Assembly: GCF_900172345.1 (NCBI RefSeq)
Contig: NZ_FWFY01000012.1
Location: forward strand, 1 to 64,000
Direction of reading: 5' to 3'
Source of the DNA: Limimaricola soesokkakensis
GTDB taxonomy: Bacteria > Pseudomonadota > Alphaproteobacteria > Rhodobacterales > Rhodobacteraceae
Length of the DNA stretch: 64,000 bases
Within the stretch, counting starts at the first letter, position 1, and each line of letters opens with the position of its first letter. Under the pieces are notes generated by a model. The model had not been told where the DNA came from. It worked only from the letters and a program-made list of their open reading frames with translations, and made no database searches. This document shows positions 1 through 64,000 of the stretch, piece after piece. A program made the translations under genes and the position numbers.

Positions 1-1499
1 ACGCCTTCAAGGCCAACAACACCTTCGACAACCAGCACGTCGTGGTGAAGCTGAACAGCAGCGGCATCGCGGATCTGTCGCACCGGTTCGACTACGACGA
101 CAGCCCGGCCAACAACAAGGCCGACGGTACCTTCCCGGGCGACGACGTGTCCCCGATCGGCTTCGTCGCCGCGGTGGTCGATCCGGCCAACGGCAACGCG
201 CCGATCAGCCCGATTACCAAGCCGATCTACCTCACCAACCAGGGGGGGCCGGTGAGCGGTGATCCCAGCTCCGGTCAGGAAGGCTACTTCCAAATCGTGA
301 ACTCCGGTGCCAACGGTTACTTCAAGATCCAGATCGAGGACGAGAACGGCACTGGCGGCATCACGCCGGGTGGGAAATGGGCATATCACACCGCGCCGGA
401 CGCGGCCGGGCGGCAGGCCAATTTCCAAGGCAATGGCTACTACCTGTTCGGCTCGAACACCTCGACCGCGATCGACAACAACGTCAATGGCGCTGACCGT
501 CTCGAATACACGATCTACGTGCCCGAAACCGACCTCGGCACCTATAAGATCAATTTCGCGGTCTCGCGCGACGGCCTCGCGGCGGGGGATCAGCAGAACG
601 ATCTGTGGCTCAACTTCAAGCCGGCCGGTCAGGCGGGGAATGGCGACATTCTCTCCTACATGCCCGCAAACGCCCGCCCGGAGCCGCATCTTGATGGTTT
701 CGTCAAGATCTATGGCGGCTCCAACAACGGCAACTGGTCCCAAGCCTTCAGGATCGATGGGCAGCCGAACTACAACGCCTCGGTGACGATCACCGAGGCC
801 GGGCTCTACACGGTGCAGGTCGAGGGGCGCAGCCAAGGCTACCACGTCGACTACTTCGAGCTCTACAAAGGCAGCGATCCGGCGAGCAGTGCGGTGAACT
901 CGGCCTTCGTCGCAGGGAACCCCGGCAATGGCGGCGGTAACGGTGGTAGCGATGGCGGCGGCAGCACTGGCGGTGACGTTTTCGGGACAATCGTCACGGC
1001 GATCGCCGCCTCCTCCGACGACTGGGAGCAGTTCGGCGGCGGCGGCAGCAAGGATCTCGAATTCGGCCTGAACGGCAGCCAGCCGCAGGCCGTGGGCATG
1101 CGCTTCGACGGGATCGACATCCCGCAGACGGCGATCATCACCGATGCCTACCTGCAGTTCACCGCATTCGGGACATCCTCGGGCGCCGCAAATTTCACCA
1201 TCGGCATACAGGGCAGCGAAAGCGCCGCCACCTTCTCCTCCAGCGCGCCACCGCAATCGCGCGTCATCGTCGACGAATTCGCCTGGTCGAATGTCGAGCA
1301 GTGGACCGCCGGGGGAACCTACCGGACGCCCGACATCAGCGAGTTGATCGAAACGGTGATCGGCGCCGACGGGGCCTCGAACGCGGCCCTGGCCTTCATC
1401 GTCGCGGGCAGCGGCAGCCGGGTGGCGAGCAGCTTCAACAATGGCGACGCGCCCGAGCTGGTCCTCGTGCTCGACGACGGAAGCACGCTCACGATGTGA
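1..1499 (+). CDS. C-terminal part of a large, probably secreted, carbohydrate-binding-like protein (5' end outside window)
   Basis: The reading frame is open from the first bases of the window, so only the last ~498 residues are seen and the start lies upstream. The sequence is rich in Gly, Asn, Asp and Ser and reads like beta-sandwich modules of extracellular proteins. A CBM6-like stretch (about residues 215-285, with YTVQVEGRSQGYHVDYFEL) is followed by a Gly/Ser linker (about 300-318). The C-terminal ~160 residues (SSDDWEQFG...DLEFGLNG, then IPQTAIITDAYLQFTA) resemble DNRLRE-like modules of marine secreted proteins. No catalytic motif and no RTX repeat is visible in this part. Its position beside the EPS genes suggests a surface or matrix protein, but this is inference and the substrate is unknown. 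Confidence 0.75.
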   Translation, partial: AFKANNTFDNQHVVVKLNSSGIADLSHRFDYDDSPANNKADGTFPGDDVSPIGFVAAVVDPANGNAPISPITKPIYLTNQGGPVSGDPSSGQEGYFQIVNSGANGYFKIQIEDENGTGGITPGGKWAYHTAPDAAGRQANFQGNGYYLFGSNTSTAIDNNVNGADRLEYTIYVPETDLGTYKINFAVSRDGLAAGDQQNDLWLNFKPAGQAGNGDILSYMPANARPEPHLDGFVKIYGGSNNGNWSQAFRIDGQPNYNASVTITEAGLYTVQVEGRSQGYHVDYFELYKGSDPASSAVNSAFVAGNPGNGGGNGGSDGGGSTGGDVFGTIVTAIAASSDDWEQFGGGGSKDLEFGLNGSQPQAVGMRFDGIDIPQTAIITDAYLQFTAFGTSSGAANFTIGIQGSESAATFSSSAPPQSRVIVDEFAWSNVEQWTAGGTYRTPDISELIETVIGADGASNAALAFIVAGSGSRVASSFNNGDAPELVLVLDDGSTLTM

Positions 1500-1513
1500 G
1501 CCCGCGCATGCAT

Positions 1514-1550
1514 CCCCGGCCGAGGTATCGGCCGGGGGCGAAGCCCCCGG
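1514..1550 (+). terminator. Two overlapping, mutually exclusive GC hairpins
   Basis: CCCCGGCCGA pairs with TCGGCCGGGG around a GGTA loop (1514-1537). The 3' arm then also forms CCGGGGGC-GAA-GCCCCCGG (1532-1550). They sit 15 bp after the stop codon of the partial gene, so a termination or mRNA-end role is likely. No T-run follows, so intrinsic termination is uncertain. Confidence 0.45.
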
Positions 1551-1780
1551 AAACGCCTTGTCCGTAGATCAGCGACTGTCCACGGAATTGAGACGGAATT
1601 GCCGTCGCCGAATTGGTGGCGGCCGTCCTGTTTTCCGCTCTTTTGGACCGAAGAATATGTTTCCAATGCCAGAGTCCTGATTTCCGGTAAAAGACTGGCT
1701 GTCCGAGCCTTCATGGCGCTTGATATGCTGATTTCCCCGGCCTCTAATGACAGAGCGGAGCTTGAATAAGGGCACTGAGC

Positions 1781-3091
1781 ATGAAGATTGCGATTATTGG
1801 TACCGGTTACGTCGGCCTCGTCACCGGTGTCTGTTTCTCTGATTTCGGCCATGAGATGGTTTGCGTCGACAAGATCCCTTCGAAGATCGAGATGCTCAGG
1901 CGGGGCGAGGTGCCGATCTTCGAGCCCGGGCTCGATCGGTTGCTGGAGCGCAACGTCCGCGCCGGACGGTTGAGTTTCACCGAAGATCTCGCCCAAGCCC
2001 TCGACGGGGCGGACGCCGTCTTCATCGCGGTCGGGACACCGACGCGGCGTGGCGACGGCCATGCCGATCTCAGCTTCGTCATGGCCGCGGCGGAGGAAAT
2101 CGCCCGCGCGGCCCGGGGCCCGATCGTCATCGTGACAAAATCAACCGTTCCGGTGGGGACCAACCGGCGGGTGCGGGAGGTCGTCGCCGCGGCCAATCCC
2201 GATCTGGATTTCGACGTGGCGTCGAATCCGGAATTTCTGCGCGAAGGCGCCGCGATCGACGATTTCATGAAGCCCGATCGCGTCATCGTCGGTGTCGAAA
2301 CCGAACGCGCCGCACGGGTGATGCAGGAAATCTATCGGCCTCTCTACCTGCGGGATTTTCCGATCGTGATGACGGATCTGGAATCCGCGGAGATGATAAA
2401 ATACGCGGCGAACGCATTTCTCGCGGCGAAAATCACGTTCATCAACGAAATCGCCGCCCTGTGTGAAAAGGTCGGGGCGGATGTGAAGCAGGTTTCCAAG
2501 GGCATGGGTCTCGATGGCCGTATCGGCAAGACCTTCCTGCATGCCGGACCCGGATATGGCGGCTCCTGCTTTCCCAAGGATACGCAGGCCCTCGCCAGAA
2601 TCGGACAGGACCATGCGAGCCCGATCCAGCTGGTGGAAACGGTCATCAAGGTCAACGAGGAGGTCAAGCGGCGTATGGTCGACAAGCTGCTCGACCTTTG
2701 CGACGGATCGTTCAACCGCAAGACCATCGCGGTGTTAGGTGTCACGTTCAAGCCCAACACCGACGACATGCGCGACGCGCCCTCGCTCACCATCGTACCG
2801 GCGATGATCGGCGGTGGCGCGATGGTGCGGATCGTGGATCCGCAAGGGCGCCGGGAAGGGGAAAGCATGCTGCCCGGCGTGGAGTGGATGACCGATCCCT
2901 ACGCCGCCGCGGACGGCGCTGATCTGGTTGTCGTGTTGACGGAGTGGAACGAGTTCCGGGCGTTGGATCTGCGGGAGCTGGCGGGGCGGATGGCCTGTCC
3001 GCGGATGGCGGATCTGCGCAACGTCTACAGCCCGGGCGACGTCCGCGCGGCGGGCTTCGTGGCCTATGAGGGGGTGGGACGCCGCGGCTGA
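1781..3091 (+). CDS. ugd: UDP-glucose 6-dehydrogenase
   Basis: This 436-residue enzyme oxidises UDP-glucose to UDP-glucuronate with two NAD+, giving an acidic sugar donor for exopolysaccharide. The N-terminal Rossmann motif GTGYVGLVTG (residues 7-16), the GTPT segment (85-88) and the catalytic-cysteine motif GSCFPKD (Cys263) are all present, and length is normal for the family. AAGGG lies about 9 nt before the ATG. The gene stands alone between a secreted-protein gene and a convergent lyase gene, at one edge of the EPS island, which fits a role in sugar-nucleotide supply. Related dehydrogenases acting on UDP-N-acetyl sugars share these motifs, but similarity to the UDP-glucose enzymes looks stronger. 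Confidence 0.93.
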   Translation: MKIAIIGTGYVGLVTGVCFSDFGHEMVCVDKIPSKIEMLRRGEVPIFEPGLDRLLERNVRAGRLSFTEDLAQALDGADAVFIAVGTPTRRGDGHADLSFVMAAAEEIARAARGPIVIVTKSTVPVGTNRRVREVVAAANPDLDFDVASNPEFLREGAAIDDFMKPDRVIVGVETERAARVMQEIYRPLYLRDFPIVMTDLESAEMIKYAANAFLAAKITFINEIAALCEKVGADVKQVSKGMGLDGRIGKTFLHAGPGYGGSCFPKDTQALARIGQDHASPIQLVETVIKVNEEVKRRMVDKLLDLCDGSFNRKTIAVLGVTFKPNTDDMRDAPSLTIVPAMIGGGAMVRIVDPQGRREGESMLPGVEWMTDPYAAADGADLVVVLTEWNEFRALDLRELAGRMACPRMADLRNVYSPGDVRAAGFVAYEGVGRRG

Positions 3092-3146
3092 GACGTCGCA
3101 CCGCCCCCCGCATGGCCCTTGCGCGGCTCCGGGACGGATACGAAAG

Positions 3147-3272
3147 ACCCCGGCCGCGGGGGCGGCCGGGGTTGCGCGCGCCGGGGGACGGCCGGCGCGG
3201 CGGGGATGGCCCCCGGGCGGTCGTGCCGCCCGGGGGGTCGTGCGGGCCGGGGCCCGCGAGGCGGGCCCGGCC
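3147..3272. repeat. Three strong GC palindromes between convergent ugd and lyase genes
   Basis: Perfect or near-perfect hairpins lie at 3147-3172 (11-bp stem, GGGG loop), 3210-3236 (11-bp stem, 5-nt loop) and 3244-3272 (about 12 bp with one bulge). The last begins 2 bp beyond the stop of the minus-strand lyase gene. In the minus direction the first is followed by CTTTCG. They probably end both convergent transcripts, although none has a clear T-run. Confidence 0.5.
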
Positions 3273-3274
3273 GA

Positions 3275-5497
3275 TCAGGCGGCCAGCAGGTCGTTGGGCA
3301 GGAAGTCGAAGGAGTCGATGCGCAGCGGCTCGCCGCCGTCATCCTCGCCCGACAGGCTCAGCCGGTCGCCCTTCTGCAGCCGGACATCCTCGATCACGTG
3401 CCGGGTCAGCGTGTTGTTGTTGGCCAGCCGGTCGCCCAGATCGGCGTCCCAGATCCAGGCGTCGAGCGCCTCGCCGTTGAGCTCCACCGCCAGCCGGCTC
3501 GCGCCGTCATTCTCGTCGAAGTAGTTCACGACGATGTCGTAGAGCCCGGCCTCGCCCTCGAAGTCGGTCTCGGCGGAATGCTCGCCCCGGCCGTCGCGGC
3601 GGATCGCGGTGCCGCCGGAGGCGTTCTTCAGGCTCTCGGCCACGAAGCCCGAGAGGTCGAAATCCTCGGCCTCGAGATGCAGCGCCGTCGCCGGCGCGGC
3701 GGGCGCGGCCTTCTCGGGCGCCGCGGGGGCCGCGGGCGCCTTGGCGGCGGCGTCGCTGCCGCCGGTGCTCTGCGCGAATTCGAGCGTGTCGATGCGCAGC
3801 GGCTCCTTGCCGTCGCGGGTGCCCAGCAGCGTCACCGTGTCGCCCTTGGCGAGCTCGAGCCCCTCGATCACCTTGGAGGTCCGGGTGTCGTTGTTGGCCT
3901 TGAACGAGCCGAGATCCTGGTCCCAGTCCCATTCGGCGACGGTGCGGCCGTTGACCTGCACCGCGAGCCGGCTGACGCCGTCATTCTCGTCGAAATAGTT
4001 GACGGTCAGGTCGTAGCGGCCGCTGGCGCCGTCGAAGTCCATCTCGGCGCGCTGCATCGCGTCCGAACGGGCCCGGACCACGCCGTTGCCGGAGGCCGCG
4101 TTCAGCGTGTCGGCGCTGAGACCGCCGCTGAGCTGCAGCGTCTCGGCCTCGACCACGCGGCCCGGCGCCACCTTGGCGGTCGACCCCGTCGCCGGCGCCG
4201 CCTCGGCGGCCGGCGCGCTCTGGGCCGGGGCCCGCGCCGCCGGGGCGCCGCCCGTGTCGCCGGCCTTGTCGCCACCGGTGCCCGGCTTCGTGTCGAAGCC
4301 GTCGATCAGGCCGTTGATGTAATCCTCGATGTTGGCGTAGCCGTCCTTGTCGGCGTCGGCTTGCGCGTCGGCGCGGTTCGGGTCCGAGCCGATCAGGCTC
4401 TCGTAGCTGTCGGGGATGCCGTCATCGTCGCTGTCGCGCGGGCCGCGGCGCAGGCCGCCGTCGAGATAGCCGCCGACCTCGTCGGGGCTGTCGATGATCT
4501 TGCCCTTGCCGTTGCGGACGTAGTCGATGATCCGCGCGTCGATCGCGTTCAGCCCCTGGGCCCGCGCGCCGGCGGTCGAGAGCACGTGCTCGAGCAGCTC
4601 GTCGGTGCCCATCACCTCGGTGGTGCGCGGCGTGAACACGTAGTCGTTCTTGACCTTCGAGGTCGCCGAGCCGGCGACCTCGGCCTCGTTGCCCGACAGG
4701 TAGTAGGCGGTGGAGGCCTGCGGCGATTCCAGACGGATCGCCTCGCGGCCGGCGCTGTCGGGGCCGGCCTGGTAGATGTTCGAGACCACGTTGGCGGTCG
4801 ACCCCTCGTTCAGCCGCAGCCCGTTCGGCCCGTAATTGTGCACGACGTTGTTGACGAACTCGATCTGCTTGGCGTCGTCCTTGATCGTCGCGTTGCGGTG
4901 CTCGTTGCTGGCCAGCAGGTTGCCGACGACGCTGACATTCGAGCTGCCGTCGCCGATCAGCAGCCCCATGCTGTGATCGCCCTTGGGGTGGATCGAGCTC
5001 TGCAGCGCCTCGGCCATGATGTTGTTGGAGAAGGTCACGTTCTTCGGCGCGCCCCAGGTCGAGGCCAGCTCGTCCACCGACCAGGAGATCGAGTTGCTGT
5101 CGATCACCACGTTCTCGACGGTCGAGCCGCGCTTGCCCACCGCGATGCCGTCGCGGTCGTCGGGCTTGCTGCCGTCGGCGGCATCGCCCGGCCGCACGTT
5201 CAGGCCGCGGATGATCACCTCGCTCTCGACGACGCGCAACCGGCCGCCGGTCACGGTGATGCCGCCCGGCGCGGTCTGGCCGGCCACGGTGACGTCGCCG
5301 TTGATCTGGATCTGGTCCTTCAGGTCGATCTGGCCGCCGACCTCGAACACGACGATGCGCTTCTGGTCGAGATCCTCGAGCGCCCAGCGGAGCGACCCGA
5401 CACCGGAATCGTCGAGATTGGTCACCTTCACCACTTCGCCGCCACGGCCGCCCTTAGTCTGGGCTCCAAAGCCCTGAGCTCCTTCGAAAGCCAACAT
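3275..5497 (-). CDS. PL1-like pectate/polysaccharide lyase with two C-terminal carbohydrate-binding-like modules
   Basis: Residues 1 to about 350 form a right-handed beta-helix of pectate-lyase type. The opening FEGAQGFGAQTKGGRGGE matches the mature N-terminus of family PL1 enzymes, and SISWSVDE and SIHPKGDHSMG match its core. A calcium-type motif DSDDDGIPDS follows (about 357-366). Then come two tandem ~125-residue modules that repeat each other (each with YFDENDG.SRLAV and a following W-rich strand), separated by an Ala/Pro linker; they look like CBM modules. There is no signal peptide: the protein starts directly at the mature enzyme. It ends DFLPNDLLAA, like type I secretion tails. A GGGAAG motif precedes the ATG. 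Likely role is trimming or releasing an acidic EPS, or degrading an external pectin-like glycan. The substrate is not established. Confidence 0.8.
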   Translation of the reverse strand: MLAFEGAQGFGAQTKGGRGGEVVKVTNLDDSGVGSLRWALEDLDQKRIVVFEVGGQIDLKDQIQINGDVTVAGQTAPGGITVTGGRLRVVESEVIIRGLNVRPGDAADGSKPDDRDGIAVGKRGSTVENVVIDSNSISWSVDELASTWGAPKNVTFSNNIMAEALQSSIHPKGDHSMGLLIGDGSSNVSVVGNLLASNEHRNATIKDDAKQIEFVNNVVHNYGPNGLRLNEGSTANVVSNIYQAGPDSAGREAIRLESPQASTAYYLSGNEAEVAGSATSKVKNDYVFTPRTTEVMGTDELLEHVLSTAGARAQGLNAIDARIIDYVRNGKGKIIDSPDEVGGYLDGGLRRGPRDSDDDGIPDSYESLIGSDPNRADAQADADKDGYANIEDYINGLIDGFDTKPGTGGDKAGDTGGAPAARAPAQSAPAAEAAPATGSTAKVAPGRVVEAETLQLSGGLSADTLNAASGNGVVRARSDAMQRAEMDFDGASGRYDLTVNYFDENDGVSRLAVQVNGRTVAEWDWDQDLGSFKANNDTRTSKVIEGLELAKGDTVTLLGTRDGKEPLRIDTLEFAQSTGGSDAAAKAPAAPAAPEKAAPAAPATALHLEAEDFDLSGFVAESLKNASGGTAIRRDGRGEHSAETDFEGEAGLYDIVVNYFDENDGASRLAVELNGEALDAWIWDADLGDRLANNNTLTRHVIEDVRLQKGDRLSLSGEDDGGEPLRIDSFDFLPNDLLAA

Positions 5498-6436
5498 GTG
5501 CTACGTTCTTCCCTATTCCCTGGATCGCCCGACCATTCCCCGATCGCCGGATCCGATTTGGCATTTGCGGACCGATCCCCGGCCCCATTCCGACGTGATG
5601 CATATCCAGCCCGATCTGCTTGCGCAGTCCCTCAGGGCGTGACGCCACGTCGCTAAGTGGAAATCCGCCATTGATCGGCGGAGCCTTACCGAAACTCGCG
5701 AAATCCGCCGCGAATGGCGGGAACGAGGGGCAGGCTAGACCGCGAAACTTTCCCGACCCGTTAACGGGCTGGAGGCCGCCACACGACAAATCGTCGCACC
5801 CGCCCCGCTCCCGCCTCGCAGCCCGCGAAACCTTCGTTTCCAGCCGAACCGGCTCCTTCGCGATCGATCACAGCGCAAGGATCGACCGATTCCCCGGCGA
5901 AAACCCGGCAATTTCACGCCGGTCCCACCGCCCGACCCCCAATCCGCGCCGCAATCACGTTTTTCCTGTCATCAGCGCAAAGCCTGCGGCATGCTCATTA
6001 GGCCGGCGAATGCCTTCGGCCTCTGTGCCGATCCTGATCATCGCGAAAACCGACGCTCTTTCAGAAAGCCGTTCAATTCGAATCAGGATTCGCGGGTTAA
6101 TTCACGCGGAGATCACATGCGCCTTATCGCCCCCGTTCCGGGCCCGGCATCTATTTCGACTTTGCAGAGTTTTTGCAGGCCCGGTTGCGCCCAAGCGCCC
6201 CGTGTTGGAAATGCCGGATCGATAGGGCATTGTTTTCAAGCAATTGCCGCGGACAGAAGTAGCTCCCGACCGGGCAGGCAAAATATGCACGTAATATGTC
6301 TTATGTATTAAACGGCAGTTTCAAAGGCACTCTGCACGATCGAGTTTTCCGCCGATAGGGCCACCACACTTCCTCTGCCTCAAGCCTCATCGGCCGACGC
6401 ACGGCCGATCATCGAGGACCTCCTGGCCCGCTTCAT
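5498..6436. other. 939-bp gene-poor spacer upstream of the lyase gene
   Basis: No convincing intact gene was found on either strand. The spacer must carry the lyase promoter (minus strand). Two small hairpins with related arms occur at 5663-5682 (TCCGCC/GGCGGA) and 5702-5721 (CCGCC/GGCGG). An AT-rich patch lies at about 6280-6315. At 6385-6466 the plus strand reads like the tail of a lost gene (see findings). Confidence 0.5.
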
Positions 6437-8431
6437 CTACCTCGAAAGGTTCGAAAACCTGTCCTGAGATCGGCCGTGACCCTTTCGGTCCTCCTGAAAC
6501 CACCCTGCCTCGGCCGCGCGGCGGCCGAAGAGCGCGGCGCCCTCGAGGGTCCAGTGGTCGCGGTCATACATCGTCTTGCGACCCTCGGGCGAGACCAGAG
6601 CACAGCTTTCGGCCGCGTCGTCGCAGATCAGTTGCCGCCGCGACAGAAAACCCAGACCAAGCTCCTCGGCCATCCGGTCGAGCGCCCGCTCGGCCGTGCG
6701 CCCCTCGGCGGATTCGCGGTCATGGGCGATGCCGTTCAGCCCGGCGAGTTGCGCCCGGGTGCCCACGCTCCTGAGATGCCAGTCGAACAGCGGCAACACG
6801 CTGGGCGAATCGAACTCGGCGGTGTCGCCAATGACCACGACCTCCTTGCCGTGGCGCTGGAACAGCGCCGCCAGTCGCGGCAGCGCCGTGCGGAATTCAG
6901 GCGTGTAGCGCGGCGCGAGGGCGATCACATGCGCCGCCGCGAAATTCGGCGCGCGCAGCAGCATCTCGATATGCGCCTCCGGCACCTTGGCGCCGATCGC
7001 GAAGCGCGCGAACTCGATCCCGTCGAACCGCTCCGCGTTGAGCCACAGCGCGTTGAACATGTCCTTGCTGTGCGAATTGCCGATGATCAGCACCTTGCGG
7101 CTTTCGGACTGGCGGAACCACAGCGCCTCGCGCTCGTGGCGCGACGGCGTGGCGGCGTTCCAGCGGTCGATCTTCTCATCGGGGTCGAGCGCGTCGAGGA
7201 TCGACCAGCTTTGCGCTTGCAGTACCTCGTTGTCGAAGGAGGCGTCGCCATAAAGCCAGGCGAGCCTCGCGCTCTGCCGGCCGAGACCGTCATCCGAGCC
7301 AAGTGACACGGCGCCGAACTGCAGCACCATCGCCGTCGCACCGGTGATCGCGGCCGCGAAGGCCCGGGTCGGGAGAGAGAAGCGAAAGGGCCGTTCGACG
7401 AGGTGATAGCTCAGCACCGACAGCGCCAGCGTCAGCCCCAGCCAAGCGGCCATGTCGACCGCCGTGGCCCCGTCGATATTCGCGAGCCGGCCGAAGGCGA
7501 AGATCGGGAAATGCCACAGGTAGATCGCGTAGGAGAGCTTGCCGAGATAGACCAGAGGCGGCGTCGAGAGTAGCGCCGTCACCGGCTCGCCGGGCCGCGC
7601 GAACCAGATCAGCGTGCAGGAGGCGAGGATCACCGGCAGGGTCGGCAGGCCGGGATGGCCCGAACCTTCGAGCTCGAACCCCGCGAAACAGGCCAGTAGC
7701 ACCAGAAGCGCGGCCAAAGGCGCCAGCCGGGCCAGCGGGCCGCGCCGCAACAGGCCGGCACGGTACCGCGACAGCCAGGCGAGGCCTGATCCCGCCAGAA
7801 GCTCCCAGGCCCGGCTAGCGGGCGAGAAGAACGAAAAGGACGGCATTGCCCATGTCGAGAGTTGCGCCACCGCCAGACCCGAGACGAGAAGCACCGCGAT
7901 GCCGACCCCCACCGCCCGGCCCCCGCCAAGCCGGGCCAGCAGCGTCAGCACCAGCGGGAAGAGCAGGTAGAACTGCTCCTCGATGGCGAGGCTCCAGCCA
8001 TGCAGGAAGGGCTGCTGATCGGCGGCGGCGGCGCCATAGGCGCCCAGCGTCTCGAACCAGAAAAAGTTGCTGACGAATCCGAGCGTCGCCAGCAGGGACC
8101 ATGCGAAACGCTGCATCTCGCTCGGCAGCAGGATCGCCCAGGCCGCGGGCAGGCTCGCCATCATGACCAGCAGCATCGGCGGCAGGATCCGCCGCGCCCG
8201 CCGCGCATAGAACCGCGCGAGATGGATGCGGCCCCCCTCCGCAAGCTCCTGCAGCAGGATGCCGGTGATCAGGAACCCCGACAGCACGAAGAACAGGTCG
8301 ACCCCGAGAAACCCGCCGGGAAAGACGATGCCGTCGCCCTGGGCGATGCCGAGGTGATAGACGAGAACGGCCGAAACCGCGATGGCGCGCATCCCGTCGA
8401 TCTCGGGACGATACGATACCTGACTGGTCAA
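6437..8431 (-). CDS. OafA/YrhL-type membrane acyltransferase with C-terminal SGNH domain
   Basis: This 664-residue protein begins YRPEIDGMRAIAV, the signature N-terminus of acyltransferase family 3. About ten hydrophobic segments occupy residues 10-370. The C-terminal third (from about residue 430) is an SGNH-like periplasmic domain with the IIGNSHSKD nucleophile block. Proteins of this build O-acetylate cell-surface polysaccharides, the membrane part passing acetyl groups to the SGNH domain. The best start is a TTG at 8431, preceded by GGAG, because it gives the normal family N-terminus. In the EPS island it probably acylates the repeat unit or finished polymer. Confidence 0.85.
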   Translation of the reverse strand: MTSQVSYRPEIDGMRAIAVSAVLVYHLGIAQGDGIVFPGGFLGVDLFFVLSGFLITGILLQELAEGGRIHLARFYARRARRILPPMLLVMMASLPAAWAILLPSEMQRFAWSLLATLGFVSNFFWFETLGAYGAAAADQQPFLHGWSLAIEEQFYLLFPLVLTLLARLGGGRAVGVGIAVLLVSGLAVAQLSTWAMPSFSFFSPASRAWELLAGSGLAWLSRYRAGLLRRGPLARLAPLAALLVLLACFAGFELEGSGHPGLPTLPVILASCTLIWFARPGEPVTALLSTPPLVYLGKLSYAIYLWHFPIFAFGRLANIDGATAVDMAAWLGLTLALSVLSYHLVERPFRFSLPTRAFAAAITGATAMVLQFGAVSLGSDDGLGRQSARLAWLYGDASFDNEVLQAQSWSILDALDPDEKIDRWNAATPSRHEREALWFRQSESRKVLIIGNSHSKDMFNALWLNAERFDGIEFARFAIGAKVPEAHIEMLLRAPNFAAAHVIALAPRYTPEFRTALPRLAALFQRHGKEVVVIGDTAEFDSPSVLPLFDWHLRSVGTRAQLAGLNGIAHDRESAEGRTAERALDRMAEELGLGFLSRRQLICDDAAESCALVSPEGRKTMYDRDHWTLEGAALFGRRAAEAGWFQEDRKGHGRSQDRFSNLSR

Positions 8432-8883
8432 GATGATGGCTCCGAGGACGCGGCGGTGTCCCCTATCCCGACCCCACCCGTATGCGACCTCGTCGGAATC
8501 GCTGACGCATCTCGCTGTGGAATGATCAGGATGTTCACTACCAAAAGGAAATTAACAATATAGTATTTTCAACCATGAGTAGCATTGGCAGTTTCTCGTG
8601 GAAACCATGCCACCGTGGCCTCGGCCCGCCCGGGAGACGGGTCGTCGAAGGGAATGACCGAACCCGCCACCACGACTTGGCTTAGCCCGACGGGATTGGT
8701 CCGACGCGACCATCGACTGCCCGTAACCGGCGAAGATCTCGGGCTTTTCGCGCTGCATCTGAACATATCCGACACCCCAGCAGGCACCGAATAGCGGGTC
8801 GGTCTTGTGACATCGGTGCCAAAGGACATAGGGACGGGACGCAGGCAGGATGCGTGGCGCGTCCTGCGACAAGGTGATTTTGA
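8432..8883. other. 452-bp divergent spacer between acyltransferase and glycosyltransferase genes
   Basis: It holds the start regions of two divergent genes. An AT-rich patch at about 8540-8575 is a likely promoter area for one or both. Short open frames exist on both strands, but none has both a ribosome-binding site and a recognisable product. On the minus strand about 8569-8720 has a coding-like composition and could be a gene remnant. No feature beyond this can be supported. Confidence 0.4.
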
Positions 8884-9978
8884 ATGGTTGATCTGGTTCT
8901 GAACGGCCGCTTTCTGATGCGGCCGCCCACGGGTGTCGATCGCGTTGCGAGCGAGTTGGTGGCGGCGCTGCTCGAACATGGGCTGCCCTCGCGCTTTGGC
9001 GGGTTTTCCGCGATCCGGCCGCGCGGCGACACGGTCCGGCCCGAGGAGCGGCCGAAGGCGATCCTCGACGCGGCGACGCCGAGCGCCTCGAAGCTCGGCG
9101 GGCATGGCTGGGAGCAGCTCGCCCTCGCCCGCGCGCGGCCCCGGGACTGGCTCCTGAGCCTGTGCAACACCGGCCCGGTGCTGCGGTCGCGACAGGTGGT
9201 GATGATGCATGACGCGCAGGCGTTCCGGCAGCCCGAATCCTACTCCCGGGCCTTCGTGCGCTGGTACGGTACGATGCAGCCGATGCTGGGGCGGCGCGCG
9301 GCGATGGTGCTCACCGTCTCCGAGCATGCGCGCGCCGATCTCGAACGCTTCGGCGTGGTGCCGAAGGGCAAGGCGCGGGTGGTGCCGAACGGCGCCGATC
9401 ACGTGCTGCGCCTCGCGCCGGATACCGAAACGTTGAAGCGGCACGGGCTGGAGCCGGGGCGCTTCCTGCTGGCCTTGGGCAGCCTCGCGCCGCACAAGAA
9501 CCTCGCGATGCTGGTCCGCGCGGCACGGGCCCGTAGCGACCGCTCGATCCCGCTGGTGATCGCGGGCGGCGGCGATGCCGGGGTCTTCGCCGATGGCGGC
9601 ATCACCCCCTCCGAGGATGTGCGGATGCTGGGCCGGGTCAGCGATGCCGAACTGCGCGCGCTTTACGACAACGCCACGGCGCTGGCCTTCCCCTCGATCA
9701 CCGAGGGCTTCGGCCTGCCCCCGGCGGAGGCGATGTTCTGCGGCTGCCCGGTGATCGCCTCGACCGGCGGCGCGGTGCCCGAGGTCTGCGGCGACGCGGC
9801 GCTGTCGCTTGACCCGAATGACGCCGATGGCTGGCGCGCGGCGATGGAACGGGTCTGCGCCGCCCCGGAGCTACGGTCCCGCCTCGCGCAGGCGGGCCGC
9901 GCCCGGGTGCAGCGCTTCACCTGGAAGGCGGCGGCCGCGACGCTGGCCGGTCACCTCGAGGATCTGCCCGCGGGCTGA
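8884..9978 (+). CDS. GT4-family glycosyltransferase
   Basis: This 364-residue GT-B fold enzyme adds one sugar to the lipid-linked EPS repeat unit at the cytoplasmic membrane face. The N-terminus VLNGRF...PTGVDRVA and the C-terminal donor-site block SITEGFGLPPAEAMFCGCPV, with its E-x7-E spacing, place it in family GT4 (group 1). LGSLAPHKN opens the second Rossmann domain. AAGGTGA stands 8 nt before the ATG. It faces away from the acyltransferase gene and ends 2 bp before the convergent SGNH gene. It resembles the GT at 28969-30051 (both open with NGRF) and the two may be distant paralogues. Donor and acceptor cannot be inferred. Confidence 0.88.
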   Translation: MVDLVLNGRFLMRPPTGVDRVASELVAALLEHGLPSRFGGFSAIRPRGDTVRPEERPKAILDAATPSASKLGGHGWEQLALARARPRDWLLSLCNTGPVLRSRQVVMMHDAQAFRQPESYSRAFVRWYGTMQPMLGRRAAMVLTVSEHARADLERFGVVPKGKARVVPNGADHVLRLAPDTETLKRHGLEPGRFLLALGSLAPHKNLAMLVRAARARSDRSIPLVIAGGGDAGVFADGGITPSEDVRMLGRVSDAELRALYDNATALAFPSITEGFGLPPAEAMFCGCPVIASTGGAVPEVCGDAALSLDPNDADGWRAAMERVCAAPELRSRLAQAGRARVQRFTWKAAAATLAGHLEDLPAG

Positions 9979-9980
9979 TC

Positions 9981-12842
9981 TCAGGCGATTGGCCCGAACC
10001 CCGCCGGCGCGGCGTGGTGCCAGCGGTCTCGGCTGCCATGCAGCCGCGCCTCGGCGCCGCTCTGCCTCTTGAGCTGCACATGGGCACGGATCGGCGGGGT
10101 CAGCGCCGCGAGGCTGAAGCCGCCCGTCCCCGCCGTCGGGTCCGCCGCCGCATCCTCGTTCCACGCCCCGGCCTCCTGCCGGACCCAGAACAGCCCGGCC
10201 TCGGTGTCGACGGCGAGGCAGGCCCTCTGGCTATCGGCCAGCGCGTTGCCGATGGCGGCATTGCCGTCGCTGTGGAACACCAGCCCCCCGGCCTTGCCGT
10301 GGCGATCCGCGGTCAGGCTGCCGCTTGCGATGCCGGTCTCCGCATCGGCGATGCCGACGAGATTGACGCCCGAGACCAGCTCGACCTCGAAATACACCCG
10401 GCCTGAGAGCGCATCGGCCCCGACCGCGTTGCGCATCCCGTCCATCCCCGGCGCCGCCGAGACGCCGCGCCCCTGATCGGCATAGAGCAATTGCTCGACA
10501 CCGCCGAAATGCGTCCAGTCCGGACCGCTGTCGTCCCAGCCCGTGACGCTGGCCACCCCGCCCGCCACCACCGGATCGCTCGGGGCGGTCTCGGCCACGG
10601 CGCTTTCGCCCGCCGCATTGGCGGCCCAGACCTGACAGGTGACCACCTGCGGGGCCACCCCGGCGGCGATGGTATGGCTTGGCCCGGTCTCCCCCGTCTG
10701 GACGTTGCCGGAATGCCGCCATTGGTAGCGGAAGCCGTCCGGCGCGTTGCTCCAGGCCCCGACATCGACGCCGATCGTCTCGCCCTCGGCCGGGCTGGTG
10801 TTGCTCAGCGTCGGGGGCGTGGTGTTCGCCGGAACGCCCGCCGCCGTCACCTCGATCGCGAAGGGCGCGAGCGTCGCGGTCGCGCCCAGAGCATCGGTCA
10901 CCCGGATCGCGATGCCGCCGTGGTGGCCGGCGGAAGTGGCGCTGCCGGAGATCGCCCCCGTGCCGAGGTCGAGCGATAGCCCCGGCGGCAGGCTGCCCGA
11001 GGCGAGATCGAAGCCGTAAGGCACACTGCCCCCTGACACCAAGGGCGTGAAGCCATAGGGCTGACCGACCTCGACCGTCACCACCGGATCGCCCGCGATC
11101 TCGAGCGCGTTGGCGGCGTTGCGCGCAAGCAGCATCGCCGCCCGCTTTACGGTATAGGTCACGCTGCCCCCCGCGACGCAGGACAGGCCGAGCGAGACCT
11201 GCCTGACGCCATGCGCGCCCTCCTGCGCATAGCCGCGCGACCGGGCAATGAGCGGCCAGGGCGGCACCGTCAGGAACGGCGTGATCGAGTTCATGCCGAG
11301 CAGGGTCGATCCCGCCACGCCCGACATCAGCCCGCCGAAGCCGGTCGAGGCCGGATCGACCTCCACATCGAAGATCGCGTCAAAGATGTCGCCCACCACG
11401 CCGCCGACATCGGCGTTGTAGCGCAGGGTGAGCTGCGCGCGGTCAGGCGCGTCCTGACAGGAGATGACGAGATCGCCCGCGCCGTTGCGGGCAACGCTCC
11501 ATGACGCGGTGCCGATCCGGGTGACGACCCAGCCATCCGGCTGGATGCCCGACACGCCCGCGACCGCACTCGGCGCATCGCCCGGAAACTCTCCCGCGGC
11601 GCCAAGCAGGTTCGGAGCCTCGACCAGCCGCGAGCCGGTGATGAGCGGCAGCACCACCTCGCGCACCCTGCCCGCGAGATAGGCGGCGCCATGCTCGATA
11701 TTGGGATGGGTCTCGTCGTTCTTCATCGACACCGGGTCGAAGCCGGAGACATCGACCACATGCACGTCCACGTCTTCCGCCGCGACCTCCGCCAGCGTGG
11801 CATTGATCGCGTCGTACTTGTCCTGCTTGGCGGTATAGGGATTGGCCGGGTCGCCGTAGCCCGATGGCAGCGCCGGCACGCAGACCACCACCGCGCCCGC
11901 GTCGCGGTAGATCCCGATCAGCTCGGCCATCTTGGATTTCGACTGGGCATATGGGGCCGCCGGATCGGTCGGGTCCCAGTTCGCGCCGACCGGGCCGATC
12001 ACCACGATGGTCTCGTCGCGCTCGATCAGGTCGACAACCGCCTGCGCGCCGTCGAGCATGGTCTGGATCGTGTGGCCACCGGTGGCCTGCTGGTAGGTGT
12101 CGGGCAGCCATGTCACGTCGCCCAAGGCCCAGAGCATCGCGTCGCGGAAGCCGGGATTGGCCATGGTGCTGTCGCCGTCGACGATGAGACGCGGCCCCGC
12201 CCGGTGAGCAGCGAAAGTCGTGGCACCCGGCGAACCGCCCGCACCGCCCGGGGCCGCGACGAGCGCGATGGCAAGCCCCGTGTCGGCCCAACCGGCGGCA
12301 TTGCTTGCGCGCAGCAGCAGGTCGTGCTGTCCCGCCATCTCGGTTCGTCCCGTCAGGACACCCGCGCTCGAGAGCGCGAGCCCGGCGGGCAGAGGCTCCG
12401 AACCGGGCGCCAGCGAGAACATGAGATCGGTCCCGGTGAAACCGGTCGAGAGATCGACCGAGACCGCCTCGCCCACGCGCAGCTCCAGCGTCACGGCCCC
12501 ACCCGCGACCGGCGCGGTCGAGGCGGCGGGCGCAAGGCTCGGCTGCGCCACGATCGAGCCGTGTTGCAGCAGCCGGCGCCCCGGGCCCTGTTCGATCCAG
12601 ACATTGTAGACCCCCGCCCGCCCCTCACCGAGCGGCGCGAGATCCTCGGGCGAGAGCGCGACCCTCTCGTCGCCGCTGCGCTGCACGAGCGGCGGCGCGG
12701 CGGTGTCGAAGCCCATCGTCACGGTGACGCGCGCGTCCGCGGGTCGGTCCGGCACCTCGAAGGTGATCGCTTCGCCCGCGAAGAGCCGCAGCCCCAGATA
12801 GCCCGCTCCGCCGCCCGCCCGCACCACGACCTTCTGTTCCAT
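9981..12842 (-). CDS. Large SGNH/GDSL hydrolase with Ig-like and C-terminal lectin-like domains
   Basis: This is a 953-residue multidomain protein. An N-terminal beta-rich part and a putative-Ig domain (about 115-195) precede an SGNH hydrolase with its full catalytic set: VDGDS (Ser225), GANWD and DETHPN (Asp376, His379). Further Ig-like domains follow (about 595-670 and 680-755). The C-terminal ~190 residues read like a SPRY-type beta-sandwich (YFEVELVSGVNLVGIAD). ATG 12842 has GGGGAG 8 nt upstream; an in-frame TTG at 12857 would include that site and is unlikely. No signal peptide is visible. Likely action is removal of acyl groups from a polysaccharide, but the modular build also resembles phage or GTA tail-spike proteins. 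Confidence 0.72.
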   Translation of the reverse strand: MEQKVVVRAGGGAGYLGLRLFAGEAITFEVPDRPADARVTVTMGFDTAAPPLVQRSGDERVALSPEDLAPLGEGRAGVYNVWIEQGPGRRLLQHGSIVAQPSLAPAASTAPVAGGAVTLELRVGEAVSVDLSTGFTGTDLMFSLAPGSEPLPAGLALSSAGVLTGRTEMAGQHDLLLRASNAAGWADTGLAIALVAAPGGAGGSPGATTFAAHRAGPRLIVDGDSTMANPGFRDAMLWALGDVTWLPDTYQQATGGHTIQTMLDGAQAVVDLIERDETIVVIGPVGANWDPTDPAAPYAQSKSKMAELIGIYRDAGAVVVCVPALPSGYGDPANPYTAKQDKYDAINATLAEVAAEDVDVHVVDVSGFDPVSMKNDETHPNIEHGAAYLAGRVREVVLPLITGSRLVEAPNLLGAAGEFPGDAPSAVAGVSGIQPDGWVVTRIGTASWSVARNGAGDLVISCQDAPDRAQLTLRYNADVGGVVGDIFDAIFDVEVDPASTGFGGLMSGVAGSTLLGMNSITPFLTVPPWPLIARSRGYAQEGAHGVRQVSLGLSCVAGGSVTYTVKRAAMLLARNAANALEIAGDPVVTVEVGQPYGFTPLVSGGSVPYGFDLASGSLPPGLSLDLGTGAISGSATSAGHHGGIAIRVTDALGATATLAPFAIEVTAAGVPANTTPPTLSNTSPAEGETIGVDVGAWSNAPDGFRYQWRHSGNVQTGETGPSHTIAAGVAPQVVTCQVWAANAAGESAVAETAPSDPVVAGGVASVTGWDDSGPDWTHFGGVEQLLYADQGRGVSAAPGMDGMRNAVGADALSGRVYFEVELVSGVNLVGIADAETGIASGSLTADRHGKAGGLVFHSDGNAAIGNALADSQRACLAVDTEAGLFWVRQEAGAWNEDAAADPTAGTGGFSLAALTPPIRAHVQLKRQSGAEARLHGSRDRWHHAAPAGFGPIA

Positions 12843-12930
12843 CGCCGCTCTCCCCAATCGATGTCGGGGAAGAATGGTTCAGCTGCGCTAAATCGCGGTG
12901 TCGGCACCGTACGCGCAACGGCGGCGCGGC

Positions 12931-14163
12931 TCAGCTGGGGATGTCGAGCGGTCGCGAGGTGACGGTCACGATCAGCGTGTCGCCCGGCAGAAGCGGGGTT
13001 TGCGCGTCGATCTCGGTGATCTCGTCCCGGCCCGGGCGCGGACTCAGCAGCCGGTAGCCCAGATCGACCGTCGTGGCATCGAGCAACGCCCCCGCCCCGC
13101 CCCCGCTCAAGAGCGCGAGCTGTTCGAGGGCGCGCGCATGGCGCAGCCGCAGCCCGTCGATCTCGATCCGTCCCGACTGCAGATCGGCGAGGTTGGTCCG
13201 CTCCCGGTCGGCGAGGAACTGCGCGCGCGCGCGGCGCGCGTCGGAAATGGCGCGGGTCGCGGCGATCTGCGCAGATTCCAGTTCCAGCGCCCGGGCCTGC
13301 GCATCCGAGGCGCGCTCCTCGGCGCTGCTGAGGCTCGCGGTGGTCCGAAGGCCCCGCTCCTGCAGCTCGCGCGCGTTGCGCAACGCTTCGGCGGTGTTGG
13401 CAACGATCTCTTCCTGCAGAACGATGCGCTCGTCAAAGAGCTGCTTCTGCGCTTCGATCGTGCGGATCTCTTCCTCCCAGGAGGTCATTAGCATTTCGGC
13501 CCGCTCGCGCTCGGTTCGCAGCAGCGCGCGCTCGGTCTCCACCAGCGCCTGCAACGGCACCGCACCGGGCGACGGGACCTGCCCGCGCACCGCCTCGGGC
13601 GTCAGCGTCTCGAGTGGCGCCTCCTCCAGCGCCGCCTCGAGCCGCGCCAGCCGCGCCGCGGCGCCGGCGATGTCGAGGTTCAGCGTCTCGAGCAGGCTTT
13701 TGGCATCGGCCCGCGTCCGGGCGAGGTCGAGCTGGCTCAACCCCAGCGTCTCGCTGCCGCCAGAGGTGGCGAGGGCGACGGCCACGGTCATGCCGGGAAG
13801 GTAGTCGTAGCGTCCGGGGGCCGCCACGTCGCCGGTCACCACCACCGGGGCGTAATCCGCGACCACGACGTTGACCCGCGCATCGACGTAGAGCCCGGCC
13901 TCGCCCACCCGGGCGGCGATCTCGGCCTCGACCTCGTCGAGGGTGAGGCCGATCACGTCGATGCCGCCGATCTCCGCCAGCCGCACCTGCCCGTCCGTGT
14001 CGACGGTAAGCTGGACCGGCGCCTCCATCCCCGCATGCGCGATCTCGATCCGGTCGCCCGCGATCAGCCGGTAAGGGACCGCTTGGAGCGGGGCTCCGGC
14101 CAGCGAGACGGCCAGCATGATGGCAGCAAGGCGAGCGGGCCCGGGGAGGGTAAGGCGGATCAT
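12931..14163 (-). CDS. ExoF-type polysaccharide export protein
   Basis: This 410-residue periplasmic/outer-membrane export protein belongs to the Poly_export/SLBB family. A signal peptide covers about residues 1-28 (hydrophobic core LAAIMLAVSLAGA). The Poly_export domain (about 30-110) begins YRLIAGDRIEI, and an SLBB-like segment with APVVVTGDVAAPGRY follows. A long Arg/Glu/Ala-rich coiled coil (about 170-350) and a short beta domain match the arrangement of Rhizobium ExoF rather than enteric Wza. ATG 14163 is chosen because it begins the signal peptide; upstream in-frame codons would bury it. It should work with the Wzc/ExoP-like protein to carry polymer across the envelope. Confidence 0.85.
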   Translation of the reverse strand: MIRLTLPGPARLAAIMLAVSLAGAPLQAVPYRLIAGDRIEIAHAGMEAPVQLTVDTDGQVRLAEIGGIDVIGLTLDEVEAEIAARVGEAGLYVDARVNVVVADYAPVVVTGDVAAPGRYDYLPGMTVAVALATSGGSETLGLSQLDLARTRADAKSLLETLNLDIAGAAARLARLEAALEEAPLETLTPEAVRGQVPSPGAVPLQALVETERALLRTERERAEMLMTSWEEEIRTIEAQKQLFDERIVLQEEIVANTAEALRNARELQERGLRTTASLSSAEERASDAQARALELESAQIAATRAISDARRARAQFLADRERTNLADLQSGRIEIDGLRLRHARALEQLALLSGGGAGALLDATTVDLGYRLLSPRPGRDEITEIDAQTPLLPGDTLIVTVTSRPLDIPS

Positions 14164-14360
14164 GGCAAAACTCGTTCTCTTGCAGGCCCCCGGAACCGGC
14201 GGCTGCGATACCTCGTAAACAACAAGGCGCCTCAGGGATGGCACCGGTCGCCGCCGCCAACCCGTCGGGCCGGCGGAACGGCAGAGCGGACGCCACCCGG
14301 GCCACGCTCGCTGTGATTGCTACGCTGCAGCATGGCACACGGTCAAGATGTATAGACGGT

Positions 14361-16082
14361 TTATGTGGGCGCGAGTTCGGGCCCCATCGGCGAGATCGCG
14401 GGACCGGCATCGCGCACCCGGATCCGCAGCGTACCGATATCACCGCCGGGATCGCCATTAGGGTCGATCACGATATGCACCGGTGCGCCGGGCCGGGCAT
14501 CGAACGGGCCGAAGACCAGCCGCTCCGCGCCCTGCTCCACCACCCGGCGCTCATGCGGATGCCCCTCGACCTGCAGCGCCACGCCGACGCCGCTGCGGCT
14601 GATACGGTGCATGCCGATCTCGACCTCGACCATCAGCGCACCCGCCTCGGCAGGGTTGTAGCGATGCACCAGCGAGACCGGACCACCGAGGGTGAAGTCC
14701 TCGGGCTTCAGCACGAAGCGCGGCAGATCGGCGTTGCACAGATAGGGCCGCCATGGCGTGCCGGGGGCCTGCTGGCCCGGGCAAGTCGACAGGTCGTACA
14801 TCCGGCCATCGCGGATCACGTAGCGATCGAACCCGGCCGTGTCGCGATCCATGGCCCGCCCCCCTGCGATCGGCCGCTCGAACTCGTGGTAGCTGTCGGC
14901 ACGCAGATCATGGGGCCCGAGCACGAGATCCGCATAGGGATCGACCGTGCCGCCCGGCGCGCGCAGTACCAGCACCCGTTCCGGGTCCAGCACAGGCCGC
15001 CCCGCGACCGGCTCCAGCGCGCCGGTCAGCAGTTCGATGCCGTCATCGAGCATCTGCACCTCGCGGGGCTCGCCCCACAGCACCGCCAATTCGCTACCGA
15101 AGCGGCAGCCATAGGTATAGGGGTCGGGCCGGAACGGCTCGACCTCGCGACCCTGCGCCTCTTCATGCGCCAGCATCAGCGCCCTGCCGACCGGGGTCAG
15201 GCCGAAATCCTCGCCCAGCATCGCGGCATAGCCGTCGCCGCGGGTTTCGAGGGAATACCAGACGGCCCGGCGCACCCCGGCCATCGCCATCATGCAGTAG
15301 TTGCGCCAGAACAGGTCCGGCGCGGCGTCGAGATCGGTCGTGCCGAACTCCGTCGCCTCGATCTCGAGCCCCGCCATCTCCGGGTGGCGCCGCAGGACGG
15401 CCAACTCGCCGGGGATATGCTCAGCCGGCGTCGTATAGGGATGCACCGCCACCGCATCCATATGCGTCGCGCCGCCGGCATCGAGCACCTCCCAAACATA
15501 GCCTGCCGCGATCGAATGGGTCGAGCCGCCGAGGATCCGCACGCCTTCGAGCTCCGGCTGCGAAGCCAGCGCGGCGAGATGCCTCGCATGCAGGCGCGCC
15601 CGTTCCAGCGGCGCCATCTCGCGCGCCGGACCGGTCTGGAACGAGGCAGAATTGAACTCGTTGCCGACCTGGATCGTGTCGATCTGGGGAAAGCGCTCCT
15701 TCAACTGAGAGGCGAATCGCGCGAAGGCCGCGATCCCCTCCTCGCCCATCAGCGTGTTGCCGGATTCATAGATCGGGTTGCGGGGATAGACGGTGATCGA
15801 TCCGACCCGGCCCGCCTCGATCAGCATGGCGATGCCGCCCTGGTTCGGGCGGTCGAAATCGTAGATCCCGGGCTGCGATTCGATCCGCCCCCAGACCACG
15901 CCGTCGCGCAGCGAATCGAGGCCGAGCGCATCAAGGCGCCCCTCAACCTGATGGTGTGGACCGGCCTGGAATCCGGAATTGGCCGAAACGATAGGCGCCG
16001 TATCCGCGCTCGCAGCCTGCGCCAGCAGACAGGCCAGAACCGGCCATACGGCTTGGCGCGCCTTCTCCGAGATAGATCTCAT
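14361..16082 (-). CDS. Secreted GH39/PslG-like glycoside hydrolase
   Basis: This 573-residue protein has a signal peptide (about 1-26, core VWPVLACLLAQAASA) and a TIM-barrel hydrolase domain of clan GH-A. The acid/base candidate is Glu in QVGNEF and the nucleophile candidate is Glu in IEATEFG, at the usual spacing. The C-terminal ~200 residues form beta-sandwich modules. ATG 16082 has AAGGA 7 nt upstream and directly begins the signal peptide. Periplasmic PslG-like hydrolases in EPS loci cut their own polymer during export or help biofilm release. That role is inferred from fold and position, and the glycan specificity is unknown. Confidence 0.75.
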   Translation of the reverse strand: MRSISEKARQAVWPVLACLLAQAASADTAPIVSANSGFQAGPHHQVEGRLDALGLDSLRDGVVWGRIESQPGIYDFDRPNQGGIAMLIEAGRVGSITVYPRNPIYESGNTLMGEEGIAAFARFASQLKERFPQIDTIQVGNEFNSASFQTGPAREMAPLERARLHARHLAALASQPELEGVRILGGSTHSIAAGYVWEVLDAGGATHMDAVAVHPYTTPAEHIPGELAVLRRHPEMAGLEIEATEFGTTDLDAAPDLFWRNYCMMAMAGVRRAVWYSLETRGDGYAAMLGEDFGLTPVGRALMLAHEEAQGREVEPFRPDPYTYGCRFGSELAVLWGEPREVQMLDDGIELLTGALEPVAGRPVLDPERVLVLRAPGGTVDPYADLVLGPHDLRADSYHEFERPIAGGRAMDRDTAGFDRYVIRDGRMYDLSTCPGQQAPGTPWRPYLCNADLPRFVLKPEDFTLGGPVSLVHRYNPAEAGALMVEVEIGMHRISRSGVGVALQVEGHPHERRVVEQGAERLVFGPFDARPGAPVHIVIDPNGDPGGDIGTLRIRVRDAGPAISPMGPELAPT

Positions 16083-16464
16083 CTCACTGTCCTTGAACGG
16101 TTTTCTAAGGATCGTTCGGCGCCTGCCTTCTGCCGTCGCGCGGTGTCCCCAGACAATAGGCGGCGCCTGAAGTTCAGGAACCCTCCAAGGATAGTCCACG
16201 GACACATCCGCGTGATCATCGACCAAGTCGCTGAGATACATAAGGGATTTGTTAGCGAATGAGTCTCTACTTGTGTTCGCGGCGCACGAGATTGTGGCAG
16301 AAGTCAGGCAATACTTGATTGTTTTTGGGCGATCACCCTATAATACAACCGCTAGTAATTGTTCTAGTTAGCGGTCTGCACTTTAACGGGTGCTCCCTGA
16401 GCACGGTCCTGAACCACCTCGCGGCGGCTTCCGTCAAGAAGAGACATTTTTAGAGTAACGACGA
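16083..16464. promoter_or_regulatory. Divergent promoter region between the GH39-like and RTX genes
   Basis: This 382-bp AT-richer stretch serves the minus-strand hydrolase and the plus-strand RTX gene. A near-consensus sigma-70-type promoter points towards the RTX gene and is listed separately. The RTX mRNA would have a leader of about 115 nt. No gene is evident in the interval. Confidence 0.6.
16315..16344 (+). promoter_or_regulatory. Sigma-70-type promoter of the small RTX gene
   Basis: TTGATT (16315-16320) and a perfect TATAAT (16339-16344) are separated by 18 bp. They lie about 120 bp before the RTX start codon in a locally AT-rich patch, unusual in this GC-rich DNA. This is the best-matching housekeeping promoter seen in the window. 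Confidence 0.65.
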
Positions 16465-17061
16465 ATGGCCATCCAACCCAACATCGTCCAGGGCAACGGC
16501 GGCGATATCAATGCATCGGGAATCGGCGTCGCGCCGGCCCGGATCTACGCGACCAACAATTCCGAAACCATCCGCTCGACCGGCAGCGACGACCAGATCT
16601 ACGCCAAGGGTGGCGACGACATCATCTATAGCGGCCACAACCAGGACGTGATCAATGCCGGCGACGGCAACGACTTCGTCGACGCAGGGGCGAGCCGCGA
16701 TTTCGTGTTCGGCGGCGCCGGCAACGACACGCTCTATGGCAACGAGGGCAACGACGCCGTGGTCGGCGGTGATGACGACGACATCATCTATGGCGGCGAC
16801 GGCAATGACGGGCTCTGGGGCGACAACAGCAACGGTTCGCTCGACGGCACGGTCGGCGCCGATACCTTCCGCTTCGACAAGGCCGATGGCAGCGACAACG
16901 TGTTCGACTTCGCCGTCGGCATCGACGCGGTGGAGCTCACCCAGGGCGGCACCTACAGCCTGACGCAGACGGCGGCTGGTCACACCAAGCTGATCTACGG
17001 CGAGACCACGGTGTTGTTCCACAACGCGCTTCTGACCACGGACGATATCGACTTCATCTGA
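16465..17061 (+). CDS. Small RTX calcium-binding protein
   Basis: This 198-residue acidic protein consists mostly of hemolysin-type nonapeptide repeats (GGxGxDxxx). They cover about residues 40-120, for example GGAGNDTLYG and GGDGNDGLWG. The last ~60 residues (from about DTFRFDKADGSDNVFDF to the end DDIDFI) form a typical C-terminal RTX cap and type I secretion signal. There is no N-terminal signal peptide and no enzymatic domain, so the likely role is a calcium-folded secreted matrix or surface protein. It has its own promoter and a strong terminator, so it is a single-gene unit inside the EPS island. No type I ABC exporter is encoded in this window. Confidence 0.85.
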   Translation: MAIQPNIVQGNGGDINASGIGVAPARIYATNNSETIRSTGSDDQIYAKGGDDIIYSGHNQDVINAGDGNDFVDAGASRDFVFGGAGNDTLYGNEGNDAVVGGDDDDIIYGGDGNDGLWGDNSNGSLDGTVGADTFRFDKADGSDNVFDFAVGIDAVELTQGGTYSLTQTAAGHTKLIYGETTVLFHNALLTTDDIDFI

Positions 17062-17086
17062 TCCCGTCCCGCATTCGGACCACGGC

Positions 17087-17112
17087 AAAGCGCCACCGGA
17101 AGGTGGCGCTTT
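17087..17112 (+). terminator. Terminator hairpin after the small RTX gene
   Basis: AAGCGCCACC (17088-17097) pairs with GGTGGCGCTT (17102-17111) around GGAA, extended by one A-T pair, and lies 26 bp after the RTX stop. CTTTCG at its end gives a weak T-stretch. Confidence 0.7.
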
Positions 17113-17299
17113 CGCCGCGCCATGGGGCGCGATCCGAGACGAGACGATCCCGGCGTGCCGGGATCCGCATCCCCGTATCGCGGCCTGCCCAGGAAACGGA
17201 CAAATCGTGATGGATCGGCGCCGCGGGGGCGTTTAGGGGCTGGGGCTCACGACCTTATACGTGTACGCCGACAGAGCAAATCATCTTATCGGCGAGCGC

Positions 17300-18745
17300 A
17301 TGCTGCACCCGACCACTACGCCCATCGCCCTGCTGATGTTCGCCGCCATCCTCTGGCTCGGCCCGGTGCGCGGGCTATGGGTGTTCTTCGCCTCGATGAC
17401 CTTCCGCAGCGCCGCCGCCCTGTCGCTCCCGGGTCTCGGCGACCTGTCCCTGACCGATTTTTGCGTCGTCGCGCTCTGGGCCGCCTGCCTCGGCCGCCCG
17501 GTGGGCTTCGCGCGGCTGTTCGGCACGATGCGCCCCACCCGCCCCGGCTTTCCGCTGATGCTGCTGATGGTGCTGGCGACGATCGGCGCGGTGTTCTTGC
17601 CACGGGTGTTCAGCGGCCAGACCGAGTTCTTCACCCTCGGCCAGATCGAGGGACGGCTGAGCTTCCTGCTGGCGCCGCTGCGCCCGACCGGCAGCAATAT
17701 CGGCCAACTCGTCCGCTTCGCGCTGTCGGTCTCGTCCTACGTGCTTCTGGCCGCGGCCTTCGCCTATTGGGGCCGCCCCGACCAGGCGCTGCGCGCGATG
17801 ACCATCTCCACCATGGTGCATGCGGCGGTGTCCTTCGTCGATCTGGGCAGCCATGCCGCCGGGATGCCATGGATGCTCGAGAGCTTTCGCACCATGAACT
17901 ACGCAATGCTCGACGATCAGCGCCTGATGGATATCCGGCGGCTGATCGGCGGCTTTCCCGAGCCTTCGGCCTATGCCTTCTATACGGTCGGGCTCTACGG
18001 CTTCTGGCTGAAGCTTTGGTTCGATGATCGCGGCGGGCGCTGGACGCTCGCGACACTGATCGTCGTGGCGCTGCTGCTGCTGCGCTCGATGTCCACTTCG
18101 GGAATCGTCGCCTTCGTGAGCTTCACCGGGCTGTTCCTGCTGTGGCACATCCGCTCGGCGGCACGGGTGCAGGGCGTGGCGAGCCTCTATCTCGGGCTCA
18201 GCATGGCGATCCCGCTGGCGATCGGCGGCGTGGTGCTGATCTACAACTTCGTGCCGAGCGTGCCGATCGTGCTCGACACGCTGATCTTCAACAAGATGGA
18301 CAGCGAGTCCGGCGTCGAGCGGATGAGCTGGAACATGCAGGCGCTGCGCAACTTCGCCGACAGCCACGGGCTTGGCATCGGGATCGGCAGCGTCAGGGCG
18401 TCGAGCTGGATCATGACCAATCTCGGCAGCTTCGGCCTTCCCGGCAGCCTGCTGCAGCTTTGGTTCCTGCTGGCGCTGGCGACGTTGGGCCGCGGATTGC
18501 GGGGGCTGGACAGCGCCGTCACTCGGACCGGCGCCGCGATGGTCAGCGGCTGCATGGCGATAGTGCTGCAGGCGATGATCGCCCGCCCCTACCCCAATCT
18601 CGACACGCCCTTCTACGCGATGGCGGGGGTGGCCGCCGGGCTCTATGCCCACGCGCGGCTGCGCAACCGCCGTGCCGCCCCGATCGCGACGACTGCCCGT
18701 CCCGAGCCGGCCGGTGACGCAGGGCCCCTCTTTGCCAAGGAATAG
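17300..18745 (+). CDS. Wzy-like polysaccharide polymerase / O-antigen ligase family membrane protein
   Basis: A polytopic inner-membrane protein of about 481 residues with ten or more hydrophobic segments. It has a large periplasmic loop around residues 170-230 and a second near 330-360 that carries the R.SWN.QA and HGLGIGIGS motifs typical of the Wzy_C/O-antigen polymerase superfamily. It probably joins flipped repeat units into the EPS chain in the periplasm. ATG 17300 is preferred; an in-frame GTG at 17261 would add 13 polar residues. The sulfotransferase gene follows 10 bp after the stop, so the two are probably co-transcribed. Such polymerases diverge fast, so the call rests on topology, weak motifs and context. 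Confidence 0.75.
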   Translation: MLHPTTTPIALLMFAAILWLGPVRGLWVFFASMTFRSAAALSLPGLGDLSLTDFCVVALWAACLGRPVGFARLFGTMRPTRPGFPLMLLMVLATIGAVFLPRVFSGQTEFFTLGQIEGRLSFLLAPLRPTGSNIGQLVRFALSVSSYVLLAAAFAYWGRPDQALRAMTISTMVHAAVSFVDLGSHAAGMPWMLESFRTMNYAMLDDQRLMDIRRLIGGFPEPSAYAFYTVGLYGFWLKLWFDDRGGRWTLATLIVVALLLLRSMSTSGIVAFVSFTGLFLLWHIRSAARVQGVASLYLGLSMAIPLAIGGVVLIYNFVPSVPIVLDTLIFNKMDSESGVERMSWNMQALRNFADSHGLGIGIGSVRASSWIMTNLGSFGLPGSLLQLWFLLALATLGRGLRGLDSAVTRTGAAMVSGCMAIVLQAMIARPYPNLDTPFYAMAGVAAGLYAHARLRNRRAAPIATTARPEPAGDAGPLFAKE

Positions 18746-18755
18746 GATTTTCCAA

Positions 18756-19610
18756 GTGCAGCTGGTTCGACGCCCCCAAGACCGCGCCACACTCAGGGAC
18801 GGGATCAAGCGCATCGCCGCCCGCACCGCCGCGCATGCCCCGCAGGCGCGCTACGACAGCTGCCTGCTGATGCTGTCGCATATGCGGGCCACGACCACGG
18901 CATTGTCGAACGTGCTGTGCAGCCATCCGCGGATCACCGGTTACGGCGAAACCCACGTGCCGCATGGCCGAGCCGAAAGCCTCGGGCAGGTCGTGGTGAA
19001 CCTCGCGCTGCGTCGGGCCCTCTCGCTCAGGGCCGACCTGCTCTATGACAAGGTGCTGCACGATCACCTCGACGCCGCCGCCGATGCGCCGTTCTTCGGG
19101 GCGCGCGCGCTGTTCATGCTGCGCGCCCCGGCCCCGGCGATCCGTTCGATCGAGGCCTTGGCGCGACGCACCGACATGCATCAATACCGCAGCGCCGAGG
19201 CCGCCGCTCTTTATTACGCCGAGCGGGTCGAGACCCTGTGCGGCCACTGGGACCGGTTTCCCGCCACGCGCAGGTTCGGCGTGACCTCCGAGGCGCTGCT
19301 GCGCGATCCCGATGCGACCGTCGCCCGGCTGGGCGCCTGGCTCCGGCTCGAACCGCCGCTCACCAACAGCTATGTCAGTCACCGCGCGACGCAGAAGGGC
19401 GGCGGCGGCGATCCGACCCGAAGCGCCAGCCATACGCAAATCGAGCCAAGCGATCGCCCGGTCGAATCGGGTCCGGTGGCGGGGGTGTCGGCGGAGCTGG
19501 CCTCGCGTTGCGAGGCGGCGCATGGCGCGCTCGCCGAACGGTTCATGGCGAATTCGGGGCCGCAGCCGGAACCCGGCCCGCATCCGGATTTAAGCAATCC
19601 TCAATCTTAA
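18756..19610 (+). CDS. Sulfotransferase-family protein
   Basis: A 284-residue cytoplasmic enzyme-like protein. The segment LSHMRATTTALSNVL near residue 40 matches the 5'-phosphosulfate-binding loop of PAPS-dependent sulfotransferases (S.xR.GTT type). HPRITGYGETH and LFMLRAPAPAIRS fit the next conserved strands, the latter resembling the 3'-phosphate-binding block. GTG 18756 is chosen because it follows the polymerase stop by 10 bp with AGGA 8 nt upstream; longer in-frame forms would overlap the polymerase gene. A sulfate-bearing EPS is therefore possible. The C-terminal ~60 residues are low-complexity and lie outside the fold. Confidence 0.72.
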   Translation: MQLVRRPQDRATLRDGIKRIAARTAAHAPQARYDSCLLMLSHMRATTTALSNVLCSHPRITGYGETHVPHGRAESLGQVVVNLALRRALSLRADLLYDKVLHDHLDAAADAPFFGARALFMLRAPAPAIRSIEALARRTDMHQYRSAEAAALYYAERVETLCGHWDRFPATRRFGVTSEALLRDPDATVARLGAWLRLEPPLTNSYVSHRATQKGGGGDPTRSASHTQIEPSDRPVESGPVAGVSAELASRCEAAHGALAERFMANSGPQPEPGPHPDLSNPQS

Positions 19611-20054
19611 CCCGCCATAAACCGTGGGGACCCGTCCTCGGTCCAGTACCGGCGCCAGTTGTCGGACCGCTAGGCCGGGCCGTGATCCGCAATATGTCCC
19701 GGTGCCCCGCCGCATCGGGAGCGGTACGCACCTGATTGTAACGATTGTCGTTACTGCAACCCAAGGGTGATGTTTGCCATGCGGGCGAGCCTCCTCTTCC
19801 CGCCATGGGAAATCTTCGTCGCCGAGGGACCAGCGCCTCGCAGCCCCTTCGGCATCCAGCAACCGCGGCACCATGCGGTCCGCGCGGACCGATCAAACGT
19901 GACTCGCGTTTCTCAATCCCGCCATCGCGGCTGCGCAGTTCGGTCGCCGGGATGCCTTGTTTGGCGGGTCTTTTGGCGTGGTCGGGCAGAAGCCGGGCAA
20001 GTCGCGTCCGAATGAACGAGGCGTGACGACAAGAAGAATGAGTACGAGGGTCAG
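19611..20054. promoter_or_regulatory. 444-bp regulatory spacer before the RTX protease gene
   Basis: No gene is supported here. A perfect inverted repeat GTAACGA-TTG-TCGTTAC lies at 19738-19754. Downstream sequence is less GC-rich with several short repeats of uncertain meaning. The protease ATG is preceded by GAGGG. Confidence 0.45.
19738..19754. promoter_or_regulatory. Operator-like inverted repeat
   Basis: GTAACGA and TCGTTAC are perfect 7-bp complements separated by TTG. The size and symmetry fit a dimeric regulator site about 300 bp before the protease gene. No regulator could be assigned. Confidence 0.4.
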
Positions 20055-22952
20055 ATGTCTCAGTTCAGTTCGCCGATTTTGCCGCCGCCGCTCGCCCCGA
20101 ATTCCTCTTTCAGTGATCCGAATACCGGGGCGCAGTACTATTTCGACCGCCCGTACCTGTCGAAGATGTCGATCGACGCCGAATCCGTCTGGGTGGACTA
20201 CACCGGCGCGGGCATCACCGTCGGCGTGCTGGATTCGGTCATCAACTATGCCCATGGCGATATCGACGACAACTACGACGCCAGCCGCGACATCGATCTC
20301 GGCACCGGCGGCACCACTCCGGTCTGGGACCGCAGCGCCTATCCGGACGCGCATGGCACCATGGTCGCGGGCGTCATCGCCGCCGAACGCGGCAACGGCC
20401 TCGGCACCGTCGGCGTCGCCCATGGCGCCAAGGTGGCGAGCTTCGCGCTCGACTACAACGCCGACAACGTCGTCGCGCAGGTCGAGGCCGGGGTCACCCA
20501 TGGCCGGACCGTCGACGTGCTCAACAACAGCTGGAGCTACAGCCGCGCTTTTCAGGACAACCTGCTGCCCGGCACCAATGGCCACGAGGCGCTGGTCACG
20601 GCCGTGCGCGATGGTCGCGACGGGCTCGGAACCGTCGTCGTGTTCTCCGCCGGCAACGCGGCCTATTCGCAGTCCTCGAATTACCACGGCTACCAGAACT
20701 CGCCCTTCACCATCGCCGTGGGCGCCACCGACAAGGATGGCAACGCCGCCGCCTTCAGCTCGTTCGGCGCCAATCTCCTGATCACCGCCGCCGGCGTCGA
20801 TATCATGACCAGCGAGCCCTATAGCGGCGGCGTGCGGATGATGTCCGGCACCTCGTTCTCGGCGCCGATCGTCTCGGCAGCCGCGGCCGTGATCCTCGAG
20901 GCCAACGACCAACTCGGCTATCGGGACGTGATGGAGATCCTCGCCCTCTCCGCCCGGGCCGAGGATCTCGGCACCTCCTCCTCGGTGAGCTATGGCTGGG
21001 TCACCAACGCCGCAACGAATTTCAACGGCGGCGGCATGCATTTCTCCGACAGCTTCGGCTTCGGCTACCTGAACCTCCACGACGCGGTGCGGCTGGCCGA
21101 AACCTGGCAAAGCCAGCAGCGCTTCGACAACCTGCTGACCGAAGCGGTCGAGACGCGCTACAGCGACCTCGTGCTGACGGCCGGGCAGAACGACCACATC
21201 CGGGCGGTGATCGAGTTCACCGAGGACGTAACGATGGAGAGCGCGCAGCTCGAGCTGAAGCTGCCATGGAGCCACACCAACGATCTCAAGATCTTTCTCA
21301 CCAGCCCGGACGGCACGATCAGCCAGCTGGTCTATGATTTCGAGGCCAAGGGCGGCGGCGGCAGCCTGTTCAACTTCCCCTTCACCACCAACGCGGTCTT
21401 CGGCGAAAGCTCCAAGGGCAGCTGGACCATCGACATCCACAACCGCAACCCCGACCTGCTCCATTACAATGGCAGCGGCCCGATGAGCGGTGCGCTGATC
21501 GGCGCCAAGCTGACCGTCAGGGGCAACGCGCCGGAAACCGACGACGTCTATTTCTACAATGACGAGTTCGCCTCGGGCTTCTACGACGCGATCGAGCAAC
21601 TGACACGGGCCCGGCTCACCGATGAGGATGGCGGCACCGACACGATCAACGCCGCGATGGTCACCCATGCGATCGCGATCGATCTCTCGGGACAGGCCGA
21701 GAGCCGGATCGGCGACTCCAAGCTGGACCTGCAGGCGAACGTGATCGAGAACGCGTTTGGCGGCGACGCGAACGACCTGCTGATCGGCTCGGCGGCGGAC
21801 AACCACCTCGCCGGGGGGCGCGGCGACGACACGCTGCAAGCCAGCGGCGGCCGCGACCGCATCGATGGCGGCGCCGGGACGGACCGTCTGGTTTTCAACC
21901 TCGCCTCGACGGCGCTGCTTTCGGCCGAGAGCCGCGAAGGCGGCGTCGATCTCTCATTCAAGCTCGGCGGTGCCACCGCGAGCAGCCTGGTCAGCAATGT
22001 CGAGGCTTTCGTCTTCAGCGATGCGAGCTTCGATCTCGATGGCATCCTGAACCGCGGCGCGACCCCGGCCGAGCCGCCCGCGCCCGCCCCGGTCACGCCG
22101 CCCCCCGCCGAGGAGGAGGCTTCGCCACCCCCGCCCGTAGTGTCGGAGCCGACCCCGTCCCCGACGCCGGAGCCCCAGCCCGAGCCCGAGCCGGAACCGG
22201 CGCCGACACCAGAGCCGGAACCGGCACCTGAGCCGGAGCCGACGCTGCCCGAGGCGCCTGCCGCCCCCGCGCCGCGATACGATTATCAGGCGCTCGGGAC
22301 CGAGGGAGAGGATCGGCTGGTCGCGCGTGGCCTGCACAACCTGCTGGATGGCAAGGGCGGCAACGACCTGCTGATCTCCAACAAGGGCGATGACGATCTG
22401 CACGGCGATCTGGGCGACGACCGGTTGTTTTGCGGCGCGGGCGACGACGAGGCCTATGGCGGCGCCGGTGCCGACATGGTGATCGGCGCCGATGGCAACG
22501 ATCTGCTCGATGGCGGCGCGGGGCAGGATCTGGTGAATGGCGGCGCCGGCAACGACCGCCTGTTCGGCGGCGACGGCCGGGACAAGCTCTTTGCCGGGGA
22601 TGGCGACGACATGCTGTTTGGGGGCGCCGGCAACGACGTGCTGTTCGGTCAGGACGGGACGAACAGCATGGATGGCGGCACCGGCAGCGATACGTTCTTC
22701 TGCGGCGCCGGGGTCGACACGATCATCTTCGCCGCCCGGTCCGACGATCTCGACCGGGTCTACAATTTCGGCGAGGACGACCGGGTCGTCGTGCAAGGCG
22801 GCACCGCCGGGTCGGACAGCCTGCGTTTCGAGGAAAAGGGTGGCGGCGTCTCGCTTTTCGTCGAGAACGGCGGGACCCTGACCGAAATCGCCCATTTCTC
22901 CCGGGTCGAGCTCGCGGCGCTCGAAGGGCAGACGACGCTCGAATTCGCCTGA
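20055..22952 (+). CDS. Secreted subtilisin-like protease with P domain and two RTX blocks
   Basis: This 965-residue protein starts with an S8 peptidase domain (about 45-345). The catalytic triad is visible: Asp60 in GVLDS, His100 in DAHGT and Ser267 in SGTSFSAP, with oxyanion Asn in FSAGN. A proprotein-convertase P domain follows (about 375-490), then a first RTX block (about 570-620), a Pro/Glu-rich linker of about 70 residues (about 675-745) and a second, longer RTX block (about 755-900). The C-terminus resembles a type I secretion signal. There is no N-terminal signal peptide. The kexin-like S8/P-domain pairing suggests site-specific cleavage of extracellular or surface proteins, perhaps matrix proteins of the same island. 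GAGGG lies just before the ATG. Confidence 0.88.
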   Translation: MSQFSSPILPPPLAPNSSFSDPNTGAQYYFDRPYLSKMSIDAESVWVDYTGAGITVGVLDSVINYAHGDIDDNYDASRDIDLGTGGTTPVWDRSAYPDAHGTMVAGVIAAERGNGLGTVGVAHGAKVASFALDYNADNVVAQVEAGVTHGRTVDVLNNSWSYSRAFQDNLLPGTNGHEALVTAVRDGRDGLGTVVVFSAGNAAYSQSSNYHGYQNSPFTIAVGATDKDGNAAAFSSFGANLLITAAGVDIMTSEPYSGGVRMMSGTSFSAPIVSAAAAVILEANDQLGYRDVMEILALSARAEDLGTSSSVSYGWVTNAATNFNGGGMHFSDSFGFGYLNLHDAVRLAETWQSQQRFDNLLTEAVETRYSDLVLTAGQNDHIRAVIEFTEDVTMESAQLELKLPWSHTNDLKIFLTSPDGTISQLVYDFEAKGGGGSLFNFPFTTNAVFGESSKGSWTIDIHNRNPDLLHYNGSGPMSGALIGAKLTVRGNAPETDDVYFYNDEFASGFYDAIEQLTRARLTDEDGGTDTINAAMVTHAIAIDLSGQAESRIGDSKLDLQANVIENAFGGDANDLLIGSAADNHLAGGRGDDTLQASGGRDRIDGGAGTDRLVFNLASTALLSAESREGGVDLSFKLGGATASSLVSNVEAFVFSDASFDLDGILNRGATPAEPPAPAPVTPPPAEEEASPPPPVVSEPTPSPTPEPQPEPEPEPAPTPEPEPAPEPEPTLPEAPAAPAPRYDYQALGTEGEDRLVARGLHNLLDGKGGNDLLISNKGDDDLHGDLGDDRLFCGAGDDEAYGGAGADMVIGADGNDLLDGGAGQDLVNGGAGNDRLFGGDGRDKLFAGDGDDMLFGGAGNDVLFGQDGTNSMDGGTGSDTFFCGAGVDTIIFAARSDDLDRVYNFGEDDRVVVQGGTAGSDSLRFEEKGGGVSLFVENGGTLTEIAHFSRVELAALEGQTTLEFA

Positions 22953-22966
22953 CCCGTTCGGCGCAA

Positions 22967-22998
22967 GGATCGGCGCGGCGCTAGGGCCGTGCCGATCC
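22967..22998. terminator. Bidirectional hairpin between convergent genes
   Basis: A 13-bp stem (GGATCGGCGCGGC with GCCGTGCCGATCC, one G-T pair) around a 6-nt loop fills the gap between the protease gene and the convergent glycosyltransferase gene. It lacks a T-run but is well placed to end both transcripts. Confidence 0.5.
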
Positions 22999-23001
22999 AG
23001 A

Positions 23002-23955
23002 TCAACGCGGACGCGCCGCGAAGTCGAGAATGCGCTCGGGCGCGGCGCGCCCATGCAGCAGGTCGCCAAGCGCCATCCAGTTGCCACTGGCCCTGGCGCG
23101 ACGATCGACCCAAGGCTCGGGACGCAGCATCTTCAGATGGTTGGCCAGCATGTTGCGCGCGATCAGCCGCAGGCCGAACCCCGCCGGGATCGAGCCCTTG
23201 CGCATCAGGTAGGCGACATTCGCGACCTGGCTGTAGCCCAGCAGGTGCCCGTTGGTGTCGCGCCCCGATTTCACGCCGCAATGCACGCCGCGAAGCGCAT
23301 CCGTGCGGATCATCTCGCCCGGAACGCGGCTGGCGAAATCGACATCCTCCTGCCAGCCATAGAGCGGCAAGCGCTCGTCGAAACGCAGCGCGCCGATCCG
23401 GGCAGAGCGGTAGGCCATGTTGCAGCCATAGAGCCCGACGAGGTCGCGCTCCAGCGCGCGCGGCGTCGCGTCCCGGCCGATCCGCTCGGCCTCGTCCGCC
23501 TCGATCATCGCGGCGGCCGAGACGAGATCGACACCGGCGCCGTGGATTCCATCGGCCAGCAACGCGCCGGTCAGGCCCGAGATGTCGGGAAACGCCATGA
23601 AGGCCCGCTCGATGCCGATCAGCGCATCGCGCGCGGGCAGGTAATCGTCGTCGATGAAGAACACCACGTCGCAGCGATCCAGCACCGCGTCGAGCCCGCG
23701 ATTGCGCTGCCGCGGTAGGCCCTTTTCCGAGAACAGCACCTGCGCCGCGGGCTGCGCCGCCGCGAGGATCGCTTGGTCCGGCAGGTCACCCGGTTTCGTC
23801 ACCACGCAGAGGATCTCGCTCGCCCGCTTGGTCTGGCGCGTCAGCCATGGCAGCAGCTGCGCCAGCGCCTCGGGCCGGCCGACCGAGCAGATGACGACCG
23901 CGATCCGCAGGCCGTCATTCGCGTCGTCGGTCATGGTATCGGCGAAAAGTGTCAT
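23002..23955 (-). CDS. GT2-family glycosyltransferase
   Basis: A 317-residue GT-A fold enzyme. The N-terminus VVICSVGRPEALAQLL opens the nucleotide-sugar domain, VVFFIDDDYLP is the DxD metal/donor motif, and GLPRQRNRGLD is the conserved acceptor-side helix. YGWQEDVDFASR supplies the usual ED catalytic-base motif. It would add a sugar to the lipid-linked EPS unit. Its ATG directly follows the TGA of the sugar-transferase gene with no gap, so the two are co-transcribed and probably translationally coupled, and it may act early in assembly. An alternative start is the ATG seven codons downstream. Confidence 0.88.
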   Translation of the reverse strand: MTLFADTMTDDANDGLRIAVVICSVGRPEALAQLLPWLTRQTKRASEILCVVTKPGDLPDQAILAAAQPAAQVLFSEKGLPRQRNRGLDAVLDRCDVVFFIDDDYLPARDALIGIERAFMAFPDISGLTGALLADGIHGAGVDLVSAAAMIEADEAERIGRDATPRALERDLVGLYGCNMAYRSARIGALRFDERLPLYGWQEDVDFASRVPGEMIRTDALRGVHCGVKSGRDTNGHLLGYSQVANVAYLMRKGSIPAGFGLRLIARNMLANHLKMLRPEPWVDRRARASGNWMALGDLLHGRAAPERILDFAARPR

Positions 23956-24567
23956 TCAGCAGCCGGTCCGATTGAGCACCGCGCCCACGGTCTGGATCAG
24001 GATCTTCAGATCCAGCGGCATCGACAGCCGCTCCAGATACCGCGCGTCGAGTGCCACGCGTTCGTCATAGGCGATGTCGTTGCGGCCCGACACCTGCCAC
24101 AGCCCGGTCACGCCCGGCCGCAGCGAGAGATAGACCCAGCTCTGATGCCCGTAGCGCGACAGCTCGGCCTCGGTCACCGGGCGCGGCCCGATCAGGCTCA
24201 TCTCGCCCTTGAGCACGTTCCAGATCTGCGGCAGCTCGTCGAGCGAGGTCTTGCGCAGCAGCGCCCCCAGCCGGGTGACCCTCGGGTCGTCGCGCAGCTT
24301 GTGGTCGCGCTCCCATTCCGCGCGCGCCTCGGGATCGGAGGCGAGCAGCGCGGCAAGCCGCGCCTCGGCATCCGGCACCATGGTCCGGATCTTCCAGCAT
24401 TTGAAGGTCACGCCGTTGCGGCCGACCCGCTCGTGGCCGAAGAAGCCGGGCCCGCCCTCGCGGCGGACCAGAAGATAGAGGGTGCCGATCACCGGCAGCA
24501 ATGGGACCAGAAGGATCGCCACAAGAACCAGATCCAGCAACCGCTTGGCAAAGCGGTTGTAGCCCAT
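23956..24567 (-). CDS. ExoY-type undecaprenyl-phosphate sugar transferase (initiating enzyme), apparent 5' nonsense codon
   Basis: This bacterial sugar transferase moves a hexose-1-phosphate from a UDP-sugar to undecaprenyl phosphate, the first step of EPS assembly. One transmembrane segment (about 8-33) is followed by the catalytic core: KCWKIRTM, RKTSLDELPQ, GEMSLIGPRP and LRPGVTGLWQ are all intact. Length is that of the short ExoY class (203 residues from ATG 24567). That ATG has no ribosome-binding site. Twenty-two codons upstream in the same frame is ATG 24633, with AAGGA upstream, and the intervening sequence looks coding, but codon 3 is TAA (24625-24627). Translation from 24567 or a sequence error are both possible. 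The GT2 gene follows immediately. Confidence 0.85.
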   Translation of the reverse strand: MGYNRFAKRLLDLVLVAILLVPLLPVIGTLYLLVRREGGPGFFGHERVGRNGVTFKCWKIRTMVPDAEARLAALLASDPEARAEWERDHKLRDDPRVTRLGALLRKTSLDELPQIWNVLKGEMSLIGPRPVTEAELSRYGHQSWVYLSLRPGVTGLWQVSGRNDIAYDERVALDARYLERLSMPLDLKILIQTVGAVLNRTGC

Positions 24568-24642
24568 CGGAGCGTCGAAGGCCGCTTCCTGCAGCGCCAG
24601 TGCCTCGATCGAGGTGCTCGAAGATTATGTCATCGCGACATC

Positions 24643-24676
24643 CTTGAAACCGTTTAAAATCGTCATCACTCGAAAA
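24643..24676 (-). promoter_or_regulatory. Shared EPS leader element, copy A
   Basis: Read on the minus strand, TTTTCGAGTGATGACG is followed by an 8-nt insert and CGGTTTCAAG, then the ribosome-binding site and ATG 24633 of the ExoY-type frame. The 16-bp core is identical to copy B at 32492-32507, before another minus-strand EPS gene. Confidence 0.55.
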
Positions 24677-25022
24677 TGCGCGCCCGCCGGAGGGGACGCC
24701 CGTCGCCACGCGGTGATCGGCGGCGCCGACCCCAAGGAACAACCTCTGGATGAGTCGTCCATGCCTTGGTTCTGCCTTACACCGGTCCTGTTAACAAATC
24801 TGCCGAGATACCCAGCAGACCTGTTCAGAGCGCGACTCATGCATATTTATGTTTTGCAACAGTCGGTTGTCTTTCCCTCTGGCATCCATCCGATTTGTCC
24901 ACTTGCTGGACTATTTTGCAGCGCACCACTACTACGCGTTTTCAGACATTAAAAGCACAATCTAAAGGCGATCTTTCGCCATATTCGCTCTGGTTGTGAG
25001 ACAGGGTCGCTCCGCCAACGCG

Positions 25023-25054
25023 AAAACGGCCCGCCCCGGATGGGACGAGCCGTT
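25023..25054 (-). terminator. Rho-independent terminator of the Wzc-like gene
   Basis: On the minus strand a 13-bp stem with two G-U pairs (AACGGCTCGTCCC with GGGGCGGGCCGTT, ATCC loop) runs into TTTT, starting 23 bp after the stop codon. Confidence 0.75.
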
Positions 25055-25077
25055 GCGCTTCGACGACATGCAAAGGG

Positions 25078-27315
25078 TCAGTGGTAGGCGTAGCTGCTAC
25101 TATAGCCGTCGAGATCTTGGGCGGTGTCGACCATGGTCAGCACCGTTCCCAGCGGCGCCACGCCGATGTTCTTGAGCATCACCAGCCCCTGCGCCACGAC
25201 CCGGCGCGGCGTGCGTTTCCAGCGCACCAGATAGACCACGTGATCGACCGCCAGGGCGATGCTCAGGCTGTCGGACATCGCCAGAACCGGCGGCGCGTCG
25301 ACGATCACCATGTCGTAGCGCTGCTTCAGCGCCTCGATCAGCTCGCCGATGCAACTGGCCTCGATGCCGTCCGAGAGCAATGTGTCGTGCTCGCCGACCC
25401 CGGAGATGTCGAATCGCAGGCTGTCCGACCGGGCGATGGCCGCATCGAGCGAGGCCTCGCCCATCAGGTGATCCGACAGGCTGGCCTGCGACACCGCCCC
25501 CACCTCGTCATGCAGCACGGGCCGCCGGGTATCGAGGTCGATCAGCACCGTCGAGACGCCGGAGCGGGCATAGGACTGCGCCAGCGCCAGCGCGGTGGTG
25601 GTCTTGCCCTCGTCCGGCACCGAGGAGAGCAGCATGACGCTGCGCGGCCCGGCGGTGGCGGCGATACGCGTCGCGATCACGGTGCGCAGCTGCCGCACCC
25701 GTTCGCCAAGGAAGGAATACGAGCCCTTGTCGAGATGCGCGAGCACGTGACGCGGCTGGCGGATCCGGTCGGCGGGCAGCATCGACAGCACCTTGAGGCC
25801 GGTCGCCCGCTCCAATTCGACAGCGCGGCGGAAGCCCGCGCTCATCAGCTCCATCAGGAGCGCCGAGATCAGGCTGAAGGTCAGGCCCAGCGTGCCGCCG
25901 AAAGCGGTCATCAGAACGGGGCGCGGCGCCGAGGGTCCGGTCGGGATCAACGCCGGGTTCAGAAGCTTGGCCTCGGCGCGCTGGATCTCGGCCTGCGCCC
26001 GGATCTCGCCCAGACGTGTCAGCAGATCCTCGAACCCGGTGCGCGCCGCCTCGGCCTCGCGTTCGAGCTGACGCAGCTGAAGCGACGAGGTCGACATGTC
26101 CGAGAGCCGCTGTTCCAGCGCCTCGACATCGCGGCCGAGCGAGGCCTCGCGCCCCAGCAGCACCTCGATCTCGTTGCGGTAGGATTGGGCGATATTGGCC
26201 ACCTCGGCCGCGATCGCCGCCTCGATCCGGCCGATATCCGAGGCGATGTCACGCCGGTCGGGATGGTTCTCGCCCAGCGTCGCCGAGAGCCGCGCATCCT
26301 CGCGCAGCATCTCGTCGCGCTGCTGGCGCAGCGACACGAGGTAGTCGGAGGACTGGGTTTCGGCAGCGATGGTCGGGCCGCGTTCGGCGATCAGCGTATC
26401 TATCTGCTGCAGCCGCGCCTCTTGATTGGCGCGCTCCGAGCGCGCCATGGCCAGCTGCTGGTTCAACTCGGCGAGCTGCTGCTGGACCACCTCGACCGAG
26501 GCGCCGGCGGTGTCGAGCAGCTCTCTCTTGTAGGTCTCGGCCGCGGCCTCGGCGGCCACCACCTCGCCGCGCCGGCGCTCGACCTGCTGCGACAGCCATT
26601 GCGTGGCGTTCTCGGCCACCCTTTGGCGGTCGAGCAGCTGCTCGGCGATGTAGGTCTCGGCCAGACCGTTAACGACCAGTGCCGAAAGCTCGGGATCGCC
26701 GGTCTGCAACGCGATCTGGATCACGTAGGAATCGCCGACCCGGTTGATGAACATGCCCGATTGCAGCGCCGTGACGATCCGGCTGAGGCGCCGCCGTTCT
26801 TCCGAGATCAGCGGCGCGTCATCGCCCTGCGCCGCGGGCGTCGCGGGCGCGACCAGCCCCCGCACCGCCTGCTTGGCGCCGCCGATGATCCGCGCCACGG
26901 GGCCGGGCTCGGCATTGGCCGGATCGATCCCGGCGAAGCGGGCGACGCCGATCTGCTCCACCACCCGTTCGAGCAGCGCCGACGAGCGCAGGCTGGCCAC
27001 CTCGCTCTCGAGGATCGCGGTGTTGAGCTGCAGGTCCGAGACCACCTCCTCGCGCGCCGAGACCACCTGCTGTTGGCGCGGGTCGAGCATCACCGTCGCC
27101 TGGGCGGTATAGCGCACCGGCTTGGTGATCGTCATCGCGAAGAACAGCGCCGCCGCAGCGAGGGTCCAGAACAGCACGAACCACTTGCGGCGCCACAACG
27201 CGCCGATCAGCTCACGCAGATCGACGCTCTCCTCATGGGTGTGTACCGCATCCTCCTGCCGACGCGCGGAGGACAGGAACGTCCCGTGATTGAATGCGCT
27301 GTTATCGGTCGCCAT
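25078..27315 (-). CDS. Wzc/ExoP-type polysaccharide copolymerase with bacterial tyrosine kinase domain
   Basis: A 745-residue inner-membrane protein. The N-terminal Wzz domain has a first transmembrane segment (about 45-65); a long periplasmic coiled coil (about 240-440) follows, then a second segment (about 475-500). The C-terminal BY-kinase domain (about 530-735) has the Walker A' motif SSVPDEGKTTTAL, Walker A-prime-like VLIDLDTRRP and Walker B MVIVDAPP. The short tail SSSYAYH carries only two tyrosines, versus the larger clusters of many Wzc proteins. It should control EPS chain length and link the polymerase to the ExoF-type exporter through cycles of autophosphorylation. GAAGAGGG precedes the ATG, and a good terminator follows. 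Confidence 0.93.
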   Translation of the reverse strand: MATDNSAFNHGTFLSSARRQEDAVHTHEESVDLRELIGALWRRKWFVLFWTLAAAALFFAMTITKPVRYTAQATVMLDPRQQQVVSAREEVVSDLQLNTAILESEVASLRSSALLERVVEQIGVARFAGIDPANAEPGPVARIIGGAKQAVRGLVAPATPAAQGDDAPLISEERRRLSRIVTALQSGMFINRVGDSYVIQIALQTGDPELSALVVNGLAETYIAEQLLDRQRVAENATQWLSQQVERRRGEVVAAEAAAETYKRELLDTAGASVEVVQQQLAELNQQLAMARSERANQEARLQQIDTLIAERGPTIAAETQSSDYLVSLRQQRDEMLREDARLSATLGENHPDRRDIASDIGRIEAAIAAEVANIAQSYRNEIEVLLGREASLGRDVEALEQRLSDMSTSSLQLRQLEREAEAARTGFEDLLTRLGEIRAQAEIQRAEAKLLNPALIPTGPSAPRPVLMTAFGGTLGLTFSLISALLMELMSAGFRRAVELERATGLKVLSMLPADRIRQPRHVLAHLDKGSYSFLGERVRQLRTVIATRIAATAGPRSVMLLSSVPDEGKTTTALALAQSYARSGVSTVLIDLDTRRPVLHDEVGAVSQASLSDHLMGEASLDAAIARSDSLRFDISGVGEHDTLLSDGIEASCIGELIEALKQRYDMVIVDAPPVLAMSDSLSIALAVDHVVYLVRWKRTPRRVVAQGLVMLKNIGVAPLGTVLTMVDTAQDLDGYSSSYAYH

Positions 27316-27507
27316 GCCTGACCCTCTTCGATCAAATACCGCTTACAAATTAGTCTCATCGCAAAAGCCCGACCTGCCCCCGCCGAACCTCGTTGCACTC
27401 GGGCGGGGGAGACGGATAGAGCATGGACACCTCCCCGAACTGGATGTCCACATGTCAGTGAAGTTTATTTCGTATTCGCCGCATGGTTGCGGCACCCGGC
27501 CTCGCTC

Positions 27508-28965
27508 ATGAGCCGCGAAAGCCACTCGAACAGGCGCGGTGATGGCGGCGGCGGCGGCGGCGCCGTCATCTCGATGCTGGGGCTGACCTCGCAGCAGATC
27601 GCCTCTTTCGTGATCACCCTGCTGGCGGCGGGCTTTCTCAGCGCGGCGGATTACGGGGTCTACACGCTGGCGATCGTCTTCGTCGAGTTCGTGGTGATGC
27701 TGACCTATACCGGCTATTTCCACTTCGTCGTGACCTCCGACTCCGAGGAGGAGGCGCTGCTCTCGACTATGTTCTGGATCATGACCGGCATCGGCGCCGT
27801 GGGCGGCCTGCTCCTAGTGATCTTCGCGGGTCCGCTCGCGGCGCTGTTCGACGCGCCCGAACTGGCGCCGGTGCTGCGGCTGTTCGGGGTGATGCAGCCC
27901 TTCGCCTCGGCGATCGGCTGGGCCTCGGCCGCGCTCACCCGTGCCGGGTCGATGCGGCGCTACTTCCTGATCCTGATCGCCACCAATCTCGGCGGCCTCG
28001 CGGGCGGCTGCATGGTGCTGGTGTTGTGGCAGTCGCTCTATGCGCTGGTCGCCTACCGCGCGATTCGCATCGTTCTGGGCGTGGCGATGTTCGGCATGGC
28101 GGTGCCAAGGCTACCGCGCTGGCGCTTCGACACGGCGCTGGCGCGCGAGGCCACCAGCTATGCCGGCGGCCTCTATGGCTCGCGGCTTTTGGGCTTCTTC
28201 TCGACCTTCGGCGCGGACCTGATCCTCGCCTTCCTGTTTAGCACTGCTGAGGCGGGGCTCTACCGCTTTGCCAACCGCCTCGCCATGGCTTCCGTCGACA
28301 TCGTCGCGCAGCCGCTGCGCAGCTTCGCGCTCAAGCGGTTCGGCGAGGCGGCGCGTGGCGGCCGGCCCTTGAGCGCGGAAGTGGCAGGGTTTCTGGGCGC
28401 GAACGTCTTCCTGATGGGTGGCGTGGCGATCACCATCGCGGTGCTGGGCGAAAGCCTCGTCGGCACGCTGTTCCGCCCCGAATACCTCGCAGCGCTCGCG
28501 GCGCTGCAGGCGCTGGCGGTGCGCGCGGCGGGGTTGGCCGGGAACCATCTGATCGAGCCGGTCTTCGCGGCTCGGCACGCGAACCGGATCGGCATGTATT
28601 ACAACATGGTCTGGACCGCGATCATGCTGGCGGCGATCCTCGCCTTCTCGGGCCAGGGGCTGGTGGCGCTGGCCAGCGCGCAGGCGGCGGTGGCGGTGCT
28701 GTCCTCGGTCTCGGCGCTTTGGGTGATCGGCCGGCATGGCAAGGTGGCGCTGCGCCCGGCGCTGCGCAACGCCGCGATCGCGCTGGTACTGCTGGCGGTC
28801 TACGCGGTGGCGCTGGAAACCGGCTGGGCGGCGATCTCGATGCTGCTGAACGACGACACGCTGCGGCTGGCCGGTGGCATGGCGCTGGCGCTGGGGCTGG
28901 CGGGCGTCGCCTCGCTGGCCGCGACCCGCAGCCGGGTGTTCAGCTTCCGGCTCTTCGCGGGCTGA
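27508..28965 (+). CDS. Wzx-like polysaccharide flippase
   Basis: An inner-membrane protein of about 485 residues with 12-14 hydrophobic segments and the Polysacc_synt/MATE-like pattern. It begins with a helix after the Gly-rich stretch (GGGGGGAVISMLGLTSQQ), has the FLSAADYGVYTLA motif in the second helix, and YGSRLLGFFSTFGADL mid-protein. It would move the lipid-linked repeat unit to the periplasmic face. ATG 27508 is a compromise start; TTG 27487 is possible and neither has a clear ribosome-binding site. The gene is divergent from the Wzc-like gene across a 192-bp shared promoter region and ends 3 bp before the convergent glycosyltransferase gene. Confidence 0.85.
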   Translation: MSRESHSNRRGDGGGGGGAVISMLGLTSQQIASFVITLLAAGFLSAADYGVYTLAIVFVEFVVMLTYTGYFHFVVTSDSEEEALLSTMFWIMTGIGAVGGLLLVIFAGPLAALFDAPELAPVLRLFGVMQPFASAIGWASAALTRAGSMRRYFLILIATNLGGLAGGCMVLVLWQSLYALVAYRAIRIVLGVAMFGMAVPRLPRWRFDTALAREATSYAGGLYGSRLLGFFSTFGADLILAFLFSTAEAGLYRFANRLAMASVDIVAQPLRSFALKRFGEAARGGRPLSAEVAGFLGANVFLMGGVAITIAVLGESLVGTLFRPEYLAALAALQALAVRAAGLAGNHLIEPVFAARHANRIGMYYNMVWTAIMLAAILAFSGQGLVALASAQAAVAVLSSVSALWVIGRHGKVALRPALRNAAIALVLLAVYAVALETGWAAISMLLNDDTLRLAGGMALALGLAGVASLAATRSRVFSFRLFAG

Positions 28966-28968
28966 GGA

Positions 28969-30051
28969 TCAGCCCGCGAACCAGCGGTCGAGATGCGCCA
29001 GCATCCGCGCCGCCGCTTCGTCCCAGGTGAAGGCGGCGGCGCGGGCCCGGCCGGCCCGCTCGAGCGTCTCGCGCCGCGCGGGATCGCGGGCCAGCGCCGC
29101 CAGCGCCGCGACCCATGCGGCCGGGGCATTCGCCTGCAGGATCAGCCCGGCCTCGCCCACCACCTCCGGCAGGGCACCGCGATCCGACACCACCGCCACG
29201 CAGCCGCAGGCCATGCCCTCGAGCGCCGGCAGGCCGAAACCCTCTTCGAACGACGGCATGCAGACCGCCAGCGCCGTCTGGTACAGCGCCGCCAGCTCCG
29301 CGTCGCTGACGAAACCCGCGAAAAGGACGTTCGGCCCGGGACGATGCCCGGCGGCGAGGAAATCCTCCCGGGTCGACTTGCCCACCAGCACCAGCCTTGT
29401 GCCGGCCAGCGCCGGATGCGCGAAGGCGCGCAGCAGCAGGTCGATGTTCTTGTGCGGCAGCAGGCTCGCCAGCGCCACGCAATAGCCCCGGGGCGCCAGC
29501 CCGAGCCGGTCGCGCAGCCCGGGATCGGGGGCGACCCGACCGACCTCGCCGAGACCGCAATGCACCACGCCGATCCGCTCGGGCGCGCCGAGACCGATCC
29601 CCAGCAGTTCATTGCGCGAATGCTCCGACACGGTGAGCAGATAATTGCCCCGCGCCCCGGCCCGGCGCGACAGCAGCCGCCGCCACGCGCCGGTGGCGCG
29701 CCCATAGGAGCGCGGCGTGGTGAAGACATGCGCGTCGTGCAGCATCGTCACGTAGCCGGTGCCGCGCAGCGGTACGGTGTTGAAGAAACCCGCCACCACC
29801 CCCTCGCGCCGCAGCGCCGGAAGATCGCGCTGCTCCCAGCCGATGCCGCTGCCGCGACCGGTGACGCGATGGGGCAGCCCGCGATCGCTTGCCGCCCCGG
29901 CCAGTCCCGGCGGCACCGCCACCTTGACCTGCCAGCGCCCCTCGCTGCGGGCCAGCGCGGCGGTCAGCTCGGCGGCAACGGCGTTGACGGCCGTGACCGG
30001 CCCCGCGAGGAACCGGCCATTGACGAAGAGGCGGCGCGGCACGGTGTTCAT
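28969..30051 (-). CDS. GT4-family glycosyltransferase
   Basis: A 360-residue GT-B enzyme. It starts RRLFVNGRFLAGPVTAVNA, has LASLLPHKNIDLL at the start of the second domain, and carries SFEEGFGLPALEGMACGC, the E-x7-E donor-binding block of family GT4. It would add a sugar during EPS repeat-unit synthesis. The start is fixed by context: ATG 30051 overlaps the TGA of the upstream acyltransferase as ATGA, implying translational coupling. A longer open frame upstream only covers the acyltransferase in another frame. Donor sugar is unknown. Confidence 0.9.
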   Translation of the reverse strand: MNTVPRRLFVNGRFLAGPVTAVNAVAAELTAALARSEGRWQVKVAVPPGLAGAASDRGLPHRVTGRGSGIGWEQRDLPALRREGVVAGFFNTVPLRGTGYVTMLHDAHVFTTPRSYGRATGAWRRLLSRRAGARGNYLLTVSEHSRNELLGIGLGAPERIGVVHCGLGEVGRVAPDPGLRDRLGLAPRGYCVALASLLPHKNIDLLLRAFAHPALAGTRLVLVGKSTREDFLAAGHRPGPNVLFAGFVSDAELAALYQTALAVCMPSFEEGFGLPALEGMACGCVAVVSDRGALPEVVGEAGLILQANAPAAWVAALAALARDPARRETLERAGRARAAAFTWDEAAARMLAHLDRWFAG

Positions 30052-31097
30052 CGCCAGCCCAGATAGGCTGCGACCCGCAGCCGGTCGGCCAGCATGGCCG
30101 CCACGAGCGGCGCGATTACCCCGATGACCGTGGCCAGCGCGATGATCAGCGAGGCGTTGGTCAGACCAAGCTCCAGCATCACGATGCGCACCCCGGCGGT
30201 GAACAGGATATGGGTGACGAAGATCGGCATGGTGTTGCGCCCCACCAGCGCCAGCGCCGCGCCGAGCGCGGCGCCGTCCCGTGCCGCGCCGATCGCATAG
30301 GCCAGTCGCATCGCGACCACCGGCCCCGCCAGCAGCGCCGGGATATAGAGCGGCGCGAAGGCGGCATAGCCCGGGATCGGGTCGGCCGCGTCGACCCAGG
30401 CATAGGCGAGCGTCGCGACCATCACCCCGGTCGCGAGCGCGACCCAAGCGGGCGCCAGCAGCCGCTCGAACCCGGCGCGGCCCACCATCGCGGCCACGAG
30501 ATAGATCGCGATGAAGCGCAGTGAGGTGCGGATCCAGTCCATCTGCGGATCGAGATCCGGCAGCAGGTACCCCGACGCGAAGAGCACCGCCGCAAGCGCG
30601 ACGGTCGCCGGGCGGGAAAAGGCCGAGGTCAGCTTCAGCAGGATCATCCCGAGCAAGAGCGCATAGAGAAACCACATCACCGACGGCGGCTTCCACAGGA
30701 TGTCGAGGACGGCATAGCCCTTGAGCGGCGTGTTCACGTAACCGCTCATCGCGAAATGGATCGTCTTGAGCAGTACCGACCACAGCAGGTACGGCCAGAT
30801 CACCCGCATGAAGGCCATGCTCCAGAACTCGGGCCAGCTGCGCTTGCGGATCGACCCGGCCAGCAGACCGGCCAGTATGAAGAACAGCGCCATATGCGTG
30901 GTATAGATCGAGAGCAGCTCGAACCGGTGGATCTGCGTGTCGTGCCCGGCATTCATGACGCCGTAGAGCGCGTGCCCCCAGACCACGAGCACCATGCCGA
31001 TGCCGCGCGCGATGTCGATGCGCGCGTCGCGCGCCGCCGCCTTGGACAGCCCCGCGCTTGCCGGGATCGAGGTAGCTTCCCTCGCCAGCGCCGTCAT
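30048..31097 (-). CDS. Acyltransferase family 3 membrane protein (no SGNH domain)
   Basis: A 349-residue polytopic membrane protein with about ten hydrophobic segments. ARIDIARGIGMVLVVWGHALY is the conserved first helix of acyltransferase family 3 (the H is the catalytic candidate), and PSVMWFLYALLLGM is the conserved WFL motif. Unlike the acyltransferase at 6437-8431 it has no periplasmic SGNH domain. It is probably an O-acyl (acetyl or succinyl) transferase decorating the EPS. Its start overlaps the stop of a 44-codon ORF (ATGA), and its stop overlaps the start of the next glycosyltransferase (ATGA). These three form a tightly coupled operon. Confidence 0.87.
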   Translation of the reverse strand: MTALAREATSIPASAGLSKAAARDARIDIARGIGMVLVVWGHALYGVMNAGHDTQIHRFELLSIYTTHMALFFILAGLLAGSIRKRSWPEFWSMAFMRVIWPYLLWSVLLKTIHFAMSGYVNTPLKGYAVLDILWKPPSVMWFLYALLLGMILLKLTSAFSRPATVALAAVLFASGYLLPDLDPQMDWIRTSLRFIAIYLVAAMVGRAGFERLLAPAWVALATGVMVATLAYAWVDAADPIPGYAAFAPLYIPALLAGPVVAMRLAYAIGAARDGAALGAALALVGRNTMPIFVTHILFTAGVRIVMLELGLTNASLIIALATVIGVIAPLVAAMLADRLRVAAYLGWR

Positions 31098-31228
31098 TGC
31101 GGCGCCCCCCGGCCGTCGCGGATCAGCGCCGCGGGCAGGCCGCCGATCGGAAAGCTTCGATGCGACTGCGGCTCTGGCCGGATGCCGGAGGTGCCGCCTT
31201 CAACGCTGCGGGTCACGGTCTGTCTCAT
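31094..31228 (-). CDS. 44-residue ORF coupled to the acyltransferase gene
   Basis: The ATG at 31228 has GAGGG and AGAG just upstream. The frame of 44 codons ends with TGA overlapping the ATG of the acyltransferase gene. The peptide is polar and basic (starts MRQTVTRSVEGGTSG, ends IRDGRGAPQ) with no membrane segment, and no family is recognised. It may be a leader that couples translation, or a small protein of the EPS operon. The good ribosome-binding site and exact stop-start overlap are the only support. Confidence 0.45.
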   Translation of the reverse strand: MRQTVTRSVEGGTSGIRPEPQSHRSFPIGGLPAALIRDGRGAPQ

Positions 31229-31325
31229 TTCTCTACCCTCGAACACTCGTGAAAAAGACTGTTTGCGGCCTGCGGACCTCGACGCATGGGGGCATGGCGC
31301 GGCATGGTGCCCGGCCGGGGATCGG

Positions 31326-32435
31326 TCAGGCGCCGATGGCCGCGAGGCTGCGCCGAATTCCTTGCTGGAAGGCCTCTTCGGTGAAATGCCCGGCCCGCGC
31401 GACGCAGGCCTCGGGCCCGGCACCGGCCAGCCCGGAGGCCTCGAAACGCTCGACCGCATCGACCAGCGCCTCGACGCTCTGGTCGCGAAAGAACAGCCCG
31501 GTTTCGCCCTCGACCACCGAGTCGAGGATGCCGCCCCGGCCATAGGCGATCACCGGCCGGCCCGAAGCCATGGCCTCGATCGGCACGATGCCGAAATCCT
31601 CCTCGCCCGGAAAGATCAGCGCCCGGCAGCGCGCGAGATGGTCCTTCAGCACCTCGAACGGCGCCTTGCCCAGAAAATGCGTGCGCGGCCCGGCCATGGA
31701 TCTGAGCCGCGTCACCGTGCTGTCGGGCCCGCCGATCACCACCAGCGGCTTGTCGAGCCGCCGAAACGCCTCGATCGCCAGATCGGGCCGCTTGTAGGGG
31801 GCCAACTCTCCCGCCCAGAGGTAGAAATCGCCCAGCTCGCCGGGCCGTGCGGGCGCGAAATCCTGCACCGCGACCGGCGGCGGCACCACCTCGGCCTCGC
31901 GGCGCCAATACTTGCGGATCCGGTCCGCCACGTGGTTCGAATTGGCCGCGAAGCCATCGACACGCGCGGCGCTGGTGACGTCCCATTGCCGAAGCGACGG
32001 CGCCAACAGCGGCATCATCGCCCGCGTCACCCGCCCCGCCCCGTCGCGATAGACGTGGTACTGGTCCCACAAATAGCGCATCGGCGAATGGCAGTAGCAC
32101 AGATGCGGCGCGTCCGGCGGCGCGATCACGCCCTTGGCCGGGCCGGCCTCGGACGAGATCACCAGATCGTAGCCGGACAGGTCGATCTCCTCGAGCGCCC
32201 GTGGCATCAACGGCAGGTATTTCTGGTAGTGCCTGCGCGCCATCGGCAGCCGGGCGATGCGGCTTTCGGTGATGCGGTGCCGCGTCAGCGTGGCGCTGAG
32301 CTTCGACGGGTCCGCGACATGGGTGAAGATGTCGGCCCCGGGGAACATCCGGCACAGGGATTCGATCACCCTTTCGCCGCCACGCATCCCCACGAGCCAG
32401 TAATGGATGATCGCGACCCGGCGCGTCTCGCTCAT
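31326..32435 (-). CDS. GT4-family glycosyltransferase (WbaZ/mannosyltransferase-like)
   Basis: This 369-residue GT-B enzyme begins VAIIHYWLVGMRGGERV, the nucleotide-sugar glycosyltransferase opening with a Gly-rich loop. It has LCYCHSPMRYLWDQY, typical of WbaZ-like mannosyltransferases, and FPGEEDFGIVPIEAMASGRPV as the E-x7-E donor site. GDP-mannose is a possible donor, which would fit ManC and the phosphomannomutase-like enzyme elsewhere in the window; this is inference. ATG 32435 overlaps, as ATGA, the stop of a 14-codon leader ORF. It is the first full-length gene of the minus-strand run after the shared leader element. A 98-bp gap separates it from the 44-codon ORF. Confidence 0.88.
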   Translation of the reverse strand: MSETRRVAIIHYWLVGMRGGERVIESLCRMFPGADIFTHVADPSKLSATLTRHRITESRIARLPMARRHYQKYLPLMPRALEEIDLSGYDLVISSEAGPAKGVIAPPDAPHLCYCHSPMRYLWDQYHVYRDGAGRVTRAMMPLLAPSLRQWDVTSAARVDGFAANSNHVADRIRKYWRREAEVVPPPVAVQDFAPARPGELGDFYLWAGELAPYKRPDLAIEAFRRLDKPLVVIGGPDSTVTRLRSMAGPRTHFLGKAPFEVLKDHLARCRALIFPGEEDFGIVPIEAMASGRPVIAYGRGGILDSVVEGETGLFFRDQSVEALVDAVERFEASGLAGAGPEACVARAGHFTEEAFQQGIRRSLAAIGA

Positions 32436-32476
32436 GCCGTCCGGCCCGTCGGTCGCCTGTGGATCATGCTCATCAT
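32432..32476 (-). CDS. 14-residue leader ORF coupled to the glycosyltransferase gene
   Basis: ATG 32476 follows GAAGGG by 5-8 nt. The frame (MMSMIHRRPTGRTA) ends in TGA overlapping the glycosyltransferase ATG. It starts at the same position relative to the shared leader element as the likely original start of the ExoY-type gene. It is probably a translation-coupling leader rather than a functional protein. Confidence 0.35.
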   Translation of the reverse strand: MMSMIHRRPTGRTA

Positions 32477-32483
32477 CGTCACC

Positions 32484-32507
32484 CTTCAAACCGTCATCAC
32501 TCGAAAA
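32484..32507 (-). promoter_or_regulatory. Shared EPS leader element, copy B
   Basis: On the minus strand TTTTCGAGTGATGACGGTTTGAAG precedes the ribosome-binding site and ATG of the 14-codon leader. The first 16 bases match copy A (24661-24676) exactly, and the flanking CGGTTTxAAGG also matches. Confidence 0.55.
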
Positions 32508-32943
32508 CCACAGGCAGACTTGCCCGGCCCGGCCGCGCCCCGCAACCCCGCCGCATCGCAGCAAAGCCGGTTTGTCGCCAGGCTTTTTCGCCTGCCCGTT
32601 GCGGCGGCAACCGCCATTCGGGTGCGCAACTAAATGGTGATTTTATGATTATCAAGACAACTCAGAGAATAACACTCCAGGCTGGCCGATGCCGGGCCCC
32701 AACCGATGCCCTCCCTCGCTCTTTCTGGGGATGTCCGCTTCCGGTTCGATCTCGGCGGTGCATGCCGCCACGACACGAATCGGCTGCGCCTTCGCAGGGA
32801 CTTCGAACAAGGGCATCGCGCGGCACGAACCGACCTACCGGGACCTTGCGGCAAGGGCGCGGATGCGGCCTCTCGCCCCCCGCGTGCCGGATTGATCTCC
32901 GGGGGCGGAGGTCCGATGATCGCCCCCCGGGGAGGATCGGCAG
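32508..32943. promoter_or_regulatory. Divergent spacer between the EPS operon and the NtrC-like regulator
   Basis: No gene is supported. An AT-rich island at 32630-32670 is the likely promoter zone for one or both directions. Just before 32944, GGGGAGGATCGGCAG provides a strong ribosome-binding site for the regulator. Confidence 0.45.
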
Positions 32944-34292
<1,349 letters not shown>

Positions 34293-34314
<22 letters not shown>

Positions 34315-36320
34315 CGCTGCGCCCCTTCGGACTCTTTGCCCGGTCGGTGCGGGCGCGGCTGCTGGCGATCGCGCTCTTGCCGGTGCTGGTGCTGCTACCG
34401 CTTTTCATCGGGGTGATCGTGCTGCGCTGGTCGGACCGGCTCGACGAGCTTCTGATCGTCAAGGTGAACTCCGACCTGACCATCGCCGACCAGTATCTCG
34501 GCCGGCTTCTGGAGAACGCGGCCGAGCGGCTCGACGCGCTCGGCGCCTCGACCGAGTTCGCGGCGGCTATCGCGCGCGACCCCTCGGCGCAGGGCTTCCT
34601 CGCCGGGCGCCGCGACGCGCTCGGCTTCGACTTCCTGTTCCTCGCCCGGCCCGGCGGTATCTCGCGTTTCGACGCGATCCTGTCGGCCGAGGACTGGCCG
34701 GTGATCGCGTCGGCGCTGGAGGGGCGGGCGATGAGCGCGGTCGACCTGTTCGCCCCGGCCACGCTCGCCGCGCTGTCGCCGGATCTGGCCGCGCGCGCGG
34801 CGATCCCGCTGGTGCCCACCGCCGCCGCGCGCCCGACCGAGCGCGACCGGGAGGATCGCGGCATGATGATCCACGCGGCAGCGCCGGTGACACTGGCGGG
34901 GGGTGGCCGCGCGGCGCTGGTGGGGGGCGTGCTGCTCAACCGTAATCTCGGCTTCATCGACACGATCAACGACCTCGTCTACCGCGACCGCTCTCTGCCC
35001 GAGGGCAGCCGCGGCACCGCGACGCTGTTTCTGGGCGATGTGCGGGTCTCGACCAACGTGCGATTGTTCGAGAATGTCCGGGCGCTTGGCACGAGAGTTT
35101 CCGAGGCGGTGTCCGAGCGGGTGCTGGAGCGCGGCGAGACATGGCTCGACCGCGCCTTCGTGGTCAATGACTGGTACGTCTCGGCCTACGAGCCGATCCG
35201 CGATAGCCACGGCGACGCGGTGGGCATGCTCTATGTCGGCTTTCTCGAAGCGCCCTTCTCCGCGGCGCGGGCCAACTCGCTCCTGTGGGTGGCGCTGTCG
35301 CTGCTGGCGGTGCTGGCGATCACGGTGCCGCTGTTCCTGCGATGGGCGGGGCGGATCTTCCTGCCGCTGGAGCGGATGACCCAGACCATGGCCCGGGTCG
35401 AGGCTGGGGACCTGCGCGCGCGCATCCATCTGCAGGGACCGGACGAGATCGGCCAGGTCGCGGGCCATCTCGACACGCTGCTCGACCAGGTGCAGGAGCG
35501 CGACGCACGGCTGCGCGACTGGGCCGCCGAGTTGGAGCGCGAGGTCGAGGCGCGCACCCGCGACCTGCGCGAGGCCAAGGACCGGCTCGAACAAGCGACG
35601 CGGCAGCTGGTGCTGTCGGAAAAGCTCGCCGCCGTGGGCGAAATCACCGCCAGCGTCGCGCATGAGATCAACAACCCTGTGGCGGTGATCCAGGGCAATC
35701 TCGACGTTGCGCGCGAGACGCTGCCGCCGGAGGTGGCGCGCGACGTGAAGACCGAGTTCGACCTGATCGACGCGCAGGTGCACCGGATCTCGGCCATGGT
35801 GTCGAAGCTCCTGCAATTCGCCCGCCCCGGCGATTACGCGCCCTCCGGCGAGACGCTGGAGGCGGGCGAGGCGGTGCGCGATGCGTTGGCCCTCGCGCGA
35901 CACCAGTCGGGCGAAGGCAATCTCAAAATCGAGACCGACCTATCGCCGGGCGCCCGCGTCGCCATGGATCGCGGCGAGCTGACCCAGGTGCTGATCAACC
36001 TCGTGGTCAATGCCGCGCATGCCATGCCGGATGGCGGTACCTTGCGGATCGCCAGCCGCGAGGCGCGGCACGAGGGGCGCGACTGGGTCGAGATCGAGGT
36101 CGCCGATACCGGGCCCGGCATCGCGCCGGAGGTGCTGGCGCGCATCTTCGATCCGTTCTTCACCACCAAGCGCAGCCGCGGCACCGGACTTGGCCTGTCG
36201 ATCAGCCAGACCCTCGTGACCCAGGCAGGCGGCACCATCCTCGCCGCGAGCGAACCGGGCCAAGGCAGCCGCTTCACGATCCGCCTGCCTGCGGCCGGCC
36301 CCGCCACAGGGACCGGCTGA
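34293..36320 (+). CDS. DctB-like sensor histidine kinase
   Basis: A 675-residue membrane kinase. The first transmembrane segment is at about 22-45, followed by a periplasmic double-Cache-like sensor region (about 46-325) and a second segment (about 328-350). Then come HAMP (about 352-405), a coiled coil, and HisKA with phospho-acceptor His457 in ASVAHEINNP. The HATPase domain has N (VLINLVVNAAHAM), G1 (DTGPGI), F and G2 (GTGLGLSI) boxes. The long coil ending in LVLSEKLAAVGE is typical of the DctB group, which senses small organic acids. It starts 22 bp inside the regulator gene, so the pair is coupled. The downstream oxalate/formate-type antiporter suggests a carboxylate ligand, which is inference. 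Confidence 0.9.
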
Positions 36321-36525
36321 CCGCGCAGCGATCAAGGGGCACGAGGTCGGCGGACAAAATGTCCACTTCCTGACCCCCACGGGCGCCAACTCCCGACAGA
36401 ATGTCCATCTAAGTCATTGTTTCAGATATGTATTTTTCTTGACAGTTCAAGATGTGCGCCGCAAGCATCGCCGCCATGACGGCTCTGCTCGGCGGGCAGG
36501 CGCCGCGACTCTGGGAGGAGACATC
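36321..36525. promoter_or_regulatory. Intergenic region before the OFA antiporter with two related inverted repeats
   Basis: GGACA-AAA-TGTCC (36352-36364) and GACA-GAA-TGTC (36395-36405) are centred 42 bp apart, about four helical turns. They could bind the adjacent response regulator. No GG-N10-GC sigma-54 promoter was found. TTGACA at about 36440-36445 lacks a good -10 partner. Confidence 0.5.
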
Positions 36526-38268
36526 ATGAGCTTGAGTGACGCGAAGGGGCCGTTCGGATTCCTTCACAAGGACAACATCGTGGCCAAGCCCGGTTTCAAC
36601 CGCTGGCTGGTCCCCCCCGCTTCGATCGCGATCCACCTGTGCATCGGTTCGGTCTATGCTTGGTCGGTCTTCAACCCGCCGCTGACCCGCGAGCTGGGCG
36701 TCGTGGCGCCGGCGGGCGATGACTGGTCGCTCTCCTCGGTGGTCTGGATCTTCTCGGTCGCGATCGTGTTCCTCGGCCTCGCCGCCGCCTTCGGCGGCAA
36801 GTGGCTCGAGAAGGTCGGGCCGCGCATGGTCGGCGTGCTCTCCGCCTGCCTCTGGGGCGGCGGCTTCGTGATCGGCTCGCTCGGCATCGCCGCGCACCAG
36901 CTCTGGCTGGTCTATCTCGGCTATGGCGTGCTCGGCGGCTGCGGCCTGGGCCTCGGCTACGTCTCGCCGGTCTCGACCCTGATCCGCTGGTTCCCGGACC
37001 GGCGCGGCATGGCCACCGGCATGGCGATCATGGGCTTCGGCGGCGGCGCGATCATCGCCACCCCGCTCAAATCCTGGCTGCTGGGCCTCTATTCCGAGGC
37101 GCCGACTTTCCTCGGCATGACCGGTGAGGTCACCACCAGCACCGAGAACGGCCGGCTTTTCGTCGAGCAGAACGGCCAGCTGATCGAGGCGGTCAGCGCC
37201 ACCGCCGCGCAGGCGGGCCAGATCGACGGCGTCGTCGCCAACGGCCTCTACGCGGTGGGCACCGGCGATACCGGCGCCGCCGCGACCTTCCTGACCCTCG
37301 GGATCGGCTATTTCGTGGTGATGATCATCGCCGCCTTCGGCTTCCGCGTGCCGGCCAAGGACTGGAAGCCCGAGGGCTGGCAGCCGAAGCCGGAATCGGC
37401 CTCCGCCGGGATGATCACCCGCTCGAACGTGCATATCGACCAAGCGATGAAGACGCCGCAATTCTGGCAGCTCTGGCTGATGCTGTGCTTCAACGTCACC
37501 GCCGGTATCGGCGTGATCGGCGTGGCCAAGACGATGATGAGCGAGATCTACGGCACCTCGATGCCGCTGATCGTGACGGCGGCCTTCGCCTCGACCTACG
37601 TGCTGATGATCTCGGTCTTCAACATGGTGGGCCGTTTCTTCTGGGCCTCGACCTCGGACTATATCGGCCGCAAGACCACCTACACGATCTTCTTCGTGCT
37701 GGGCGCGGCGCTCTACCTGTCGATCCCGTTCTTCGCCTCCGCCACGGCGTCGGACCCCTCGATCATCTGGCTGATCGGCTTCTACGTCGCGACCATGATC
37801 ATCTTCACCATGTATGGCGGCGGCTTCGCGACGATCCCGGCCTATCTGGCGGACATGTTCGGCACCATGCATGTGGGCGGCATCCACGGACGGCTGCTGA
37901 CGGCATGGTCGACGGCGGGCGTGCTCGGCCCGCTGCTGATCACCTCGCTGCGCGACATGTCGGTGAAATCCGCGGTCGCCGATCTCGCGGCTAAGGTCGA
38001 CCCGGCGGCCTTCGCCGAGAAGTTCGGCGCGGGGCTCGACCAGCTCGACCAGCTGGTCGCGGCCAAGACCGTCACCATCGCACGACTGATGGAGATCGCG
38101 CCCGCGGGCACGGTCGATCCGACCTCGAGCCTTTACAACACCACGATGTACGTGATGGCGGCACTGCTGGTCGTGGCCTTCTTCGCCAACCTGATGATGC
38201 GCCCGGTACGCGATAAGCATCACTACCGTGAGTCGGATGCGGGCATGAGCGCCGTGCCGGGTGAGTAA
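36526..38268 (+). CDS. OFA-family MFS transporter (oxalate/formate antiporter-like)
   Basis: A 580-residue, 12-segment major facilitator. The N-terminal PPASIAIHLCIGSVYAWSVF, the GYGVLGGCGLGLGYVSPVSTL region and the RRGMATGMAIMGFGGGA loop are hallmarks of the OFA (OxlT-like) family. A ~70-residue insertion between helices 6 and 7 and a ~60-residue periplasmic-like segment before the last helix make it longer than OxlT (about 420). It probably exchanges carboxylates. The ATG at 36526 has GGGAGGAG 7 nt upstream. It lies downstream of the sensor/regulator pair and has its own terminator. The specific substrate cannot be read from sequence. Confidence 0.85.
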   Translation: MSLSDAKGPFGFLHKDNIVAKPGFNRWLVPPASIAIHLCIGSVYAWSVFNPPLTRELGVVAPAGDDWSLSSVVWIFSVAIVFLGLAAAFGGKWLEKVGPRMVGVLSACLWGGGFVIGSLGIAAHQLWLVYLGYGVLGGCGLGLGYVSPVSTLIRWFPDRRGMATGMAIMGFGGGAIIATPLKSWLLGLYSEAPTFLGMTGEVTTSTENGRLFVEQNGQLIEAVSATAAQAGQIDGVVANGLYAVGTGDTGAAATFLTLGIGYFVVMIIAAFGFRVPAKDWKPEGWQPKPESASAGMITRSNVHIDQAMKTPQFWQLWLMLCFNVTAGIGVIGVAKTMMSEIYGTSMPLIVTAAFASTYVLMISVFNMVGRFFWASTSDYIGRKTTYTIFFVLGAALYLSIPFFASATASDPSIIWLIGFYVATMIIFTMYGGGFATIPAYLADMFGTMHVGGIHGRLLTAWSTAGVLGPLLITSLRDMSVKSAVADLAAKVDPAAFAEKFGAGLDQLDQLVAAKTVTIARLMEIAPAGTVDPTSSLYNTTMYVMAALLVVAFFANLMMRPVRDKHHYRESDAGMSAVPGE

Positions 38269-38303
38269 CCCTACGTAAGCCATTATTGAGACGAAAAGTT
38301 TCA

Positions 38304-38333
38304 GGGCCGCGCCACTGGCGCGGCCCTTTGTTT
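38304..38333 (+). terminator. Rho-independent terminator after the OFA antiporter gene
   Basis: GGGCCGCGCC-ACT-GGCGCGGCCC followed by TTTGTTT, 35 bp after the stop. Stem and T-rich tail are both strong. Confidence 0.85.
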
Positions 38334-38523
38334 CAAGTGCGCCCCAGGGTTGTTGGGGTCCAAGATGCATCGGGCATGTTTCCGCCGGTCTTCACGCCGC
38401 GCGCTTGCAACGAAACGGCGAAAACCCGATCCAGAACTCCAGCCGGCTCAACGCGCCGGCGGCCAAACATCACCGGCTTCGAGCCTAAAAAGATGATGTC
38501 GCGGCAGGGGCAGGGAGAAGAAC

Positions 38524-38814
38524 ATGCTAGCTCAATCGGCGATCTGCTATTCGGCGAAGGACTCGGAGAGCGTCCATATCGAGGCCGTCGCCGCCGATCT
38601 GCTTTGCGCGCGCCGGTCACAGCCCCGCCCCACGCCCCTCCCCGCCATGCCGAAGGTGGCTCTGGTGACCCCGAAGCCCGGCCGCAGGAAGAGCCTTTCC
38701 GTCGCGCGGGCCCGACTTGCGAAACCCGTGCCGCTCCCCCAAGCAGCCCCTGTCGAGGCCGCCAACCGCCCCGAGGAACCGGCGGCACCGGTGGATTGCT
38801 TCCTGTTCCGCTAG
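38524..38814 (+). CDS. 96-residue hypothetical protein
   Basis: Small basic protein with a purine-rich ribosome-binding site (GGGAGAAGAAC) before the ATG. Residues about 30-80 are rich in Pro, Lys and Arg; two cysteines lie near the start and one near the end (CFLFR). There is no membrane segment and no recognised family. It stands alone between the antiporter terminator and the helicase gene, followed by a small hairpin (38829-38844). Composition agrees with the surrounding coding DNA, but no independent support exists. Confidence 0.45.
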   Translation: MLAQSAICYSAKDSESVHIEAVAADLLCARRSQPRPTPLPAMPKVALVTPKPGRRKSLSVARARLAKPVPLPQAAPVEAANRPEEPAAPVDCFLFR

Positions 38815-38937
38815 GCCGGGGCGCTATTGGCGCTATACAGCGCCGCATGATCCGTCTATGAGGCTTGGTCTGACACCGCGCGATCCGGCGCGGATCCCGG
38901 CTATTGCCGATCTTGGACCAACGGACATTTCTTACCT

Positions 38938-41133
38938 ATGATGCAGACCCTCAGGGACGCGCTTGATGCGCGCGGCTACGACACGCTCACTCCGGTGCAG
39001 GAGGCCGTCACCGCAGCGGAGCTTGCCGAGCGCGACCTGCTGGTCTCGGCGCAGACCGGCTCCGGCAAGACCGTGGGCTTCGGCCTCGCCATCGGCCCGA
39101 CCATCCTCGACGAGAACGGTCAGCTCGGCCGCGCCGCCGCCCCCGTCGCGCTGGCCATCGCGCCGACCCGCGAACTGGCGAGCCAGGTGATGCGCGAGCT
39201 GGACTGGCTCTATCGCGGCGCCGGCGCCCGTCTCGCCACGGCGATCGGCGGCATGGAGATCCGCGACGAGCGCCGTGCGCTCGACCGCGGCGCGCATATC
39301 GTCGTCGCCACGCCGGGCCGCCTTGCCGACTACGTGCGCCGCGGCGCGATCGACCTCTCGGACATCCGCGCCGTGGTGCTCGACGAGGCCGACGAGATGC
39401 TCGACCTCGGCTTCCGCGACGATCTCGAATTCATTCTCTCGGCCTGCCCCGAGGCGCGCCGGACGCTGCTCTTCTCGGCCACGGTGCCGCCGGCCATCGC
39501 CAAGCTGGCGCAGGATTTCCAGAACGACGCCGAGCGCGTCGTCGTCGCCACCAAAGGCGGTCAACACGCCGACATCGCCTACAAGGCGCTGCAGGTAGCG
39601 CAGGGCGACGAGGAGGCGGCGATCATCAACACGCTGCGCCATCAGGACGCCACCAACGCCATCGTCTTCGCCAACACCCGCGCCACCGTGGCCCGCCTCA
39701 CGGCGCGGCTGTCGAACCGTGGCTTTTCGGTCGTCTCGCTCTCGGGCGAGCTGACCCAGAACGAGCGCACCCATGCGCTGCAAGCGATGCGCGACGGACG
39801 CGCCCGGATCTGCGTCGCCACCGACGTCGCGGCGCGCGGCATCGACCTGCCCGATCTGGAGTTGGTGATCCACGCCGAGCTGCCCTCGAACTCCGAGACG
39901 CTGCTGCACCGTTCGGGCCGGACCGGCCGTGCGGGGCGCAAGGGCGTCAGCGCGCTGATCGTGCCGATGAAGCTGCGCAAGAAGGCCGAGCGCCTGCTCG
40001 GCACCGCGAAGCTCTCGGCCGATTGGACCGTGCCGCCCTCGGCCGAGGACATCCTCGCCGCCGACGAGGCGCGGCTGCTCGACGATCCGGTCTGGAACGC
40101 CGAGGTGACCGAGGATGCCAAGGTCTTCGCCGCCAAGCTGCTCGACCGGCACGCGCCCGAGACCATCGCGGCGGCCTATCTGGCGCTCTACCGCGCCCGC
40201 CGTTCGGCGCCCGAGGAACTGCAGGCCCCCGATGCCAAGCCGCAGAAGCGCCCTGCCGAGAGCTTCGGCCCCGGCAAGTGGTTCTCGCTTTCCGTCGGCC
40301 GCAACGAGCGGGCCGAGGCGCGCTGGCTCCTGCCGCTGCTGTGCCGCGCCGGCGACATCTCCAAGGACGCGATCGGCGCGATCCGAATTCAGGAGACCGA
40401 GACCTTCGTCGAGATCGCCGAAGCCTCGGTGCCCGGCTTCCTGCGGGCGATCGGCCCCGACATGTCGCCCGAAGAGGGCCTGAAGATGACCGCGCTCGAC
40501 GCGGCGCCGGACCTGTCGCGCGGCCCCCGGCCCGAGCGCGGGCAGCGGCCCGAACGTGGCCCCCGCCCCGAGCGCGGTGATCGGCCCGAGCGGGCCCCGC
40601 GACCCGATCGCGGACCCCGTCCGGAGCATGCGCCGCGCCCCGCCCCCGAGGCCACGGCCCCCGCAGCCCCGGCCCCGGCCGCGCCTGCGCCGCAGCCCGC
40701 GGCCGAGGATAGCCGCCCGCCGCGCAAGCCTCGCGCGGACAAGCCCGCGGGCGACAAGCCGCGTGGCGACAAATCCTGGAAGAAGCCCGAGGCCGGTGGC
40801 GGCAAGCCCGAGGGCAAGCCATGGAAGAAACGCGACGGCGAGACCGGCGACAAGCCTTGGAAGAAGAAGGACGCCAAGCCGTTCGACCGCAGCCGCGATG
40901 GCGCGGTTTCCGAGCGCGGCGGCAAGTCCGGCGGCAAGCCGGGTAGCAAGCCCTTCAAGCCCGGTGCCAAGCCCGGACCTCGTCCCGGCAAGCCCGAAGG
41001 CCCGTCCAAGCCGCGCGGCGCCGCCGACACCTCGCGCCGCTTCACCCCGCCGACCGGTGCCAAGAGTGGCACGAAGGCCGGCAAGCCCGCGGCGCGCAAG
41101 GGCGGCTTCGACGCTCCCAAGCGCCGCGACTGA
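38938..41133 (+). CDS. DEAD-box ATP-dependent RNA helicase with DbpA-type and low-complexity tail
   Basis: A 731-residue cytoplasmic RNA helicase. Motifs Q (LTPVQEA), I (AQTGSGKT), Ia (PTRELASQ), Ib (TPGRL), II (DEAD), III (SAT) and VI (HRSGRTGRAGR) are all present in residues 15-345. A DbpA/CsdA-type RNA-binding domain (about 440-515) follows. The last ~210 residues are a disordered basic tail of repeated RPERG, PRPDRG, KPEGKPWKK and GKPGSKP units. This build matches the CsdA/DeaD class used in ribosome assembly and cold adaptation. It is preceded by a 123-bp gap without a clear ribosome-binding site and ends at a strong bidirectional terminator. Confidence 0.93.
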   Translation: MMQTLRDALDARGYDTLTPVQEAVTAAELAERDLLVSAQTGSGKTVGFGLAIGPTILDENGQLGRAAAPVALAIAPTRELASQVMRELDWLYRGAGARLATAIGGMEIRDERRALDRGAHIVVATPGRLADYVRRGAIDLSDIRAVVLDEADEMLDLGFRDDLEFILSACPEARRTLLFSATVPPAIAKLAQDFQNDAERVVVATKGGQHADIAYKALQVAQGDEEAAIINTLRHQDATNAIVFANTRATVARLTARLSNRGFSVVSLSGELTQNERTHALQAMRDGRARICVATDVAARGIDLPDLELVIHAELPSNSETLLHRSGRTGRAGRKGVSALIVPMKLRKKAERLLGTAKLSADWTVPPSAEDILAADEARLLDDPVWNAEVTEDAKVFAAKLLDRHAPETIAAAYLALYRARRSAPEELQAPDAKPQKRPAESFGPGKWFSLSVGRNERAEARWLLPLLCRAGDISKDAIGAIRIQETETFVEIAEASVPGFLRAIGPDMSPEEGLKMTALDAAPDLSRGPRPERGQRPERGPRPERGDRPERAPRPDRGPRPEHAPRPAPEATAPAAPAPAAPAPQPAAEDSRPPRKPRADKPAGDKPRGDKSWKKPEAGGGKPEGKPWKKRDGETGDKPWKKKDAKPFDRSRDGAVSERGGKSGGKPGSKPFKPGAKPGPRPGKPEGPSKPRGAADTSRRFTPPTGAKSGTKAGKPAARKGGFDAPKRRD

Positions 41134-41152
41134 ACCGGGGCGCAAGACGAAC

Positions 41153-41180
41153 GAAGGGGTTCCCGCTCGGGAACCCCTTC
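41153..41180. terminator. Bidirectional terminator between helicase and DUF475 genes
   Basis: A perfect 12-bp stem GAAGGGGTTCCC/GGGAACCCCTTC with a GCTC loop lies 19 bp after the helicase stop and 17 bp from the stop of the convergent gene. GCGTTTCC follows on the plus strand. Confidence 0.75.
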
Positions 41181-41197
41181 GCGTTTCCGGGGGCCCG

Positions 41198-42244
41198 TCA
41201 GGCTTCGCGGATCTCCTGCGCGCGGTTGTGGCGGATCGAGGACCACAGGGCGACCCCGATCAACGCCGCGCCCAGCAAGCCGGTGATCGCCTCGGGCACA
41301 TGCACCAGCGTCTGGGCGAACATCAGCACCGACAGCACCAGGATCGAGTAGAACGCCCCGTGTTCGAGGTAGCGGAACTCGGCCAGGGTGCGCTTCTCGA
41401 CCAGCATGATCGTCATGGAGCGCACATACATCGCGCCGATCCCGAGACCGATGGCGATCAGGAACAGGTTCTTGGTCACCGCGAAGGCGCCGATCACCCC
41501 GTCGAAGGAAAAGCTCGCATCGAGCACCTCGAGATAGAGGAATGCGCCCAGTCCGCCGGCGCGAGCCGCCGCCCCCACCTCTTCCTCGGCATCGAGCCAG
41601 TTGCCCAGCATGTCGAGCGCCAGAAAGCTCAGGAGCCCCAAAAGCGCCGAGAACAGGAAGGTGCCGGTATCGACCGGGTCGAGCACCACCGCGAAGCTGA
41701 CCAGTACCACGAGCACCAGCCCGATCTGCAGCCCCTGCACGCCGGCGGCGCGCCGCAGCCGCCGTTCGAGACTGCCGAACCAGTCGACCTCCTTGCTCTC
41801 GTCGATGAAGAAGGAGAGCGCGACCATCATCAGGAAGGTGCCGCCGAAGGCGGTGATCGACAGATGCGCCTCTTCCATGATCCGCGCGTATTCGGCAGGC
41901 TCGGCGGCAGCGAGGCGCACCGCCTCCCATGGACCGACCCCGGCGGCGACCACCACCACCGCGAGCGGAAAGACGATCCGCATACCGAACACCGCGATCA
42001 GGATGCCCCATGTGAGGAAACGTCGGCGCCAGACCTCCGACATGGTGTCGAGTTTGTTGGCGTTGACGATGGCATTGTCGAAGGAGAGCGAGATTTCCAG
42101 CACCGCCAGCACAGTGGCGATGATCCCGAAGGACAGTGCGCCTGCCGCGCCGCCCTGCCGCCAGCCCAGCCAGACCGCCAGCACCAGACCCAGTATCGTG
42201 ACACCGAACGACCAAGCGAAATACCGACCTATCGCCGCGCGCAT
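41198..42244 (-). CDS. DUF475 (TerC-superfamily) integral membrane protein
   Basis: A 348-residue inner-membrane protein with about nine hydrophobic segments. EISLSFDNAIVNANKL near residue 50 and EVLDASFSFDGVIGAFA near 240 are the paired, acidic-residue-containing motifs of the DUF475/TerC superfamily, thought to handle metal ions such as manganese. ATG 42244 has GGGAGGG 6 nt upstream; an in-frame TTG six bases earlier is less likely. It is convergent with the helicase gene and divergent from manC. A precise substrate is not known for this branch. Confidence 0.85.
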   Translation of the reverse strand: MRAAIGRYFAWSFGVTILGLVLAVWLGWRQGGAAGALSFGIIATVLAVLEISLSFDNAIVNANKLDTMSEVWRRRFLTWGILIAVFGMRIVFPLAVVVVAAGVGPWEAVRLAAAEPAEYARIMEEAHLSITAFGGTFLMMVALSFFIDESKEVDWFGSLERRLRRAAGVQGLQIGLVLVVLVSFAVVLDPVDTGTFLFSALLGLLSFLALDMLGNWLDAEEEVGAAARAGGLGAFLYLEVLDASFSFDGVIGAFAVTKNLFLIAIGLGIGAMYVRSMTIMLVEKRTLAEFRYLEHGAFYSILVLSVLMFAQTLVHVPEAITGLLGAALIGVALWSSIRHNRAQEIREA

Positions 42245-42480
42245 AAACAACCCTCCCGTGATGCCCCGAAGTGATGCTGCGGTGGTGCGATAATGTCCAG
42301 CGCCGCCCGGGATCGGTGCATGATCGGCCCCTGCCCCGGCCCGATTGGCCAGAAGCCGGCCAAGAGGTCTTTTCAGAGAGGACGGATTGACGGTAGGAGT
42401 TCGCCCAAGACGCCGATAAGGCGGCGTAGGCCTCTCGGGATTCTACCTGAAGGCGAAATTGTAGTGGACAGTAATTTATC

Positions 42481-43938
42481 ATGGTAATCGATATGAGTGA
42501 CATCACCCCGGTTCTTCTCTGCGGCGGCTCCGGCACGCGGCTCTGGCCGCTCTCGCGCAAGAGCTATCCCAAGCAGTTCGTGCCGCTGATGGGCGAGGAG
42601 ACGCTGTTCCAGGCCTCGGCCCGGCGGCTGCACGGGCGCGGGCTGGGGCCGGACGGGGCCCTGGGCTTCGCCGCGCCGCTGGTGCTCACCAATTCCGATT
42701 TCCGCTTCATCGTGACCGAGCAGCTCGGCCTTGCCGGTATCGATCCCGGCGCGGTGCTGATCGAGCCCGAGGGGCGCAATACCGCCCCCGCGATCCTCGC
42801 CGCGGCGCTGCATCTGGTGGCCGAGAACCCCGAGGCGGTGATGCTGGTCGCGCCCTCCGATCACGTGGTGCCCGACGCGCCCGCCTTTCACGCCGCCGTG
42901 GCGCGCGGGCTCGGGCCGGTCTCCGAGGGCCGCCTCGTGACCTTCGGCATCGCGCCGACCCATGCCGAAACCGGCTACGGCTATCTCGAGCTCGAAGGCC
43001 CGGTCGGCGACGGCGCGCCGCAGCCCCTGACCCGCTTCGTCGAAAAGCCCGATGCCGGCCGCGCTGAGGACATGCTGGCTTCGGGCAACTTCCTGTGGAA
43101 CGCCGGCATCTTCATGGCCCGCGCCGCCGACATGGTCGCGGCGTTTCGCGAGCATGCGCCCGAGATCCTCGGGCCGGTCGAGGCGGCGCTGGCGCAGGCG
43201 AAAACCGATCTGGGCTTCCTGCGGCTCGACCCGGCCTCCTGGGCTGGCGCGCCCGACATCTCGATCGACTACGCGGTGATGGAAAAGGCGCCGAACCTCT
43301 CGGTCGTGCCCTACCAGGCGGCCTGGTCCGACCTCGGCGGCTGGGACGCGGTCTGGCGCGAGAGCGGCCCCGACGCGAACGGCGTCGTCACGTCCCAGGG
43401 CGCCACCGCGATCGACTGCCGCGCCACGCTGCTGCGCTCCGAGAACGACCGGCTGGAGATCGTCGGCATCGGGCTCGAGAACGTCATGGCGATCGCGATG
43501 AACGACGCGGTGCTGGTGGCCGACATGCGCCGTGCCCAGGATGTGAAGAAGGCGGTCGAGGCGCTGAAGGCCAAAAAGGCCGTGCAGGCCACCGCCTTCC
43601 CGAAGGACCACCGCCCCTGGGGCTGGTTCGAGAGCCTCGTGGTCGGCGGCCGGTTCCAGGTGAAGCGGATCCTCGTCCATCCCGGCGCCTCGCTCAGCCT
43701 GCAAAGCCACCACCATCGCTCCGAGCACTGGATCGTGGTCGAGGGCACGGCCCGGGTCACCATCGACGACGAGGTGAAGCTCGTGACCGAGAACCAATCG
43801 GTCTACATCCCGCTCGGCGCCGTCCACCGCATGGAGAACCCCGGCAAGGTGCCGATGGTGCTGATCGAGGTCCAGACCGGCGCCTATGTCGGCGAGGACG
43901 ACATCGTCAGATACGAGGACGTCTACGCCCGGGGCTGA
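42481..43938 (+). CDS. manC: Mannose-1-phosphate guanylyltransferase / mannose-6-phosphate isomerase
   Basis: This 485-residue bifunctional type II enzyme makes GDP-mannose from mannose-1-phosphate and interconverts fructose-6- and mannose-6-phosphate. The pyrophosphorylase signature GGSGTRLWPLSRKSYPKQF is at residues 15-33, FVEKPD near 185, and the C-terminal cupin isomerase domain has the HHHRSEHWIVVEG metal-site segment. Length is normal. Two ATGs (42481, 42493) are possible starts, without a strong ribosome-binding site. SDR and AI-2E-transporter genes follow, probably as an operon. GDP-mannose would feed the EPS cluster or lipopolysaccharide. Confidence 0.93.
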   Translation: MVIDMSDITPVLLCGGSGTRLWPLSRKSYPKQFVPLMGEETLFQASARRLHGRGLGPDGALGFAAPLVLTNSDFRFIVTEQLGLAGIDPGAVLIEPEGRNTAPAILAAALHLVAENPEAVMLVAPSDHVVPDAPAFHAAVARGLGPVSEGRLVTFGIAPTHAETGYGYLELEGPVGDGAPQPLTRFVEKPDAGRAEDMLASGNFLWNAGIFMARAADMVAAFREHAPEILGPVEAALAQAKTDLGFLRLDPASWAGAPDISIDYAVMEKAPNLSVVPYQAAWSDLGGWDAVWRESGPDANGVVTSQGATAIDCRATLLRSENDRLEIVGIGLENVMAIAMNDAVLVADMRRAQDVKKAVEALKAKKAVQATAFPKDHRPWGWFESLVVGGRFQVKRILVHPGASLSLQSHHHRSEHWIVVEGTARVTIDDEVKLVTENQSVYIPLGAVHRMENPGKVPMVLIEVQTGAYVGEDDIVRYEDVYARG

Positions 43939-44033
43939 ACCCGCAAGCGGTTTCCGGAACCCTGATCGGCGCGGGCAGTTGCCCCCCTGACGGGGCCCGG
44001 ATGGCCTGTGCCCCGAGCTTGAGCGAGGGGCAC

Positions 44034-44813
44034 ATGACCGAACGGCTGCAGGACAGGATCGCCATCGTCACCGGCGCTGAATCCGGGATCGGCCGGGCGA
44101 CCGCCATCGCCTTTGCCCGCGAGGGCGCCGATCTGGTTCTGGCCTATCTCGAGGCCGCCGACGACGCCGAGGACACCGCCAAGGCGGTGCGCGATGCGGG
44201 CCGCGCGGCGGTGACGGTGCAATGCGACCACACCAGCCCCGAAGACGTGAAGCGGCTCTTTGCCGCCGCCTCGGACGCCTTCGGCGCGCCCGACATCCTC
44301 GTCAACTGTGCCGGGATGGACGCGCCCGGCGACGAGGTGGCCGAGATGTCGGACGAGAGCTGGGAGAAGATGCTCAAGACCGACCTGTTCGGCCCGTTCC
44401 TGTGCTGCCGCGCCTTCATCCATGCCCGCCGCGCGGTGGGTGGCGGCGGGCGCATCGTCAACATCTCCTCGGTGCATGAGGAGATCCCGCGTATCGGCTC
44501 CGCCGCCTATGACGCCGCCAAGGGCGGCTTGCGCAACCTGACGCGCACGCTGTGCCTTGAACTCGCGCCCGACCGGATCGCGGTCAACAACATCGCGCCA
44601 GGGATGATCCTCACGGCGATGAACCAGGAGGCGATGGACGACCCCGAACAGCTCCAGCAGCAGGTGCGTCACATCCCGTGGCGTCGCGCCGGCAAACCCG
44701 AGGAGGTCGCGCATCTCGCGGTCTACCTCGCCTCTCCCGAGGCCGACTACGTCACCGGCCAGACCTTCACCATCGACGGAGGATTGTCGCTGCATGTCGG
44801 ACAGGGAGCCTGA
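44034..44813 (+). CDS. SDR-family oxidoreductase (glucose 1-dehydrogenase-like)
   Basis: A 259-residue classical short-chain dehydrogenase. The cofactor motif is TGAESGIG (residues 14-21) and NCAG follows strand 4. The catalytic Ser lies in NISSVHE and the YxxxK pair in YDAAK, with PGMI after the active site. It most resembles sugar dehydrogenases such as glucose 1-dehydrogenase, but substrate calls within SDRs are weak. GAGGGG stands 7 nt before the ATG. It begins 95 bp after manC and overlaps the next gene by 20 bp, so it is likely part of that operon. Confidence 0.85.
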   Translation: MTERLQDRIAIVTGAESGIGRATAIAFAREGADLVLAYLEAADDAEDTAKAVRDAGRAAVTVQCDHTSPEDVKRLFAAASDAFGAPDILVNCAGMDAPGDEVAEMSDESWEKMLKTDLFGPFLCCRAFIHARRAVGGGGRIVNISSVHEEIPRIGSAAYDAAKGGLRNLTRTLCLELAPDRIAVNNIAPGMILTAMNQEAMDDPEQLQQQVRHIPWRRAGKPEEVAHLAVYLASPEADYVTGQTFTIDGGLSLHVGQGA

Positions 44814-46119
44814 ACCCGAGGCCCGCAGGCTGCTGCCACGCGGCCTCGCCCACCCCGCCCTCGGCATGCTGGGGGTGATCACGCTGGTGCTGGTGGGCTG
44901 GGCGCTGCACGTCATGCAGCCGGTCTTCCTGCCGATCGTCTTTGCCTTCTTCCTCGCGTTGCTGCTCTCCCCTGTCGACGCCCGCGTCACCTCCTGGGCG
45001 GGCGGCCGCGCCTGGATCGGCCATCTCGCGGCGATGACGCTCCTGGCGCTTGTGCTGGCGGCCTTCATGGGCGCGCTGTGGATCTCCGCCCAGCAATTTC
45101 TGACCCGGTTTCCGGCCGAACAGGCCAGCGAGGCGGTCGAGCAGCTTTCGGGCGGCGGCGAGAACGTTGGCAGCGCCGAGCAAGGCGACGGCAACGCGCC
45201 GGATGAGGATGCCGAGCAGGCCGAGGAGACCGCGACCGGCGAGGCCGCGGCGGGCGCCACCGGCGCCGCGGTCGAAAGCGCGATCCAGGCCACGCCCGGC
45301 GCCGGGCTCAACCCCAGCGACGCGCCCGACCCGTCACAGGGCGGCGGCGCCGCCACCGGGCTGGTCGAACAGATCCGCGGCCTTGCAGGGTCGGGGGGCT
45401 TCGGCGGCACGCTGATGGAGCGCGCCTCCGGCCTCGCCACCACAGTGATCTCCACCATCTCGGCGATCGCGCTGGCGCTGGTGCTGATCTTCTTCCTGAC
45501 GCTGCTGATGCTGTCCGAGGCGCCGCGCTGGTATTCCAAGCTCGGCGCGATGCTGCGCCCCGACAAGCGCGCCGAGGTCAGCGGCGCCGTCGACCTCGTT
45601 GCCGAGAAGACCCGCAGCTATCTCTGGGTACGCTTTATCCTCGGCATCGTCACCGCGCTGCTCTATGTCGGCTGGCTGTGGATTTTCGGGCTCGACCTGC
45701 TGATCGTCTGGGCGCTGCTGACCTTCGTGTTCAACTTCGTACCCTCGATCGGCTCGCTGATCTCCGGCATCCTGCCGGTGGTCTATGCCTTCGCCACCCG
45801 CGATCCGTGGACCGCGGTGATGGTCGGCGCGGGGGTGCTGGCGATCGAGCAGGTGATGGGCAACTACATCGACCCGCGCGTGCAGGGCCGGCACCTGTCG
45901 ATCTCGGCGCTGGTGATCCTCTGCGCGCTGCTGTTCTGGGGCTGGGTCTGGGGCGTGGCGGGCGCGATCCTGGCGGTGCCGATCACCATGGTGGTGATGG
46001 TCGCCTGCGCCCATGTCCCGGGGCTGCGCTGGATCGCGCTCGGCCTCTCGGACGAGACCGATTACGACGGCGTCGACGCGCAACTCGGGGTACCGGGCAA
46101 GGCCGATACCGCCGACTGA
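44794..46119 (+). CDS. AI-2E (PerM/YdiK) family transporter
   Basis: A 441-residue membrane protein of the AI-2E transporter superfamily, with about eight hydrophobic segments in the usual 3+5 grouping. The PVFLPIVFAFFLALLLSPV opening and NFVPSIGSLISGILP near residue 315 are family hallmarks. Between them lies a ~80-residue acidic, Ala/Gly-rich insertion (about 110-190), longer than in typical members. Family members export autoinducer-2 or act as Na+/H+ antiporters, so function is open. The ATG lies within the SDR coding end (20-bp overlap) with GGAGGA upstream. The gene ends 3 bp before convergent purU. Confidence 0.85.
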   Translation: MSDREPEPEARRLLPRGLAHPALGMLGVITLVLVGWALHVMQPVFLPIVFAFFLALLLSPVDARVTSWAGGRAWIGHLAAMTLLALVLAAFMGALWISAQQFLTRFPAEQASEAVEQLSGGGENVGSAEQGDGNAPDEDAEQAEETATGEAAAGATGAAVESAIQATPGAGLNPSDAPDPSQGGGAATGLVEQIRGLAGSGGFGGTLMERASGLATTVISTISAIALALVLIFFLTLLMLSEAPRWYSKLGAMLRPDKRAEVSGAVDLVAEKTRSYLWVRFILGIVTALLYVGWLWIFGLDLLIVWALLTFVFNFVPSIGSLISGILPVVYAFATRDPWTAVMVGAGVLAIEQVMGNYIDPRVQGRHLSISALVILCALLFWGWVWGVAGAILAVPITMVVMVACAHVPGLRWIALGLSDETDYDGVDAQLGVPGKADTAD

Positions 46120-46122
46120 GCG

Positions 46123-46980
46123 CTACTTGCCGAACACCACGGTGCGGCCGCCATTCACCAGCACCCGCCGGTCGAGATGTAGCGCCACCGCGCGGGCCAG
46201 CACACGCCGCTCGATGTCGCGGCCCTTGGCGACGAGGTCGTCGGGCGTGTCGGCATGGGTGACGTGCTCGACGTCCTGGCTGATGATCGGCCCCTCGTCG
46301 AGATCCTCGGTCACGTAATGCGCCGTAGCGCCGATCATCTTCACCCCGCGCGCATGCGCCTGATGATAGGGCTTGGCCCCCTTGAAGCCCGGCAGGAAGG
46401 AGTGGTGGATGTTGATGCAGCGCCCCGAGAGCCAGGCCGACATCTCGTCCGAGAGGATCTGCATGTAGCGCGCCAGCACCACCAGCTCGGCCCCCGTCTC
46501 CTCGACCAGCGCCCGGATCTCGGCCTCCTGCTGCGGCTTGGTTTCCTTGGTGATCGGCAGGTGGTGATAGGGCACCTCCTCGGGCAGCCGCACCGATAGC
46601 GCGCTCTGCGGATGGTTGCCCGCCACCGCGACGAGGTCCATCGGCATCTCGCCGATGCGCTGCCGATAGAGCAAATCGGCGAGGCAATGATCGAACTTGG
46701 AGACGAGGATCAGCACCTTCTGCCGGTAATCCTGCGGATTCAGCGTCCACTGCATGCCGAAGGCGGTGCCGATGCCGTCCATCTTGGCGCGGAAGGCCCC
46801 GTCGCCGCCGACTTCCTGTGGCAGCCGGAACGCCACGCGCATGAAGAAGGTGCCGGTGAGCGTGTCGTCAAACTGCCGCGCTTCGGTGATGTCGCCGCCG
46901 GTCTCGGCCAGTGCGGTGGCGACGGCGGCGACGATGCCGGGGCGGTTGCGACAGGTGAGCGTCAGGATATGGGTGGTCAT
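46123..46980 (-). CDS. purU: Formyltetrahydrofolate deformylase
   Basis: This 285-residue enzyme hydrolyses 10-formyl-tetrahydrofolate to formate and tetrahydrofolate. An N-terminal ACT domain (ILTLTCRNRPGIVAAV, residues 5-80) precedes the formyltransferase-fold domain. NIHHSFLPGFKGAKPYHQA holds the catalytic Asn and His, and TAHYVTEDLDEGPII the catalytic Asp region. Length and domain order match PurU. It is a single gene, convergent with the AI-2E transporter gene. Formate release links it loosely to the formate/oxalate and formate-dehydrogenase-like genes nearby, but co-regulation is not shown. Confidence 0.95.
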   Translation of the reverse strand: MTTHILTLTCRNRPGIVAAVATALAETGGDITEARQFDDTLTGTFFMRVAFRLPQEVGGDGAFRAKMDGIGTAFGMQWTLNPQDYRQKVLILVSKFDHCLADLLYRQRIGEMPMDLVAVAGNHPQSALSVRLPEEVPYHHLPITKETKPQQEAEIRALVEETGAELVVLARYMQILSDEMSAWLSGRCINIHHSFLPGFKGAKPYHQAHARGVKMIGATAHYVTEDLDEGPIISQDVEHVTHADTPDDLVAKGRDIERRVLARAVALHLDRRVLVNGGRTVVFGK

Positions 46981-47136
46981 GGCATCTCTCGTCTGGGGCT
47001 GGCACCGCTTGTCGCCCGCTCCGCCCCCTTATGCCAGCACGCGCGCGCCGCTCCGGCGCGGTTTGGCGACATCGGAACGGGAAACCGCGGCTCCGCCGCC
47101 GCGTTAGGGAACGAAGGTTTCCGATAGGAGCACGAG

Positions 47137-47409
47137 ATGAGCGACGCGAAGACCACCACCGACCATGACGAGATCCGCGAATGGTGCGAGGCCCGGGGCG
47201 GCCATCCCGCCCGGGTGTCGGATACCGCCGACAAGCGCGAGGGCGGCATTCTCAGAATCGACTTCGAACCCAGCGCCGAGGGGCTGGAGCGGATCGACTG
47301 GGACGACTGGTTCGCCATCTTCGAGGAAAGCAAGCTGGCCTTTCTGCATCAGGATCGTGCCGCCGACGGCGCGGCGAGCCGCTTCAACAAGCTGGTGAGC
47401 CGCGACTGA
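47137..47409 (+). CDS. Conserved 90-residue hypothetical protein
   Basis: Small acidic protein beginning with DHDEIREWCEARGGHPA and ending FNKLVSRD, with IDWDDWFAIFEESKLAFLHQD between. This pattern is common as a stand-alone conserved protein in proteobacteria and is sometimes mislabelled as a glucan branching enzyme; it lacks any glycosidase domain. GGAGCACGAG precedes the ATG. It is a single gene divergent from purU. Function unknown. Confidence 0.8.
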   Translation: MSDAKTTTDHDEIREWCEARGGHPARVSDTADKREGGILRIDFEPSAEGLERIDWDDWFAIFEESKLAFLHQDRAADGAASRFNKLVSRD

Positions 47410-47509
47410 GGCAGGCCTCACGCGCGGGCCGAGCCTGCAAAACCCGTTGCCAAGTCTCGCATGACTCTCCTATAGGTTGCATATAGGGAGCTTGGACGCG
47501 AGCAAGGCG

Positions 47510-48157
47510 ATGTGGCGGATGGCATGGTTCTCGGACCTCGCGGAACAGCGGCCTCTGATCGTCGAGCTCCTGATTAGCTCGGCGGTCGCCGCCTTGACCG
47601 GTGCGTATCTGGCCGCGATGAGCGATCTCCCTGGATCGGTCGTGCTCTCGCGGATGAGCTTTACGTTCGCTTCGCTGCTAGTCGTCAGGGACCTCTCGCG
47701 CGGCGCCATCACTGCCGACAGGGCCGGAGCCCCGAAGCCGCTGACCCGCTGGTGCATGGGGTTCGGGCAATGCGTTCAGTTCGCGCTCGTGCTCATGATC
47801 CTGGACGACACCACCCGGATCGGCCCGATCTGGCTGTCGGTCGTTATCCTGGTTGGCGCGCTCCTCGGCGCTTGGAACGCGGCCGATCGCGCCTTCTGGG
47901 AGGAACCGGCCACGGAGAGCGAGGTCGCCATCTTGGCTGGCGCGGGCCGCGGGGCAGTGGTGGCCATCACGATCCTCTGGGCGCCGCTCGTGATCGTATT
48001 GGCGGCGAATGGCATAGGCATCACACAACTCGTCTTCCTGTCGCTTCTGGCGGTTGCCGCCGCCCACCCCCTGCCCCTGTATCGTCGCGGCGGCTTTCGC
48101 GTGGGTCGCAGCCTGCTCCAACTGGCCTTGATCGCTAGCGGCTTGGTTCTGGGCTGA
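47510..48157 (+). CDS. Hypothetical integral membrane protein
   Basis: About 215 residues with six or so hydrophobic segments (for example LLISSAVAALTGAYLAAM and FALVLMILDDTTRIGPIWL). No family is recognised. ATG 47510 is used; an in-frame TTG at 47492, with AGGGAG just upstream, is an alternative. Codon use is slightly less GC-biased than the neighbours, which may mark a more recent arrival. It lies 65 bp upstream of the phosphatase gene in the same direction. Confidence 0.6.
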   Translation: MWRMAWFSDLAEQRPLIVELLISSAVAALTGAYLAAMSDLPGSVVLSRMSFTFASLLVVRDLSRGAITADRAGAPKPLTRWCMGFGQCVQFALVLMILDDTTRIGPIWLSVVILVGALLGAWNAADRAFWEEPATESEVAILAGAGRGAVVAITILWAPLVIVLAANGIGITQLVFLSLLAVAAAHPLPLYRRGGFRVGRSLLQLALIASGLVLG

Positions 48158-48221
48158 GGGACGGCGCGCGCCGGGCCATGACGCCGGGCCTGTGGCGCAC
48201 GGAGGCGCGGCGCGCTATCGA

Positions 48222-48962
48222 ATGGGCATGAGCCTGTTGCCAGCCCTGACCGGACGCCGTTTCAAAGGCGGCCCCGTTGCCCCGACGACGACGGTCCACG
48301 CGATCGGCGACGTGCATGGCCGCCGCGACCTGCTGGCGCCGCTGCTGCGTCGCATCGCGCGGCGCGACGCCCTCGCGCCGATCGTGATCCTCGGCGACAT
48401 GATCGATCGCGGTCCCGACAGCGCCGGGGTGCTGCGGCTGCTGCATCACTGGCGCCATGACCGTGTGATCTGCCTGCGCGGCAATCACGAGCAGATGATG
48501 CTCGACTTTCTCGATGCACCGCAGCGCAAGGCCGCGCCATGGCTGCACAATGGCGGCACCGCCACGCTGGCGAGCTTCGGCGTGGCGGCCCCCGATCTCG
48601 AACTGCCGGGCGAGGCGGCGCGCGCCGCCGCGGAACTCGGCGCGGCGCTGGGGCCGATGCTGGACTGGCTGCGCGCGGCGCCGCTGCTCTGGAGCAGCGG
48701 CAACCTCGTGGCGGCCCATGCCGGGCTCGACCCCGATCACCCGCCGGGCCGGCAGGCGGCGCAGACCCTGCTCTGGGGGCATCCCAAATTCGCCACCCTG
48801 CCCCGCCGCGACGGGCTTTGGGTGGTGCATGGCCACGTGGTTCAGGCGGCGCCGCTCATGGAGGACGGGCGGATCGCCATCGATACCGGCGCATGGGCGA
48901 CGGGCCGCCTGACGGCGGCCCGGATCTCGGATGGCACGGTCTCCTTCACGACCGAAGGCTGA
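48222..48962 (+). CDS. PPP-family metallophosphatase (serine/threonine protein phosphatase or diadenosine tetraphosphatase-like)
   Basis: A 246-residue calcineurin-like phosphatase. The metal motifs GDVHGR, GDMIDRGPD and GNHEQ appear in order, followed by the downstream metal histidines in AAHAGLDPDHP and VVHGHV. Bacterial proteins of this size are annotated as Ser/Thr phosphatases or ApaH-like hydrolases; the sequence does not decide between them. ATG 48222 or the one two codons later (48228) are both plausible; a GGAGG lies about 16 nt away. It is convergent with the FdhF-like gene. Confidence 0.85.
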   Translation: MGMSLLPALTGRRFKGGPVAPTTTVHAIGDVHGRRDLLAPLLRRIARRDALAPIVILGDMIDRGPDSAGVLRLLHHWRHDRVICLRGNHEQMMLDFLDAPQRKAAPWLHNGGTATLASFGVAAPDLELPGEAARAAAELGAALGPMLDWLRAAPLLWSSGNLVAAHAGLDPDHPPGRQAAQTLLWGHPKFATLPRRDGLWVVHGHVVQAAPLMEDGRIAIDTGAWATGRLTAARISDGTVSFTTEG

Positions 48963-48981
48963 GCCCCGGCCGAAGTCGAAG

Positions 48982-51273
48982 TCAGGCCCTGATGCGGACC
49001 GGCACGCCCTTGTAGGCCGGGGTCTTCGACAGCTCGTCATGGTAGTCGAGCGGCACCAGCGGGTTGGTTTCGGGATAGTAGGTCAGCACCGTGTCGTCGG
49101 GCAGGTCGTAGGCGATGACCCTGAGCCCGCCGACCTCGCGCGTCTCGCCATCCTCTATGGCGCAGGAGAGCGTCACCTCCTGCCCTTCCCTGAGGCCCGC
49201 CTTGGCGATCATCTCGGGATTCATCATCACCACGTGCCGGTCGGTCTTGAGCCCGCGCAGCCGGTCGTCGAAGCCGTAGATCGTGGTGTTGAACTGGTCG
49301 TTCGAGCGCACCGTGACGAGGGTGTAGCTGTCCGGTCCCGGCACCTGCCCCAGCGCCGAGAGCGTCTCGGGCGCGGTGAAGATCGCCTTGCCGGTCTCGG
49401 TCTTCCAGTGTCGCTCGCGCGCCGGATTGCCCTTGTAGAAGCCGCCCGCCGTGAACAGCCTTTCGTTGAAATCGGTGAACTTGTCGGGATAGGTCTTCTC
49501 GATCAGGTCGCGCACGAGGGCGTAGTCGCCGACCCAGTCCTCCCACTTCACCTTGGGGTTCGGCGGCAGTGTCGCCTTGGCGATACCGGCGACGATGAAG
49601 GGCTCGGAGCGCAGCATCTTGGAGGCGGGCTCGCGCCTGCCCTGACTGCCATGGATCATCGACAGGCTGTCCTCCATCGACACCGCCTGCGGCCCGGTCG
49701 CCTGCATGTCCAGCTCCGAGCGCACGAGGCAGGGCAGCAGCCAGGCCTCCTTGCTGATCAGGGTATGGCTGCGATTGAGCTTGGTCGCGATCTGGACGTT
49801 GATCTCCAGATCCTTCCATGCGCGGTCGGTGCGGCCCTGATCCGGGATCGCCCGGGCGAAATTGCCCCCCAGCGACACGAAGCCCTTGATGGACCCGTCG
49901 AGGATGCCCTGCACCGCCTCGACCGTGGTGGTGCCTTCGTCGCGCGGGCTCTTGAAGCCGAACAGCTCGTCGATCTTGTCGAGCGGCACGAGTTCGGGCT
50001 TTTCCGAGATGCCGACCGTGCGCTGGCCCTGCACGTTCGAATGGCCGCGCACCGGCGAGATCCCCGCCCCTTCGCGACCGATATTGCCACGCATCAGCAG
50101 CAGGTTGACATACATCGCGATGTTGAGGCTGCCATGCACGTGCTGGGTCAGCCCCATGCCGTAGATGCCGATCACCTTCTCGGAGTTGCAGTACATCTCG
50201 CCGATCTCGGCAATATCCTCGTGGCGCAGCCCCGAAACACGCTCGATATCGGCCCAGTCGATCTCGCGGATCTTCTTCTCGAATTCGGGCCAGCCCGACG
50301 TGTGCTGCGCGACGAAGGTCCGGTCGATCACGCCGCCGCCCTGCTCGTCATCGATCTCGAAGACGCGCTTGCACAGACCGGCGAGCACCGCCACGTCGCC
50401 ACCGGGTTTGAGTTGCAGGTAGCGGTCCGAGATCACCGTCTCCTTGCCCGCCAGCATTTCGACCGGGTTCTGCGGGTCCCGGAAGGTGACGAGACCGGCC
50501 TCGCGCACCGGGTTGAAGGTGACGATCTTGCAGCCGCGTTTCTTGGCGGCGCGCAGGGGATGCAGGAAGCGCGGCGAGTTGGTGCCGGTGTTCTGCCCCA
50601 TGAAGATGATCATGTCGCAGTGGTCAAAATCCGACAGCACGCAGGTGCCGACCGGGCTGCCGGTGACCTTTTTGAGACCGACGCTGGTGGTCTCGTGGCA
50701 CATGTTGGAACTGTCCGGCAGGTTGTTGTTGCCATAGAGCCGGGCGAACAGCGCCCAGAGATAGGAGGTCTCGAGACTGGCGCGGCCCGAGGCGTAGAAG
50801 ACCACCGATTTCGGGTCCCTCGCGCGGATCTCGGCCAGCTTCGCGCCGATTCCGGCAAAGGCCTCGTCCCATGTCGTCTCGACATACTTGTCGCTGGCCG
50901 GGTCGTAACGCATCGGATGCGTCAGCCGGCCCTGGATCTCGAGATCGTAATCAGACCATGTCCGCAGTTCGGACACGGTGTGGCGCGCGAAGAACTCGGG
51001 CGTGCAGCGGTCCCGCGTCAGGTCCCACAGCGTCGCCTTTGCGCCGTTCTCGCAGAACTCGGCGATATGCGGGTTCGGCGGCTTGGTCCATGCGCAGGAG
51101 GTGCACATGTGGCCGCCGGGCTTGTTCTGGCGGCGCAGCGTCTCGATCACGCCGGGATCGGGCCGCTCCTGACCCATGTGTTTGGCGACGCTTTGCAGCG
51201 AGCCCCAACCGCCCGAGGGGTGCTCGTAATGCGGCAGATCCTCGCGCTGCTGAGTTTCCTTGCGATCGGTCAT
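48982..51273 (-). CDS. FdhF/YdeP-family molybdopterin oxidoreductase
   Basis: A 763-residue molybdopterin enzyme related to the formate dehydrogenase alpha subunit. CTSCAWTKPPNPHIAEFCENG near residue 55 is the cysteine motif of the YdeP branch. MGQNTGTNSPR, YGMGLTQHVHGS and GNIGREGAGISPVRGHSNVQG are the conserved cofactor-binding blocks, and the C-terminal molydop_binding domain has VRSNDQFNTTIYG. No Tat signal is seen, so it is cytoplasmic. ATG 51273 has GGAAGGA 7 nt upstream; the open frame continues much further but only as an antisense shadow of the P450 gene. No fdhD or other subunit gene is nearby, and the physiological substrate of this branch is poorly known. Confidence 0.9.
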   Translation of the reverse strand: MTDRKETQQREDLPHYEHPSGGWGSLQSVAKHMGQERPDPGVIETLRRQNKPGGHMCTSCAWTKPPNPHIAEFCENGAKATLWDLTRDRCTPEFFARHTVSELRTWSDYDLEIQGRLTHPMRYDPASDKYVETTWDEAFAGIGAKLAEIRARDPKSVVFYASGRASLETSYLWALFARLYGNNNLPDSSNMCHETTSVGLKKVTGSPVGTCVLSDFDHCDMIIFMGQNTGTNSPRFLHPLRAAKKRGCKIVTFNPVREAGLVTFRDPQNPVEMLAGKETVISDRYLQLKPGGDVAVLAGLCKRVFEIDDEQGGGVIDRTFVAQHTSGWPEFEKKIREIDWADIERVSGLRHEDIAEIGEMYCNSEKVIGIYGMGLTQHVHGSLNIAMYVNLLLMRGNIGREGAGISPVRGHSNVQGQRTVGISEKPELVPLDKIDELFGFKSPRDEGTTTVEAVQGILDGSIKGFVSLGGNFARAIPDQGRTDRAWKDLEINVQIATKLNRSHTLISKEAWLLPCLVRSELDMQATGPQAVSMEDSLSMIHGSQGRREPASKMLRSEPFIVAGIAKATLPPNPKVKWEDWVGDYALVRDLIEKTYPDKFTDFNERLFTAGGFYKGNPARERHWKTETGKAIFTAPETLSALGQVPGPDSYTLVTVRSNDQFNTTIYGFDDRLRGLKTDRHVVMMNPEMIAKAGLREGQEVTLSCAIEDGETREVGGLRVIAYDLPDDTVLTYYPETNPLVPLDYHDELSKTPAYKGVPVRIRA

Positions 51274-51377
51274 GTTCGGTCCTTCCCTCGCCATTGGACC
51301 TCGCCATCGGCCCTCGCCTCGCCACCGGCGCCCATCAGGCGATATTACAGCTCTCGGCGGACAACCGCTGTCGGATG

Positions 51378-51417
51378 GCGGGGTTCCGCCCGGCGCCCGA
51401 AGGGCGCGGAACCCCGC
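51378..51417. repeat. Large GC hairpin between divergent FdhF-like and P450 genes
   Basis: GCGGGGTTCCG (51378-51388) pairs with CGGAACCCCGC (51407-51417), with a second stem GCGCCC-GAA-GGGCGC nested inside. It lies 28 bp before the P450 ATG, in a divergent promoter region where a terminator is not expected, so it may be a regulatory structure. Confidence 0.5.
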
Positions 51418-51444
51418 GCATCGAGCCATGGTTTTTTCATCACC

Positions 51445-52671
51445 ATGCGAGACCGCTCTCTCCCCCGCCTCGTTTCGGTCGACAGCACCTTGTCGTTCCT
51501 GAGAGAGGGATATGATTTCGTGTCGCGGCGCTGCGACAGGCTCGGTACCGACGGGTTCCGGACCCGGATCATGCTGCGCCCGGTCACCTGCCTGCGCGGC
51601 CCGGCCGCGGCGCGGGCCTTCTATGTGCCGGGGCGACTTTCGCGGCGCGGCGCCATGCCGGGCGGCGTTCTGGCCCTGCTGCAGGACAAGGGCTCTGTCC
51701 AGACGCTGGACGGCGTGGCGCATCGTTGTCGCCGCCTGCTGTTCCTGTCGTTGATGGCCGATGAACGGCTGCGCATGGCACGGCAGATGCTGCGCGAGGA
51801 ATGGCAGGCCGCCTCGTCCGGCTGGCGCGCGCGGGAGATCGTGCTCGCCGATGAGGTCGGCCCGATCCTCACCCGCGTCGCGTTGCGCTGGTGCGGGATC
51901 GATCCGGCCGAGAACGCGCCGCAACGGCGCTGCGAGGAACTGACCGCGATGATCTCGTGCGCGGCGCGCATCGGCCCCGGCCATCTGCGTGCCCGCGCCC
52001 TGCGACGCCGGGCTGAGGTCTGGGCGCGGGAGCAGATTCGCGCCGCGCGGTCCGGCGCACCGGACCCCGGGACGCCGCTCGACCGCGTGGCCCGGTATCG
52101 CGGACCCGATGGCATCGCCCTGCCCCGCGAGGTGGCGTCGGTCGAGTTGTTGAACCTGCTGCGGCCGATCGTGGCGGTGGGGCGCTATATCGTCTTCTCC
52201 GCCCATGCGATGGTGAACCATCCCGAGGCCCGCGCCGCTCTCGTGTCGGAGGAGGTCGGGCTGCGCGCTTGGGGCGACGAGGTACGTCGCCTCTACCCGT
52301 TCTTCCCGGTGATCGGCGGCCGGGTGATCGAGCCGTTCTCGCATGAGGGCCACCGCTTCGCGCCCGGCGACTGGCTGCTGCTCGATCTTTATGGCAGCAA
52401 CCGCCACCCGTCGGCCTGGTCCGAAGCCGGGCGGTTCGATCCGCGCCGTCATCTCGGCGCGCCCGCCACCACGGGCGGCTTCGTGCCGCAGGGCGGCGGC
52501 TCGATGCGGATCGGGCATCGCTGCCCCGGCGAGGCCCTGACCGCGGCGCTGCTTTCCGAGGCGACGGCGTTGCTGCTCGAGAGCGGGTTCGATGCGCCGC
52601 CGCAGGATCTGTCGATCCCGCGCACCGCCATACCGCCATGGCCCGCGAGCGGCCTGCGGCTCAGGCTCTGA
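51445..52671 (+). CDS. CYP152-like cytochrome P450 (fatty-acid peroxygenase)
   Basis: A 408-residue heme protein. The heme-ligand region has GGFVPQGGG followed by GHRCPGE (Cys360), the signature of the CYP152 family. EVRRLYPFFP (about 279-288) supplies the conserved Arg that binds the substrate carboxylate. CYP152 enzymes hydroxylate or decarboxylate fatty acids using hydrogen peroxide directly, so no reductase partner is needed; none is encoded nearby. Length is close to family norm (about 415). ATG 51445 gives the normal N-terminus DSTLSFLREGYDFVSRRC, but no ribosome-binding site is seen, so a leaderless mRNA is possible. It is divergent from the FdhF-like gene. Confidence 0.88.
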   Translation: MRDRSLPRLVSVDSTLSFLREGYDFVSRRCDRLGTDGFRTRIMLRPVTCLRGPAAARAFYVPGRLSRRGAMPGGVLALLQDKGSVQTLDGVAHRCRRLLFLSLMADERLRMARQMLREEWQAASSGWRAREIVLADEVGPILTRVALRWCGIDPAENAPQRRCEELTAMISCAARIGPGHLRARALRRRAEVWAREQIRAARSGAPDPGTPLDRVARYRGPDGIALPREVASVELLNLLRPIVAVGRYIVFSAHAMVNHPEARAALVSEEVGLRAWGDEVRRLYPFFPVIGGRVIEPFSHEGHRFAPGDWLLLDLYGSNRHPSAWSEAGRFDPRRHLGAPATTGGFVPQGGGSMRIGHRCPGEALTAALLSEATALLLESGFDAPPQDLSIPRTAIPPWPASGLRLRL

Positions 52672-52726
52672 GGAACCGTGCTGCCTCGCCTCCTGTTGAG
52701 CGGTGACATTTTTAAGGAGCCGCGAC

Positions 52727-53062
52727 ATGGCCGAGACACCGCATAGCACCGACCGTCTGCGCCACGACATCGACGAGGGCGAGGCCGGCGACAAGAAGGG
52801 CTTTCCCGATCCCGCGGCCTCGCCGCTCGGTACGGATGACGAGGCCTCGGGGTTTCCCAACACCAAGGATCAGGTCAAGCGCGCCCAGGATGCCGAGACC
52901 GAGAACCCCGCGCGCGGTCAGGCGCCCAAGGGGGCCAAGGCCCCGCGCCCGGTGAGCGCGACGTCGAAGCTGTCTGCGCGGGAGGCGAACAACCGGACCA
53001 TTCTGATCGCCGTGACGGTCGGGACGGCGGTGGTGCTAACGGTGATCGCGCTGATCATCTGA
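52727..53062 (+). CDS. Small single-pass membrane protein
   Basis: A 111-residue protein with a consensus AAGGAG ribosome-binding site. Residues 1-85 are polar and probably disordered (many Asp, Glu, Lys, Pro). Residues 90-111 form one hydrophobic segment (TILIAVTVGTAVVLTVIALII), so it is likely tail-anchored in the inner membrane. No family recognised. It lies 55 bp after the P450 gene and is convergent with the replication gene, 3 bp away. Confidence 0.75.
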   Translation: MAETPHSTDRLRHDIDEGEAGDKKGFPDPAASPLGTDDEASGFPNTKDQVKRAQDAETENPARGQAPKGAKAPRPVSATSKLSAREANNRTILIAVTVGTAVVLTVIALII

Positions 53063-53065
53063 GGC

Positions 53066-53752
53066 TCAGGTCGTGGCGATCACCGCCACCTCGGTGATAT
53101 CATCGTCCACCGACCGGCAGGCCGCCAGCAGCCGCGTCGCGAGATGCGTCTGCACATAGGCCGCGTGAAACCGTGACGGCGCGACGAGTGTAAGCCGCCC
53201 GCCCGATCGCCCGGCGCGCTCCAGCGCCCTGAGCCACGATGCGTAGGGCCCGGGCGCCTCGGCATGGAGCACCGCCTGCGCGAGGGCCCACTCGGTCCCG
53301 GCCGACAGGTCGGGCGGCGGAACCTCTCCCCTGATCGGCAGCGGCACCACCTTGCCGTCATCCTCAGACCCTTCGAGCCGATGCGCGAAGTCGGGACCGA
53401 CACGGTCCCATTCCGGCCGCGTGTCGGCGAGCAGCCGCTCAATGCCGAGCCGGTATTCCGCGACGCGACCGCGCGCGCCAGCGCGGCTCAGCTCGAGCCA
53501 TCCCCTGCCCCGCAGCTTGGCCATCTCGCGCTTGACCGTGCGCTCGTCCACGGACCAGAGCCGGGCGATCTCGCGCTGGCCGACCGCGAGTTCGTCGCGG
53601 CCCCAGTTGTAGCGCGCGGTGATCAGCGTCATCAGCCGCAGCGCAAGCACCTGCTCGGTCCGGCCTCCGGCGAGCGCATGCGCACCGAGGGCGGTGAGGA
53701 TGTCGTATTTACGAGCCGCCGCCCCCCGGCCCACGGCCTTTGTCATTAACAT
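53066..53752 (-). CDS. DnaA-like plasmid replication initiator
   Basis: A 228-residue protein resembling the DnaA-like replicases of Rhodobacterales plasmids. Residues 15-110 contain a winged-helix-type region (LALRLMTLITARYNW, VGQREIARLWSVDERTVKREM). The C-terminal part (about 155-225) resembles DnaA domain I: WALAQAVL, ASWLRALE and LTLVAPSRFHAAYVQTH are recognisable. There is no AAA+ ATPase domain, so it is not DnaA itself. ATG 53752 follows AGGACAGGG; the open frame runs to 53977 but the added N-terminus does not look coding. It is divergent from parAB, with iteron-like repeats between, the usual replicon layout. Confidence 0.82.
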   Translation of the reverse strand: MLMTKAVGRGAAARKYDILTALGAHALAGGRTEQVLALRLMTLITARYNWGRDELAVGQREIARLWSVDERTVKREMAKLRGRGWLELSRAGARGRVAEYRLGIERLLADTRPEWDRVGPDFAHRLEGSEDDGKVVPLPIRGEVPPPDLSAGTEWALAQAVLHAEAPGPYASWLRALERAGRSGGRLTLVAPSRFHAAYVQTHLATRLLAACRSVDDDITEVAVIATT

Positions 53753-53968
53753 GGCGCGCCCTGTCCTGCCGCCGGTCGAGGCGGTACCCTGAACGCCCCG
53801 GTACGGATCGACCGGCGACGTCTGCTCCCCGGCTCGGACATCGCTTCCCAACGTCTTTCCCCGGCATGGCCTGATTTGCGTCCGGAAACACGATTCTGTC
53901 AAGCCGACTCCGGAATGGCCCTCTGCACCAATCCAATTTCCGGTTGGAAATCGGTATGTATTGGTATT

Positions 53969-54044
53969 GGGGGACATACTGCGTGTCCCCTATTGGGCTG
54001 GAAATGTCCCCCTATCGGCCTTCTTATGGGTGAGGTCTGTCCCC
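53969..54044. repeat. Iteron-like TGTCCCC repeats
   Basis: TGTCCCC occurs at 53984, 54005 and 54038 on the plus strand and inverted (GGGGGACA) at 53969-53976. Two copies extend to TGTCCCCTATTGGG and TGTCCCCCTATCGG. Start-to-start spacings are 21 and 33 bp. They are candidate binding sites for the DnaA-like initiator. Confidence 0.6.
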
Positions 54045-54228
54045 TCTTCCCCGGCCATTACCTCCTGACCACTCGCGCCCGGCGGCGAATCGAAAGCGCC
54101 TTGTGGCGCAGGCGTTTCGCGATTCCGGCGTATTTCCGGTTTCGATCATAAATGGCTTTTCATGCGCCGCAAATCCGGCGTAGATCGTGACATCGCAAGA
54201 ATTAGCGTTCCCAAGGGTTCCGGTTTCG

Positions 54229-54244
54229 GTTCCCCGCGGGGAAC
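54229..54244. repeat. parS-like palindrome 1 (before parA)
   Basis: Perfect 16-bp palindrome GTTCCCCGCGGGGAAC, 18 bp before the parA ATG and just before its ribosome-binding site. ParB or ParA bound here could also repress parAB. Confidence 0.75.
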
Positions 54245-54261
54245 CGGAGGGCAGAGACCGC

Positions 54262-55557
54262 ATGTTCACACACACCGACCTGGCCCGGCTGCAGTCGCAG
54301 TCGCTCAAGATGCAGGGCTTCATCCGGCAGCAGACCTTCTCGCCAGAGAACGAGAAGAGCCTGCGCCGCTTCTCGAGCTGGGAGGTGGCAGAGCTGATCC
54401 TCGGTCTAAACCCCTCGACCTTCCGGGGCCGGCTCGCCGCCGATCCGTCGCTGCCGCAGGGGCTGGTCGAGGAAGACGGGCGCCAGCGCTGGTACTCGCT
54501 CGAGGAGATCGGCGAGCTGCGCCGGCGGCTGCGCCACAAGAACAAGCCGATGCTGCCGCCCCGCCCCGCCGGCAAGCGCGCGATCCGCGCCGCCGTCGCC
54601 AACTTCAAGGGCGGCGCCGGCAAGTCGACCGTGGCGCTGCACTTCGCCCATGCGGCGGCGCTCGACGGCTACCGGGTGCTCTGCGTCGACTTCGACCCGC
54701 AAGCGACGCTGTCGCATTCGATGGGCCTGTCGGACGTGGCCGAGGAATACACGGTCTGGGGCATCATGGCGCGCGACCTGATCCGCGAGACCGAGCGGAT
54801 GAACGCCGCCGGGCGCGGTGCCGAGTCGGGCGCCGCCCTGCCCGAGCGCAAGTTGCCCGCCTCGGTTACCGGCATGGGGCTCGACGATCTGCGCGTCACC
54901 GACTTCATCAAGCCGACCTCCTGGCCCACCATCGACCTCGTCCCCTCCTGCGCCAACGCCGCCTTCGTCGAGTTCGCCTCGGCCCAGTATCGGCACCTGA
55001 ACCCGGAGTGGTCGTTCTTCGCCGCCGTCGACCGTTATCTCGATCACCTGCCCGATGACGCCTACGACATCATCCTGTTCGATTGCCCGCCGGCGATCGG
55101 CTACCAGTCGATGAACGCTGTCTTCGCCGCAGACGTGCTCTATATCCCCTCGGGGCCCGGCTACTGGGAGTACGACTCCACCACCTCCTTCATCGGTCAG
55201 CTCGCCGAGGCGCTCGAGGATCTGGGCCGGTTCCGCGGTGCCGTGCCACCGGGCACCGAGCCCGAGAAACACTTCTCGGACATCCGGTTCCTGCTGACCC
55301 GGTTCGAGCCCAACAACGACCTGCACCGGGCGATGCAGCAGGCGTTTCACAAGGTGTTCGGCCCGCATGTCGCCGAGCACCCGATCGAGATGACCCGTGC
55401 AGTCGAACAGTCGGGCCGGTTCCTGAGCTCGGTCTACGAGATCGACTATCGCAACATGACCCGCGAGACTTGGCGGCGTGCCCGCGCCTCCTTTGATCGC
55501 GCCTATGACGAGTTCCGCGCCACTCTGGTGGCGGCGTGGGACAAGCTGGAGGACTGA
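54262..55557 (+). CDS. parA: ParA/RepA-type partition ATPase
   Basis: A 431-residue Walker-type ATPase for plasmid segregation. The N-terminal ~100 residues form a helix-turn-helix domain (FSSWEVAELILGLNPSTFRGRL). The ATPase domain begins at about 108, with deviant Walker A KGGAGKST (116-123), VLCVDFDPQATLS (A') and IILFDCPPAIGY (Walker B). The long form with N-terminal DNA-binding domain is typical of plasmid ParA/RepA proteins that autorepress. ATG 54262 is chosen for its GGAGGG site. The frame extends upstream to 54187 but would then run through the parS-like palindrome. parB starts 1 nt after its stop. Confidence 0.93.
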   Translation: MFTHTDLARLQSQSLKMQGFIRQQTFSPENEKSLRRFSSWEVAELILGLNPSTFRGRLAADPSLPQGLVEEDGRQRWYSLEEIGELRRRLRHKNKPMLPPRPAGKRAIRAAVANFKGGAGKSTVALHFAHAAALDGYRVLCVDFDPQATLSHSMGLSDVAEEYTVWGIMARDLIRETERMNAAGRGAESGAALPERKLPASVTGMGLDDLRVTDFIKPTSWPTIDLVPSCANAAFVEFASAQYRHLNPEWSFFAAVDRYLDHLPDDAYDIILFDCPPAIGYQSMNAVFAADVLYIPSGPGYWEYDSTTSFIGQLAEALEDLGRFRGAVPPGTEPEKHFSDIRFLLTRFEPNNDLHRAMQQAFHKVFGPHVAEHPIEMTRAVEQSGRFLSSVYEIDYRNMTRETWRRARASFDRAYDEFRATLVAAWDKLED

Positions 55558-55558
55558 G

Positions 55559-56653
55559 ATGGCCAAGAAACGCAGCGTCTTCGACATCGACTTCACGCCC
55601 GACGCGCCGGAGCCGGACCGGTTCCCCGCGGGGAACCCCGCGCCGCAGCTGGAACCCGAGCCGCCACAAACGGCGCCGCGGCGCGGGCCGATGGCCTCGG
55701 CGATTACCGAGACCGCCGAGGCGGCGCGTGGCCGGGCCGAAGCCGAAGCGGCGATCCGGGCTGAGAACGACCAGCTGGCGCATGAGCATGTGCGGCTCAA
55801 GAAGCTCGGTTTGATCACCGACCTGATCGCGATCGATGCGGTCAGGACCTCGAAACTTGTGCGCGATCGCGCCAAGACGAAGGATCCCGAGATCGAGGAG
55901 TTGAAGCTTTCGATCCAGGATATCGGGCTTTCGAACCCCATCCGGGTCGAACAGGACGGGCAGGGCGGCTACGAGCTGATCCAGGGCTATCGCCGTCTTT
56001 CGGCGTTCCGCGAGTTGTTGGAGCAGACCGGCGACCAGCGCTATGCGAAGATCCCGGCCGCGATGGTTCCCCGCGGGGAACCGGTGCGCGATCTCTACCG
56101 GAAGATGGTCGATGAGAATCTGGTGCGAAAGGACATCTCGTTCGGCGAGATGGCGCAGCTGGCGCTGAGCTATGCCGAGCAGACCGAGATCACACCGCAT
56201 GATGCGGTGTCGGAACTCTATGCCTCGGCCCTGAAACAGAAGCGCAGCTACATTCGCAGCTTCACCCGGGTGCTCGAAGGTGCCAAGGGCAACATCCGCC
56301 ACCCCGAGGCAATTCCGCGCGCGCTTGGCCTCGAGTTGTTCAAGATCGTCGATGCCGACCCGATGCTCGGTGACGAGATGATCGAGATGCTCGCGCGCGC
56401 GCCGGAACGTGACGCCGAGGCCGAGATCGCGGTGCTCAAGGACTTCGTGCATCGCGCCCCGAAGATCGTGAAGCCGCGCCCGAAATCGGTGTCGAAGACG
56501 ATGCTCCGGCTGCCGCGCCCCGAGGGCGAGGCGAAGATCGCGGCCTCCGATGGACGGGTCGAGCTACGGCTCGCACGCGATTTCTCGGCGCTCGACCGGG
56601 CAAGGCTGCAACGCGCCTTCGAAGCCTTCTTCGACGCGCTGGACGCCAAATGA
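55559..56653 (+). CDS. parB: ParB/RepB-type centromere-binding protein
   Basis: A 364-residue partition protein. The ParB N-terminal (sulfiredoxin-like) domain (about 95-185) has LKLSIQDIGLSNPIRV and ELIQGYRRLSAFREL, matching the GxRR-type CTP-binding arm as GYRR. The helical DNA-binding domain follows (about 190-270; SFGEMAQLALSYAEQ, KRSYIRSFTRVLEGA). A polar N-terminal ~60 residues probably contacts ParA. Two perfect copies of the 16-bp palindrome lie inside its own coding sequence, in two different reading registers. It begins 1 nt after the parA stop, so translation is coupled. Confidence 0.92.
   Translation: MAKKRSVFDIDFTPDAPEPDRFPAGNPAPQLEPEPPQTAPRRGPMASAITETAEAARGRAEAEAAIRAENDQLAHEHVRLKKLGLITDLIAIDAVRTSKLVRDRAKTKDPEIEELKLSIQDIGLSNPIRVEQDGQGGYELIQGYRRLSAFRELLEQTGDQRYAKIPAAMVPRGEPVRDLYRKMVDENLVRKDISFGEMAQLALSYAEQTEITPHDAVSELYASALKQKRSYIRSFTRVLEGAKGNIRHPEAIPRALGLELFKIVDADPMLGDEMIEMLARAPERDAEAEIAVLKDFVHRAPKIVKPRPKSVSKTMLRLPRPEGEAKIAASDGRVELRLARDFSALDRARLQRAFEAFFDALDAK
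55621..55636. repeat. parS-like palindrome 2 (inside parB, codons 21-26)
   Basis: Perfect copy of GTTCCCCGCGGGGAAC within the 5' part of parB, read as part of FPAGN. Confidence 0.75.
56066..56081. repeat. parS-like palindrome 3 (inside parB, mid-gene)
   Basis: Perfect copy of the same 16-mer, here read in another register as VPRGEP. It lies 445 bp from palindrome 2. Confidence 0.75.
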
Positions 56654-56662
56654 AAAAGGCCG

Positions 56663-56678
56663 GTTCCCCGCGGGGAAC
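56663..56678. repeat. parS-like palindrome 4 (after parB)
   Basis: Perfect copy of the 16-mer 9 bp after the parB stop, extended to a 26-bp palindrome by flanking GGCCG/CGGCC. It may double as a transcription terminator. Confidence 0.75.
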
Positions 56679-56716
56679 CGGCCTGCAATTGCGAATATCC
56701 CTTCGGATATAAGGAT

Positions 56717-57073
56717 TTAACCCTCACCTTCCGGTTTAGCGCTCTTCCGGGCGCGTGGCTTTCGCGGTGTTGTCGCCTTGGGCGCGGTCTTGGTCGCCTT
56801 GGACGGGCTGGCATCAGCCGCCTTGCTCGTCGCCGGTTTGCGCGGGGCCCGGGTCTTCTTCGGTTTGGCAGAGGCCGCGTCGTCCGCGCCCGCCGCATCG
56901 GACTGGCCGGTGCCACCGGTCGTGCCGCTCGCCGACCCTTCGCTGCGCATCTCCGCGTCGATCTCGGCCTCGGCCTCTTGCCAATGCGCGTTGTGCTGTC
57001 CCTCGGGAAAGCCGTCGCGCTCCCACATCTCGTAGGCGCGCTTGCGGATCCGCTCTTCGCGATCGTCAGCCAT
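56717..57073 (-). CDS. DUF2934 protein with basic low-complexity tail
   Basis: A 118-residue protein. The first ~45 residues (REERIRKRAYEMWERDGFPEGQHNAHWQEAE) are the DUF2934 motif. The rest is Ala/Lys/Pro/Thr-rich with TPRKPRARK-type repeats, like histone-H1-like nucleic-acid-binding tails. ATG 57073 has GGGAG 7 nt upstream. It converges on parB with 63 bp between stops. Function is unknown; DNA association is only a guess from the tail. Confidence 0.8.
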   Translation of the reverse strand: MADDREERIRKRAYEMWERDGFPEGQHNAHWQEAEAEIDAEMRSEGSASGTTGGTGQSDAAGADDAASAKPKKTRAPRKPATSKAADASPSKATKTAPKATTPRKPRARKSAKPEGEG

Positions 57074-57305
57074 GTCGTTACTCCCTTTCACAGAGCCGCC
57101 TGTTCCCACCCGGTCATGCGACCCCCAACGGGGGCCTTATGATCGGACCTTATCTCTCTCGGGGGCCATGGGCCGCCCCGGCGCGCTTCGGTGCCATGAC
57201 GCCTATGTCATGCCGCAGTCGCAGAATAACCGTCGCGCGATGTTCCGAAGAATGCCAGAGTCGCCTTACGTTAGGTCAGCAATGTGCGCAAGCGTACGAA
57301 GGCGA
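57074..57305. other. Spacer between queF and the DUF2934 gene
   Basis: Contains a short hairpin CCCCC-AAC-GGGGG near 57122-57136 and otherwise no recognisable gene or RNA. It must include the DUF2934 promoter. Confidence 0.35.
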
Positions 57306-57773
57306 TCAGCCGCGACCGCGATAGCCCGGTACGCCCGCATCGGGAATCCAGACGCCCTTCGGCGGCTCCCCGGTCTGGTAGAAGACGTCGATCGGAATGC
57401 CGCCGCGCGGATACCAGTAGCCGCCCAGACGCAGCCATTTCGGAGAGAGCGTGTCGACCAGCCGCCGGCCGATCGAGACGGTACAGTCCTCGTGGAAGGC
57501 GCCGTGGTTGCGGAAGCTGGTGAGGAAAAGCTTCAGCGACTTGCTCTCCACGAGCCAGTCGCCGGGCACGTAGTCGATCACCAGATGTGCGAAATCGGGC
57601 TGGCCGGTCAGCGGGCAGAGCGAGGTGAACTCGGGCGCGGTAAAGCGCACTGCGTAATCGACGTCCGATTGCGGGTTGGGCACGCGCTCGAGCACCGCCT
57701 CCTCGGGGGATTGCGGCTGCACGGTCTGACCGCCGAGCATGGTCAGGCCGTCATAGATGGACTTGTCGGACAT
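57306..57773 (-). CDS. queF: NADPH-dependent 7-cyano-7-deazaguanine reductase
   Basis: A 155-residue single-domain (type I) QueF that reduces preQ0 to preQ1 in queuosine synthesis for tRNA. The nucleophilic Cys53 and catalytic Asp60 are in [12 protein letters not shown], and [16 protein letters not shown] is the substrate-binding QueF motif. AGGAG lies 7 nt before the ATG. It is a single gene upstream of none of the other que genes in this window. No preQ1 riboswitch was recognised before it. Confidence 0.95.
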
Positions 57774-57873
57774 GGGGGAACTCCTGCTGTCTTGCCCGCA
57801 CGATATGGGGGCAGGGGGGCGCTCCGCCTAATGCCGGGCCATGCGCGGCCCGGCAAGTCCCCCGGAGCCGAGG

Positions 57874-59295
57874 TCAGGCGCGCGCGCCGAGCCTCTCGGC
57901 GAGGCGGGTCATGTGGGCCTCCAGAAGCGCCTGCGCCCGCTCGGCACTGTCGGCCTCGGTATAGAGCCGGCATTCGGGCGCGTTGCCCGAGGGGCGCAGA
58001 TGCACCACCTCGCCATTGGCAAAGCCGACCCGCAGCCCGTCGGTCTCGTCGATTCCGGTCTCGTCGCTGCCGGTGTCGAAGAACGCGGCTCGCTCATCGG
58101 CGCTGGCGCGCAGCGCCTCGACCAGAGCCATGGAGCGATCCGACGGGATCTCCTGCACCCGGTCGGCGGCGGTAAAGCGCGGCGGCAGCTGCGCCGCCAG
58201 CTCTTCGAGACCGCATCGCTTGGCCCGCGCCGCGGCCAGAGGCGCCACGATCGGCAGCACCGCGTCGCGTGTCATCAGCGGCGCGATCGCTCCCTCGGGG
58301 CCCCGTGCCTCGAAGCCGAGCAGGAACCCGCCATTGGCCTCGTAGCCCACCACCTGCGCGGCGGGATCCTCCGCAAGGGCCTCTTCCATTCCGGCGATCA
58401 CGAAGGGCGAGCCGATCTGGCTGCGCCGCACCTCGAAACCTTCCATCGCCTCGACCAGCGTGTTCGACGAGACCGGCGTGACAACGATCCGCGCGCCCAG
58501 AAGCTGCGCAGTGAGCGGCCCTAGCACGTCACCAGGTACGAGCGCACCGCGTGCATTGGTCACCATCGGCCGGTCGGCATCGCCATCGGTCGAGACGATC
58601 GCGTCGAGCCGATGCTCGGCGGTCCAGCCAGACAGCGCCGTTCGGGTCTCGGGGTCCACGGCCTCTGTATCGACGGGGATGAAGCTGTCGGATCGGGCGA
58701 TCCGCACCACCTTGCCGCCGAGCGCAGCGACGATCTCGGCCAGGGTCTCCCGCGCGACGCTGCTGTGCTCGTAGACGCCGATCCGCAGCCCGGACAGCGC
58801 CTGCGCGCCGAAACCGTCGCGGTAACGCGCGACGTAGCGCGCGGCACAATCGGCGTCCTGCTCGAGCGCGCCCTCGGTGGCGCCGTCCGGCGCGCCGCCC
58901 TCGTTCAGCGCGGCGAGGATCGCGGCCTCGTCGGTCTTGGCGATCTCGCCGGAGGGCAGGTAGAACTTCAGCCCGTTGCGATCGGCCGGGATGTGGCTCC
59001 CGGTGACCATCACCGCCGCATGGCCGCGCGCCATCGCTGACATCGCCAGCGCCGGTGTCGGCACCGCACCGCAATCGACCGCCAGAAGCCCCGCGCCGCG
59101 GATCGCCGCGATCACCGTGGCGGCGATGCGCGGCGAGCTGTCGCGCAGGTCGCGGCCGACATGCACCGCGCCACCATGCGGGCAGGCCGCGAGGAAGGCC
59201 CGGACATGCGCATGGACGAGGTCATCGGTGAGATCGGTGACGAGGCCACGCAGGCCGCTGGTTCCGAATTTGGGAGGCATGTCCATCCTGCTCAT
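57874..59295 (-). CDS. Phosphomannomutase / phosphoglucomutase family protein
   Basis: A phosphohexomutase of about 473 residues. FGTSGLRGLV is the N-terminal signature. MVTGSHIPADRNGLKFY carries the active-site phosphoserine, DGDADRP the Mg-binding loop, GYEANGGF the sugar-specificity loop (GEANG type, as in mannose/glucose enzymes) and RPSGNAPE the phosphate-binding loop. It probably makes mannose-1-phosphate for ManC. Three close ATGs (59295, 59286, 59280) compete; the last has AGGA at good spacing, the first is used here. It is divergent from the LprI-like gene. Confidence 0.87.
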   Translation of the reverse strand: MSRMDMPPKFGTSGLRGLVTDLTDDLVHAHVRAFLAACPHGGAVHVGRDLRDSSPRIAATVIAAIRGAGLLAVDCGAVPTPALAMSAMARGHAAVMVTGSHIPADRNGLKFYLPSGEIAKTDEAAILAALNEGGAPDGATEGALEQDADCAARYVARYRDGFGAQALSGLRIGVYEHSSVARETLAEIVAALGGKVVRIARSDSFIPVDTEAVDPETRTALSGWTAEHRLDAIVSTDGDADRPMVTNARGALVPGDVLGPLTAQLLGARIVVTPVSSNTLVEAMEGFEVRRSQIGSPFVIAGMEEALAEDPAAQVVGYEANGGFLLGFEARGPEGAIAPLMTRDAVLPIVAPLAAARAKRCGLEELAAQLPPRFTAADRVQEIPSDRSMALVEALRASADERAAFFDTGSDETGIDETDGLRVGFANGEVVHLRPSGNAPECRLYTEADSAERAQALLEAHMTRLAERLGARA

Positions 59296-59429
59296 GCTGC
59301 GAGAAATCGCGGCGACTATGTCAGCAGGGCGGGGGGCGGACAACCTCTGGCTGTGCTTGCCAGCCAACGGGGAACGAGAAGCCGGGTCACGCGATTGGTC
59401 CGCGAAGAGCCCTTCGAAGGAGCATGACG

Positions 59430-60152
59430 ATGCACAAAGCGACCTTCCTCGCCCTCGGTCTCATGACGGCGATGCCGACCGGCCTGGCCGCCCAGCCATC
59501 CTTCGACTGCGACGACGCGCGCACCGCCACCGAGCGGACGATCTGCGCCTCACCCGGGCTGGCCGAACTCGAACAGCGCATGGTCGGCGTCTATGGCCAG
59601 CTCGTCGACCGGATCGGCGAGGCCGAGGCACGGCGCATCGCCGATATCCAGCTCGAACGGCGACAGGCCTGCGTGGGCGACGCCGCTTGCATCGAACGCC
59701 AACTCCTGACCTCGATCGGCATCTTCAGGGCCGAAGGTCAGGCTGCCATCGCCGCCGAAGGCGGAAACGACGAGGTGCTGAACGACCTGCGCGCCGCGCT
59801 GGGTCGCGAGGACACCGCGCCAGCCGTGGCGCCGCCGGAGAACGGGCAGGACGAGGATGAGACCAGCCGCGCCGAGGAGCGGGCACGCGGCATCGCCGAG
59901 GGCTTCGCTCGGCTGCCCGAATACCGCCGCCGCAACGTGCAAGGCCGGCTGCGCGACGCGGGGCTGCTCTCGGGGCCGGTCGACGGGGTCTGGGGGCCCG
60001 GCAGCGCGGCTGCCGTTGAGGCGGTGCTTTCGGCGGCACGCGAGAGCGGGCGCAATTTCCCGGTCCAGCGTCCGGAAGGCGCCGACGCGCTCTACCGCTT
60101 CATCGACAGCGACCCGTTCTATTACGAGTACATCCCGGTAGACGCGCGCTGA
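59430..60152 (+). CDS. LprI-like exported protein with C-terminal peptidoglycan-binding-like domain
   Basis: A 240-residue exported protein. A signal peptide covers about 1-22 (LALGLMTAMPTGLAAQ). Residues 25-90 form a lysozyme-inhibitor LprI-like domain with paired cysteines (FDCDDARTATERTICASPGLAELE ... CVGDAACIERQ). A polar linker and a C-terminal segment (about 160-215; VQGRLRDAGLLSGPVDGVWGPGS) resembling peptidoglycan-binding domain 1 follow. It is likely periplasmic. ATG 59430 is chosen: AAGGAG is 8 nt upstream, while the ATG at 59424 is too close to it. Confidence 0.82.
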   Translation: MHKATFLALGLMTAMPTGLAAQPSFDCDDARTATERTICASPGLAELEQRMVGVYGQLVDRIGEAEARRIADIQLERRQACVGDAACIERQLLTSIGIFRAEGQAAIAAEGGNDEVLNDLRAALGREDTAPAVAPPENGQDEDETSRAEERARGIAEGFARLPEYRRRNVQGRLRDAGLLSGPVDGVWGPGSAAAVEAVLSAARESGRNFPVQRPEGADALYRFIDSDPFYYEYIPVDAR

Positions 60153-60229
60153 CGCGGCGGTCCGCTGGCCTTCTTCGCCCGAGCCGCTACATGAGGCCAT
60201 CCGGCGGAACGAAAAGGGAATCGGCGGCG

Positions 60230-60724
60230 ATGATGGGACGCACGCATCTGGCGCTCGGCGCGGTCGCGGGGGTGCATCTGGCCGCCGCGACGCCGCGCCT
60301 CGGCCTGCCGATCATGGCGGCGGCGCTGATCGGTGCGATCCTGCCGGATGTCGATACGCCCTATAGCAAGCTCGGTCGCAGGCTCTGGCCGTTGTCGCGG
60401 ATCATCCTGATGACCTTCGGGCATCGAGGCGGCACCCATTCGGCGGTGTTCCTGATCCTGGCGACGGCCGCGATGTGGATCGTCTCGCCGCCGGTGGGGC
60501 TGGCGTTCGGCGCGGGAATCGCGACCCATCTCGCGGCCGATGCGGTCAGCTTCGGACATGGTACCCGTTTCACCGCGCGCGGCGCCGGCGTGCCGCTGCT
60601 CTGGCCGCTCAGCGAACGCAAGGCCGGGCTGCGATTGGTCAAGGTCAACGGACCCTTGGAGAACCTCGTGATCCTGCCTTGGGTGACCCTCTATGCCGTT
60701 CAGTTGGGCTGGCGTCTCGTCTGA
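60230..60724 (+). CDS. YdjM-like (DUF457) metal-dependent hydrolase-type membrane protein
   Basis: A membrane protein of about 164 residues. The N-terminal GRTHLALGAVAGVHL, the IGAILPDVDTP motif and the GHRGGTHS motif are the metal-binding signature of the DUF457/YdjM family, followed by THLAADAVS. About four hydrophobic segments. ATG 60230 starts the conserved region; the frame extends upstream 13 codons. No experimental function is generally accepted for the family. Confidence 0.85.
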   Translation: MMGRTHLALGAVAGVHLAAATPRLGLPIMAAALIGAILPDVDTPYSKLGRRLWPLSRIILMTFGHRGGTHSAVFLILATAAMWIVSPPVGLAFGAGIATHLAADAVSFGHGTRFTARGAGVPLLWPLSERKAGLRLVKVNGPLENLVILPWVTLYAVQLGWRLV

Positions 60725-60801
60725 TGCGCGCGTGCGGTGTTTCCTTGGGCACCCTGCTGCGGTAGGTTGGCGCAAAACAAGGCAGGCAACGGATCATCGG
60801 C

Positions 60802-61923
60802 ATGGCATCAGCGCGTCTCCCCGTCCTGTTCGGGCTCGTCCTTCTGTTGGCGGCCTGCGGCTCTCTGCCGCGCGGCGCGGCGCTGCGCAGCGAGATCCTG
60901 CAGACCCAGACCCTCGGCGCGGAACAGGTGCGGGACTTCGAGGTCGCGCCGGTGACCCGGGCCTTGCTGCCGGTCTATGCGGCCTGGCCCGGCAATGGCG
61001 GCACCGGGCATTCCTGGATCGAGCGGGTCGACCAGCCGCAGACCCGGATCATCGCGCCCGGCGACAGCCTCAGCATCACCATCTGGAGCACCGAGGAGAA
61101 CGGCCTGCTGACCGCCCCGGGGCAGCGCTTCGTGTCCTTGCCCGAGCAACGCGTCGGCGCCAATGGCACGGTGTTCCTGCCCTATGTCGGCACGATCAAG
61201 GTGTCTGGCATGAGCCCCGAGACCGCGCGCGACCGGGTCGAGGCAGAATATGCCGATGTCACGCCATCGGCGCAGGTGCAGCTCGGCTTTGCCGAAGGGC
61301 GACAGAACACGGTCAGCCTCGTTGCCGGCGTGGCGCAGCCCGGCAGCTATCCGTTGCCCGACAACGACTTCACGGTGATGGGGCTGATCGCCGAGGGCGG
61401 TGGTGTCGATAAGAGCCTGCGCAACCCGCAGATCCGGCTGACCCGCGACGGCCGCATCTACGGCACCTCGGTCGAGCGGCTGCTAGGTAACCCACGTCTC
61501 GACACCACGCTGAAGGGCGGGGACAAGATCCATGTCGAGGCGGACGACCGCAAGTTCCTGTCGCTCGGCGCGGCAGGCACCGAGTCCGTGCATTACTTCA
61601 CCGAGGACCGGCTCGACGCGCTCGAGGCGATGGCAATCATCGGCGGCGTCTCCGATAGCCGCGCCGACCCGGGTGGCATCCTGGTGCTGCGCCGCTACCC
61701 GGCGCAGGCCGTGACCCCCGGCGCCGGGGGACCGGATCAGAGCCGGGTCGTCTTCACCATCGATCTGACCTCTGCCGACGGGCTGTTCAGCGCGGGCGAA
61801 TTCGAGATCCTGCCCGGTGACCTCGTCTATGCGACCGAGAGCCCGGTAACCTCGGCGACGACGATCTTCGGCCTGCTCGGCACCAGCCTCGGGCTGGCGA
61901 GCCGGGTCGGCGTCAGCTTCTAA
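60802..61923 (+). CDS. Wza/KpsD-type polysaccharide export lipoprotein
   Basis: A 373-residue outer-membrane polysaccharide exporter. Lipobox LLAAC at residues 15-19 gives a lipidated Cys19. The Poly_export domain (about 82-180) has RIIAPGDSLSITIW, and two SLBB domains follow (about 190-260 and 275-350; SLVAGVAQPGSYPLP, ALEAMAIIGGVSDSRADP). The lipoprotein form differs from the ExoF-type exporter at 12931-14163, so the window encodes two exporters of different kinds. No Wzc or Wzy partner is beside it. Its TAA overlaps the stop of the convergent DUF2793 gene. Confidence 0.88.
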   Translation: MASARLPVLFGLVLLLAACGSLPRGAALRSEILQTQTLGAEQVRDFEVAPVTRALLPVYAAWPGNGGTGHSWIERVDQPQTRIIAPGDSLSITIWSTEENGLLTAPGQRFVSLPEQRVGANGTVFLPYVGTIKVSGMSPETARDRVEAEYADVTPSAQVQLGFAEGRQNTVSLVAGVAQPGSYPLPDNDFTVMGLIAEGGGVDKSLRNPQIRLTRDGRIYGTSVERLLGNPRLDTTLKGGDKIHVEADDRKFLSLGAAGTESVHYFTEDRLDALEAMAIIGGVSDSRADPGGILVLRRYPAQAVTPGAGGPDQSRVVFTIDLTSADGLFSAGEFEILPGDLVYATESPVTSATTIFGLLGTSLGLASRVGVSF

Positions 61924-63259
61924 CCGCCGGTCCAGCGACCGATCGCCAGAAGCCGCAGCCCCGCCACCTGCGCCCCGGCCGCGAAGCCGGCGGCGCCCGC
62001 GACGCGGGGCAATCGCAGCGCCGCCGAGGCGCTGCCGGTCTCCTGCATCAGCCCGCCGATATCGCCGGGGGCGAGCCCGGCATAGGCCGACTCAATCCCG
62101 GGCAGTGTCGCGCTGACCTGCGGCGTTGCGGAAAACGGGGCGGGAAAGCTCCAGACATGCTCCAGCCGCTCGGTCGAGACCCGGGCGAAGAGCGCCTCGT
62201 CGCACCAGGCGATCTGGGTGCCGTCGGCGAACCGCAGATAGCTGCCGCCCGGCGTGGTCCCGGTCTCGAACACCGCGCCGCTCGGCAGCCCGTCGCTCAA
62301 GCCCACCGGGCCCAGCAGGTCAGCCTGCCCGATCTCCCGGCGCCAGCCCTGCCAAACCCCGCCAGCCCGGGCGCGGCCCGCCCGGTGGCGGTCTCGCACA
62401 GGCGCTGCGCCACCTCCTGCGGCCCATGCGCCGAGACCGAGAGGATGGCCGGGCCGCTGCTTTCTGCCGGCGTGGCGGGGGCCGGCAGGTCCATTGCATA
62501 GAGCCCGGAGGCAAGGGCCGCATCGGCGTCGGCCACGCGCGGTGCCGCCGTCGCGCCGAGGCCGAAACCGCCCACGGCCACGAGCCGCCCCGGCGTCGCG
62601 TCGAGCAAATCCGACTGCACCGCCGCCCCTGAGGCGTGCCCGTCGGTCGAGGAGAGCCGCAGCGCGGTGATCCAGCCCGAACCGTCGGCGCTGGTCTTGA
62701 TCGAGAAATCAGCCTCGCCGGCGAGCCCCATCTCGGCCCCGCCCGCAAAACCGGTCTGGAACAGCAGCGAGGCGGTGTCCGACGCGCCGGCACGATTGAG
62801 CTTCAGCCGGTGTCCCGCGCCATCGTGGTTGAGAAGCGTCGAAGGCGCCGAGACGCTGAGCAGATCATTCGCATCCGCTTCGGCATTGAGGCCGAGGCGT
62901 GCCGCTTCGAGCGGTCGCTCGGCCTGGCTCTCCCAGCCGGACGCGCCAAAGATCAGCTCGGTCGCCTCGGCGAGGCAATGGACGCGCCAGCCGGGCAGGG
63001 GGGTCTCGAACAACCAGGCGCCGCCATCCCAGATCGCGATGCGGCCCGATTGCCCGGCCCAGTCGCCGGCGGCGCCATCGGCCACGACGTGGCGCGCGCC
63101 CCTCTCGGGGATGGATGGCGGCGCGCCGCGATCGCGATCCGCCACGACCGGCTGCACCAGCGCGTCGAGGCGCTGGATCGCCTCGTTATGGGTGACGTGC
63201 TTTTGCGCCTGCCCGGGCTGGATGTAGGGCAGCGACAATATGGCCGAGATCTGGGGCAT
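61920..63259 (-). pseudogene. DUF2793 protein gene with apparent frameshift
   Basis: ATG 63259 (GAGGA 6 nt upstream) opens with the DUF2793 start ISAILSLPYIQPGQAQKHV and stays in frame for ~300 residues. Near 62350-62375 the coding signal moves to another frame: the first frame ends soon after with poor sequence, while the second continues with VWQGWRREIGQADLLGP and later YLRFADGTQIAWCDEA, the usual DUF2793 C-terminus, to a TAG at 61920. One missing base in the G-rich run there explains it. This is either a real mutation or a sequencing error. DUF2793 proteins occur as tail-fibre or spike-like proteins linked to phages and gene transfer agents in Rhodobacterales. Confidence 0.7.
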
Positions 63260-63498
63260 GGCGTCCTCTTTGAGCGGGGCGTGGCATGGGCGCGAGCATA
63301 GGATCGGGGTCGCAACGTCGCGTGACCGGGGCGCGCGTTGCACACTCGCGCGCGGCCGAGGCGGAACGCCCGAATATCGGGAACGGGCAGGGCGGTGCGG
63401 GATTGTCCGGTTTCGTTTGAAACTGCTCTGCCGCGCCATGGCTTGGCGTCGCGCGGCGCCTCTCGCTAGAGTGGCCCTCGCCATAACGAGAGGACGAG
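63260..63498. promoter_or_regulatory. Divergent promoter spacer (DUF2793 / puuD)
   Basis: A 239-bp non-coding spacer between two divergent starts. No strong -10/-35 pair or operator stands out. AGAGGACGAG is the ribosome-binding site of puuD. Confidence 0.35.
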
Positions 63499-64000
63499 AT
63501 GCACGATTTCGCAATCCTGTGGGACTGGGCCGGTTTTGCCGTGCGCTGGCTTCACGTCATCACCGCCATCGCCTGGATCGGCTCGTCCTTCTATTTCGTG
63601 GCGCTCGATCTCGGCCTGAGAAAGGCCCCCGACCTGCCGCCCGGCGCGCATGGCGAGGAGTGGCAGGTGCATGGCGGCGGTTTCTACCACATCCGCAAAT
63701 ATCTCGTGGCGCCCGACGCGATGCCCGAACACCTGACATGGTTCAAATGGGAGAGCTACGCGACCTGGCTTTCGGGCGCGGCGCTGTTGATGATCGTTTA
63801 CTGGGTCGGGGCGGAGCTGTACCTGATCGACCCGTCCCGCGCCGATCTCGCGGTGTGGCAGGCGATCGCGCTCTCGGCGGGCTCGCTGACCATCGGCTGG
63901 CTGGTCTATGACCGGCTGTGCAAGTCCGGGCTGGGCAATCGTCCGACGCTGCTGATGGTGCTTCTGTTCGCGCTGCTCGTCGCGATGAGCTGGGGCTACA
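63499..64000 (+). CDS. puuD: Urate hydroxylase PuuD-like membrane protein (3' end outside window)
   Basis: The frame from ATG 63499 runs open to the window end (167 codons seen). The N-terminus RWLHVITAIAWIGSSFYF with its His in a membrane helix, then HGGGFYHIRKYLVAP and LTWFKWESYATWLSG, matches PuuD. PuuD oxidises urate through an integral-membrane urate oxidase domain with a C-terminal cytochrome c. Three or more hydrophobic segments appear in the visible part; the cytochrome part is beyond the window. AGAGGACGAG precedes the ATG. It suggests purine catabolism genes continue to the right. Confidence 0.88.
   Translation, partial: MHDFAILWDWAGFAVRWLHVITAIAWIGSSFYFVALDLGLRKAPDLPPGAHGEEWQVHGGGFYHIRKYLVAPDAMPEHLTWFKWESYATWLSGAALLMIVYWVGAELYLIDPSRADLAVWQAIALSAGSLTIGWLVYDRLCKSGLGNRPTLLMVLLFALLVAMSWGY

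Follow-up and report, generated by a model that had tools for sequence, protein, structure and literature searches.

The parAB locus of a Limimaricola soesokkakensis contig raises the question of what role is played there by a 16-bp palindrome, GTTCCCCGCGGGGAAC, that recurs in perfect copies in and around the two partition genes. The window analyzed here is the first 64 kb of this 119,434-bp contig (NZ_FWFY01000012.1), and a scan of it returned the same four exact copies that the preliminary description had listed (at 54229, 55621, 56066 and 56663) and no fifth. When up to three mismatches are allowed, the window contains 5 matches, a number never reached in 100 dinucleotide shuffles (mean 0.74). 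The copies had been described as lying before, within and after parAB; this is correct for the region upstream of parA, for parB, which contains two of them, and for the region downstream, but parA itself has no copy.

From left to right, the locus comprises rep (minus strand), parA, parB, a convergent DUF2934 gene, queF and a phosphomannomutase-like gene, and an identical gene order is found in Limimaricola variabilis (NZ_CP139694), whose rep carries only the annotation 'hypothetical protein'. The parA gene (54262..55557, plus strand; start chosen from homologues that match from residue 1) encodes a 431-aa ParA ATPase with an N-terminal extension (PF13614, 3.4e-24). It adjoins parB (55559..56653, plus strand), encoding a 364-aa protein of the ParB-clamp family (PF02195, 2.4e-6). 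Such a pair of adjoining genes is as expected of a type Ia-like ParABS system, as is the presence of a repeated palindrome near parAB that is confined to the replicon. The rep gene (53066..53752, minus strand) encodes a DnaA-like initiator whose match to DnaA_N (PF11638, 4.5e-5), at 23.5 bits, narrowly misses the gathering score of 24.6; its homologues carry the annotation 'DnaA N-terminal domain-containing protein'. Its start at 53752 follows shorter annotated homologues; the open frame extends to 53977. In the gap between rep and parA, four copies of TGTCCCC/GGGGACA (53970, 53984, 54005 and 54038, together 53970..54044) are candidate Rep iterons, as distinct from palindromic parS sites.

The type of the replicon can be read from its named relatives. 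Limimaricola hongkongensis pLokhon02 (103,367 bp) is classed as DnaA-like I (PMC4572655), as are the Sulfitobacter plasmids pDSM14862_b and pDSM110277_c (PMC9025767), and all three carry GTTCCCCGCGGGGAAC at parAB. Since relatives of the locus are classed in this way in print and Rep is, over the aligned part, 72% identical to that of L046 (pLokhon02) and 59% identical to those of L065 and L066, the replicon is assigned by Rep and Par homology to the Rhodobacterales DnaA-like I type and not to RepABC. This bears on a further statement of the preliminary description, namely that the 16-mer fits the form GTTnnnnGCnnnnAAC. It does fit, but the form is that of RepABC replicons, and palindromes departing from it occur in 76 of 103 related loci; because the replicon is DnaA-like I, the fit to GTTN4GCN4AAC is not diagnostic. 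Membership of RepABC, as the palindrome form might imply, was rejected on the same off-form count, on the DnaA-like initiator and on the ParA score, the match to TIGR03453 (plasmid RepA) being partial and, at 208 bits, short of the cut-off of 348. Judged from this score and the neighbouring initiator, the locus is not part of a repABC operon.

The four sites occupy distinct contexts and share an 18-bp core, GGTTCCCCGCGGGGAACC. Site 1 (54229..54244, core 54228-54245) is separated by 17 bp from the downstream parA ATG at 54262 and adjoins the likely ribosome-binding stretch; it could also act in par autoregulation, which is compatible with a centromere role. Site 2 (55621..55636) lies in the 5' end of parB, and the 27 related loci with the same palindrome (the GTT class, see below) have 25 counterparts of it within the first 150 bp of parB. 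Site 3 (56066..56081) is located inside parB, where it is read as the codons for VPRGE(P). Site 4, beginning 9 bp downstream of parB as counted from the 16-mer (56663-56678), is extended to a perfect palindrome of 28 bp (56657..56684) with the 16-mer at its centre; read on the minus strand, it resembles a terminator (a hairpin plus T tract) lying behind the convergent DUF2934 gene, and it may double as the terminator of this gene. In tallies of the GTT class that leave out eight rows, some of them not true duplicates, 26 counterparts of site 1 are found at -31 to -70 in 25/27 loci, and the 16-mer is preceded by G at 61/71 and followed by C at 64/71 exact sites (23 loci, 4/27 being omitted). 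As these flanking bases predominate, the working unit is probably 18 bp.

A search of the whole genome for the 16-mer, as proposed in the preliminary description, recovered exact copies on the parAB replicon only, and the same holds across the genus. In the L. soesokkakensis genome (43 contigs, 3,936,691 bases) there are 4 exact copies, all at parAB, and none with one mismatch on any of the 43 contigs; at two mismatches, 4 matches occur on other contigs, compared to 2 for a reversed-pattern control. In all eight genus genomes searched (8/8, this one included), 31/31 exact copies are at the parAB locus, with 0 for the reversed control. Other partition loci of the genome have palindromes of their own. 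The chromosomal parAB (contig C22) carries two copies of TGTTTCACGTGAAACA, with no other copy in the genome at up to one mismatch, and the parAB of contig C32 carries four copies of GTTTCGCGCGCGAAAC, with 0 exact and three one-mismatch copies elsewhere in the genome, while a palindrome was looked for and not found at the partition locus of C17. Further partition loci of this genome are present on C19 and on C34, the latter being a RepABC contig.

The palindrome turns out to be one member of a small group of related sequences. In 105 loci with a related ParB, the parAB region was searched blindly for its best repeated palindrome; 80 of the loci come from genome contigs, and named plasmids, relatives and one viral contig supplied the others, some near-duplicates being included. 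This yielded TGTCCCCGCGGGGACA in 55 loci, GTTCCCCGCGGGGAAC in 27, TTTCCCCGCGGGGAAA in 11, CTTCCCCGCGGGGAAG in 4, and CTTACCCGCGGGTAAG, CTTATCCGCGGATAAG and CGTCCCCGCGGGGACG in 2 each, with one unrelated palindrome (L170) and one locus without a result (L159). A palindrome from this group is thus found in 103/105 loci, 27 with GTTCCCCGCGGGGAAC and 76 with others, and both arms change together. Scores of the shuffles (one per locus) are at most 1.2, compared to 1.2 for L074 and L179, 0.6 for L170 and 1.5 to 16 for the other loci. The exceptions were inspected individually. No palindrome is present near parAB in L159 (Y226; same replicon as L199/L226), where two copies of CTTCCCCGTGGGGAAG are located further downstream; the class palindrome was not found in 6.9 kb of L170 (also Y226), and none was seen in the stretch read of L190 (K). 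Viral contigs account for three loci, one of them a close relative (L179), and a distant, L077-type group combines K with GTT/GTA palindromes wherever a palindrome was found.

These classes are matched by a single residue of ParB. Residue 226 agrees with the outer bases in 102/102 ParBs (K with GTT in 26, R with T/CGT in 57, P with TTT in 10, A with TTT in 1 and Y with CTT types in 8), which is far from 102 independent events, because on a quick tree built without column 226 the residue changes 4 times and the first three bases change 5 times, the classes following clades. Omitted from this set are L117, whose ParB is short, L159, which lacks a palindrome in the stretch first read, and L170, whose top palindrome is unrelated. 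The next-best ParB column reaches 0.902, and among the control columns the best of ParA, which is near an embedded site, reaches 0.85 (103 rows) and the best of Rep 0.80 (96 rows). Of 26 further rows (L182-L210 without L190, L196, L199 and L202, whose score was too low or lacking), one has a gap at the position and the other 25 fit the rule, although 25/25 overstates their independence, since some held-out rows are training replicons (e.g., L195 and L052). L196 and L199/L226 agree with the rule on inspection. For the inner positions 4-5, the variants CTTC, CTTA and CTTAT can be told apart by any of four columns between 181 and 299, in too few rows to choose between these columns. As expected of a ParABS system, the site sequence changes along with the predicted DNA-reading helix of ParB, in few independent events.

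The structural setting of residue 226 is consistent with a role in DNA reading. In an AlphaFold2 model of ParB (pLDDT 84.9), helix 226-242 is the second helix of a helix-turn-helix (HTH) and starts exactly at K226, so that the residue is predicted to open the recognition helix, and Foldseek matches the model to Noc-NBS, KorB and Caulobacter ParB-parS complexes. Furthermore, G143, R145, R146, A149, E186, N187 and R190 are invariant in 59 ParBs, and we take these positions to be the places of the clamp nucleotide motifs. As residue 226 tracks the palindrome class, and columns of ParA and Rep do not do so equally, ParB is likely the reader of the palindrome, which makes it very probable that the sites are parS.

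Selection on the DNA itself is suggested by the sites that lie within coding sequence. At approximately +980 of parA, the class palindrome is present in 73/76 non-GTT loci (TGT 52/55, TTT 11/11, CTT 4/4, CTTA 2/2, CTTAT 2/2 and CGT 2/2), whereas it is found there in 0/27 GTT loci and is also missing from L170. The ParA peptide encoded at this position differs by class and reads VPAGT, FPAGK/FPVGK, LPAGK/LPTGK or LSADK in the rows printed, compared to VPPGT or LPSGT in the GTT class. Because a class-specific site lies in these parA codons (VPAGT, FPAGK, LPAGK, LSADK), the centromere would dictate amino acids of ParA. Within the GTT class, site 3 of parB tells the same at the level of synonymous positions: in the 25/27 loci used, the third bases of V170 and G173 are fixed in 25/25, compared to 0/39 of the remaining conserved four-fold sites, whose mean identity is 0.58. 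The third base of R172 is retained in 23/25, and that of P175, of which the palindrome covers the first base only, is variable. Maintenance by selection on DNA is the best explanation for the two sites written into the parB codons.

Could the palindromes instead be bound by the DnaA-like Rep, as origin iterons or as a handcuffing site? They do lie within approximately 3 kb of rep, and the TGTCCCC repeats in the rep-parA gap equal a half-site of the TGT class. However, TGTCCCC occurs outside near-palindromes in 93/98 loci and in every well-sampled class (98 of 104 loci being readable and 6 having too little upstream sequence), and because the repeats are present across the classes, a change of palindrome is not accompanied by a change of the presumed Rep sites. 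Moreover, no Rep column exceeds 0.80 (96 rows), compared to 1.00 for ParB residue 226 (103 rows), and the majority of the copies are located in and past parAB. Binding by Rep in place of ParB is hence considered very improbable.

Equally little probability is given to a purely regulatory reading, according to which site 1 is an operator repressing parA, site 4 is a terminator of the DUF2934 transcript and the other sites are passive. The closeness of site 1 to the parA start (17 bp from the ATG) and the 28-bp hairpin with a minus-strand T tract at site 4 are what such a reading would predict, but two copies reside in parB, the relative L068 has 17 copies at up to one mismatch, and each replicon has a single palindrome class everywhere, which is unexpected for terminators. 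Least probable, to the point of being almost negligible, is a dispersed or mobile REP-like repeat, or conservation by descent only. GC-rich genomes readily give short GC-rich palindromes, but no copy of GTTCCCCGCGGGGAAC is found elsewhere in the genome (0 exact or one-mismatch) or elsewhere in the eight genus genomes (0 exact), and the copies move yet stay perfect, change in both arms together and have frozen synonymous positions at site 3.

The centromere reading given in the preliminary description is thereby supported by the confinement of the copies to parAB, by the tracking of their class by ParB residue 226 and by the frozen third bases of site 3. With high confidence, the four palindromes are regarded as the parS of a low-copy DnaA-like I replicon, within a ParABS system in which residue 226 would read the outer bases. 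The place of the sites, their confinement and conservation, the switching of both arms, the co-variation with residue 226 and the predicted fold are observations on the locus and its relatives; binding, spreading, segregation and autoregulation would be expected by analogy with the ParB/Noc family, and a direct residue-base contact is inferred. As a dimeric clamp like other members of the ParB/Noc/KorB group, ParB would probably place one HTH recognition helix on each half-site of GGTTCCCCGCGGGGAACC; residue 226, with which the helix begins, would read the outermost bases and is a lysine here, hence GTT. Having loaded at the palindrome, ParB would close and, with CTP, spread. Separation of the ParB-DNA complexes by ParA would let each daughter cell receive a plasmid copy, the site upstream of parA probably serving autoregulation as well.

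For the wider proposal, that in Rhodobacterales plasmid ParBs the residue opening the recognition helix (226) is a natural switch for the outermost centromere bases and that class sites dictate ParA residues, the balance tips slightly in favour. A candidate centromere is now defined for a replicon type common in marine Rhodobacterales, and about 100 replicons with five residue types at one ParB position and distinct centromeres constitute a natural experiment. As the residue types pair with centromere sequences, a change of specificity in partition, and so of plasmid compatibility, is directly testable. None of 97 genomes showed two such replicons: each of the 97 with a strong match to the ParB family has exactly one (up to 5 candidates scored per genome). 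A role of co-resident sister plasmids in class switching is unsupported by this count (97/97 with a single replicon, at the same number of candidates).

A partial parallel is offered by a second ParB family, the C32 type, which shares approximately 31% identity with the DnaA-like I ParB and differs in the inner palindrome bases. At the same helix position the outer bases vary with the residue, R going mostly with T/CGT and K mostly with G/AGT. In 90 rows of this family, with 6 rows unreadable at that column omitted (5 of them with TGT sites), a site was found in 58/68 loci with R, in which 185/206 half-sites are TGT or CGT and 0/58 loci have mainly a purine outermost. For K, a site was found in 7/12 loci, with GGT or AGT in 23/26 half-sites and mainly a purine outermost in 5/7, two ties being scored as not purine. 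Loci with A (2/2 with a site) have mixed half-sites and those with F (2/2) no single half-site, which is too few to judge, and the three independent K/R contrasts (approximately 1.7 for, 0 against) are too few for a sign test.

An exact-string search for GTTCCCCGCGGGGAAC and TGTCCCCGCGGGGACA in open-licence papers returned no paper, and the same literature did not yield the 226 rule or the class sites in ParA codons. The key paper on Rhodobacterales DnaA-like I replicons is reportedly that of Petersen and colleagues from 2011, which may give their palindrome. Palindromes 'unique to each plasmid' are shown in a figure of PMC9044938, and since the strain of that study has a DnaA-like plasmid, the DnaA-like palindrome may be printed there.

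Compared to known systems, the locus resembles the DnaA-like I replicons of Rhodobacterales in its rep-parA-parB order and in homology, and no structural difference was seen. RepABC plasmids use repeated palindromes that anchor ParB and set the compatibility group (PMC5613091), with a parS of the form GTTNNNNGCNNNNAAC and copies sometimes in coding sequence (PMC9040568). The GTTCCCCGCGGGGAAC sites are alike in being 16-bp palindromes that are repeated, lie inside coding sequence and have the form GTTNNNNGCNNNNAAC, but the locus has a DnaA-like rep adjoining and a ParA under the RepA cut-off, and the palindromes of sister replicons (TGT, TTT or CTT) depart from this form, which is kept in 27/103 related loci. 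Chromosomal parS (TGTTTCACGTGAAACA in this genome) and NBS sites are served by a related ParB fold and HTH, but consist of other bases. In ParB/Noc, the recognition-helix residue R173/Q173 governs an outer base of the site, and residues 173, 179, 184 and 201 were studied (Jalal et al. 2020, PMC7383237). In an alignment to Noc, residue 226 pairs with the glycine of LGKGQST; R229 pairs with the glutamine three positions later, which is taken as the Q173-type outer-base reader. The varying residue 226 therefore aligns with the conserved Gly170 of ParB/Noc, three back from R/Q173, and not with 173, 179, 184 or 201. ParABS centromeres are a known kind of element; the link to residue 226, partly paralleled in a second family of ParBs, seems to be new.

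The ParB type of the window family is present in 97 of 394 genomes, each of which holds exactly one such protein, with no more than five candidates scored per genome. Despite this single ParB per genome, the palindrome classes vary across the family. The Limimaricola soesokkakensis genome itself contains a second partition locus on another contig (C32, 3974-5281) with four copies of GTTTCGCGCGCGAAAC, and no further exact copy of this sequence was found in the genome. In genome G125, three partition loci (L212, L213 and L214) are located on contigs C2, C3 and C4 and have three distinct palindromes, of the GTTTCGCG, TGTCCCC and GTAACCC types. The 200.8-kb contig G009:C9 carries two rep-parAB modules (L055 and L058) with unlike palindromes of the CTTACCC and GTAACCC types, and is perhaps a fused plasmid.

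The gap between rep and parA in the window contains four TGTCCCC/GGGGACA repeats (53970-54044), which are candidate Rep iterons. The 7-mer TGTCCCC is identical to the half-site of the candidate TGT-class parS; at least one copy lies outside near-palindromes in 93 of the 98 related loci read (range 0 to 5 per locus), and copies are found across all palindrome classes except that of L170.

Site 4, the palindrome copy just downstream of parB (56657-56684), also reads on the minus strand as a terminator-like hairpin that follows the convergent DUF2934 gene, and this candidate centromere site could possibly double as a terminator. The window has four palindrome copies, whereas Salipiger CCB-MM3 (L068) has 17 TGTCCCCGCGGGGACA-like sites around parAB and Leisingera thetidis (L078) has 10, each differing by no more than one mismatch.
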